A DNA stretch of 36,092 nt from an uncultured SAR116 cluster alpha proteobacterium (GTDB taxonomy: Bacteria; Pseudomonadota; Alphaproteobacteria; Puniceispirillales; Marisalimonadaceae). The notes under the pieces were generated by a model. The model was given only the letters and a program-made list of their open reading frames with translations, was not told the DNA's origin and searched no databases. Below are positions 1 to 36,092 of this stretch, piece by piece. The first letter of the stretch is position 1; every line of letters starts with the position of its first letter. The DNA lies in the NCBI GenBank assembly GCA_902595145.1, contig CACJOU010000011.1:1-36092 (forward strand), in the 5' to 3' direction. A program made the position numbers and the translations under genes.

Positions 1-382
1 GCGATTGACTTTCGAGACGAGCAGCTATATTGACACCATTTCCATAAATGTTATCACCTTCAATTATGATATCGTCTAAATGAACTCCTACTCTCCACGA
101 TAATTTGGGGTTTATATCCTCTATCAAATTTCTACCTTTTATGGATTTCTGAAATTCGACAGCCGCTTTTGTTGCTCCCACGGGACTATCAAATTCAGCT
201 ATTATTGAATCACCAGCTGTATGAAAAATTCTCCCAGAAAATTTCTTTATAATTGGATCAATGATATCTCTACATTCTTTTAAACTGCTTAGTGTTTTTT
301 CTTCTTGGGATTCCATATGCTTACTGAAATCAACACAGTCAGTTGCTAATATCGTTGCTAATCTTCTTTTAACTTCAGACAT
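1..382 (-). CDS. Class III adenylate/guanylate cyclase, 5' part only
   Basis: The gene runs off the left edge; 127 codons from its ATG at 380-382 are visible. Class III cyclases convert ATP or GTP to the cyclic nucleotide. The catalytic domain starts almost at the N-terminus: ATDCVDFS (residues 13-20) carries the first metal-binding Asp (Asp15), AGDSIIAEF carries the second (Asp58), and GDNIYGNGVNIAARLE (109-124) matches the conserved segment with the Asn and Arg (Asn118, Arg122) that stabilise the transition state. The protein therefore has its cyclase domain first, as in the alphaproteobacterial type with a C-terminal TPR or adenylate-cyclase-associated region; that C-terminus lies outside the window. 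Substrate (ATP versus GTP) cannot be told. It is transcribed away from the next gene across an 89-bp gap. Confidence 0.85.
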   Translation of the reverse strand, partial: MSEVKRRLATILATDCVDFSKHMESQEEKTLSSLKECRDIIDPIIKKFSGRIFHTAGDSIIAEFDSPVGATKAAVEFQKSIKGRNLIEDINPKLSWRVGVHLDDIIIEGDNIYGNGVNIAARLESQS

Positions 383-471
383 AAAACCTTACTAAATTAT
401 AATTTAATCTCATTTCGTGAATAATAATTAATATGACACTCATCTATTATGTTACGATTTTTTTTTAACAT

Positions 472-702
472 TTGAAGCAAAACTTTGTGAGTAACGAAAA
501 TAAAATTAATAGTCCATTAATCTGCTTAAAAACTGGATCAAAAGCAAAAATAATTAGTTATTTTGATAAAGAGGAAGTTTCTTATGTCAAAATAAACATG
601 GAAATAAAATTCGAAGATACGAAATTTCAAGTGCTAAAAACAATTCCGGTTACTGACATTGAAGATTATTTTCGTTTTAACAAACATAAAATTTATGTTT
701 AA
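472..702 (+). CDS. Small hypothetical protein, 76 aa
   Basis: I do not recognise this protein. It begins at a TTG (472); the first in-frame ATG lies far inside, and a GTG at 487 is an alternative. It has no signal peptide or membrane segment. The middle alternates charged and hydrophobic residues ([29 protein letters not shown]), suggesting a small beta-rich fold. Its stop overlaps the stop of the convergent glutaryl-CoA dehydrogenase gene by 4 bp, a tidy arrangement that argues weakly for a real gene. No clear Shine-Dalgarno sequence precedes the TTG, only a T-rich run, so a chance reading frame is possible. Confidence 0.45.
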
Positions 703-1940
703 AAAAAAGCTTGGATACCAGTTTGCGCTCGACCAAGGATTAATGCGTGAACATCATGAGTACCTTCATAGGTATTAACAGTTTCCAAATTCATCAAATG
801 TCGCATAACCTGATATTCAGCATGAATACCGTTTCCACCATGCATATCTCTTGAAAGTCTAGCAATTTCAAGAGCTTTTCCACAGTTGTTTCTTTTAATG
901 AGTGAAATGGCTTCCGGTGCTAAATTGCCTTGATCAAATAACCTGCCAACTTGAAGTGCAGCACTTAAACCTAGAGTTATTTCTGTTTGCATATCTGCTA
1001 ATTTTTTTTGTATCAACTGTGTGGCTGCTAATGGCTTACCAAATTGTTTTCTATCTAAAGTGTATTGACGAGCTCTATGCCAGCAATCTTCTGCAGCACC
1101 CATAACACCCCATGCGATACCGTATCTTGCTCTGTTCAAACAACCAAAAGGACCTTTTAAACCAGTAACATTCGGCATAAGATTTTCTTCTGGAACAAGA
1201 ACATTATCCATAACTATTTCTCCAGTTATAGACGCTCTAAGAGATAACTTACCATTGATTTTTGGAGCAGTTAAACCTTTCATTCCCTTTTCAAGAATAA
1301 AGCCTTTAATAGCATCACCATGTTCTTTAGATTTAGCCCAAACAACAAATACATCTGCTATTGGAGAATTTGAAATCCACATTTTTGAACCAGTTAATGA
1401 ATAACCACCTTTAACTTTTGTCGCTGTAGTTTTCATAGAACTTGGATCTGAACCTGCATCTGGTTCCGTTAGTCCAAAACAGCCAATAAGTTCACCAGAA
1501 GCTAATCCAGGCAAATATTTTTCCCTTTGTTCTTCACTTCCGTAAGCATATATAGGATGCATTACAAGAGAAGATTGGACTGACATCATTGATCTGTAAC
1601 CTGAATCTACTCTTTCAACTTCTTTTGCAACTAATCCATAAGAGACGTAAGAAGCGCCTGCACAACCATACTTTTCAGGTATCGTTATTCCTAATAAACC
1701 AAGCTCACCCATTTCCTTGAAAATATTTTTATCAGTGTTTTCATCTAAAAAAGCTTTTTCTACTCTAGGTAAAAGTTTAGCTTGGGCATAGTCATGAGCA
1801 GTAGATTTAATTAGAGCTTCTTCCTCAGAAATTAATGAGTCTAATAGAAGTGGATCTTCCCAATTAAATTTGGGCTTAACTTTCGAATTTGTTTTAAGAT
1901 CAACTACATTTTTTTGATCTATATCAATACTTGTATCCAT
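699..1940 (-). CDS. gcdH: Glutaryl-CoA dehydrogenase
   Basis: This FAD enzyme of the acyl-CoA dehydrogenase family oxidises and decarboxylates glutaryl-CoA to crotonyl-CoA, at the end of lysine, tryptophan and some aromatic degradation routes; electrons go to ETF. It has 413 residues, a normal length. Visible features are the N-terminal helical domain, the [18 protein letters not shown] region (about 113-130) typical of GCDH, the flavin segment [13 protein letters not shown] (163-175), the MWIS loop, the [16 protein letters not shown] helix (281-296) and the C-terminal TYEGTHD with the presumed catalytic base Glu392. The start is an ATG with AAGGA about 7 nt upstream. It is the last gene of a minus-strand run with the HCCA-isomerase-like, cupin and TauD-like genes, with a 63-bp gap before it, so it may also have its own promoter. 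Confidence 0.93.
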
Positions 1941-2003
1941 GACATATCCTTAATTTTTTTTGCATATTACTCAAATAATTTTTTAAAAACAATACTTATT
2001 AGC

Positions 2004-2606
2004 TCAATTTAGACTTAATAAATGCCTTTCAACAAAATCCAACCTATCTTGTCCCCAATAAATTTGATCATCTATAATATATGTTGGAGCTCCGAAAACA
2101 TTTTTTTTAATCGCTAGTTGGGTATATTCTTCAAAATTTTTTTTACATTCTTCACTTTTAGCAAACGAAATAATTTTTTTTGAATTTAAGTTCATATGGT
2201 TCAATATGTTTATAAGCACATCTTCATTGTCTACATCTTGATTTCTTACCCACAAACTATTCATAATATTATCGGCAAGCTCAAAATAATTTTCTACTTT
2301 CTGAATTTTTGCAGCTATGATTATTAATGACGGAAGAACAGATTTTGATGGGAAAAATTTTGGTTGTGGATTTATTTTTATATTTAAAAATTTAGACCAT
2401 CTATTCAATTCTTGTAATCGTAATTTTTGTCTTTGAAGTGGTCTCTTTGAAACAGGAAGACCTCCTGAAATTGGAAAAATCTCCCCATAGTTTACTGGAT
2501 ACATATTTAAATTAACATTGAATTTTTTTATCAATTCCCCTAAACGACCATGTCCAAGAAATGTCCAAGGACTTCCATGGCTCATAAAATAATCAATTGA
2601 AATCAT
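2004..2606 (-). CDS. 2-hydroxychromene-2-carboxylate isomerase / DsbA-like protein
   Basis: A 200-residue protein of the HCCA isomerase / kappa-class GST family (thioredoxin fold with a helical insertion, cytosolic, glutathione-dependent). The N-terminal strand reads IDYFMSHGSPWTFLGHGRL; the Ser in the SPW segment (about residue 12) sits where the family has its glutathione-activating Ser. The C-terminal VFGAPTYIIDDQIYWGQDRLDFVERHL (about 169-195) is the hallmark of the group: a cis-Pro loop, then the WGxDRLxxVE motif. Family members isomerise 2-hydroxychromene-2-carboxylate in naphthalene degradation, but many serve other pathways, so the true substrate is unknown. Its ATG overlaps the cupin gene's stop by one base (TAATG), so the two are translationally coupled. 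Confidence 0.8.
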   Translation of the reverse strand: MISIDYFMSHGSPWTFLGHGRLGELIKKFNVNLNMYPVNYGEIFPISGGLPVSKRPLQRQKLRLQELNRWSKFLNIKINPQPKFFPSKSVLPSLIIIAAKIQKVENYFELADNIMNSLWVRNQDVDNEDVLINILNHMNLNSKKIISFAKSEECKKNFEEYTQLAIKKNVFGAPTYIIDDQIYWGQDRLDFVERHLLSLN

Positions 2607-2974
2607 TATGAACCAAATCCAGAACCAGCAGATTTGTAATTTTCTCTTGGAGGGCTAAAAACATCAAGGATTTTTGCTCCTACTGGACCAGCTATAATAC
2701 CATGTTCAACCCCGCCAGGCGTTTGCCAAAAGTCACCCTTTTTAATTTCTATTTCTTCGCCACCTTGAATTCTAATTCCAGAACCTTCAATCAAAAGTCC
2801 CCATTGCTCTTCTGGATGTGAGTGAATTTTACCTTTAGCATTTGGCTCAATGTCAACTAAAGATAGCATAGCTTGTTGACCACAAAAAATTCTTGTAGAA
2901 ACTCCTTCTGCAAGTTGTCTTTTTATTCCTGAATCTAAGTCATTTATGTTATTAAAATATTTTTTTTGCGACAT
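2606..2974 (-). CDS. Small single-domain cupin protein
   Basis: A one-domain cupin of 122 residues. Cupin motif 1 reads GKIHSHPEEQWGLLIEG, with two His and a Glu in the HxH(x3-4)E pattern; motif 2 is GDFWQTPGGVEHGI with the late His. A metal site is therefore intact, but cupins of this size range from binding proteins to isomerases and dioxygenases, and no substrate is evident. I chose the ATG at 2972-2974: the in-frame GTG 12 bp upstream lies within GTGGAG, which is the Shine-Dalgarno sequence for this ATG. The gene sits between the TauD-like dioxygenase (20 bp upstream) and the HCCA-isomerase-like gene (one-base overlap), and is presumably an accessory of the same pathway. Confidence 0.8.
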   Translation of the reverse strand: MSQKKYFNNINDLDSGIKRQLAEGVSTRIFCGQQAMLSLVDIEPNAKGKIHSHPEEQWGLLIEGSGIRIQGGEEIEIKKGDFWQTPGGVEHGIIAGPVGAKILDVFSPPRENYKSAGSGFGS

Positions 2975-2994
2975 CTTTTTCTCCACTTTTTTGC

Positions 2995-3858
2995 TTATGA
3001 CGGTTTGTCTCCTGCAAAAGTAATTCTATGCATTAATCGTCTTTGTCCATGATAATCATTTATAGGATTATGCATTGTACATCTATTATCCCAAATTGCT
3101 ACAGACCCTGGTTTCCATTGAAATCTACAAGTAAATTCTGATTTGATTTGATGCTTGTATAAGTACTCTAATATTGGTGTACTTTCTTCCTCCGTCATGC
3201 CAACAAAATTGGTCGTATGAGCTTCATTAACATATAATGATTTTCTTTTAGTTTCTGGGTGTGTTCTTACTACTGGATGAATAGCTTTTAATTCATCTCC
3301 TTTTAGACCAACTGATGCATGTTTCATAATATCCGATCTAGTTTTAGCAACACGTGATTTGCCTGAAATATTTACTGCTTCAAGAGTATCTAAAAATTTT
3401 TTCATACCCTCAGATAAACTTTCATAAGCCATATATTGATTGGACCACTCTGTATCTCCGCCATAATCAGGTGTTTCAATACCATACAGCATTGTTCCCA
3501 TAGGAGGTTCTTCTTGATAGGTAGTATCACTATGCCAAATTCCACCAAAATTGTTTGTGTCAGTTTCCTTTTTCAAAATTGGTGTTATCTCAGGAAAATT
3601 TTCTAAACTTTTTACAAAAGGATAAACTATTGGCTTTCCAATTCTTTCTGCGAATGCTTTTTGAGTATCTGGACTGAACTTTTGGTCTCTAAAAAATATC
3701 ACTTGATGTGCTAACAGTGCATCATAAATTTCAGATATAATTTCATCAGGCAGATTTTCAGATAAATCAATATTATCTATCTGAGCTCCAAGCGCACCTG
3801 CAATAGGATTTACTTTAATTTTCTTAAAATTAATATTCTGATTATTATTAATTTTCAT
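2995..3858 (-). CDS. TauD/TfdA family Fe(II)/2-oxoglutarate dioxygenase
   Basis: A 287-residue member of the TauD/TfdA family, which hydroxylate substrates such as taurine, 2,4-D or alkyl sulfates using Fe(II), O2 and 2-oxoglutarate. The facial triad is visible: His109 and Asp111 in GIWHSDTTY, and His263 in CTMHNPINDY. The 2-oxoglutarate-binding Arg is Arg278 in RRLMHRI, spaced 15 residues after His263 as in TauD. The segment SLYVNEAHTTNFVGM is typical of the TfdA side of the family. Substrate is not predictable; TauD itself and TfdA are both possible relatives. It is the first gene of the minus-strand operon with cupin, HCCA-isomerase-like and gcdH genes, and is divergent from an amidohydrolase gene. 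AAGGAG lies about 13 nt before the ATG, a long spacing. Confidence 0.85.
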   Translation of the reverse strand: MKINNNQNINFKKIKVNPIAGALGAQIDNIDLSENLPDEIISEIYDALLAHQVIFFRDQKFSPDTQKAFAERIGKPIVYPFVKSLENFPEITPILKKETDTNNFGGIWHSDTTYQEEPPMGTMLYGIETPDYGGDTEWSNQYMAYESLSEGMKKFLDTLEAVNISGKSRVAKTRSDIMKHASVGLKGDELKAIHPVVRTHPETKRKSLYVNEAHTTNFVGMTEEESTPILEYLYKHQIKSEFTCRFQWKPGSVAIWDNRCTMHNPINDYHGQRRLMHRITFAGDKPS

Positions 3859-3908
3859 AATATATTTAGGCTCCTTAAGGTAGAACTAGGAAAACATCCA
3901 AATTTTAT

Positions 3909-3966
3909 TTGCACTTATTAAGTTAGTGTTAAATAATTTAAATTATAAATAAAAAATAAATTATTT
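3909..3966 (+). promoter_or_regulatory. Candidate promoter and inverted repeat in divergent intergenic region
   Basis: In the 131-bp gap between the divergent dioxygenase and amidohydrolase genes, TTGCAC (3909-3914) and AATAAT (3932-3937) are 17 bp apart, a plausible sigma-70 promoter for the amidohydrolase. A perfect 10-bp inverted repeat, AAATAATTTA (3931-3940) and TAAATTATTT (3957-3966), overlaps the -10 and the expected start point, where an operator would be. Both elements are very AT-rich in AT-rich DNA, so chance is a real possibility. Confidence 0.3.
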
Positions 3967-3989
3967 TCAATTTCTACAGAGAAATTTAG

Positions 3990-5033
3990 ATGAAAAAAAT
4001 CAAATCACCTCACCTTGATGTGAGACAAAACTGGTTAAATAAATTAAAAGAACAACCTTTACTTCCTGATCTGAATATTATTGATCCACATCATCATCTT
4101 TGGGATGTTGGATTTGGAAAATATTATGTAGAAGAATTGTTGGAGGACATTGAGACTTCAGGTCATAATATAAAGGCAACTGTTTATATTATGAGTTCGT
4201 CTAACACAAAGATATATTTACAAGATGGACTTGAAGAATTCAGAACTCTTAGTGAAATTGAATTTGCTACAAATGAAGGCAAAAGAGCTGATCTAATACC
4301 GGATAATAAAGTTAAGGTAAATGCATCTATAGTTGGATCTCTTGATCTAACTTTTGGAAATAAATTGAAACCAGTTATACAAAAAGGTTTAGAAATTAGT
4401 GAAGGTCGACTAAAAGGCGTAAGAATGCTTTTAGCAGCACATCTAGACCCTAGAATTAAATCTGGTGCTGTAAATTCTGATTTATCCCTAATGTCACATC
4501 CAAAATTTGTTGAAGGTGCAAGATGCTTGCAAGACGCAGGACTTTCACTTGATTTTTGGATATATCACACACAACTAGGTGAAATGGAAAAAATAGCCAG
4601 GACACTACCAGAACTTAACATTATTCTTAATCATATTGGAGGACCTATTCATCTTGGTGAATATGAAGGAAAGCAACCCTTAACTCATAGAGAGTGGCGA
4701 ACGGCTATGATGAGATTATCAAGATTACCAAACATCAAAGTAAAATTAGGTGGATTAGGTATGGAAGTTAATGGTGCAAAATTTCATTTAAATCAAAATC
4801 CACCAAACTCTTCTCAATTAGCTGATATATGGAAGTCATGGATTTATGAAACAATTGATATGTTTGGCGTTGACAGGTGTATGTTTGAAAGTAACTTTCC
4901 AGTTGATAAAGGCTCTTGCAGTTATGGTTCATTATGGAATGCGTTCAAAATAATTTCAGAAAACATGTCACATAATGAAAAAAATAAATTGTTTTATGAA
5001 AATGCTGCAAAAACATATAAGATAAAATTATGA
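3990..5033 (+). CDS. Amidohydrolase family 2 (metal-dependent TIM-barrel hydrolase)
   Basis: A 347-residue protein of the Amidohydro_2 family, relatives of 2-pyrone-4,6-dicarboxylate lactonase and sugar lactonases, which hydrolyse lactones or decarboxylate aromatic acids. The first metal-binding motif is IDPHHHLWD (31-39), giving His34/His36 of an HxH pair. A later His lies in ILNHIGGP (strand 6 region), and the C-terminal active-site strand reads CMFESNFPVDKG, where this family has its conserved Asp region. Length is normal. It starts the plus-strand transcript, 22 bp ahead of the luciferase-like gene, and is divergent from the dioxygenase operon, so these genes may act on one compound. The exact reaction is unknown. 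Confidence 0.82.
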   Translation: MKKIKSPHLDVRQNWLNKLKEQPLLPDLNIIDPHHHLWDVGFGKYYVEELLEDIETSGHNIKATVYIMSSSNTKIYLQDGLEEFRTLSEIEFATNEGKRADLIPDNKVKVNASIVGSLDLTFGNKLKPVIQKGLEISEGRLKGVRMLLAAHLDPRIKSGAVNSDLSLMSHPKFVEGARCLQDAGLSLDFWIYHTQLGEMEKIARTLPELNIILNHIGGPIHLGEYEGKQPLTHREWRTAMMRLSRLPNIKVKLGGLGMEVNGAKFHLNQNPPNSSQLADIWKSWIYETIDMFGVDRCMFESNFPVDKGSCSYGSLWNAFKIISENMSHNEKNKLFYENAAKTYKIKL

Positions 5034-5055
5034 TAATTATCTTTAGGCAAATTCT

Positions 5056-6090
5056 ATGAACGTTTCAATTCTTGAACAATCAGTTTCAGTTGAAGGAAAG
5101 CCTCAGTCAGTAACAATACAAGATAGTATAAATTTAGCTAAAAAAGCCGAAAAACTTGGTTACAAAAGATTTTGGGTTTCAGAACACCATAACCATCCTA
5201 CAATTATTGGGACTGCACCTGAAATATTGATGGCAGCCATAGCATGTAACACATCTTCAATAAGGATTGGAAGCGCAGGCATAATGTTACCTCATTATTC
5301 ACCACTCAAAGTTGCAGAACAATTTAGAGTTTTAGAGGCAATAGCCCCTAACAGAATTGATTTAGGTTTGGGAAGAGCACCAGGTTCTGATGGAAGAACT
5401 GCATTAGCATTAAATCCAAACAGCAGGAGTGATAGTGAACATTTTCCAAGTCATGTAAGGGATCTAATAGCATGGGTTTCAAACGAAAAGTTAATCGAAG
5501 GTCATCCATTTAGACATTTAATCGCTCAGCCTATTTCAGATACTATTCCAGAAATTTGGATGCTTGGAACATCTAATTACGGTGCTCAGTTAGCAGCTTA
5601 CTTGGGTATTCCATATTGTTTTGCACATTTCATTACAGATGGACAAGGACTGAAAGAAGCTTTAGATATTTATAGATCTGAATTTCGTCCGTCAAAAAAA
5701 TTCCTTAAACCTTTGGTTAATGTATGTATGTGGGCCTTAACTGCAAATACAAATGAAGAAGCAAAATATTTATTTGCATCTAGAGCTGCGTGGAAGATTG
5801 GAAGAAATTATGGTCAACTTGGATCTATTACTGATCCTGATAATGCCTTGAGTATTATCAATGATAATGGTTGGACTGAACAATATCAAAATATGTATCA
5901 AAACTCATTTGTAGGAGACGCAAATATAACAAAGGATAAAGTTTCTAAACTAGTAGAAGAAAATAATATTGATGAGATTGCTATTTTAACTTGGTGTCAC
6001 AACGAAAATCATCGTATTAAATCTTACGAAATTTTTGCAAATGCTTTTGAATTGTCTGAAAAAAGAGAGCCTGAAAAATCTGTCATATAA
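5056..6090 (+). CDS. LLM-class flavin-dependent oxidoreductase (MsnO8-like)
   Basis: A 344-residue luciferase-like TIM-barrel flavoprotein. The N-terminus MNVSILEQSVSV, the RFWVSEHHN strand (about 39-47) and the segment IDLGLGRAPGSDGRTALAL are typical of the 'group 1' single-subunit LLM oxidoreductases related to MsnO8. Such enzymes use reduced FMN, supplied by a separate reductase, for monooxygenation or redox steps; most members have no proven substrate. It lies 22 bp downstream of the amidohydrolase gene and is probably co-transcribed with it. An LLM monooxygenase, a TauD-like dioxygenase and a metal hydrolase side by side suggest oxidative attack on an uncommon carbon source. That pathway reading is inference. 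Confidence 0.85.
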   Translation: MNVSILEQSVSVEGKPQSVTIQDSINLAKKAEKLGYKRFWVSEHHNHPTIIGTAPEILMAAIACNTSSIRIGSAGIMLPHYSPLKVAEQFRVLEAIAPNRIDLGLGRAPGSDGRTALALNPNSRSDSEHFPSHVRDLIAWVSNEKLIEGHPFRHLIAQPISDTIPEIWMLGTSNYGAQLAAYLGIPYCFAHFITDGQGLKEALDIYRSEFRPSKKFLKPLVNVCMWALTANTNEEAKYLFASRAAWKIGRNYGQLGSITDPDNALSIINDNGWTEQYQNMYQNSFVGDANITKDKVSKLVEENNIDEIAILTWCHNENHRIKSYEIFANAFELSEKREPEKSVI

Positions 6091-6143
6091 ATTGAATTTA
6101 GAAAAAAACTCTTATATAAAGCAAATAAATCGTGGAGTAAAAA

Positions 6144-6746
6144 TTGTTTTCTGTTAGTCAACCTGTATACAAATTAAAAGTTTTTTTTATATTTATATTT
6201 ATATTATTCTTAAGTTCTTGTAGTAAAATTGATATGAAACAATTTGAAAATAATACTCCTAAACTAGATTTATTTTCTTTTTTTGAAGGTAAAACCATAG
6301 CTTATGGTATTTTTGAAGATAGATTTGGGAATTTAAAAAGACAATTTAGAGTTAACATTACTGGGAAGATAGAGAATAATACCTTAACTCTTGACGAAGA
6401 TTTTTTATATGATGATGGTGAACAAGCAAATCGTATTTGGAAAATAAAAAAAATCACTGATAAAAATAAAGTCATATATCAAGGACAAGCTGATGATATT
6501 GAAGGTGAAGCCTCTGGATCTATTTCGGGAAATACACTTAATTGGTCTTATGATATTTATCTAAATATCAAAGGTTCAAATATTAAAGTTCACTTTAACG
6601 ATTGGATCTATAAACAAAGTGAAGATTTAGCAATTAATAGAGCTTACGTAAGTAAATTTGGTATTAATATTGGATCAGTTACATTAGTTTTTTTAAGAGG
6701 TAAAACTGCAGCTCAAATAGGACCCTTAAATCTAAAAAGCTGGTAA
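6144..6746 (+). CDS. DUF3833-type lipoprotein
   Basis: A 200-residue lipoprotein. The N-terminal hydrophobic stretch ends in a lipobox (LSSC, Cys about residue 26), so it should be lipidated and anchored in the envelope. The mature part begins NTPKLDLFSFFEGKTIAYGIFEDRFGN, followed by beta-rich sequence with GEASGSISGNTLNWSYDI, the pattern of DUF3833 proteins; their function is unknown. I accept the TTG at 6144 because GTGGAG lies 6 nt upstream and no in-frame ATG precedes the signal peptide. In other proteobacteria DUF3833 genes sit in light/singlet-oxygen-inducible groups with chalcone-isomerase-like, cyclopropane-fatty-acid synthase and photolyase genes (known from memory); the chalcone-isomerase-like partner follows here by 3 bp. 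Confidence 0.78.
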   Translation: MFSVSQPVYKLKVFFIFIFILFLSSCSKIDMKQFENNTPKLDLFSFFEGKTIAYGIFEDRFGNLKRQFRVNITGKIENNTLTLDEDFLYDDGEQANRIWKIKKITDKNKVIYQGQADDIEGEASGSISGNTLNWSYDIYLNIKGSNIKVHFNDWIYKQSEDLAINRAYVSKFGINIGSVTLVFLRGKTAAQIGPLNLKSW

Positions 6747-6749
6747 TAT

Positions 6750-7310
6750 TTGATGTTTAATAAATTTTGTTTAATTTTCACACTAATTCTTCTTTCACAT
6801 TCTAACTTAGTATACTCAAATCCCAAAAACGACATTGGGGAAGACCAAAAAACTGTAAAAATATTGAATAATTATTTTTCAAAACAAACTATGGTAGGAA
6901 AAGCTAATTTTCAATTTCTTTTTTGGAATATGTATGATGCAAAACTTATAAGTGAAAGTGGCAGCTATCCTTCAAATAAATTTGCTTTAATTTTAAAATA
7001 TAATAAAGATTTTTCCAAAAAAAGTGTTGTAGATGAAACCATCAATCAACTGAAAAAGCAAAAAACATTCAAAGAAAAAGAATTAAAAGAAGTAAATACT
7101 CTATTAAATAAAGCATTTAGAGAGATAAAGAAAAATAATAAATTCGTAGGTATCAAAAATAACGATAAAGCAATATTTTATTTTCAAAATGAAAAAGTAT
7201 TAGAAACTGACAACTCTGAATTTATAAAGATTTTTTTTGATATTTGGTTAAGAGAAAATAGTCAAAACCCAAAATTCACTCAAGAATTATTGGGAAAAAC
7301 TAGAGGATAG
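6750..7310 (+). CDS. Chalcone-isomerase-like exported protein
   Basis: A 186-residue protein with an N-terminal signal peptide (hydrophobic stretch up to about residue 22, then NPKND). The core MVGKANFQFLFWNMYDAKLISESG (about 48-71) matches the start of the chalcone-isomerase-like domain of bacterial exported proteins, and the C-terminal part FYFQNEKVLETDNSEFIKIFFDIWL fits its last strand and helix. These bacterial proteins are probably not chalcone isomerases; they may bind fatty acids or other lipids in the periplasm. TTG at 6750 and ATG at 6753 are adjacent possible starts. It follows the DUF3833 gene by 3 bp and precedes the YciB-like gene by 4 bp, so the three form one transcription unit. 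Confidence 0.72.
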   Translation: MMFNKFCLIFTLILLSHSNLVYSNPKNDIGEDQKTVKILNNYFSKQTMVGKANFQFLFWNMYDAKLISESGSYPSNKFALILKYNKDFSKKSVVDETINQLKKQKTFKEKELKEVNTLLNKAFREIKKNNKFVGIKNNDKAIFYFQNEKVLETDNSEFIKIFFDIWLRENSQNPKFTQELLGKTRG

Positions 7311-7314
7311 TTAC

Positions 7315-7854
7315 GTGCGATTAAGTGCATTTTTTTTTGAAATTGTACCTTTATCAGGTTTTTTTTTAGGAGCGCAATATTACACTCTAATTGTTGCTGC
7401 TATCATATCACTAATTCTTGGTCTTATGGTTATGCTAGTGTTCTATGTCATAGAAAAACGCATTTCCAAATTTCAAATATTTGGAATTTGCATGTCTGCT
7501 CTTTTTACTTTTTTTGCATATTCTTTTAATGACGATGAGTTTGTGAAAATTCAACCAACAATTTTTAATGGCTTTTTTAGTGCTGTTTTACTTTTTGGCA
7601 TATTATATAAGAAAGCAATGATGAAACAATTTTTTGGATCTCAATTTTCTCTTAATGATGAAACCTGGTATAAACTTAGTTTGAGATGGGGTTTATTTTT
7701 TTTATTTCTTACAATTATAAATGAAATATCTTGGAGGTTTCTTGAAACTGAGGATTGGGTTTTTATCAAAGTTTTTGTATTATCGCCTTTAGTTGGAATT
7801 TTTATGTTGTGCCAATTGCCAATTACATTAAAAGGAAGAATTAAAACCAAATAA
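7315..7854 (+). CDS. yciB: YciB-like inner-membrane protein (intracellular septation protein A family)
   Basis: A 179-residue integral membrane protein with about five hydrophobic helices. The family signature is clear: FVKIQPTIFNGFFSAVLLFGILYKK (about 81-105) followed by LNDETWYKLSLRWGLFFLFLTIINEISWRF (about 118-147), nearly identical in layout to YciB/IspA. YciB is needed for normal septation or envelope integrity; in Escherichia coli it interacts with divisome and elongasome proteins. It starts at a GTG (7315), 4 bp after the chalcone-isomerase-like gene, so it is translated from the same message as the two envelope proteins upstream. This pairing, rather than yciA/yciC neighbours, is unusual to my knowledge. 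Confidence in the family is high; the role here is by homology. Confidence 0.85.
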   Translation: MRLSAFFFEIVPLSGFFLGAQYYTLIVAAIISLILGLMVMLVFYVIEKRISKFQIFGICMSALFTFFAYSFNDDEFVKIQPTIFNGFFSAVLLFGILYKKAMMKQFFGSQFSLNDETWYKLSLRWGLFFLFLTIINEISWRFLETEDWVFIKVFVLSPLVGIFMLCQLPITLKGRIKTK

Positions 7855-7887
7855 GCAAATTAAAAACAAGTATCATGGAGGCATTAA

Positions 7888-9042
7888 ATGAAAATAAAGA
7901 TAATTGATGTTAAAGTCCATGTTATTAAATCATCATTAGATGTACCTTTTGCATTTTCTCAAGGATGGGTAAATGTAAGGTCTGCGACACTCGTAGAAAT
8001 AAAAACAAACTCAGGTTTAGTTGGCTGGGGGGAAGCCTTTTGTCAAGGATTAGAACCTCCCGAAATCTCGGCAGCTGTAATTGAAAATGCTCTAAAGCCT
8101 ATTTTATTAGATCAGTCCCCATTAAATATCGAAGTCCTGTGGCACAAAATGTACAATTCTACAAGAGATTATGGAAGAAAAGGATCTGTAGTATCTGGCA
8201 TAAGTGCAGTGGATATAGCATTATGGGATATTGCAGGCAAATATTACGACCAACCTGTATATCAATTATTAGGAGGTGCATTTAGAAAAAAAATTAAACC
8301 TTATGCAACGGGTTTTTACAGAATAAAAGGTAAAGGTGAAGCAAGCAGATTAGCAGAAGAAGCTTTATCTCACTTCGAAAATGGTTTTGATCATATGAAG
8401 GTTAAACTTGGTTTTGGAATAGACGACGACCTGAAGTGTATGGAAAGTATCGGTCATGCTCTGAAAAATAAAAATGTTACTCTTATGATTGATACTAATC
8501 ACGCTTATGGAAGATCTGAGGCACTGACATTAGGAAAAAACTTACAGAGTTATAAATTACGCTGGTATGAAGAACCAGTTGTTCCTGAGGATATTAAAGG
8601 TTATGCAGAATTGAGATCTAAGTTAGACATTCCTATTGCAGGAGGTGAGAATGAGCATACTCTATTTGGATTTAAATCACTTTTCGAAAATAATGCAATT
8701 GACATTGCACAACCTGATATTGGGTCATGTGGCGGTATAACAGGAGCAAAACATATTATTAATTTAGCACATAGTTTTGGTGTAGAGGTTAATCCTCATG
8801 TATGGGGTTCAGCAATTGCTCAAGCAGCATCTATTCAAGTTATTGCCTCAATTCCAGTAACCCATTTTTCAATTTTTGCTAGAGAGCCTATTTTTGAATA
8901 TGATCAATCAAGTCATCCCTTTAGAAGAGAATTACTTTCAAAACCCTTTGAGCTTGTGAATGGCATGATAAATATTCCAGACAATAAAGGTTTAGGAATT
9001 GAAGTAAATCTAGAAACTATTAAAAAATTCAAAACTAATTGA
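7888..9042 (+). CDS. Mandelate racemase-subgroup enolase superfamily enzyme
   Basis: A 384-residue enolase-superfamily protein with an N-terminal capping domain and a beta/alpha barrel. All seven residues of the mandelate racemase active site are found at a constant offset of +7 from the mandelate racemase numbering: Lys171 and Lys173 (MKVKLG), Asp202 (MIDTNHA), Glu228 (WYEEP), Glu254 (GGENEH), Asp277 (AQPDIG) and His304 (NPHVWG). So Mg2+ binding and both base catalysts (KxK and the His-Asp dyad) are intact. Members racemise mandelate or dehydrate acid sugars such as galactarate or gluconate; which applies here cannot be read off. GGAGG lies 7 nt before the ATG. Its TGA overlaps a TTG of the hydrolase gene, indicating coupling. 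Confidence 0.88.
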   Translation: MKIKIIDVKVHVIKSSLDVPFAFSQGWVNVRSATLVEIKTNSGLVGWGEAFCQGLEPPEISAAVIENALKPILLDQSPLNIEVLWHKMYNSTRDYGRKGSVVSGISAVDIALWDIAGKYYDQPVYQLLGGAFRKKIKPYATGFYRIKGKGEASRLAEEALSHFENGFDHMKVKLGFGIDDDLKCMESIGHALKNKNVTLMIDTNHAYGRSEALTLGKNLQSYKLRWYEEPVVPEDIKGYAELRSKLDIPIAGGENEHTLFGFKSLFENNAIDIAQPDIGSCGGITGAKHIINLAHSFGVEVNPHVWGSAIAQAASIQVIASIPVTHFSIFAREPIFEYDQSSHPFRRELLSKPFELVNGMINIPDNKGLGIEVNLETIKKFKTN

Positions 9043-10163
9043 AACAAATCATGATTGAACATTTAGACCCAATAATCAAATCACATAATGTAGAAATCTC
9101 AAATGGTCTCAATGTTCATTATTTAGAAGCAAATTCAAACAAATCTCAAAAACCAACGGCTCTTCTTCTGCATGGGTTTCCCGAATTAAGTTTTAGTTGG
9201 AGAAAAATTATACCTTTATTAGCTGCTGAAGGTTTTAGGGTTATTGCTCCTGATATGAGAGGATATGGCCAAACCTCAGGTGGGGGAAAAGAATTTCATG
9301 CCGACATATCTGAATATAGATTATTAAACTTAAGCACAGATATAATAAGTCTTATGAGTTCTTTAAATCTTGATACAATTGATTTATTGGTTGGACATGA
9401 TGCAGGTTCATCAGTTGCTGCAGTGTCAGCTATAATCAGACCAGACATCTTTAAATCTTTAGTTATGATGAGTGCTCCATACGCTGGAACTCCAAATATA
9501 AATAGAAGTTTGACATATGAAGATCCTATTCACAAAGAATTAGAAAAATTAGACCCTCCCAGAAAACACTACCAATGGTATTATTCTACAATTGAAGCCA
9601 ACAAAGATATGCACTTAGAAAAAAAAGAACTACATAAATTTTTAAGAGCTTACTATCACATGAAAAGTGCAGACTGGAAAAAGAACGTTCCTTACAATTT
9701 GAATTCTTGGAATGCGGAAAACTTAGCTAAAATGCCAGAGTATTACATTATGCACCTTAACGAGGATATGGTCCAAAGTGTAATGCCGCACTATCCACAG
9801 TCAAATTGTTATGAAAATTGGTTAAATGATCAAGAATTAGAAGTTTACACCAACAGCTTTTTGAAAAATAGTTTTCAACCTGCATTAAACTGGTATAGGT
9901 GCATGACCTCAAATAATCTTAATAGTGATTTAAGAATTTTTTCTGGTAAAAAGATTGAAGTTCCATCTTGTTTTATTGCAGGTGAAAAAGATTGGGGTAT
10001 TTACCAAAAACCGGGAGCATTAGAAATAATGGAAAATAATTTATGTTTGCATTATAAGGGCAGACATATTATCCAGAATGCTGGACATTGGGTTCAACAA
10101 GAAAATCATGTCGATGTAGCAAAAACTTTAATAGATTTTTTTAAAAATAATAATTTATTTTAG
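9039..10163 (+). CDS. Alpha/beta hydrolase, epoxide hydrolase/haloacid dehalogenase type
   Basis: A 374-residue alpha/beta hydrolase. Oxyanion motif HGFPE (45-49), nucleophile elbow VGHDAGSS with Asp121, acid Asp318 in AGEKDWG and base His350 in NAGHWVQQE. The nucleophile is Asp, which in this fold points to epoxide hydrolases and (fluoro/halo)acetate dehalogenases rather than esterases. Residue numbers use the TTG at 9039, whose TTGA overlaps the previous stop; an ATG at 9051 is an equally good start and subtracts four. The cap region (about 150-290) is long and contains several Tyr and Trp residues, which suits epoxide opening. It is co-transcribed with the racemase-type enzyme before it and the EamA transporter after it, so it probably acts on the same organic acid. 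Confidence 0.85.
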   Translation: MKQIMIEHLDPIIKSHNVEISNGLNVHYLEANSNKSQKPTALLLHGFPELSFSWRKIIPLLAAEGFRVIAPDMRGYGQTSGGGKEFHADISEYRLLNLSTDIISLMSSLNLDTIDLLVGHDAGSSVAAVSAIIRPDIFKSLVMMSAPYAGTPNINRSLTYEDPIHKELEKLDPPRKHYQWYYSTIEANKDMHLEKKELHKFLRAYYHMKSADWKKNVPYNLNSWNAENLAKMPEYYIMHLNEDMVQSVMPHYPQSNCYENWLNDQELEVYTNSFLKNSFQPALNWYRCMTSNNLNSDLRIFSGKKIEVPSCFIAGEKDWGIYQKPGALEIMENNLCLHYKGRHIIQNAGHWVQQENHVDVAKTLIDFFKNNNLF

Positions 10164-10171
10164 GAATTATT

Positions 10172-11065
10172 TTGAACTTCTCTTTATCTGGAAATCTTTT
10201 TAAGGGAATTGGAATAGCTACTATTGGTGCATTAGTTTTATCTCCAGACACCTTGTTTATGAGATGGTCTGAAATGGACGCATGGTCAATGCTTACGTGG
10301 CGAGGCTTTGAAATGGGATTAATGCTCATCTTATTTTCTAGCTGTTTTGGAATTTATAGAAAAAATTTTAAAAAAGTTTTTTCAAGAGTTGGTATCTGGA
10401 TAATTTTATCTCAGATATTAAGTTCTATATTTTTCACGTATGGTGTTGCTGAAACTTCAGTATCGTTAATTTTATTTTGTCTAGCAACCTCTCCAATATT
10501 TGCCTCTATATTTTCAATTTTTATTCTCAAAGAAAAAACAACATCTTCGACATGGATAACTGCATTTTTTGCATTGATTGGTGTTGGGATTTCTGTGGCA
10601 AATGGTGAAAATGTTTTAAATGCACCTCAGGGTAGCGTTTTCATTGGGACGGTATGCGGAATAGGAGCTGCAGCCACATTAGGCTTGAGTTTAGTATTTT
10701 TGAGAAGCAAACCTGATATACCAGCTATGACTGTTACTGGATTGAGTTCTTTTGGCTATGGTATAATTGGGTTATTTATTGTATCTCCAGATCTTCTTTT
10801 TAAAGGGGATATAATAGCAATTTCTTTATCTGGATTAATAATCCTTCCAATATCTTTTGCATGCTTAACTTTTGCAACAAGGTATACACAAGCTTCAAAT
10901 ATTGGACTTTTAATGCTTTTAGAAACCTCTCTGGGTCCATTTTGGGTATGGCTTGGCACAAATGAAACTCCAAATATCTATATGATAGTTGGTGGAGTTA
11001 TAGTTATTTTTAGTCTTGCTTGGTATATTTTAGTAGATCAAATAAAAATTTCTTTTTCCAAATAA
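10172..11065 (+). CDS. EamA/DMT family transporter
   Basis: A 297-residue membrane protein with about ten hydrophobic helices in two repeated halves, as in EamA (10-TMS drug/metabolite) permeases. Typical features are the end of the first half, ATSPIFASIFSIFILKEKTTSSTWITAFFALIGVGISV (about 109-146), and its counterpart in the second half, LLMLLETSLGPFWVWLGTNETPNIYMIVGGVIVIFSLAWYIL. Substrates are metabolites, amino acids or drugs, usually exported; the substrate here is unknown. It starts at TTG (10172), 8 bp after the hydrolase gene, and is the last gene of that unit. It ends directly at an 11-bp inverted repeat that probably terminates transcription. Confidence 0.88.
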   Translation: MNFSLSGNLFKGIGIATIGALVLSPDTLFMRWSEMDAWSMLTWRGFEMGLMLILFSSCFGIYRKNFKKVFSRVGIWIILSQILSSIFFTYGVAETSVSLILFCLATSPIFASIFSIFILKEKTTSSTWITAFFALIGVGISVANGENVLNAPQGSVFIGTVCGIGAAATLGLSLVFLRSKPDIPAMTVTGLSSFGYGIIGLFIVSPDLLFKGDIIAISLSGLIILPISFACLTFATRYTQASNIGLLMLLETSLGPFWVWLGTNETPNIYMIVGGVIVIFSLAWYILVDQIKISFSK

Positions 11066-11091
11066 TTTGATTTATATAAAATTTGGAAAAA
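11053..11091. terminator. Probable bidirectional terminator between convergent genes
   Basis: A perfect 11-bp inverted repeat, TTTTTCCAAAT (11053-11063) and ATTTGGAAAAA (11081-11091), with a 17-nt loop, sits exactly between the convergent EamA gene (its stop lies in the left arm) and the HIT gene (its stop begins at 11092). T-rich sequence follows on both strands. The stem has only two G-C pairs, so it is weaker than a textbook terminator. Confidence 0.5.
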
Positions 11092-11493
11092 TTATTTTGA
11101 AAATTGATGTATTAACTTTGATCTATTTGATTTAGATTTTTCATCAAGTTTGTTTTTAAAATTGTATCCCCAAACAGGACCAGGCCAAGCTGGGTCACTT
11201 TTTTTTCTTAAAACCAAATGTAAATGAAGTTGAGATACTACATTTCCTAACATACCAATATTTGTCTTATAGTATCTTCCTTTAGATTTAAGATAGTCAC
11301 CTAGTTCAATTGCAAAATTTAATAAATAATTTCTATCTTTTATCTCTAATTCATATAACTCTGTTAAGTTTGATTTTTTTGGAATTAGGATCACCCAAAA
11401 AACTTCACTTATGTCCATTAATCTTATTTGAAAATCATTATTTTCCTTAACTAGAAAACTATCCTGTTCTATTCTATTATCTAATTTAAACAT
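11092..11493 (-). CDS. HIT-domain protein with QxHxH motif
   Basis: A 133-residue protein of the histidine-triad superfamily. The motif region reads SQLHLHLVLRKKSDPAWPGPVWG: the first His of HxHxH is replaced by Gln (Gln88), while the presumed nucleophile His90 and His92 are kept. I recall the same QLHxH version followed by DPAWPGPVWG in many alphaproteobacterial HIT proteins, so it is a subfamily feature rather than a mutation. HIT enzymes hydrolyse or transfer nucleotides from nucleotide conjugates; the substrate is unknown. The gene is single, convergent with the EamA gene and divergent from the carbamoylase gene 83 bp away. Confidence 0.82.
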   Translation of the reverse strand: MFKLDNRIEQDSFLVKENNDFQIRLMDISEVFWVILIPKKSNLTELYELEIKDRNYLLNFAIELGDYLKSKGRYYKTNIGMLGNVVSQLHLHLVLRKKSDPAWPGPVWGYNFKNKLDEKSKSNRSKLIHQFSK

Positions 11494-11576
11494 TTCTATT
11501 TCCTAATAAATTGATTAATTTTTATATTATTACGATTTATTAAGTTAATAAAGATTTCAAATTAAGGGAAAATCCA

Positions 11577-12815
11577 ATGGTTAAAGAAACAAATATTTCA
11601 ATTAATGAGAATAGGTTATGGGATAGTTTGATGGAAATGGCAAAAATTGGTCCCGGAATAGCAGGAGGAAATAATAGACAAACTGTTACTTTCGAGGATG
11701 GTGAAGCTAGAAAACTTTTACAGAAATGGGCTTCAGAATCAGGTATGTCAATGAAAGTTGATGAACTTGGATCTATGTTTTTAAAGAGAGAAGGAACAGA
11801 AAATGACGCTCTTCCTGTTGTTATAGGAAGTCATTTGGATACTCAGCCAACAGGTGGCAAGTATGATGGTGTTCTTGGTGTTCTAGCAGGTCTAGAAGTT
11901 GTCAGAACTCTTAATGATTTAAATATAAAAACAAAAAGACCTATTTTAGTTGTTAATTGGACAAACGAAGAAGGATCACGTTTTCCTCCCGCAATGATGG
12001 CTTCAGCCGGTTATGCCGGTATATATGATACTAAGACTTTACTTGCCGCAACTGATTATGAAGGAAATATTTTTGGTGAAGAACTTGATAAAATTGGATG
12101 GAAAGGAACTGAACCAGTTGGTAAAGAAAAGTTTCATTGTTATTATGAACTTCATATTGAACAAGGTCCAATACTTGAAAATGAAAATATAGACATTGGA
12201 GTAGTTACTCACGGCCAGGGATTAAAATGGTTAGAAGTAAAACTTACCGGAGTTGAACAACATACTGGCACAACTCCAATGAACATAAGGAAAGATACGG
12301 CACTAGCTTTATCAGAAATTGTTTTAACTGTTAATAAAGTTGCAAACAATAACCAACCTAATGCACTGGGCAGTGTAGGTCACATTGAAGTATCACCTAA
12401 TTCGAGAAATGTGATTGCTGGTCAAACTATATTTACAATAGACATTAGATCTCCTGAAATAAACAAACTTAATGATATGGAAAAAGAAATAAAGTCATCT
12501 GCAGAGAAAATTTGTAAAAAATATAAAGTAAATCTTCAAATGGAACAAATTGGTGGATTTGATCCCGTAACCTTTGACAAACTTTGTCTTGAAAACATTA
12601 GAGATAGTGCCAAAAAATTTGGATATTCTTATAAAGATATTGTTTCAGGTGCCGGCCACGATGCATGTTGGATTAATACTGTCGTACCGTCTGCTATGAT
12701 AATGTGTCCCTGCATAGATGGTTTAAGTCATAATGAAGCTGAGGAGATAAAACCTGAATGGGCATACTCAAGTACAAACGTTTTACTTCATTCTGCTATT
12801 GCATCTGCTTCGTAA
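11577..12815 (+). CDS. M20-family N-carbamoyl-L-amino acid hydrolase / allantoate amidohydrolase
   Basis: A 412-residue Zn-dependent amidase of the hydantoinase/carbamoylase branch of the M20 family. Metal-site motifs are GSHLDTQPTGGKYDG (84-98; His86, then Asp97), NWTNEEGSRF (Glu pair, about 130-139), ELHIEQGP (His) and the C-terminal AGHDACW with a His. The dimerisation (lid) domain lies between about 210 and 325. Enzymes of this group release NH3 and CO2 from N-carbamoyl amino acids, ureidoglycine or allantoate, or hydrolyse beta-ureidopropionate in pyrimidine degradation; sequence alone does not choose. The ATG is preceded by AAGGGAAAA about 9 nt upstream. It stands alone, convergent with edd at 10 bp. 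Confidence 0.88.
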   Translation: MVKETNISINENRLWDSLMEMAKIGPGIAGGNNRQTVTFEDGEARKLLQKWASESGMSMKVDELGSMFLKREGTENDALPVVIGSHLDTQPTGGKYDGVLGVLAGLEVVRTLNDLNIKTKRPILVVNWTNEEGSRFPPAMMASAGYAGIYDTKTLLAATDYEGNIFGEELDKIGWKGTEPVGKEKFHCYYELHIEQGPILENENIDIGVVTHGQGLKWLEVKLTGVEQHTGTTPMNIRKDTALALSEIVLTVNKVANNNQPNALGSVGHIEVSPNSRNVIAGQTIFTIDIRSPEINKLNDMEKEIKSSAEKICKKYKVNLQMEQIGGFDPVTFDKLCLENIRDSAKKFGYSYKDIVSGAGHDACWINTVVPSAMIMCPCIDGLSHNEAEEIKPEWAYSSTNVLLHSAIASAS

Positions 12816-12824
12816 AATCCAAAA

Positions 12825-14642
12825 TTAATTATTAATTAAATTTAAGCCTGCACCATTTTCAGCGCCAGTTGCATTACTTCTTAACAAAGAAAATAAATTT
12901 CTACCAAAATTTAAGTTTTTATTCTTTTCTGACGTTATTATTTTTCTTTTTGAAATATCTTCGTTTACATTAATTTTTCCATTACTTGCATCAATTTCTA
13001 TTTCATCTCCATCTTGAATTTTAGCTATTATACCACCGTCAATTGCTTCAGGTGTAATGTGGATTGCAGAAGGAACTTTTCCTGAGGCACCAGACATTCT
13101 GCCATCAGTAATCAAAGCTACTTTAAAACCCATATCTTGTATGTTAGAAAGAATAGGTGTAAGTGCGTGTAATTCAGGCATTCCGTTAGCTTTTGGTCCT
13201 TGAAATTTTACTACAACTATTACATCCCGGTTCAGAATACCTTTATTATAGGCTATTTTAACGTCTTCTTGATTATCGAATACCATAGCAGGTGCAGTAA
13301 TATTATAATGCTCAGGTTTTACAGCAGATATTTTAATAACTCCTTTACCTAGATTACCTTTCAATATTTTTAATCCACCATTTTTTTGATGTGGATCTTT
13401 AACGGTTCTTAAAATATTATCATCATATGATTTTGATTTTTCTTTATTCCAAATTAATTTAGCATCTTTTAAAGTTGCCTCTGAAATATAATCAAATAAA
13501 TTTTCGCCCCAAATTGTTTTAGCAGATCCATCCAATAAACCTTCATCTAATAGCTCTCCAATTATAAAACTCATACCTCCAGCTGCATGAAATTGATTTA
13601 TATCTGCACTACCATTTGGATATACCTTTGCCAATAAGGGGGTGATTTCTGATAAATCCTCAAAATCTTCCCACAATAATTTTATGCCTGCAGCTGCAGC
13701 CATAGCTGGGAGATGTAATGTATGATTGGTTGATCCACCAGTTGCAAGTAAGCCAATAATAGCATTAACAAAACTTCTTTCATCTATAGTTTTTCCAATT
13801 GGCCTTACATCATTGTTCTTTCTTGAGATTGAAATTGCTTGTTGCGTTGCGGCAATATTGTATGCATGTCTTAAATCACTATGAGGATGGATAAAAGCGG
13901 CACCAGGTAAATGTAAGCCCATAATTTCCATCAGCATTTGATTAGAATTTGCAGTTCCATAAAATGTACAAGTCCCCTCTCCATGGTATGCTGAAGTTTC
14001 TGCTTTTAGTAATTCTGCTCTAGATACCTCACCTTTAGCAAAAGCTTTTCTTACTCGAGCTTTTTCTTCATTAGGAATTCCAGATGACATTGGTCCAGCT
14101 GGAATGAAAATAATTGGCAAATGTCCAAAAGAAAGAGCTCCAATAAAAAGTCCAGGTACAATTTTATCACAAACACCTAAACATAATGCTGCATCATAAA
14201 CCCCATGACTTAATGAAACTGCCGTCGACATTGCAATTACATCTCTTGACATAAGAGATAGTTCCATCGCAGGTCTGCCTTGTGTAATACCGTCACACAT
14301 CGCTGGCACACCGCCAGCCATCTGGGCAGTGGCACCAAATTGATTTGCTGCAGCTTTGATTATTTTTGGAAAATTTTCTAACGGTTTATGAGCAGAAAGC
14401 ATATCATTATAAGCTGATACAATGCCAATATTTGGTTTAGTATTGAGTAAAATTGAGTCTTTTTCTGTTGAAGGTGATCCAGCCACCACATGTGCCATGT
14501 TAGAACATGATATTGAACCTCTATCGTTATCATTATCATCTTCCATAGCAACAACATTATCCAAATATTGTTTTCTATAATATTTACTTCTATCTTTTAT
14601 TCTATTGGTTACTTCAATGATTTTACTATTTAATTTAGTCAT
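12825..14642 (-). CDS. edd: 6-phosphogluconate dehydratase
   Basis: Edd dehydrates 6-phosphogluconate to 2-keto-3-deoxy-6-phosphogluconate (KDPG) in the Entner-Doudoroff pathway. The 605-residue length separates it from the shorter IlvD dihydroxyacid dehydratases, which belong to the same family. The three expected iron-sulfur ligands are visible: Cys116 in PAMCDGITQG, Cys158 in LGVCDKIVPG and Cys225 in GTCTFYGT. The central ATGGSTNHTLHLPAMA and C-terminal DGRMSGASGKVPSAIH segments are also present. Its 5' end overlaps the end of pgl by 8 bp, so translation is coupled. The next pathway enzyme, KDPG aldolase (eda), is not in this window. Confidence 0.95.
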   Translation of the reverse strand: MTKLNSKIIEVTNRIKDRSKYYRKQYLDNVVAMEDDNDNDRGSISCSNMAHVVAGSPSTEKDSILLNTKPNIGIVSAYNDMLSAHKPLENFPKIIKAAANQFGATAQMAGGVPAMCDGITQGRPAMELSLMSRDVIAMSTAVSLSHGVYDAALCLGVCDKIVPGLFIGALSFGHLPIIFIPAGPMSSGIPNEEKARVRKAFAKGEVSRAELLKAETSAYHGEGTCTFYGTANSNQMLMEIMGLHLPGAAFIHPHSDLRHAYNIAATQQAISISRKNNDVRPIGKTIDERSFVNAIIGLLATGGSTNHTLHLPAMAAAAGIKLLWEDFEDLSEITPLLAKVYPNGSADINQFHAAGGMSFIIGELLDEGLLDGSAKTIWGENLFDYISEATLKDAKLIWNKEKSKSYDDNILRTVKDPHQKNGGLKILKGNLGKGVIKISAVKPEHYNITAPAMVFDNQEDVKIAYNKGILNRDVIVVVKFQGPKANGMPELHALTPILSNIQDMGFKVALITDGRMSGASGKVPSAIHITPEAIDGGIIAKIQDGDEIEIDASNGKINVNEDISKRKIITSEKNKNLNFGRNLFSLLRSNATGAENGAGLNLINN

Positions 14643-15252
14643 TTGCTTTCTCTATAAAAAAATCTCTATTTCTATTTTTAATTAAATGATGAATTGGTAA
14701 TTTCTGTTCTTGTTTAGCTTTCTCAAAAATATTTTGCTTAGCTTTTCCTTTAACTAATAAAATTATGTTTAAACTTTCCATTATCAAAGATAAATTCATA
14801 GTTATTCTTGGTATTAATGGATTACCTTTAGGTGGTGTTGTTAAAATTTTTGGACTTGCATTTATATCAAATGCTTCATATTGGTTTATCATATCAGGAA
14901 ATAAAGAAGCAAAATGTCCATCTTCACCCATACCAAGTAGAGTTACATCAAAAGGTTTTTTGAATTTTGTATTTGATAAAAAGTTTTCTGTAAGAGGAAA
15001 GAAATTAATATTTTTAGCTTTATTTTTTATGAAATGATTATGTAATAATTTTTGGTTACTGTCTCTATGATCAGGGTCAACTAATCTATCATCTACTAAT
15101 GTTAGAAAAACTTTCGACCAGGATATATCAATATTTGATAATTCTTCATAAATACTAATTGGACTAGATCCACCAGATACTACTAAACTGGCAGACCCTT
15201 CATTTTCTATAGAAGAATTTAATCTATCAGAAATTAAATTAACAATACTCAT
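14635..15252 (-). CDS. pgl: 6-phosphogluconolactonase (DevB type)
   Basis: Pgl hydrolyses 6-phosphogluconolactone to 6-phosphogluconate. This 205-residue protein belongs to the glucosamine-6-phosphate isomerase-like fold: phosphate-binding VVSGGSSPISIYEEL (23-37), the VDDRLVDPDHRDSNQKLL segment (about 53-70) and LLGMGEDGHFASLFP (about 105-119) with the catalytic-site His. It is a little shorter than usual (about 220-240), with the N-terminal strand trimmed, but no motif is missing. It lies 2 bp after zwf and overlaps edd by 8 bp, so the three consecutive steps from glucose-6-phosphate are made from one message. Confidence 0.92.
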   Translation of the reverse strand: MSIVNLISDRLNSSIENEGSASLVVSGGSSPISIYEELSNIDISWSKVFLTLVDDRLVDPDHRDSNQKLLHNHFIKNKAKNINFFPLTENFLSNTKFKKPFDVTLLGMGEDGHFASLFPDMINQYEAFDINASPKILTTPPKGNPLIPRITMNLSLIMESLNIILLVKGKAKQNIFEKAKQEQKLPIHHLIKNRNRDFFIEKAND

Positions 15253-15254
15253 TA

Positions 15255-16691
15255 TTATTCATCTTTTGGATCAAGCCATTGGCGTCCATCTAACGTTAAT
15301 ATTTTATCCTCTGGTCCCATAGTTCCAGTCCTATATAATTGAGGGTCTTGTTTTTTCACTAATTTTACAATCGGATCAATATAATCCCATGCTGCTAAAA
15401 CTTCATCAGATCTCATAAAAAGTGTTTGATTACCTCTAACAACATCCATTAAAAGCCTCTCGTAAGCATCGGGTAGTCTATCAGCAAAAGTATCACCAAA
15501 GGACAAATTGAGTTCTGAAGGGAAAAAGCGCATACCACCTGGGCCAGGTGCTTTTGAAGTTAATTTTAGTTTAAGGCCTTCTTCGGGCTGTACTCTTATT
15601 ATAAGTCTATTGGGTTCGTCATGAGCATCTGTTGTAAATTTAGAAAAAATATCATGTGGTTTATTTTTAAAGGTAATAATTATTTCACTTGCTCTAGTAG
15701 ATAATTTTTTACCAGTTCTGATGTAAAATGGAACTCCAGCCCATCTCCAATTATTTATTACAACTTTTAAAGATACAAAAGTTTCTGTATTTGAGTTTTC
15801 TCCTAATTCATCTGAAAAACTTCTATATTGGCCTGTCTGAATTTCTTCTTCTGTAATTGGTTTGAGAGCTTTTAAAACTCTTAATTTCTCGTCTCTAAGT
15901 TGATCTGCTTCATAAAATGAAGGCGGTTCCATAGCTATCAAACATACAAGTTGTAAGAGATGATTTTGTAACATATCTCTTATTGCACCATATTCATTAT
16001 AATAAGAAATTCTATCTTCAACACCAACTGTCTCAGAAACTGTAATTTGAACATTGTCTACATTTTTATTGTTCCATTGATTTTCGAAAAATGTATTAGC
16101 AAACCTTAAAGCCATCAAATTTTGAACTGTTTCTTTACCTAAATAATGATCTATTCTATAGATTTGACTTTCTTTAAAAACACTTGATATTTCATTGTTA
16201 ATTTGTATGGCTGTTGATTTATTTTTGCCAATTGGTTTTTCAATTACAAGCCTACTTTGAGGAACATTTAAACCAGAGTCTCTAATGAACCTACAACTAT
16301 TACCAAATAAGCTAGACGCTATTGCTAAGTAAAATATTATGGGTCTATTTGGGTCAAATTTTTCTTTTAAAATTTTGACTAATTCAAGATGACCATTACC
16401 AGAAACAACATCTAGCTCAACAAATTTTATAATATTTAAAAAATCATCCCAAATTTTTTCATTATCAATAACTTTTTTTATAGCTTCATCACATTTAAAT
16501 TTTAATCCCGAAAAAAAATCACCCTTGGATTTTATTTCTTTATCGCACAAAATTATATTTGAATTTTCATCAATCTGCTTATCTAAAAATCTCCAAAATA
16601 AAGCTGGTAATATTTTATTTTTAGAGAGATTTCCTGTCCCACCAACGATTATGAATTCACTTGGAACGATGTTAGATTTATCTGATACCAT
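15255..16691 (-). CDS. zwf: Glucose-6-phosphate 1-dehydrogenase
   Basis: Zwf oxidises glucose-6-phosphate to the lactone with NAD(P)+. The 478-residue protein has the dinucleotide loop GGTGNLSKNKILPALF (17-32), EKPIGK (161-166) and the substrate/catalytic signature RIDHYLGKE (179-187), containing the Asp-His pair. The C-terminal domain has RTGKKLSTRASEI and PDAYERLLMDVVRG, both typical. The dinucleotide loop has Asn-Leu-Ser where many Zwf have Asp-Leu-Ala. It is the first gene of the Entner-Doudoroff operon, followed by pgl after 2 bp, and is divergent from the YihU-like reductase gene over a 126-bp AT-rich region with an inverted repeat. Confidence 0.95.
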   Translation of the reverse strand: MVSDKSNIVPSEFIIVGGTGNLSKNKILPALFWRFLDKQIDENSNIILCDKEIKSKGDFFSGLKFKCDEAIKKVIDNEKIWDDFLNIIKFVELDVVSGNGHLELVKILKEKFDPNRPIIFYLAIASSLFGNSCRFIRDSGLNVPQSRLVIEKPIGKNKSTAIQINNEISSVFKESQIYRIDHYLGKETVQNLMALRFANTFFENQWNNKNVDNVQITVSETVGVEDRISYYNEYGAIRDMLQNHLLQLVCLIAMEPPSFYEADQLRDEKLRVLKALKPITEEEIQTGQYRSFSDELGENSNTETFVSLKVVINNWRWAGVPFYIRTGKKLSTRASEIIITFKNKPHDIFSKFTTDAHDEPNRLIIRVQPEEGLKLKLTSKAPGPGGMRFFPSELNLSFGDTFADRLPDAYERLLMDVVRGNQTLFMRSDEVLAAWDYIDPIVKLVKKQDPQLYRTGTMGPEDKILTLDGRQWLDPKDE

Positions 16692-16730
16692 GATACAACT
16701 TTTATTTACTCTAAAATAATTAATAAATAC

Positions 16731-16770
16731 CTTAAATATTATAAATAATTGTAAATTAATATTATTTAAG
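16731..16770. repeat. Inverted repeat between divergent zwf and reductase genes
   Basis: CTTAAATA (16731-16738) and TATTTAAG (16763-16770) form an 8-bp inverted repeat in the 126-bp gap between zwf (minus) and the YihU-like gene (plus). The position suits an operator for a regulator of either gene. The complete TTGTAATTNAATTACAA-type palindrome bound by HexR-like regulators is not seen, only the half TTGTAAATTAA (16749-16759). In DNA this AT-rich the repeat may be chance. Confidence 0.22.
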
Positions 16771-16817
16771 TTTAATGTTGATTAAATAATTAGCAATAAG
16801 TTAGGGAGAAGTATTTT

Positions 16818-17726
16818 ATGAGTGAACCGATAGCTTTTATTGGTCTTGGCGCAATGGGAGGACCAATGGCTCTCAATATTATAAAAAAGGGAACGAATTT
16901 ATCTGTTTATGACATAGAAAAAGAAAAGATGCAGCCCCACATCAAGTCAGGAGCTGTTCCAGGAAATAGTATTAAAGATACTGTCGAGGATGCAGAAATT
17001 ATTGTAACAATGTTGCCATCTACAGAAAATGTTAAATCCGTAATAACCGACCCTGATGGTGTTTTATCATTTATAAAGCCTGGATCGATTATATTAGATA
17101 TGAGTACAATTGCACCAACAGGAACAGATGAAATATATGAAATATGCAAACAAAAAGATATTGATTTTATAGATGCTCCAGTTGGCAGGTTAGTAAGTCA
17201 CGCAATCTCTGGTGATTCTCTTTTTATGGTAGGATGTGATAACGAGGGAGCTTTTAAAAAAATTGAACCATTACTTAATGCAATGGGAACCACTATTATA
17301 AGATGTGGGAAAGTTGGGTCAGGAATAAGAGCAAAAGTTGTAAATAATTTTCAAATACTAAGTATTGCTCAAATAACTGCTGAAGCCCTTACACTTGCTC
17401 AAAAAATTGGTTTAGATTTAAATACATTTAAAGAAGTGAATGCTGGAACAACTGCTAATAATGGACAGTTCCATATTAATTTTTTATCAAAAGTACTTAA
17501 AAATGATATTGAACCAGGGTTTACAATTGATCTTGCTCACAAAGACATGGGGTTAGCAATTGAGACGGCAAATAGTTTTAGAGTTGGTTTACCAGTTGGT
17601 TCATCAGTACAAGCAGTTTATGGTCAAGCAAGATCCGGTAAATTTGCTAAAAAAGATTTTAGCGCATTACTTGATTATGCTTGTGAACTTGCTGAAGTTG
17701 ATCCACCAAGAATTAAAAAAAGTTAA
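16818..17726 (+). CDS. Beta-hydroxyacid dehydrogenase family protein resembling sulfolactaldehyde reductase YihU
   Basis: A 302-residue member of the 3-hydroxyisobutyrate dehydrogenase family. NAD(P)-binding motif IGLGAMGGPMALN (8-20), catalytic Lys173 in GIRAKVVNNFQ, Asn176. Where most family members have DAPVSGG, this protein has DAPVGR with Arg124. E. coli YihU has VPVGR with Arg123 at the same place, and from memory that Arg contacts the substrate's sulfonate. The C-terminal FTIDLAHKDMGLAIETAN and VYGQARSGK also read much like YihU (FMIDLAHKDLGIALDVAN, VYSQARAAG). So an acidic three-carbon aldehyde such as 3-sulfolactaldehyde is a reasonable substrate guess; tartronate semialdehyde or 3-hydroxyisobutyrate remain possible. 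AGGGAG lies about 11 nt before the ATG. It points away from zwf and toward the SDR gene. Confidence 0.8.
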   Translation: MSEPIAFIGLGAMGGPMALNIIKKGTNLSVYDIEKEKMQPHIKSGAVPGNSIKDTVEDAEIIVTMLPSTENVKSVITDPDGVLSFIKPGSIILDMSTIAPTGTDEIYEICKQKDIDFIDAPVGRLVSHAISGDSLFMVGCDNEGAFKKIEPLLNAMGTTIIRCGKVGSGIRAKVVNNFQILSIAQITAEALTLAQKIGLDLNTFKEVNAGTTANNGQFHINFLSKVLKNDIEPGFTIDLAHKDMGLAIETANSFRVGLPVGSSVQAVYGQARSGKFAKKDFSALLDYACELAEVDPPRIKKS

Positions 17727-17743
17727 TTATCTTTCTTTTAAAT

Positions 17744-18517
17744 CTATACTACAGGACACAAACCACCATCTAAATTAATAGCAGTTCCTGTAATATATGA
17801 ACTTCTTTTAGAAGATAGAAATGCAACTAGGTTGGCGTAGTCAATTTCCTCACCAACCATACCCATAGGAACTTTTTTTGATAGTTCATTATAAAAGTCC
17901 TCTATACTTCCTGATCCAGCTCTACGTTCCCATTGAGCACTTTTAATTAGTCCAATACATATTGCGTTAACTCTTATTTGATCTTTTGCATATTGATTAG
18001 CAAGAGATTTTGTCAAGTTTATACCAGCAGCTCTAGTAACAGTAGTTGGTAATGATCCAGCATTAGGGGCTTTTCCGCCTCCAATTGTAGCATTTATTAT
18101 AACTCCACCATTATTTGATTTCATATAAGGTATTGCTAAACGACACATTCTTATCGTAGACATTAATTTTAGATTTATATCATCTTCCCAGTTTTTATCA
18201 GTTACATCCTCAAAAAGTGCAGCAGCCGATGCTCCAGCATTGTTGACTAATACGTCAATTTTCTTGAACCTAGCGATAGTTTCCTCAACTAGTTTTTTAC
18301 AATCTTCTGCAATACTTACATCTGCTTTAATCGGAATAACTTCATTACCTGTTTTTTCTGTAATTATTTTAGCTTTTTCGTTTAAATAATCCCCTCTTCT
18401 TCCACAAATTACAACATGTGCTTCTTCAGATGATAATAATTCAGCTGATGCGTAACCCAAACCATCACTTCCACCAGTGATTAATATTACTTTATCTTTT
18501 AGGCCTAAATCGTACAT
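17744..18517 (-). CDS. Short-chain dehydrogenase/reductase family protein with altered active site
   Basis: A 257-residue SDR-fold protein. The cofactor motif TGGSDGLG (14-21), the NNAG motif (92-95) and a normal Rossmann layout are present, as is the C-terminal ITGTAINLDGG. The catalytic YxxxK is not: the aligned segment reads PTTVTRAAGINLTKSLA, placing Thr158 where Tyr should be and Arg162 where Lys should be; the usual Ser strand reads INATIGGG. The DNA in this stretch reads in frame without ambiguity. It may have lost oxidoreductase activity or use a different mechanism. It is the last gene of a minus-strand run with the Gfo/Idh/MocA and ComDE-like genes, 22 bp after the former, and converges on the YihU-like gene. 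Confidence 0.82.
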   Translation of the reverse strand: MYDLGLKDKVILITGGSDGLGYASAELLSSEEAHVVICGRRGDYLNEKAKIITEKTGNEVIPIKADVSIAEDCKKLVEETIARFKKIDVLVNNAGASAAALFEDVTDKNWEDDINLKLMSTIRMCRLAIPYMKSNNGGVIINATIGGGKAPNAGSLPTTVTRAAGINLTKSLANQYAKDQIRVNAICIGLIKSAQWERRAGSGSIEDFYNELSKKVPMGMVGEEIDYANLVAFLSSKRSSYITGTAINLDGGLCPVV

Positions 18518-18539
18518 GTCATTTCTCCAAATTTTATGA

Positions 18540-19583
18540 TTATATCTTAACTATACTATTTAATTTAGCTGACTCAAGAATTGAAAGTGCTACCTTAAGT
18601 GTTCTTTTTGCGTCAGAAGCATTTGTAATGGGGTCCACTTTTTTATTTATCACATCAATGAAATGGTTGATTTGGGAAATGTAAGGATCCACTTCATCGA
18701 AATCATAATTAAAGCTCTCTAATTCACTTTTCCAATTGTCTCTATCATTTTTGTAACTCCAGAGCTTAAGATTTGGAAATTCTAATGAGCCTTGTGTACC
18801 AACTATTCTAAGATTATTTTCTTTAAGATGAGGCAAATATATATTTTCGCCCGTTCCAGTCTCCCAAGACCAAGGAGAAGTACCACTATCACTAATTAAA
18901 AAATTACCTATCAGCCCTTTTTCAAACTTTAGATTTGTAGAAACAATATCTTCTTTTTCAAAATTATTTATATTATTTGATGAGAATGCCGAAACCTCTG
19001 TAATTTCTCCAAATATAAATCTTAGATAATCAATGTCATGAATAAGATTAGTTATTACAGGACCAGCGCTAATTTCTTTTCTCCATTCAGGTAAAAAATA
19101 TTCTTCATCTTTTCGAAGCGCCCAAATTCCAGATAGCCCAATAACTTTTCCAATTCTTTTTTCATGAATAATTTCTTTTGTTTTTAACACTGTTGGATTA
19201 AATCTTCTTTGATGACCAACTAAAACTGAACAATTATTTATTTGTGCAATCTTTTCAATTTGCTCCGCTTCAGATGATGTGGCTGAAATAGGTTTTTCAA
19301 TCAAAACGTCTAATCCTAAATTCAGCGCTGATATTGCATTTTCATGGTGCATAATAGTAGGTGTAGAAATAATAACACCATCTACTTTAATAGATTTTTT
19401 TAATTCATTAAGATCATCAAATATTGATATTTTATTATAATTACAAAATGATCTTGCGTCTTCAGTTAAGTCAACTATTCCACATAGCTTCACATTATCT
19501 ATTGTATTTATAGCCATTAAATGGCGCTTACCAATAGTTCCTATGCCCATGATGGCAAGATTAATCATTTGATTATTTTGCAT
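18540..19583 (-). CDS. Gfo/Idh/MocA family oxidoreductase
   Basis: A 347-residue NAD(P)-dependent oxidoreductase of the glucose-fructose oxidoreductase / inositol dehydrogenase family. The N-terminal Rossmann motif is IMGIGTIGKRH (about 10-20) and the family signature is VLIEKPISA (about 92-100), whose Lys lies in the active site. GHQRRFNPTV follows, and ITNLIHDIDYLRFIFGE (about 175-191) holds the usual catalytic His/Asp region. Members oxidise sugars, inositols or related polyols; the substrate is open. The ATG overlaps the stop of the ComE-like gene by one base (TAATG), so the gene is tightly coupled to that decarboxylase. A second ATG at codon 6 is a possible start. Confidence 0.87.
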   Translation of the reverse strand: MQNNQMINLAIMGIGTIGKRHLMAINTIDNVKLCGIVDLTEDARSFCNYNKISIFDDLNELKKSIKVDGVIISTPTIMHHENAISALNLGLDVLIEKPISATSSEAEQIEKIAQINNCSVLVGHQRRFNPTVLKTKEIIHEKRIGKVIGLSGIWALRKDEEYFLPEWRKEISAGPVITNLIHDIDYLRFIFGEITEVSAFSSNNINNFEKEDIVSTNLKFEKGLIGNFLISDSGTSPWSWETGTGENIYLPHLKENNLRIVGTQGSLEFPNLKLWSYKNDRDNWKSELESFNYDFDEVDPYISQINHFIDVINKKVDPITNASDAKRTLKVALSILESAKLNSIVKI

Positions 19584-20152
19584 TATGATTTAAGAGTGCT
19601 CATAAATCTGTTTATTGAAACCGATCCATCAAATGAATGTGGGAAAACCAAAGGTGTTGCCTTTGCTTGACATTTTGCAACAACAAGTGAAGGACCTTCT
19701 TCTTCATAAATAGTTTTTATCAACCTATCATAATCTTTTTCATTTTTTATTGTATAAGAGTTAGAGATCCCTGATCCTTTAGCCACGATTTCAAGATCTG
19801 TTTTTCCAGCAGTTGCGGTAGGTTGACTTCCTGTTTCAACATAAGATTCATTGTCCATAACCACAATAGTAAGGTTCGTAACTGGATGATTTGCGACTGT
19901 AGCAATTGAACCAAGGCTCATTAGAGTATCTCCGTCTCCGGTAAACAAAAGAATTCTCAAATCTGGCTGTGCCATAGCTAACCCTAATGCAAAAGGTATT
20001 GCCTGCCCCATTGCTCCAATAAAACCAAAATTCGCTTTATCATCCCCACCAGACATTAAATCCCATGTTGAAGTTCCTAGACCGCTAACAACTCTAAGGT
20101 TTGATTGTCTATTTTTTAAAATTTTTTGAACAAAAGGTCTTCTTTCAATCAT
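19583..20152 (-). CDS. ThDP-dependent decarboxylase beta subunit (sulfopyruvate decarboxylase ComE-like)
   Basis: A 189-residue protein made only of the pyrophosphate-binding half of a thiamin-diphosphate enzyme. The ThDP/Mg motif starts at GDGD (72-75) and ends at Asn101 (DNESY), spaced as expected. The N-terminal VVSGLGTSTWDL and GFIGAMGQAIPFALGLAMAQP are the pattern of ComE-like beta subunits and of the C-terminal half of phosphonopyruvate decarboxylase. Together with the alpha subunit encoded 5 bp upstream it should form an active decarboxylase of a 3-substituted pyruvate. Sulfopyruvate (giving sulfoacetaldehyde) is one candidate, phosphonopyruvate another. No sulfoacetaldehyde acetyltransferase (xsc) or phosphonate gene is visible nearby, so the substrate is not settled. 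Confidence 0.78.
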   Translation of the reverse strand: MIERRPFVQKILKNRQSNLRVVSGLGTSTWDLMSGGDDKANFGFIGAMGQAIPFALGLAMAQPDLRILLFTGDGDTLMSLGSIATVANHPVTNLTIVVMDNESYVETGSQPTATAGKTDLEIVAKGSGISNSYTIKNEKDYDRLIKTIYEEEGPSLVVAKCQAKATPLVFPHSFDGSVSINRFMSTLKS

Positions 20153-20157
20153 AATAT

Positions 20158-20685
20158 TTATCCATTTTTAAATTGTTTTGCGCCAATCATTTTTTGAGAT
20201 AACAAAACTGCTGCAGAACGATTGGTATTAAATGCAAATCTTGCAGCAGCGTCCACTGTTGACCCGACTTCTTCTTTATAATCAGCTCTAAAAACTTTAA
20301 CGTCCATCGCTTCCAAAACTTTTGGAGTTCCTAATCCCATTGGAACTTGCCATGGAACAAATTCTCCCCATTCACCTCTCATAGAAACTAAAGTTAAGAA
20401 TGGGATTCTACAAATATTTGGTAAAGCAAGTGCATTTATACAATTGCCTACACCACTTGACTGCATTAGCAGTGCGCTTTTTCTACCTCCAGCAAATGCG
20501 CCACAAGATAAACCAACTCCATCTTGTTCAGTTGTAAGTGTTACAACATCAATTTCATTATCTTTTTCACACAGATTTATTAGAGGTGTATGTCCAGCAT
20601 CAGGAACATGAGAAACCATTGTAATTTCTAATTCTTTGAAAACTTTATAAATATCATTACGCCAGTCTTTAATCGCACCCTCCAT
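20158..20685 (-). CDS. ThDP-dependent decarboxylase alpha subunit (sulfopyruvate decarboxylase ComD-like)
   Basis: A 175-residue protein made of the pyrimidine-binding half of a ThDP enzyme. The activating Glu is Glu53 in TLTTEQDGVGLSCGAFAGG, and LLMQSSGVGNCINALALPN (about 73-91) and SMRGEWGEFVPWQVPMG (about 100-116) are hallmarks of the ComD-like alpha subunits. In two-subunit enzymes of this type the active site forms between this chain and the ComE-like chain. It is the first gene of the minus-strand run alpha-beta-Gfo/Idh/MocA-SDR and lies divergent from a plus-strand SDR gene over 155 bp. The intact gene pair makes a functional enzyme likely. Confidence 0.78.
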   Translation of the reverse strand: MEGAIKDWRNDIYKVFKELEITMVSHVPDAGHTPLINLCEKDNEIDVVTLTTEQDGVGLSCGAFAGGRKSALLMQSSGVGNCINALALPNICRIPFLTLVSMRGEWGEFVPWQVPMGLGTPKVLEAMDVKVFRADYKEEVGSTVDAAARFAFNTNRSAAVLLSQKMIGAKQFKNG

Positions 20686-20723
20686 AGTTTAATCCGTTTG
20701 TTTGTAATGAGAATAATGTTAAA

Positions 20724-20752
20724 TTGTAATTAAAAAAATTCAAGTTTATACA
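20724..20752 (+). promoter_or_regulatory. Candidate sigma-70 promoter for the SDR-EamA pair
   Basis: TTGTAA (20724-20729) and TATACA (20747-20752) are 17 bp apart in the gap between the divergent ComD-like and SDR genes, giving a leader of about 80 nt for the SDR. Just downstream, TACAT (20749-20753) and ATGTA (20763-20767) form a short inverted repeat across the expected start point, a possible operator half-site pair but only 5 bp long. Confidence 0.35.
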
Positions 20753-20840
20753 TTAGTGTAGTATGTAAAATTATGTAACTATTTTTTCGTAGAATTTTTA
20801 GAAATCATTTTAACAATTTACTTATAGGGAATAATTTTAA

Positions 20841-21587
20841 ATGTCAGAAAATAAAGGAAAAGTTGCTATAGTCACTGGTGCTGCTAAAAATATTGGCAGA
20901 GCAACTTGTGATAGTCTTTCGAAGTTAGGCTTTAATGTTTTAGTCCACGCAAACTCTGACAAAGAGGGTGCTATGGAAACACTAGAAATTGTGAAAAAAA
21001 ATGGAGTTAATGCTGATATTTTCATTGGTGACTTAACGAACAAAGATACATCACGTCATCTAGTAGATGCTGGATCAAAATTAGGTAATGTTTCGATTTT
21101 AGTAAATAATGCATCACAAAGAGAGTTCAATAAATTTGATGATATGTCATTTGATCAATGGAGATTTGTATTATCTATTAATCTAGATACATTATTTCAT
21201 ACTTGTAAGGCAGTAATTCCAGAAATGAAAAAAAATAATTGGGGAAGAATTATAAATCTTGGAGGATTGTCAGCACATATCAGTGCAATAGGAAGAGCCC
21301 ATGTTATAACATCAAAGTCAGCAGTAGTTGGTTTTTCAAGAGCTTTAGCAATGGAATATGCTGAGGTGGGTATTACTGTTAATACAGTTGTACCAGGGTT
21401 GATTGATACCGTTAGAGGTGTTTCTGCAGGAAGAAGCCTTGTACATCCATCTCATTCAAATCCTCCTATTGGAAGAAAAGGTTATCCTGTTGAAGTAGCT
21501 ACTATGATTTCTAATTTATGTGGTCCTAATTCTGATTTTATAACTGGACAAACAATTCATGTTAATGGTGGAAGTTATTTTCCGTAA
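20841..21587 (+). CDS. Short-chain dehydrogenase/reductase family protein lacking the catalytic Tyr
   Basis: A 248-residue classical-length SDR. TGAAKNIG (12-19) binds NAD(P), the usual NNAG reads NNAS (89-92), and the active-site Ser is probably Ser144 in NLGGLSAH. Lys159 is present in RAHVITSKSAVVGFSRALA, but the Tyr four residues before it is Val155, preceded by His154. The C-terminus PNSDFITGQTIHVNGGSYFP is normal. I recall a group of SDRs with RAHVV(T/A)AK at this place, so this may be a subfamily with another proton donor, perhaps the His. Divergent from the decarboxylase operon and 11 bp upstream of an EamA transporter, it probably belongs to the same metabolic group. Confidence 0.83.
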   Translation: MSENKGKVAIVTGAAKNIGRATCDSLSKLGFNVLVHANSDKEGAMETLEIVKKNGVNADIFIGDLTNKDTSRHLVDAGSKLGNVSILVNNASQREFNKFDDMSFDQWRFVLSINLDTLFHTCKAVIPEMKKNNWGRIINLGGLSAHISAIGRAHVITSKSAVVGFSRALAMEYAEVGITVNTVVPGLIDTVRGVSAGRSLVHPSHSNPPIGRKGYPVEVATMISNLCGPNSDFITGQTIHVNGGSYFP

Positions 21588-21598
21588 AATATTAAACA

Positions 21599-22501
21599 AT
21601 GAATAATATAAAAAATAGACCAGTTGATTTTCTAGCTGCATCTTTTTTAATAATATTTTCAATTTTATTGGGCTTAAACCAAGTTATGGTTAAGTTAGTT
21701 AACGAAGGTATGCATCCAGTTTTTCAGGTAGCCTTACGATCCACTTTTGCAATCTTTCCAATTTTAATTTATTGCTACATTTTAAAAAAGAAAATTATCA
21801 TTAATAACGGTAGTTTAATACCTGGCATTATTGCAGGGATATTATTTGCAATAGAGTTTATATTTTTGTTTACAGCCTTAGACTACTCAACAGTCACACG
21901 CGTATCATTAATTTTTTATACAATGCCTGTGTGGCTTACTTTAGCTGCACATTTTTTAATAGAAAATGATAAACTCAATTTAAATAAAATATTAGGTTTA
22001 ATAATTGCATTAGTAGGATTATTTCTAGCTGTTTATGAACCAACTACTGGTTATGATGCATCACAATTCTATGGAGATGCATATTCATTACTGGCAAGTC
22101 TATGCTGGGCAACAATAGCGATAATGCTGAAAACTACGCGTCTTTCAAACGCGACACCTGAAACACAACTATTATATCAACTAGTTGTTTCTGGAATTAT
22201 TTTATTACCTTTATCAATGCAGTTAAATGATTACGTTAGAAATATCAATCTAGATTTAATATTAATTTTTTCTTTTCAAGTAATTGTAATTATGTGTATG
22301 GGGTTTATTGGATGGTTATGGATAATGTCAAGATACTCTGCAAGTAGCACTAGTTCGTTTGCATTTTTAACACCAATATTTGGCGTGTTATTTGGGTGGT
22401 TAATTATGGATGATCCAATAAATGAACAAATTTACTTATCTTTATTTTTTACTTGTCTTGGCATCTATCTAATAAATAAAAGGGGGTCAAAATCAATCTG
22501 A
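21599..22501 (+). CDS. EamA/DMT family transporter
   Basis: A 300-residue protein with about ten hydrophobic segments in two EamA repeats. The first repeat ends TVTRVSLIFYTMPVWLTLAAHFLIENDKLNLNKILGLIIALVGLFLAV (about 98-145), and the second SSTSSFAFLTPIFGVLFGWLIMDDPINEQIYLSLFFTCLGIYLI, both standard for the family. The ATG is 11 bp after the SDR stop, so the two are co-transcribed. It may move a substrate or product of the neighbouring reductase/decarboxylase genes. Its last 9 bp overlap the end of the convergent DEAD-box helicase gene. Confidence 0.88.
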   Translation: MNNIKNRPVDFLAASFLIIFSILLGLNQVMVKLVNEGMHPVFQVALRSTFAIFPILIYCYILKKKIIINNGSLIPGIIAGILFAIEFIFLFTALDYSTVTRVSLIFYTMPVWLTLAAHFLIENDKLNLNKILGLIIALVGLFLAVYEPTTGYDASQFYGDAYSLLASLCWATIAIMLKTTRLSNATPETQLLYQLVVSGIILLPLSMQLNDYVRNINLDLILIFSFQVIVIMCMGFIGWLWIMSRYSASSTSSFAFLTPIFGVLFGWLIMDDPINEQIYLSLFFTCLGIYLINKRGSKSI

Positions 22502-24349
22502 CATTTTTGATTTTTTGTTCTTAACTCTAATTTTTTTGGATCTTTTATTATTTTTTTTATCCTTGCTTAGTTTAGAAGTATCACTCCCAGGCTTGGATCT
22601 TTTTTCTATTTTTTTCCACCTATCAGATTTTCTTTTACCTTTGAAATCAATATTTTTAGGTTTATTCAATCCCTCTTCATCGTTATCTTTTAAAAATAAT
22701 TTTGAACTTCTTCTTTTTTTATTTTGTGTTGGTTGAAATGTTGCTTTATCAAGTTTTGGCGGCTTTTTTAATAATTTTACCATAATATGTCGTTCTATTG
22801 GCTTTTTATCATTTACAAACTTAAGCAATGAATTAGAGGTTTGTTCTGAAATTTCGACATAAGTGACTTTTGTTTGTATTTTAATAGAACCAATATCTCT
22901 TTTTGAGAGATTTCCAGCTTTACAGAGCATTGCTACTAACCATCTTGGTTCAGCTGTATCATCTCGCCCAACCGACAACTCAAACCATACACTTTTAGTA
23001 AAAGAAGAATTTTGTAAGTTTTTATCTCTTTTATCGGAAGGATTTTTTAAATCTTCTGGAACAGATAAATCCTTGCTAACTAGTCTGTAGTATGCAACCG
23101 CAAGCTGATTAATTGTTTTTTTTGAAATTAATTCATCTACAAAATCTTGCTCTTCTGCTTCTATTAGATCTTCAAAAATTTTATTTTCTAGAATTCTTTT
23201 TTTATCTTCAATTAAAATTTCTTCTCTAGTTGGAGGCAAAGTCCAATGAGGCTTTATATTTGCTTGACCAAATAAACGTTCAGCAGTTCTATTTCTATTT
23301 TGAGGTACAAGAATTACACAAACACCTTTTCTTCCAGCTCTTCCTGTTCTTCCACTTCTATGAAGTAATGTATCTGACGTTCTTGGTATATCCGCATGAA
23401 TGACTAAATCAAGATTTGGTAAATCAAGTCCCCTAGCTGCTACATCTGTAGCAACACACACCCTTGCTTTTGAAGATCTCATTGATTGTAAAGCCATATT
23501 TCTTTCGTTTTGGCTTAATTCACCTGAAAGAGCTACTGCAGAAATACCTCTGTTTGTTAAACGACTAGTCATATGATTTACAGCCATTCTAGTAGCACAA
23601 AAAATTATAGAATTTGTAGCTTCGTAATATCGAAGGGTATTAATAATAGCATTTTCTTGATCACTTGATACAATTTTGAATGCTTTATATTCAATATCAA
23701 CATGTTGTGCATCAGATTTACCAATAGTTATTCTAACAGCATCTTTTTGATAATCTTTTGCAAGTTTAGCAATGGGTTTTGGAACAGTTGCTGAAAACAT
23801 TAAAGTCTGTTTTTTTTCAGGTGTTGTATCCAAAATAGCTTCTAAATCTTCTTTGAAACCCATGTCTAACATCTCATCAGCTTCGTCAAGAACAACAGTT
23901 TTAATATCCTGTAGTTTTAATTTTTGACCTTCTATATGATCTCTTAATCTTCCAGGAGTGCCTACAACAATATTAGGCTTCATCTCTAAGTTTCTTTTTT
24001 CAGCACGTATATCCATTCCTCCAACACAAGAAATAATCTTTGCATCACAACTTTTCAGAAACCAAGTTAATTCATTTTTTACTTGCAGAGCTAATTCTCG
24101 AGTAGGAACAATAATAAGTGCTTGAGGTAGTTTTGATTTTTTAAAATAAGTATCTTTACCAAGTATATTTTCTACTATTGAAAAACCAAAGGCTATTGTT
24201 TTACCTGATCCAGTTTGTGCAGAAACTAATAAATCTAATCCTGAATAATTATTTTTTATAACTTCTTCTTGAACGGGCGTTAATTTTTCATAACCTCTTT
24301 GGATCATGGCCTCGGCTATAGCATCAGGAATTCCAGAATTTTTCAACAT
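22493..24349 (-). CDS. deaD: DEAD-box RNA helicase with DbpA-type RNA-binding domain (DeaD/CsdA-like)
   Basis: A 618-residue ATP-dependent RNA helicase. Q motif GYEKLTPVQ (about 19-27), motif I AQTGSGKT, Ia PTRELALQ, II DEAD, III SAT, V ARGLDLP and VI HRSGRTGRAGRKG are all intact over residues 1-360. After a helical linker comes a DbpA-type RNA-binding domain (FELSVGRDDTAEPRWLVAMLCKAGNLSKRDIGSIKI, about 465-500). The last 90 residues are a Lys/Arg/Ser-rich tail of the kind that binds RNA non-specifically. DeaD/CsdA proteins help ribosome assembly and mRNA turnover in the cold. The gene is monocistronic, with a 158-bp AT-rich leader region shared with the divergent flavoprotein gene. Confidence 0.92.
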   Translation of the reverse strand: MLKNSGIPDAIAEAMIQRGYEKLTPVQEEVIKNNYSGLDLLVSAQTGSGKTIAFGFSIVENILGKDTYFKKSKLPQALIIVPTRELALQVKNELTWFLKSCDAKIISCVGGMDIRAEKRNLEMKPNIVVGTPGRLRDHIEGQKLKLQDIKTVVLDEADEMLDMGFKEDLEAILDTTPEKKQTLMFSATVPKPIAKLAKDYQKDAVRITIGKSDAQHVDIEYKAFKIVSSDQENAIINTLRYYEATNSIIFCATRMAVNHMTSRLTNRGISAVALSGELSQNERNMALQSMRSSKARVCVATDVAARGLDLPNLDLVIHADIPRTSDTLLHRSGRTGRAGRKGVCVILVPQNRNRTAERLFGQANIKPHWTLPPTREEILIEDKKRILENKIFEDLIEAEEQDFVDELISKKTINQLAVAYYRLVSKDLSVPEDLKNPSDKRDKNLQNSSFTKSVWFELSVGRDDTAEPRWLVAMLCKAGNLSKRDIGSIKIQTKVTYVEISEQTSNSLLKFVNDKKPIERHIMVKLLKKPPKLDKATFQPTQNKKRRSSKLFLKDNDEEGLNKPKNIDFKGKRKSDRWKKIEKRSKPGSDTSKLSKDKKNNKRSKKIRVKNKKSKMSD

Positions 24350-24438
24350 GATCGACTTTCAGATTTAAGAGACATTGTAAGAAATACATTCTATATTTCT
24401 TTAAAATTAACTAGATTGTTGTTTTAGTCTTCAATATC

Positions 24439-24466
24439 AATAAAGTAAAGCATTAGAAACTTTATT
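24439..24466. repeat. Hairpin-forming inverted repeat in the helicase/flavoprotein gap
   Basis: AATAAAGT (24439-24446) and ACTTTATT (24459-24466) form a perfect 8-bp inverted repeat with a 12-nt loop in the 158-bp gap between the divergent deaD-like and flavoprotein genes. It could be an operator or part of a leader structure. No T-run follows, so it is not a terminator. Chance is possible in AT-rich sequence. Confidence 0.22.
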
Positions 24467-24507
24467 TAGATTAACACTTATATTAAATAATAAAGAAATA
24501 ATTGAAA

Positions 24508-25689
24508 ATGAATAGAAATTTTGATGTTGTTGTAATTGGAGCAGGCGCAGCTGGACTTATGTGCGCAATTGAAGCAGGTAAAAGAAATAAAAAGGTCCTG
24601 ATAATAGAACATACTTCGAAGATTGGAGAAAAAATTAGAATTTCTGGAGGAGGAAGGTGCAATTTCACAAATATATACAGCAATACAGAAAATTTTTTAT
24701 CAAACAACAAGCATTTTTGTAAATCTGCTTTTTCAAAATATACGCAAAATGATTTCATAGATTTGGTAAAAAAACATAAAATTAAATTTCATGAAAAAAA
24801 ATTGGGTCAACTTTTTTGTGATAATTCTGCAAAAGATATTATTGAAATGTTAATTACTGAATGTGAAATTCAAAAAGTTGAGATTACTTTAAATACTAAA
24901 ATCAAATCAATAATCCGTAGAGAAAACTTATATATATTAGAAACAGTAAATAACAAATATGAATGTTCATCCGTTGTTGTTGCCACAGGTGGATTATCAA
25001 TACCTAAAATAGGCGCATCTGATTTTGGATATAAAATTGCTAATCAGTTTAACCTAAAAGTTACTAACCTTTATCCTGCTCTTGTCCCATTAACTTTTAA
25101 AGACGATATATTAGAGTTTTGCAAATCGCTAGCAGGTATTTCAATTGAAGCTTCAGTTAAAATCAATAAAACAATTTTTAATGAAGGTTTAATCTTTACC
25201 CACAGGGGTATCAGTGGACCGTCAATTTTACAAATTTCTTCTTACTGGAAACCTGATAGTAGTATTGAAGTTAACTTACTACCACAAAATTCAATGGATA
25301 AAACTTTAAAAGAAAGAAGAGTAAAAACACCAAAACAAAACATATCAAATGTTTTATCAGATTTTCTTCCAAATAAATTAGCAATGGCTATTACTAGTTT
25401 GCTTAATACAAACCAAAAAATAGGAGAAGCATCGAATAGCACACTAAACAAAATTTCTAATTTTATTAATAAATTAAATGTTTTGCCAACTGGAACTGAA
25501 GGTTATAAGACTGCAGAAGTTACGTTAGGTGGTATAGACACAAATGAAATTAATTCAGCAACAATGGAATGTAAAAAATACTCAGGATTATATTTCATTG
25601 GAGAAGTTGTTGATGTCACTGGACATTTAGGAGGACATAATTTTCAATGGGCCTGGTCAAGTGGCTATGTTGCAGGTCAGAATGTTTAG
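24508..25689 (+). CDS. NAD(P)/FAD-dependent oxidoreductase, HI0933/YhiN (BaiN) family
   Basis: A 393-residue flavoprotein. VVVIGAGAAGLMCAIEAGKR (7-26) is the FAD-binding Rossmann motif and EKIRISGGGRCNFTN (about 43-57) the family signature. RGISGPSILQIS and the C-terminal FIGEVVDVTGHLGGHNFQWAWSSG also match the HI0933/YhiN family, once thought to be nucleotide-binding proteins and including BaiN-type bile-acid enoyl reductases. The physiological reaction is unknown here. I chose the ATG at 24508 rather than the TTG two codons earlier; an A-rich run with weak Shine-Dalgarno character precedes both. It is a single gene; its stop is 1 bp from that of the convergent LysR gene. Confidence 0.88.
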   Translation: MNRNFDVVVIGAGAAGLMCAIEAGKRNKKVLIIEHTSKIGEKIRISGGGRCNFTNIYSNTENFLSNNKHFCKSAFSKYTQNDFIDLVKKHKIKFHEKKLGQLFCDNSAKDIIEMLITECEIQKVEITLNTKIKSIIRRENLYILETVNNKYECSSVVVATGGLSIPKIGASDFGYKIANQFNLKVTNLYPALVPLTFKDDILEFCKSLAGISIEASVKINKTIFNEGLIFTHRGISGPSILQISSYWKPDSSIEVNLLPQNSMDKTLKERRVKTPKQNISNVLSDFLPNKLAMAITSLLNTNQKIGEASNSTLNKISNFINKLNVLPTGTEGYKTAEVTLGGIDTNEINSATMECKKYSGLYFIGEVVDVTGHLGGHNFQWAWSSGYVAGQNV

Positions 25690-25690
25690 A

Positions 25691-26635
25691 TTAAATTATA
25701 GTACGCTTTGCTGCATCTGAAGTATGATCACCAGCTTCATCCCAATAAGGTATAGGTCCATAAATTTCTATTAAAAAATCTAAAAAAGCCCTTACTTTAG
25801 GAGATAAATGTTTTCCACTTGGGTAAACAGCATAGATTGGAACATCCTCTTGCACGTATTCATCTAATATTGATACTAATGTGCCTGCAGCTAAGTGTCT
25901 TCCAACAACAAATCTAGATAACATTGCTAATCCACCACCATTAATTGCTGACCTAAGAATTGCATCACCGTGATTGAACTGTAACTTTCCTTTTGCGTGT
26001 ATCAATTTGATTTTACCGTCTACTAAAAAATGCCATTCATTATAAGGACTTCCACTCCTAAATGAAATAATATCATGGTTTAATATGTCGTCTGGATGAA
26101 TTGGTTTTCCATGTTTTTTTATATATTCTGGAGAAGCAAACAAAGTTCTTGGATTTGGAGCCAGTTTTCTTGCAATAAGTGATGAGTCCTTCATGATTGC
26201 AATTCTGATACCCAAATCAATATTATTATCAACTAAGTCAACAACCTCATCCGAAATAATCATTTCTATTTCTACTTCAGGATAGCGTTCTCTAAATAAG
26301 GGAAGATGTGGAGCTATATGCCTATAAGAAAATGTTCCTGGAGCAGTAATACGAAGATGCCCTCTTGGTGCATTGGTTGCACTTGAAACAGCTGCTTCAG
26401 CTTCATCTACGTCACCAATAATTCTTCTAGCTCTATCGAGATAAGCAAGGCCAACCTCGGTAAGTGATACAGATCTTGTAGTTCGATAAAGTAATCTTGC
26501 TCCTAATCTGTCTTCTAATGCTGATATATGTTTTGAAACCACAGAGGGCGATAAATCTAACTCTCTACCTGCTTTTGCAAGTGAACCATTATCAGCTATA
26601 GAAACAAAAACTCTCATTCCAGATATTAGATCCAT
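25691..26635 (-). CDS. LysR-family transcriptional regulator
   Basis: A 314-residue LysR-type regulator. The N-terminal winged helix-turn-helix is clear: FVSIADNGSLAKAGRELDLSPSVVSKHISALEDRLGARLLYRTTRSVSLTEVG (about 10-62). The rest is the periplasmic-binding-protein-like effector domain (about 90-300) with GHLRITAPGTFSYRHIAPHLPLF at its start. The sequence belongs to the large group near AaeR/DsdC-like proteins annotated only as LysR; no effector can be named. A strong GAGAGGTGA lies 5 nt before the ATG. It is not divergent from a protein gene but from tRNA-Ser, so its targets are unlikely to be immediately adjacent. It is the last chromosomal protein gene before the presumed island. Confidence 0.9.
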   Translation of the reverse strand: MDLISGMRVFVSIADNGSLAKAGRELDLSPSVVSKHISALEDRLGARLLYRTTRSVSLTEVGLAYLDRARRIIGDVDEAEAAVSSATNAPRGHLRITAPGTFSYRHIAPHLPLFRERYPEVEIEMIISDEVVDLVDNNIDLGIRIAIMKDSSLIARKLAPNPRTLFASPEYIKKHGKPIHPDDILNHDIISFRSGSPYNEWHFLVDGKIKLIHAKGKLQFNHGDAILRSAINGGGLAMLSRFVVGRHLAAGTLVSILDEYVQEDVPIYAVYPSGKHLSPKVRAFLDFLIEIYGPIPYWDEAGDHTSDAAKRTII

Positions 26636-26660
26636 GAATCACCTCTCAATAAATCTATGT

Positions 26661-26689
26661 TTAACATAAATTGTTAGATTTTCTATAAT
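26661..26689 (+). promoter_or_regulatory. Candidate promoter of tRNA-Ser
   Basis: TTAACA (26661-26666) and TATAAT (26684-26689) are 17 bp apart, one mismatch from the full sigma-70 consensus, and point toward the tRNA about 90 bp downstream. A second, weaker pair, TTGAAA (26703-26708) and TATTAC (26726-26731), also spaced 17 bp, would start closer to the tRNA. The remaining bases between the LysR gene and the tRNA hold nothing else I can see. Confidence 0.5.
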
Positions 26690-26782
26690 ACATTAAAAAA
26701 ACTTGAAATAATTTTTGTCATTTTGTATTACGAGAGAGCATATAGCGTGAAGTAGGACACTTAAGACATTTAACGAGCCAGC

Positions 26783-26874
26783 GGAGGGGTGGCTGAGTGG
26801 CTGAAGGCGCCGGTTTGCTAAATCGTTAAAGGGAGCAATCCCTTTCGGGGGTTCGAATCCCCCTCCCTCCGCCA
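26783..26874 (+). tRNA. tRNA-Ser (anticodon GCU)
   Basis: A class II tRNA including an encoded CCA (26872-26874). Acceptor strands GGAGGGG (26783-26789) and TCCCTCC (26864-26870) pair with one G-U; discriminator G at 26871. The anticodon loop is TTGCTAA (26816-26822) with GCT as anticodon, reading AGC/AGU codons. The long variable arm AAAGGG-agcaat-CCCTTT (26828-26845) is characteristic of serine tRNAs. T arm GGGGG TTCGAAT CCCCC (26847-26863). The anticodon stem has one G-U and an imperfect outermost pair but is otherwise normal. An integrase gene follows, so the 3' half is probably the attachment site of the downstream element. Confidence 0.95.
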
Positions 26875-26950
26875 TTATAATTCCCATTATTGTCCATAGA
26901 GTTACATAGAGTATCATTATAGTTTTAAAAAATATAATAAATTCAAGTAC

Positions 26951-26979
26951 TTGTGCGGAATGCCTTGAATTGTTATAAT
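26951..26979 (+). promoter_or_regulatory. Candidate integrase promoter
   Basis: TTGTGC (26951-26956) and TATAAT (26974-26979), 17 bp apart, precede the integrase start by about 55 bp. The -10 lies in TTATAATGG (26973-26981), which is the exact inverse of CCATTATAA at 26872-26880 beginning in the CCA of the tRNA. Integrases often repress their own promoter by binding near the attachment site, so this pair is a possible binding element. Confidence 0.45.
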
Positions 26980-27004
26980 GGACATTGACTTTGTTATGAT
27001 TCGT

Positions 27005-27026
27005 AAAAGAGGGACTAAAAGAGGGA
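27005..27026 (+). repeat. Direct repeat of AAAAGAGGGA before the integrase
   Basis: AAAAGAGGGA occurs twice in tandem (27005-27014 and 27017-27026) with a 12-bp period, just upstream of the integrase TTG start at 27033. The second copy gives a Shine-Dalgarno sequence (GAGGG). The repeat may be a duplicated ribosome-binding region or a pair of integrase arm-type sites. Confidence 0.4.
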
Positions 27027-27032
27027 TTAAAA

Positions 27033-28223
27033 TTGAATAGAATGAGTGCAGCTAAAATTATAAATCTTAAAAAACCGGGTATTTATGGTGACGGTGACGG
27101 CCTTAGATTAAGAATAACAAAAACCGGGAAAAAAAGTTGGATTTTTAGGTATAGATTATTTGGAAAAACTAAAGATATGGGGCTTGGATCTTTTCCACAA
27201 ATTTCATTAGCTAATGCACGCAAAAAAAGAGATCAACAAAAAGAATTAGTACTTCAAGACTTAGATCCAATTTTTGAAAAAAATAAAATAAAAATAGATT
27301 TAATTAAAAAAGAAGCAATGACATTTAAAGTTGCTGCTTCTAACTATATTGAAACATTTAAAGATCAATGGACTAATAAAAAACATAGCCAGCAATGGGT
27401 AAATACTCTCAAAAGATATGTTTACCCTCACATAGGTAGTTATCCCGTTTCAAAAATTAAAAACATAGATGTTCTTAAAATATTAAAACCAATTTGGTCT
27501 ACAAAAAATGAAACTGCAACAAGAGTAAGACAAAGGATTGAGAAAGTACTAAATTGGTCAATCACCCTAGGATATAGAGACCACCCTAACCCAGCTGCAC
27601 TTAATGGAAATTTAGAATATTTACTACCAAAATCTTCCGCAATTAGATCAGTTCAACATCATAGATCTTTACCATATGAAAATCTTCCAGAATTTGTATC
27701 TGATTTAAAGAAAACCAAATTATACTCAGCTAAAGCTCTTCTTTTTTTGATACTTACAGCTTCAAGAACTAGCGAAGTTATTGCAGCTGAATGGGATGAG
27801 TTTAATTTTAAACTCAAAATATGGAACATACCAGAAAACAGAATAAAAATTAGAAACAAACATAGCGTAACGCTTAATGAAAGTGCATTGGAGTTACTTA
27901 AAGAACTGAAGAACATCTCTGATAGTAAGTATGTTTTCCCGGGTACAAAAGCTGATACGCATATTTCAAATAATTCTATGTTAAAACTTCTAAAAAATAA
28001 CTTTCCTGAGATCTATAAGCAATCAGTTACACATGGTTTTAGATCATCATTTAGAGATTGGGCTGAAGAACAACACAACTTTTCAAGAAGGGCTGTGGAG
28101 CTATGTTTAAGTCATCAGAACAAAGATAAAACAGAAGAGGCTTACCTAAGATCAAAGCTTCTTCAAAAGCGGCATCTCATTATGAATGAATGGGACAATT
28201 ATTTGAAAGGAAAAACTAATTAA
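27033..28223 (+). CDS. Tyrosine recombinase, P4-type integrase with DUF4102 arm-binding domain
   Basis: A 396-residue site-specific recombinase. Residues 1-80 form the arm-type DNA-binding domain (KKPGIYGDGDGLRLRITKTGKKSWIFRYR and GLGSFPQISLANARKKRD), about 95-190 the core-binding SAM-like domain, and 210-390 the catalytic domain. The catalytic residues are Arg245 (TASRTSEV), His334 and Arg337 (THGFRSSFRDW), His361 (LSHQN) and the nucleophile Tyr371 (EEAYLR); all are present, so the protein should be active. It starts at TTG 27033 (GAGGG 7 nt upstream) or ATG 27042. Placed about 160 bp after tRNA-Ser in the same direction, it presumably integrates the island into that gene. A small zinc-finger gene follows after 1 bp. 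Confidence 0.95.
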   Translation: MNRMSAAKIINLKKPGIYGDGDGLRLRITKTGKKSWIFRYRLFGKTKDMGLGSFPQISLANARKKRDQQKELVLQDLDPIFEKNKIKIDLIKKEAMTFKVAASNYIETFKDQWTNKKHSQQWVNTLKRYVYPHIGSYPVSKIKNIDVLKILKPIWSTKNETATRVRQRIEKVLNWSITLGYRDHPNPAALNGNLEYLLPKSSAIRSVQHHRSLPYENLPEFVSDLKKTKLYSAKALLFLILTASRTSEVIAAEWDEFNFKLKIWNIPENRIKIRNKHSVTLNESALELLKELKNISDSKYVFPGTKADTHISNNSMLKLLKNNFPEIYKQSVTHGFRSSFRDWAEEQHNFSRRAVELCLSHQNKDKTEEAYLRSKLLQKRHLIMNEWDNYLKGKTN

Positions 28224-28224
28224 G

Positions 28225-28431
28225 ATGCTAAATTCAAATCAATATAAATGTAAATTGTGTCAATCTAATTTCATACCAAGAACCACAGGTGGTTCTACAA
28301 AAATATTTTGCTCTAATAAATGTAAGAACAAGTTTCATAGCTATTGTAAAAAATATTCTAAAAAGCTTCTTGAAAAAAATTTTATTTCCATTGAACAACT
28401 TCAAAATTTAGATACTAACTTTCATATCTGA
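28225..28431 (+). CDS. Small zinc-finger protein, 68 aa
   Basis: A basic 68-residue protein beginning 1 bp after the integrase stop, so probably made from the same message. It carries a Cys4 zinc-binding pattern: CKLC (residues 9-12) and CSNKC (29-33), separated by a loop with TGGSTKI, followed by a basic helix (KNKFHSYCKKYSKKLLEKN). Similar short treble-clef or zinc-ribbon proteins are common next to integrases and in phages, where they may be DNA-binding accessory factors such as excisionases or regulators. No known family was recognised with certainty. The functional guess is based only on the motif and the position. Confidence 0.68.
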   Translation: MLNSNQYKCKLCQSNFIPRTTGGSTKIFCSNKCKNKFHSYCKKYSKKLLEKNFISIEQLQNLDTNFHI

Positions 28432-28519
28432 TTATTTTTGTAAAATCCAAAATAAATCTACTTTAAAACATCTTTAGGTCTAATTTTCTACTTAAATTAA
28501 CACTTAAAGGAAAAAAATA

Positions 28520-28726
28520 ATGGCAAATAGTGGAATAGAATGGATTGATAATATTTTTAATTTTTGTGTAATATTACTCTATGATATAGGACATATTTTA
28601 GGAATAAGCTACGAAGAAGTAAATGTTTGGTTATTTGTAGTAATATGGCCATTTCTAAGCCTTATAATGTTAGCAGAGATAATAAGATTGCGTTTGAAGT
28701 TAATTATTAAAAAACAGAATCTTTAA
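28520..28726 (+). CDS. Small membrane protein, 68 aa
   Basis: I do not recognise a family with known function. The protein has two hydrophobic segments, about residues 11-29 (NIFNFCVILLYDIGHILGI) and 36-56 (WLFVVIWPFLSLIMLAEIIRL), joined by SYEEVNVW, and a short basic C-terminus (RLRLKLIIKKQ), giving a likely two-helix inner-membrane hairpin with the C-terminus in the cytosol. The loop 'GISYEEVNVWLFVVIWP' recalls small membrane proteins I have seen annotated as hypothetical in many genomes. AAAGGA lies 10 nt upstream of the ATG. It is the third gene after the integrase, 88 bp beyond the zinc-finger gene. A holin-, toxin- or effector-type role in the island is conceivable but unproven. Confidence 0.6.
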   Translation: MANSGIEWIDNIFNFCVILLYDIGHILGISYEEVNVWLFVVIWPFLSLIMLAEIIRLRLKLIIKKQNL

Positions 28727-28771
28727 AAATTATTAGTCTATAAAAGTACAAAATAAGTTAAGAAATTGAAT

Positions 28772-29437
28772 ATGAGCAACTTATACAAATTATTTAGCTT
28801 TGAAGAAACATCTTTTCTTGAAGATCACCAACTGTCAGAATTAGATGTTTATGATGCAAGATTTGAAAATAAAAAGTTAGCAAGGAAAAAGGCAAAAAAT
28901 AGTAATAAACAATTAATTTATGGAACACCGTGTATAAAACATGGCCACAGACTTAGAACTAGAGCTGGTCATTGTGTTATTTGCGATCCAACTAAATTAA
29001 GGTTTCAACAAAATTACCATGGGATTTTATTTAATCCTGTAGAAAACTTACGGGGATTATCTAACTTTTATGTTGCTGGATCTATTGACAAAAAACTAAT
29101 AAAAGTCGGTATTTCTAAAAATATAGAATACAGATTAAAACAGCTTAATGTTAATCAATATGCTGAATCTAATAATTGGAAAATTTTATTTACACATTGG
29201 GTGTCGGATCCGGGAGAAACCGAAACAAAAATTAAAAAAAGTATAGAAAAATTTCAAATAAAAGACCTTTTCTATTTTGATCAAGATGGTAAATACTCTG
29301 AAGCAAAAGAGGTATATAATATTAAATTTTCAGTCTTATATCGATTGTTTGTTCAAGAAATCAAAGAGCAAGGTTATACCGAGATCAAAACAAATTGGCA
29401 TTACTATAAAAAGTTAATTTTAAAAACATTTGGCTAA
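28772..29437 (+). CDS. GIY-YIG-like (T5orf172/MUG113 type) nuclease-domain protein with zinc motif
   Basis: A 221-residue protein. A zinc-binding cluster CIKHGHRLRTRAGHCVIC (about 53-70) precedes a GIY-YIG-like domain: SNFYVAGSIDKKLIKVGISKN (about 95-115) corresponds to the GIY and YIG strands (here FYV and KVG), Arg in YRLKQLN and Glu in GETETKIKKSI supply the remaining conserved positions. The Tyr residues of the classic motif are partly replaced, as in the T5orf172/MUG113 branch, whose members occur in phages and mobile elements. Nuclease activity is therefore possible, not certain. I chose the ATG at 28772 (MSNLYKLF) over the TTG two codons earlier. The gene converges on the helicase operon with 41 bp between stops. 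Confidence 0.68.
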   Translation: MSNLYKLFSFEETSFLEDHQLSELDVYDARFENKKLARKKAKNSNKQLIYGTPCIKHGHRLRTRAGHCVICDPTKLRFQQNYHGILFNPVENLRGLSNFYVAGSIDKKLIKVGISKNIEYRLKQLNVNQYAESNNWKILFTHWVSDPGETETKIKKSIEKFQIKDLFYFDQDGKYSEAKEVYNIKFSVLYRLFVQEIKEQGYTEIKTNWHYYKKLILKTFG

Positions 29438-29478
29438 GCTTAAAAATAAAAATTTTAGAATTAATATTTAATTTGATA

Positions 29479-32397
29479 TCATGAAGTAGTTATATATTTG
29501 TATAAATATTGATCTACTTCTTTATCGATTTTAAAATCAATTTTAACTACTGTTACATCACCATTATCTGATTTCATTTTAACTTCTTCAAAGCTATTTT
29601 TAATAGCTTTCAAGTTTCCTATAAAATAATAATCTTGTCCTTCATTATCGCTTTTTTTAACAAACAAAGGTATTTGAATATTATTGTTATCTTGATCATA
29701 AATTATTTTAACTTCTGGGCTATTTAAGTTACGTCTACTCTTAGTCATCCATGAGAAAGTAAATGGATCAATGAATTGATCCTCATATTTTGTACTATCT
29801 GAAATATCTTCTTTTTTTTCATAAGTTACAAAGATTGGACAATTAGTTTGATCTTCACTTACTTTATATCCTCCAACATTCTGAGCTACTGGGTTATTAT
29901 CCCAATTAAGTATTCTATGAATATGCCTTCTTTTATATTTTTCATATCTTATAAAGCCATCTAAAAAGTTTTCTTTTTTGAACTTTTTTAAATATGTATT
30001 TATAGAATAATTAACACTATCCCTTATAAATTTTTTAAAATCTAAATTTTCTAAAGCCTCCTTTAATGTTTTTTGTTTAACAAAATTATCATTAATTAAT
30101 TCTACATTAGAATAATTATACAATTCACCAACTGGGAATATTTTTTTGTTTGATTTTTCAGTTATAAAAAGAAGATTTAAATTATGAACAGCAGAATTAA
30201 TATCTTTCTCGCTGACACTAATTCCAGTCAATTCAAAAAGTTCATTTTTAAATTGTTTTAAGCTATAGATATCGTTATCGATAAGGTTTTCAAGAATTAG
30301 GCTCTCATATAACCTTTTCCCATCATTTATAAATTTTGAAAAATACTCTAAAAGTTTTTCTATATTACTATTGAACTTTACATAATTGTCTTCAACTGTA
30401 TTTAGGTAATTAGGATATGATTTAAATCTATCGACATATTGATATGGGTCTCTTGAACCGTTTTCATGAAAGTCTACCATCATGGGCACACGTCCAATCT
30501 TATATTTTAATAACTTGTAATCATTATCTAAATCTTTTTTAATTTGAAGATTTTGAGAATTAATTGATTCAAATATTTGTTGTCTAGAAATTCTATCAAA
30601 GTTAATTGTGCTAGCACCTGCTATTAGAGAGCTGCCGTGAGATAATAATCTTCTGAGAGTATCTTTGTCGTATGAAGTATCTCCAAACAAAGCAACAGGT
30701 ATCATGTAATTATTTTGATAATTTCCTATAAAATCTATAACCGTCAGATATTCTTTATTGTCAATCTTTCGAAGGCCTCTTCCCAACTGTTGAACAAATA
30801 TAATTGCAGATTGAGTGGGTCTCAACATTACGATTTGATTAATTTTAGGAATATCTATCCCTTCATTAAAAATATCAACCGTAAGGATATAATCCAATTT
30901 TTCATCTTTACTTTCACTCTCTAACATCCTAATAGCTTCAGCTCTTTCTTCTTCAGAATTTTTGCCTGAAAGTGCTAATGTTTTAAAGCCACGATCGTTT
31001 AATTTTATTGATAGTTTTTCTGCTTCTTCAACTCTTGAGCAAAACATCAAACCCCGAACATTACCGTCATCACAATCAAATTCTCTAATTTTTTCGATAA
31101 TTCTTTCAACTCGCTCATCAGATAACAAAATATTAAAATCACTATTTTCATCTAGTATTTTTCCATCAACACTAATGTCTGTAACACCAAAGTAGTGAAA
31201 AGGAGATAAAAGACCTTCATCTAAAGCTCTATTAAGTCTTATTTCATATCCAATGTTATGATCAAAATGTGTAAAGATATCAAATCCATCTGTTCTTTCA
31301 GGAGTTGCAGTCATACCTAAAAGAAAACTAGGTCTAAAATAATTTAAAACTCTTTTATAGGTCTGCCCTCCTGCTCTATGTGTTTCATCTATAATTATAT
31401 AGTCAAAGAAATCAGGCTTAAAATTATTCATATGTTCAGGGTTATTTATTGTTTGTACCGTGGAGAAAATAAAATCTTTTGTTACATCTCGAGTTTCACC
31501 TGAAAAGATCCCATAAGATCTTGTGTCTTTAAAAATATCTTTAAATGTCTCTAGTGCTTTAAGTGCAATATTCTTTCTGTGAACTATAAAAAGAAGTTTT
31601 TTGGCATCTGTTTCTTGAGCATCAAAAGCTGACATAACTGTCTTACCAGTTCCAGTTGCAGAAATAACAATCGCTTTATTTTTATTTTCTTTTCTGAGTT
31701 TTTCTAGATTTTCTATAGCCTCACTTTGCATAGAATTTGGTTGATAAATAATGTCATCAGTTTCATTAATATTTTTTTTGTTCATAAAGGTTTTAGAATT
31801 TACTTCATTATAATATTTTTCATATTCGTCTATAACTGAAGTATCAACTTTAATGGAATAATCTATGTACTTCTTATTTAATGAAGTAATCTCATGAATT
31901 ATCTTACTTTTATCTGAAGCAGTTACCTGAAGATTTACTTCAAGATTACTAGACAAAGCATCTTGAGTTAAATTACTACTGCCTACAATTAAATTATATT
32001 TATTATTATTCTTAAACAAAAAGCTTTTACCATGAAACTTTTTGTCCCTTAAAAAATATGTTTTAATATTTTTAAATTTACATAATTTTCTCATTGCCTC
32101 AGGTTGAGTAAAATTAGAATAATCTGAGATTATAACATTCCCAAATACGTTTTTCTCTTCGAGATCCTTAAAAGTATTATGTAAAGATTTGACACCACCA
32201 CTTGTTAAAAAAGCTACAGAAAAGGTAAATTCTTCACATTCTAATAAATTATCAATAATACTACTAAGTATCTTTTTTTCAGCTACTCTGTCATTTACTA
32301 GAATTTTAGGCTGCAGATTTTCAAAAGATTCTATTTCTCTATTTATAAAACCAGCATTTATCGAGTTTTGTAAATTTTCTAAAAAATTAGTCATCAT
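29479..32397 (-). CDS. PLD-nuclease/SF2 helicase/DUF3427-like fusion protein
   Basis: A 972-residue multidomain protein, last gene of the island operon. Residues about 30-180: phospholipase-D-like nuclease domain with a single HxK motif (His122-Lys124 in FHGKSFLF) and the GSSNLT motif (139-144), as in COG3886 'HKD' nucleases. Residues about 215-600: SSL2-type SF2 helicase with Walker A ATGTGKT (247-253), DETH box (337-340), GMTATP (361-366) and arginine-finger motif QQLGRGLRK (536-544). C-terminus (about 850-972): DUF3427-like region around DPFTFSWMTKSRRNL and DYYFIGNL. All motifs look intact. A nuclease plus translocase on mobile DNA points to DNA restriction or repair; many such fusions are suspected antiphage proteins. 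Starts at tandem ATGs (32397/32394), overlapping the Nudix gene by 11 bp. Confidence 0.88.
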   Translation of the reverse strand: MMTNFLENLQNSINAGFINREIESFENLQPKILVNDRVAEKKILSSIIDNLLECEEFTFSVAFLTSGGVKSLHNTFKDLEEKNVFGNVIISDYSNFTQPEAMRKLCKFKNIKTYFLRDKKFHGKSFLFKNNNKYNLIVGSSNLTQDALSSNLEVNLQVTASDKSKIIHEITSLNKKYIDYSIKVDTSVIDEYEKYYNEVNSKTFMNKKNINETDDIIYQPNSMQSEAIENLEKLRKENKNKAIVISATGTGKTVMSAFDAQETDAKKLLFIVHRKNIALKALETFKDIFKDTRSYGIFSGETRDVTKDFIFSTVQTINNPEHMNNFKPDFFDYIIIDETHRAGGQTYKRVLNYFRPSFLLGMTATPERTDGFDIFTHFDHNIGYEIRLNRALDEGLLSPFHYFGVTDISVDGKILDENSDFNILLSDERVERIIEKIREFDCDDGNVRGLMFCSRVEEAEKLSIKLNDRGFKTLALSGKNSEEERAEAIRMLESESKDEKLDYILTVDIFNEGIDIPKINQIVMLRPTQSAIIFVQQLGRGLRKIDNKEYLTVIDFIGNYQNNYMIPVALFGDTSYDKDTLRRLLSHGSSLIAGASTINFDRISRQQIFESINSQNLQIKKDLDNDYKLLKYKIGRVPMMVDFHENGSRDPYQYVDRFKSYPNYLNTVEDNYVKFNSNIEKLLEYFSKFINDGKRLYESLILENLIDNDIYSLKQFKNELFELTGISVSEKDINSAVHNLNLLFITEKSNKKIFPVGELYNYSNVELINDNFVKQKTLKEALENLDFKKFIRDSVNYSINTYLKKFKKENFLDGFIRYEKYKRRHIHRILNWDNNPVAQNVGGYKVSEDQTNCPIFVTYEKKEDISDSTKYEDQFIDPFTFSWMTKSRRNLNSPEVKIIYDQDNNNIQIPLFVKKSDNEGQDYYFIGNLKAIKNSFEEVKMKSDNGDVTVVKIDFKIDKEVDQYLYKYITTS

Positions 32398-32782
32398 ATT
32401 TTGCCATTAGTTCTTCAACTAGTTCTATATCCGCTTCAATCCAATCTAATTCTTTTAATTTGCTTACTTTTTGAAGTTTATAATCTATATGGTCATATAG
32501 CTTACCTTCAAAATTATTAGTTCTACAAATAAAAGTATGCATCTTGATTTCAAAATCTGGATACTTAAAAAAAATTGTTTTAAATTTATTTTCTATTTCT
32601 ATTTCTATTCTAAGTTCTTCTTTTATTTCTCTTTTTAAGGCTGTTTCGGCATCCTCATTTTCATTTAATTTTCCACCCGGAAATTCGTATTTAAAGGAAA
32701 CATAATCATATTTACCCTTACCTCTTTGGAAACATAGAATTTTTTTTTCTATGAAAATAATTGCAGCTGATACTTCAATCAT
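32387..32782 (-). CDS. Nudix hydrolase (MutT-like)
   Basis: A 131-residue Nudix protein. The Nudix box runs from GKLNENEDAETALK to REIKEELRI (about 37-59) and fits GX5EX7REUXEEXGU except that the final Gly is Arg, a common variant. The N-terminus EVSAAIIFIEKKILCFQRGKGKYDYVSFKYEFPGGKL resembles MutT-like (d)NTP pyrophosphohydrolases, which convert nucleoside triphosphates, often oxidised or pyrimidine ones, to monophosphates. I believe Nudix genes next to DUF3427-type helicases recur in other genomes, suggesting a working pair, but cannot verify this here. Its start ATGA overlaps the stop of the 85-residue upstream gene (4 bp) and its end overlaps the helicase gene by 11 bp. Confidence 0.88.
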   Translation of the reverse strand: MIEVSAAIIFIEKKILCFQRGKGKYDYVSFKYEFPGGKLNENEDAETALKREIKEELRIEIEIENKFKTIFFKYPDFEIKMHTFICRTNNFEGKLYDHIDYKLQKVSKLKELDWIEADIELVEELMAKYDD

Positions 32783-33036
32783 TTGCTAAATTCTAATTTA
32801 AATGATTCTATTGTGTAACCAACTTCTTCTCTCATTTTCAATGGTCCACCATCATCATATGCTTCTTCAAGAACCTCATAAAGATGGTTATTATCATATC
32901 TAAAAAAATCATTTATATCCGAGATACTTGTATTAAACTCTTTGTAAACGATTGCATGAAATTCATTATATATTTTTTTCTTTTGATAAAATGAAAAATC
33001 AATAATTTTATTTTTTTGCTCTAACATTACTATCAA
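32779..33036 (-). CDS. Unknown small cytosolic protein, 85 aa
   Basis: I recognise no family. The protein is acidic and aromatic-rich, with segments FSFYQKKKIYNEFHAIVYKEF and HLYEVLEEAYDDGGPLKMREEVGYTIESF, and should be mainly helical; no signal peptide, membrane segment or metal motif is seen. It starts at a TTG (33036) whose TTGA overlaps the protease stop, or at the ATG 9 bp further in (33027). Its stop overlaps the Nudix start by 4 bp. The overlaps on both sides show it is a real cistron, translated together with its neighbours. Possible roles are an inhibitor, adaptor or immunity-type partner of a neighbouring enzyme; this is speculation from its size and position only. Confidence 0.65.
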   Translation of the reverse strand: MIVMLEQKNKIIDFSFYQKKKIYNEFHAIVYKEFNTSISDINDFFRYDNNHLYEVLEEAYDDGGPLKMREEVGYTIESFKLEFSK

Positions 33037-34316
33037 CGTTTAATGTATTCTATCTTGTCTTTTTCAAGCTCTAGTCGAACAGAATAGTCAAGAGTTAGAA
33101 AACCTTGTCTAGATGTGTAACAACTTGTTATTAAATTGATTTCTTTTTTTCCTTCTGTAATTTTAGCAATATCACTTAGCGATTTTGGAATACTAGCATT
33201 CACGTATTTTATCCAACAATCTTTCCAAATTCCGTAAATATCTGCGTCTGAGCCAACTTTTATACTATGAATATAAAAAGGTCTTTGTTCAGAACTAATT
33301 TTTTCATAATTTTTAGCAGCTATTACCGCACCTGCTAAATTGATGTAGTCTCTATAAATACTGTTTTGCTTCTTCTTTAAATCTATGAAGTAGTCCTTTT
33401 CTCTATTTTTATTTTTAAATGTAAATTTTGCTTTTCCATCTAATCCTCTAAGAATGTAACTCATATCAGCAGGTGTTTTAATTAACTGGTCATTTACTTT
33501 TATTAGGCTTGAACCAATCTCTAAAATCTTGCCGTCTAAATGCAACTCAGACACCTTATTATGCTGTTCTGTTTCATTGTCTTTAGCGAACTTGATAGGA
33601 ACTTCCATAGGTAATGGACTTTTGCCAGCCTTATATAGATCTAAAATTTTACACAACAAATAAGAAGGAATAGCCAAACCAATTCCACTTGACTTCTTAA
33701 TAGTTGCCTTATTAACACCTACTATTAAACCTGTGTCTAAATTAATTAAAGGACCTCCAGAATTACCTGTATTAATAGCAGCGTCTGTTTGAATTACTTC
33801 CTTGCCGTAAAGAAATCTTTGATTGGATATAATACCTCTAGATGCTGAAAATTTTAGACCTTTTGGATGGCCGTATGCAGCAACTGCTGTACCGTTTGCA
33901 ATAGACTTGTCACAACTAAGTTTCGCTTCACTTGAATTTTGAGGCATTTTTTCTGTATCAACTTTAACTAAGGCTAGGTCTAATTCAGGATCAACGTAAA
34001 TCAATTTCGCTTTTATAAATTTCTCGCCTTTGAAGGCTATTTTAATAAAAGTATTACCTACTCCAGATACATGTGCATTTGTCACAATCAAGCCTAACGA
34101 TTTGTCGACAACAAAACCAGCTCCTACCCATGATCTAATAATCTGATCTTTGTCAGTATCTTCCACAAATGGATGGTCTACTAAAACTCTAAATCGAACT
34201 GTGTAGTCAGACGCTTCGTCAATATAACTTTTACCAAATGAATTAAAAGATAAAATAGAAAAGCCAAAGAATAGTAAAAGACATATATAATTTTTAATTT
34301 GTATTTTTTTTATCAT
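33033..34316 (-). CDS. Exported trypsin/HtrA-like serine protease
   Basis: A 427-residue protein from the ATG at 34316. I prefer this start because it forms an ATGA overlap with the upstream gene and is preceded by GACGAGG; an ATG four codons earlier is less likely. The N-terminus (basic, then YICLLLFFGFSILSF) is a signal peptide or anchor, placing the enzyme in the periplasm. The trypsin-like domain (about 35-230) has the full triad: His82 in VTNAHV, Asp113 in DPELDLAL and Ser176 in GNSGGPL, with oxyanion-loop sequence as in HtrA/DegS. The remaining 200 residues have no clear PDZ; a weak PDZ-like stretch with PFYIHSIKVGSDADIYGI lies near 345-370. Genes for a sigma-like and an unknown protein precede it in the operon. 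Confidence 0.87.
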   Translation of the reverse strand: MIKKIQIKNYICLLLFFGFSILSFNSFGKSYIDEASDYTVRFRVLVDHPFVEDTDKDQIIRSWVGAGFVVDKSLGLIVTNAHVSGVGNTFIKIAFKGEKFIKAKLIYVDPELDLALVKVDTEKMPQNSSEAKLSCDKSIANGTAVAAYGHPKGLKFSASRGIISNQRFLYGKEVIQTDAAINTGNSGGPLINLDTGLIVGVNKATIKKSSGIGLAIPSYLLCKILDLYKAGKSPLPMEVPIKFAKDNETEQHNKVSELHLDGKILEIGSSLIKVNDQLIKTPADMSYILRGLDGKAKFTFKNKNREKDYFIDLKKKQNSIYRDYINLAGAVIAAKNYEKISSEQRPFYIHSIKVGSDADIYGIWKDCWIKYVNASIPKSLSDIAKITEGKKEINLITSCYTSRQGFLTLDYSVRLELEKDKIEYIKR

Positions 34317-35350
34317 TCCTCGTCCCATTCATTAATTATTGGTTCTACCTCTGATTTTATTTTTTTAATATCATCGCGGTAATTTCTAATTCTATTTACT
34401 GCAAATGTATTTTCATAAATGTCTTTATTTAGCGAGAAACCTAATTTTTCAGTTAGTTTGTCTAATGAAGGCTTTTTATTAAAATTTAAAAAGTCATAGG
34501 TTTCTTCAACACTTGGAACAGCTTCAAGATTTCTTCTAGATAAGAAGCTGGTTCTTCTTGCAGAGTTTTTATCTATGTAAACTTCTACATATTCTCTCAA
34601 AGACTGAAGTTGACCTAATGTTTTATCAAAAAATTCTCTTGTTCGAAAAAAATCCTCATTGAAAAAATTTTCTGTATTCTCTTTAAGATCTAGAGACTGA
34701 TTTAATATATGTCGCAGAAATCCATCTTTACCATAGTATTCACTTTTATTGATGTTTTTCTTTATTAGATCTTCAATAATATTTATTAAATTTGAATTTT
34801 TTAAATTGTCTTGTCCAAAATCTCTATTAGATGCTAATAAATTCCTTATCCTTTTTGCATAAGAAATTCTTTTGTCTAATTCATTTATAATAGACGAGAA
34901 ATCAATTTCGTCGCCATCATCTCTTTCTAGGGAATAATTAGCTTCTAAGTATTCAGAAGGCAAACTTCGTGAAAACGACTCAGATCTTTCTAAACTACTT
35001 AAATCAATACTATTAGAGGTGAAATTGTCCTCATAAAGTTTAAAAAAGTCATCAGAATGATTTTCAGCTATATAAAAAAGGATGTCGTCGAAATCTTCTT
35101 CTTCTTTAATGAATTTTTCAAAGTATCGAACTACATTTTTATCTTTTTGCAAATTGAAGAAATCACTATAACTAAAATTAAGTTGGATTAAATCTAGATC
35201 CTTTGTAAAAACGTCTTCAATAGATTTTTTATAACCAATAGAAAATGCCTTTTTAACAAATTTATCTATTGCTTGATTTTCCCAAAATTCTGGATCGGTA
35301 TTTTTGAAAAAATCATTTAGTCTTTCTAAATCAAGCTCAAGAACACCCAT
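34313..35350 (-). CDS. Unknown acidic, helical protein, 345 aa
   Basis: I do not recognise this protein. It is hydrophilic and acidic, with no signal peptide or membrane segment, and looks mainly alpha-helical. Long amphipathic stretches occur around residues 150-180 (IINELDKRISYAKRIRNLL), 190-215 and 240-270, and a basic patch at about 279-289 (RRTSFLSRRNL). An aromatic-acidic N-terminus (MGVLELDLERLNDFFKNTDPEFWEN) is notable. Its ATG overlaps the stop of the sigma-like gene by one base (TAATG) and its TGA overlaps the protease start (ATGA), so it is translated between them and may form a complex with, or act as a regulator of, either one. An anti-sigma-like or adaptor role is a guess. Confidence 0.75.
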   Translation of the reverse strand: MGVLELDLERLNDFFKNTDPEFWENQAIDKFVKKAFSIGYKKSIEDVFTKDLDLIQLNFSYSDFFNLQKDKNVVRYFEKFIKEEEDFDDILFYIAENHSDDFFKLYEDNFTSNSIDLSSLERSESFSRSLPSEYLEANYSLERDDGDEIDFSSIINELDKRISYAKRIRNLLASNRDFGQDNLKNSNLINIIEDLIKKNINKSEYYGKDGFLRHILNQSLDLKENTENFFNEDFFRTREFFDKTLGQLQSLREYVEVYIDKNSARRTSFLSRRNLEAVPSVEETYDFLNFNKKPSLDKLTEKLGFSLNKDIYENTFAVNRIRNYRDDIKKIKSEVEPIINEWDEE

Positions 35351-35913
35351 TATAAATTCTCCCTTGAATTCATATTAATGACATTACTATCATCGTCATT
35401 TAATTTTAGACGTGCTTTTTGGAAGGCTCTTCTTCTTCTTTTCACAGCTGTATTTAATACCGGTATATCATTTCTAGCCTGATAATCTTCTGGAGATTCA
35501 TCTGTAACAACAGACAACAAAGCATCTTTTTCCTGTTCGTCTAAAGCATCTAAATACTTCATGATCAAAGCATGGTTTTCAGGACTAGAAAACTTTGTTT
35601 TAGCTATTAAATTTTCATGAATAACGCTGTTATTATTGGCATTAGTTTCATAAGCCTCTACTTCTTCTTCAAAATTGACCGTCTTTATTGTTTTAGAGTC
35701 AATTGCTGCATTTTTTGCAATTGTATAAAAAAATCCAACTTCAACACTAATTTCCTCATTAGATTTTTGTTTATTTTTTTTCCATACAAGAAACTTAGCA
35801 ACAACAGTATTAATTAAGTCATTTGTTTCTTCAAATCCACTTTTGTACTTTAAAGAGGCTTTTCGAATTGTCTTATAGTTTTTATTTATATAGACTTCAC
35901 AAGTTCCACACAT
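35350..35913 (-). CDS. ECF sigma-70-like protein
   Basis: A 187-residue protein that resembles an ECF-type sigma factor. Residues about 14-72 fit region 2 (IRKASLKYKSGFEETNDLINTVVAKFLVWKK ... FFYTIAKNAAID), and residues about 118-171 fit region 4 with its helix-turn-helix (LDALDEQEKDALLSVVT ... IPVLNTAVKRRRRAFQKARLKL). The N-terminus is odd, starting MCGTCEVYI with a CxxC pair. Region 2 lacks a textbook DA-D-Q-xVF motif, so it may be a diverged or non-canonical factor. AAAGG lies 9 nt before the ATG. It follows the partly visible upstream gene by 14 bp and precedes the unknown 345-residue gene. It may switch on the operon itself or respond to proteolysis. Confidence 0.68.
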   Translation of the reverse strand: MCGTCEVYINKNYKTIRKASLKYKSGFEETNDLINTVVAKFLVWKKNKQKSNEEISVEVGFFYTIAKNAAIDSKTIKTVNFEEEVEAYETNANNNSVIHENLIAKTKFSSPENHALIMKYLDALDEQEKDALLSVVTDESPEDYQARNDIPVLNTAVKRRRRAFQKARLKLNDDDSNVINMNSRENL

Positions 35914-35927
35914 ATATTGAACCTTTC

Positions 35928-36092
35928 TTAAATATAATAATAAGCATGAATTAATTTATTTTCAAAAAAAACAGATCGTCCGTTGTGCTGTTCATCGGAA
36001 CTATAATTGTCCTCAACACCAATGGAATTTTCTTTATCCCAAATTGTTTCTAAAAAATTATAGAGTGGTTGATTGGTGTTTATATCCTCGTA
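35928..36092 (-). CDS. C-terminal end of an unknown protein (runs off window)
   Basis: An open frame of 54 codons enters from the right edge and stops at TAA (35928-35930), 14 bp before the sigma-like gene. The visible part is acidic and hydrophilic (e.g. NFLETIWDKENS, GVEDNYSSDEQHNGR, ending FFENKLIHAYYYI). It shows no known motif. Its position and spacing make it the preceding gene of the same operon. The operon promoter must lie outside the window. Confidence 0.55.
   Translation of the reverse strand, partial: YEDINTNQPLYNFLETIWDKENSIGVEDNYSSDEQHNGRSVFFENKLIHAYYYI

Follow-up and report, generated by a model that had tools for sequence, protein, structure and literature searches.

Two defence-like modules, a SauUSI-type restriction enzyme with a Nudix neighbour and an ARPP operon, meet at one start codon on a tRNA-Ser island

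The minus-strand gene row at the right end of the analysed stretch (36,092 nucleotides, hereafter the window) is composed of two defence-like modules that meet at one start codon, rather than of a single system (Table 1). Module B would be a SauUSI-type Type IV restriction enzyme with a guard of the nucleotide pool and module A an ARPP operon with a regulatory switch and an effector, and this joined arrangement is the explanation that we favour, with moderate confidence. Both modules are variants of kinds already described; the interesting part is the matched nucleotide and DNA specificity predicted for module B.

Table 1. Features of the island and of the two modules in the window.
Feature	Module	Position	Strand	Basis or remark
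tRNA-Ser(GCT), probable attachment site		26783..26874	+	ARAGORN; beside integrase
Tyrosine integrase of the island		27033..28223	+	Phage_int_M, Arm-DNA-bind_3, Phage_integrase (Pfam)
Predicted SauUSI-type Type IV restriction enzyme, 972 aa (PLD nuclease, SF2 helicase, DUF3427)	B	29479..32397	-	Homology
Nudix hydrolase, PADLOC PDC-S07 type, 131 aa	B	32387..32782	-	PDC-S07 E 1.3e-40; PDB 3gwy E 2.1e-30
Module junction		32782	.	DNA homology with L017 and L018 ends here, on the first base of the start codon of the Nudix gene
Small 85-aa protein	A	32779..33036	-	74-75% identity in L017 and L018
Exported-looking trypsin-type (HtrA-like) serine protease, 427 aa	A	33033..34316	-	Trypsin_2 E 1.4e-24
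Protein U, 345 aa	A	34313..35350	-	Homologues in G312, G326, G329, G331, G338
ECF-sigma-like protein, 187 aa	A	35350..35913	-	TIGR02937, sub-threshold
ARPP (PF20208), last 54 codons and stop, cut by contig end	A	35928..36092	-	98% identity to L018 ARPP over 53 residues

Re-reading of the row gave six complete minus-strand ORFs and a seventh, ARPP, truncated by the end of contig G000:C11, which is the right edge of the window; the initial annotation had counted at least seven genes. The junctions listed there were all recovered by script: a 14-bp gap precedes the sigma-like gene, followed by overlaps of 1 bp (TAATG), 4 bp (ATGA), 4 bp (TTGA), 4 bp (ATGA) and 11 bp. Since the genes overlap on one strand, the co-expression proposed from these junctions is likely in this strain, and modules A and B are likely carried on one shared transcript. 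However, short gene overlaps are commonplace in bacterial operons and alone are no proof of a single system. The island itself was correctly recognised, with the tyrosine integrase beside tRNA-Ser, and at two further loci (L019 and L021) an identical tRNA 3′ end adjoins related integrases. A second copy of this 3′ end was absent from the seven stretches searched, and accordingly no far end is assigned to the island. As the window stops with its contig, the upstream part of the row is visible in relatives only.

The division into two modules follows from DNA homology and from separate occurrence. In blastn, homology of the window to L017 and L018 breaks at the junction, and that to one relative's locus amounts to 92% over 3,311 bp, up to the Nudix start codon. 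Within the stretches read, neither the Nudix nor a full-length PLD-helicase was found in any of the six relatives that have the sigma-like gene, and a full-length PLD-helicase is present in one of 58 genomes of the family, namely the window's own. Other neighbourhoods of the Nudix and PLD-helicase pair showed no module A genes among the annotated neighbours seen, and G074, which carries the pair, gave no match to module A. The row had been interpreted as one multi-gene system, in which the sigma-like protein relays a signal and the Nudix and PLD-helicase are the effectors, with two adjacent modules as a fallback. Such a seven-gene system would agree with the overlapping same-strand genes and with their likely co-expression, and Iyer and colleagues do count restriction-type nucleases, sometimes with helicases, among the variable effectors of ARG systems (PMC9503650, section 3.8). 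Nevertheless it is disfavoured, and in our view very improbable, given the homology break, the lack of module B in the stretches read from all six module A relatives and the rarity of SauUSI in the family. Two outcomes named in advance as fatal to it, genes that seldom occur together and a match to a system described under another name (SauUSI; PADLOC mREase_IV), were both observed. The fallback is what the data show.

Concerning module B, the parts of the row had originally been matched to no defence system that could be named, but the PLD-helicase is assigned to PADLOC mREase_IV (E = 1.1e-202) and to SauUSI (PDB 7clg, E = 6.9e-195, residues 3-970 aligned). Pfam identified PLDc_2, ResIII, Helicase_C and DUF3427. 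One chain thus harbors all three parts, the PLD nuclease, the SF2 helicase and a C-terminal DUF3427/SRA-type recognition part, and the catalytic PLD histidine is kept (His122, aligned with His119 of SauUSI). According to the main text of PMC7913695, the H119A mutant of SauUSI is inactive and the target base of the enzyme in DNA is 5mC or 5hmC. As a full-length homologue of that enzyme (PDB 7CLG; PMC7913695), with the same three parts and histidine, the window nuclease is predicted to cut 5mC/5hmC DNA. Unlike SauUSI, it has an unrelated ARPP module attached to it and lies on a tRNA-Ser island. No PF00145 methyltransferase was detected in G000, the genome of the window, or in G074; with G000 72% complete, the absence is weak there. 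The SauUSI profile matched two of 14 named control genomes.

The Nudix was also matched by PADLOC, as candidate PDC-S07. Its closest solved chain is 3gwy (45% identity over 124 residues), the next one following at E = 8.7e-18. A Nudix box begins at residue 37, with the usual late Gly of the consensus replaced here by Arg. Hydrolysis by 3GWY has been published, with kcat/Km of 4.8e6 for 5-Me-dCTP and 4.4e6 for 5-MeOH-dCTP (PMC5158307). With this nearest solved chain, the window Nudix resembles the 3GWY/NudG-type 5-methyl-dCTP pyrophosphohydrolases of PMC5158307, but it misses the cut-off of the NudG-type model NF007834 (56.7 vs 156 bits), and its 5-methyl-dCTP activity is putative. It also falls below the cut-off of the MutT model (58.3 vs 97.9 bits). 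From the PDC-S07 and 3gwy matches it is predicted to be a 5-modified-(d)CTP pyrophosphohydrolase. The substrates of 3GWY are the same two modifications that SauUSI recognises in DNA, and therefore the Nudix may be a pool guard matched to the nuclease. An earlier suggestion that the Nudix acts on nucleotides and the PLD-helicase on foreign DNA fits both homologies.

A Nudix of the PDC-S07 family lies at most 100 bp from the nuclease in nine of 14 other SauUSI homologues. Among them is S. aureus SauUSI, where, as in the window, it stands directly upstream; its structure has been solved (5x1x). The nine paired genes occur on either side of the nuclease and in distant lineages. Near the remaining five homologues (L006 and L117-L120) no such Nudix was seen in the stretches read, so the partner is not obligatory. 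Context counts here omit wider plasmid Nudix searches, whose matches mix with MutT and NudG. A contrast set was formed by 37 viral matches to the SauUSI profile, mostly to the helicase region (with L044 extending into the PLD part and L065, L076, L077 and L078 being short fragments), and a Nudix adjoined none of them. Pairwise identities of Nudix and nuclease are correlated (8 pairs, r = 0.66, one of 5000 permutations as high). These patterns bear on an alternative in which the Nudix would serve general housecleaning in the manner of MutT and accompany the nuclease with no functional coupling to it. The five unpaired homologues would suit this alternative, as would the similar scores of the MutT and NudG models and a 15-sequence Nudix tree with no branch at the starred level and unclustered partners (5 changes, a value not exceeded in 389 of 500 shuffles). 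Its probability is nonetheless low in our judgement, because of the either-side pairing across distant lineages, the empty helicase contrast set, the correlated identities and the base specificity of 3GWY (PMC5158307). In favour of a guard, a PDC-S07-type Nudix is fused to Vsr in Collinsella and lies near two cytosine-5 methyltransferases in Treponema; against it, on a Selenomonas plasmid the same family has annotated neighbours without evident 5mC link.

We tentatively read module B as a Type IV system directed against a single base modification both in DNA and in the triphosphates, an arrangement to which S. aureus SauUSI would also belong. The PLD-helicase would recognise incoming DNA by its 5-methyl- or 5-hydroxymethyl-cytosine and shred it, an activity shown for SauUSI and extended to the window by full-length homology; the Nudix would hydrolyse the matching 5-modified dCTP, as its closest solved relative does. 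Modified dCTP, salvaged for instance from the shredded DNA, would in this way be barred from the host chromosome, where the modified base would make the cell's own DNA a target of the nuclease, and we give this guard role a little under an even chance. The Nudix might instead be offensive, draining phage-made 5-hydroxymethyl- or 5-methyl-dCTP, so that a phage either uses plain cytosine and faces other nucleases or uses modified cytosine and is shredded. T-even phages use 5-MeOH-dCTP as a precursor. In line with an offensive role, 3GWY does not discriminate between 5-Me-dCTP and 5-MeOH-dCTP (PMC5158307). Yet loss of the modification would also be loss of the nuclease target, setting the two activities against each other on one phage, and an offensive Nudix seems to us unlikely.

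With the two-level reading, the Nudix would be the self-immunity gene of a restriction enzyme without methyltransferase. Restriction enzymes that depend on modification lack a methyltransferase partner and, to our knowledge, are usually described as acting alone. If many of them carry a matched guard, this would explain how self-restriction is avoided during salvage of modified nucleotides, and if the guard is true, PADLOC candidate PDC-S07 gains a function. The words Nudix, MutT and operon are absent from the main text of PMC7913695. In the open-access literature covered, SauUSI and Nudix were found together only in PMC7159879, in separate sections, and likewise DUF3427 and Nudix; for 5X1X with MutT, nothing related was found, as judged by title.

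Module A, an ARPP operon that in most cases has ARG close by, is of the predicted ADP-ribose conflict kind. ARPP is intact in six relatives (171.6 bits against PF20208 in L018) and, counting the fragment in the window, immediately precedes the sigma-like gene in all seven genomes. ARG stands in the gene row of four of the six relatives and was not found in the other two; in G000, only the ARPP fragment of the two genes was found, any ARG of this row lying beyond the contig end, and no ARG was detected in the rest of the genome. ARPP without the module A gene order was detected in three of 398 genomes of the phylum, and no matches to sigma, U or HtrA occur near ARPP in L026, L027 and L028. The seven ARPP genes and four ARG genes resemble the ARG/ARPP systems of PMC9503650 (section 3.8), whose main text presents the ADP-ribose conflict class as a computational prediction and gives regulators of the Nudix or WYL type, or a phosphatase, for over 42% and over 55% of systems, so that these are not universal. 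In our material, an NrtR-like Nudix regulator adjoins one module A locus (G312 only), and no rhodanese-phosphatase was matched among ten proteins scanned. Unlike the systems described in that main text, where the words sigma and trypsin are absent, module A adds a sigma-like protein, protein U and an HtrA-like protease that looks exported. ARPP and ADP-ribosylglycohydrolase appear together only in PMC9503650 within the open-access literature covered, and ARPP-1 with ADP-ribosylglycohydrolase in none of it. Module A would thus add a sigma-like/unknown/exported-protease branch to the ADP-ribose conflict systems.

The sigma-like label given initially is upheld as a resemblance to TIGR02937, which all five homologues share (best E = 1e-6, all sub-threshold); as an assignment it stays below the curated cut-off, the window protein scoring 23 bits against 42.9. 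Its AlphaFold model is poor (mean pLDDT 55.8) and retrieved nothing in a fold search at E up to 0.001; aligned with sigma region 4 chains, this low-confidence model covers 56-62 columns at E of at least 2.8. The protein had no match in plasmids. For protein U, Pfam gives no match over cut-off, the AlphaFold model is likewise poor (mean pLDDT 52.0), and no match was found in plasmids, in 298 other genomes of the phylum or in viral contigs; in genome contigs a single locus matched, probably that of G329. By comparison with L017 and L018, the most probable start of the protease is 34316 instead of 34328. Its N-terminus is signal-peptide-like (hydropathy peak at residue 10), and the motifs TNAHV at 79, DLALV at 113 and GNSGGPL at 184 are those which we take to hold the catalytic triad (His, Asp and Ser). 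A DegQ chain aligns with residues 44-409, the Do-family model TIGR02037 gives E = 5.4e-41, under the model cut-off, and a Pfam PDZ match is absent at E 1.

With low confidence, we propose that the sigma-like protein and U form the regulatory switch of module A, with the exported protease as an accessory envelope effector. The poor models of both proteins, the incomplete occurrence of the protease and the two relatives in which ARG was not found speak against this proposal. A different arrangement is known from sigma-E/RseA/DegS and from the CRISPR-linked CalpS/CalpT/CalpL, which are sigma/anti-sigma/protease relays. The gene order of module A recalls them, and the sigma model matches sigma-factor chains, several of them in anti-sigma complexes, yet at E of at least 0.42. 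In contrast to RseA, however, U is not a membrane-spanning anti-sigma factor by hydropathy (highest 19-residue value 0.33), so that a protease that looks exported should not reach it. The HtrA-like protease is moreover present in four of seven module A genomes, and in G326, G338 and G459 the sigma-like gene occurs unaccompanied by it, which leaves such a relay quite improbable. Finally, the small 85-aa protein has no match at E 1 in Pfam, PADLOC or NCBIfam; it ends at the module junction, and its versions in L017 and L018 are seven codons longer.

The minus-strand gene row at the contig edge was described by the initial annotation as tightly overlapped, and re-reading bears this out, with six complete ORFs, a seventh cut at the window edge and junctions consisting of one gap of 14 bp and overlaps of a single base (TAATG), four bases (ATGA, TTGA and ATGA) and 11 bp. 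The window is the entire contig G000:C11 of a genome that is 72% complete, and the left side of the island is marked by a tRNA-Ser and a tyrosine integrase. The row had been proposed as a single multi-gene system, with two modules side by side as the fallback, and it is the fallback that stands. DNA homology to the related genome G329 (locus L017) covers 32782-36092 (92.0%) and that to G331 (L018) covers 32782-36090 (89.4%), and in both the alignment stops on the first nucleotide of the Nudix start codon; the small gene before it stops seven codons earlier in the window than in L017 and L018, at the Nudix ATGA. For the six relatives that carry the sigma-like gene (G312, G326, G329, G331, G338 and G459), stretches of 7-29 kb each were read, and neither the Nudix nor a full-length SauUSI was found in them. 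Within the family, 1/58 genomes has SauUSI at E 1e-100 (the window's own); it was further detected in 2/398 phylum genomes at E 1e-150 and, at E 1e-120, in 5/369 genomes of the class of G074, a genome bearing SauUSI and a Nudix. The homology end at 32782, the lack of the Nudix and nuclease (module B) in the stretches read from the six relatives and this distribution show two modules on one likely transcript. Neither module is of a new kind. One weak match to module B, in L019, is a chromosomal DEAD-box helicase.

Concerning module B, the row had been thought to match no nameable defence system. The 972-aa protein, composed of PLD, helicase and DUF3427 parts, matches the solved SauUSI (7clg) over its whole length (E-value = 6.9e-195) and the PADLOC mREase_IV profile (E-value = 1.1e-202). 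Its His122 aligns with SauUSI His119, whose replacement by Ala gives a nuclease-inactive mutant (PMC7913695). SauUSI is reported to move along DNA in an ATP-dependent manner and to cleave DNA carrying S5mCNGS, in which the base may be 5-methyl- or 5-hydroxymethylcytosine, with an SRA-fold domain as its recognition part (PMC7913695). The closest solved chain to the Nudix is 3gwy (E-value = 2.1e-30; next 8.7e-18). For 3GWY (Q5LBB1), reported kcat/Km values are 6.7e6 for 5-Me-CTP, 4.8e6 for 5-Me-dCTP, 4.4e6 for 5-MeOH-dCTP and 8.5e4 for 5-OH-dCTP, with far lower activity on canonical NTPs (PMC5158307). In a 15-sequence tree, where no branch reached the starred support level, the Nudix proteins of the window, Hymenobacter and G074 group with 3GWY (89/88); the partner label was not clustered (389/500 shuffles as low).

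Nudix and nuclease are also linked elsewhere. Our sample comprised all 14 SauUSI homologues detected outside the window, namely six plasmid and three phage-labelled ones, for which at least 80% query coverage was required, and the five passing the genome search (including G074). In 9/14, no more than 100 bp separates the nuclease from a PDC-S07-type Nudix, with membership scored for seven of the nine and the Nudix of L087 and L088 recognised by tblastn only. The Nudix precedes the nuclease in Hymenobacter, L. plantarum, Latilactobacillus, L. fermentum, S. aureus (two records) and G074, and follows it in two faecal contigs; none was found in about 10 kb each around SauUSI in Fusobacterium L006, L117-L119 (one genus) and L120. 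Collapsing same-lineage records gives 8/11. No such Nudix occurred in 37 viral loci matching mostly the helicase region (Fisher p 6.6e-7; 4.4e-7 when collapsed), and since this contrast set differs from the SauUSI homologues in more than pairing, the p-value says only that the Nudix link is no general helicase feature. Nudix and nuclease identities correlate over eight pairs (r 0.66; as high in 1/5000 permutations). SauUSI is broken in L081 and L082, and these copies were compared piecewise. The L086 S. aureus nuclease matches 7clg with 2065.7 bits over 953 residues and is SauUSI or a near-identical allele; the Nudix proteins of L086 and L081 share 97% identity.

At E 1e-5 the window Nudix has five plasmid matches (Hymenobacter, S. 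aureus, Collinsella, Treponema and Selenomonas). The Collinsella protein is fused to Vsr, an independent hint tying PDC-S07-type Nudix proteins to 5-methylcytosine biology. The Treponema gene has two cytosine-5 methyltransferases and an Eco47II-type gene nearby, and the annotated neighbours of the Selenomonas one show no evident link to 5mC. A search of G000 and G074 for PF00145 methyltransferases gave none (the control matched 10/14 genomes).

Nuclease and Nudix appear to target the same two modifications, in DNA and in the nucleotide pool, respectively. Both activities were shown in relatives; for the window genes homology and linkage are established here, and the substrate and role of this Nudix are predicted. 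Self-protection is the most likely role: shredded DNA would release modified nucleotides, which could be rephosphorylated and incorporated, thereby marking the DNA of the host itself. The main rival to self-protection is an offensive role of the Nudix. We found no report of a SauUSI-type nuclease linked with a Nudix of matching base specificity in the open-access literature searched.

In module A, the truncated gene at the contig end encodes ARPP: over 53 residues it shows 98% identity to its intact L018 counterpart, which matches PF20208 with 171.6 bits. The sigma-like gene, assigned by sub-threshold matches (5/5 members), occurs in 7/136 genomes of the order and follows ARPP directly in all seven, window fragment counted. 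The ARPP profile, which misses that fragment, detects 8/58 family genomes; the sigma-like gene is present in five of these and missing from G324, G339 and G349 (the latter two on short contigs). ARG, generally common (24/58 family genomes), shares the row in G312, G329, G331 and G338 (there after a GIY-YIG gene); the stretches read from G326 and G459 showed none. Protein U is detectable in five relatives; the G459 ORF at its place matches it only weakly, over 39 residues at the C-terminus (hhalign probability 16%). HtrA is confined to G312, G329, G331 and the window. In G312 and G326 module A lies near a related integrase, which adjoins the same tRNA and LysR-type flank. Module A is read as an ARPP operon, mostly with ARG, in which the sigma-like protein and U form a putative switch and the exported protease is optional, its mechanism being proposed with low confidence. 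ARG-centred systems, some with ARPP, are predicted to counter phage ADP-ribosylation (PMC9503650, section 3.8); the words sigma and trypsin are absent from the main text of that article. The sigma-like/U/HtrA extension of ARPP operons was not found in the open-access literature searched.

Features of the window and of the compared loci
Locus	Coordinates	Feature	Observation
Window	29479-36092	Gene row, minus strand	Modules A and B
Window	28225-28726	Two 68-aa proteins, one zinc-finger-like, one hydrophobic	Beside integrase; same place in G312 and G329, hydrophobic one also in G326
Window	28766-29437	GIY-YIG-type protein	Convergent with SauUSI
G338 L042	6162-6812	Relative of window GIY-YIG-type protein	31%, E 2.7e-17; between U and ARG
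Collinsella L085	4992-5981	PDC-S07-type Nudix + mismatch endonuclease Vsr	One 329-aa protein
S. aureus L081	3607-3999	Nudix beside SauUSI	Sequence identical to PDB 5x1x (entry named 'Mutator mutT protein')
L. plantarum L004	6898-7218	MazG-like pyrophosphohydrolase	After nuclease; second nucleotide-cleaning enzyme family there
L. fermentum L082	6930-7241	MazG-like pyrophosphohydrolase	As in L004
G331 L018	15-7432	Type I Zorya system (ZorA, ZorB, ZorC, ZorD by PADLOC)	On module A contig
G331 L018	7522-10376	Similar membrane-protein set	Between Zorya system and ARG
G326 L021	9554-11109	Two proteins, signal-peptide-like starts	No Pfam match; at window's HtrA position
G324 L039	8617-11604 and 1856-4743	ARPP, then 995-aa protein with CHAT protease domain and signal-peptide-like start	Nearby ORFs, by eye: another sigma-like protein (315 aa) and 646-aa partner
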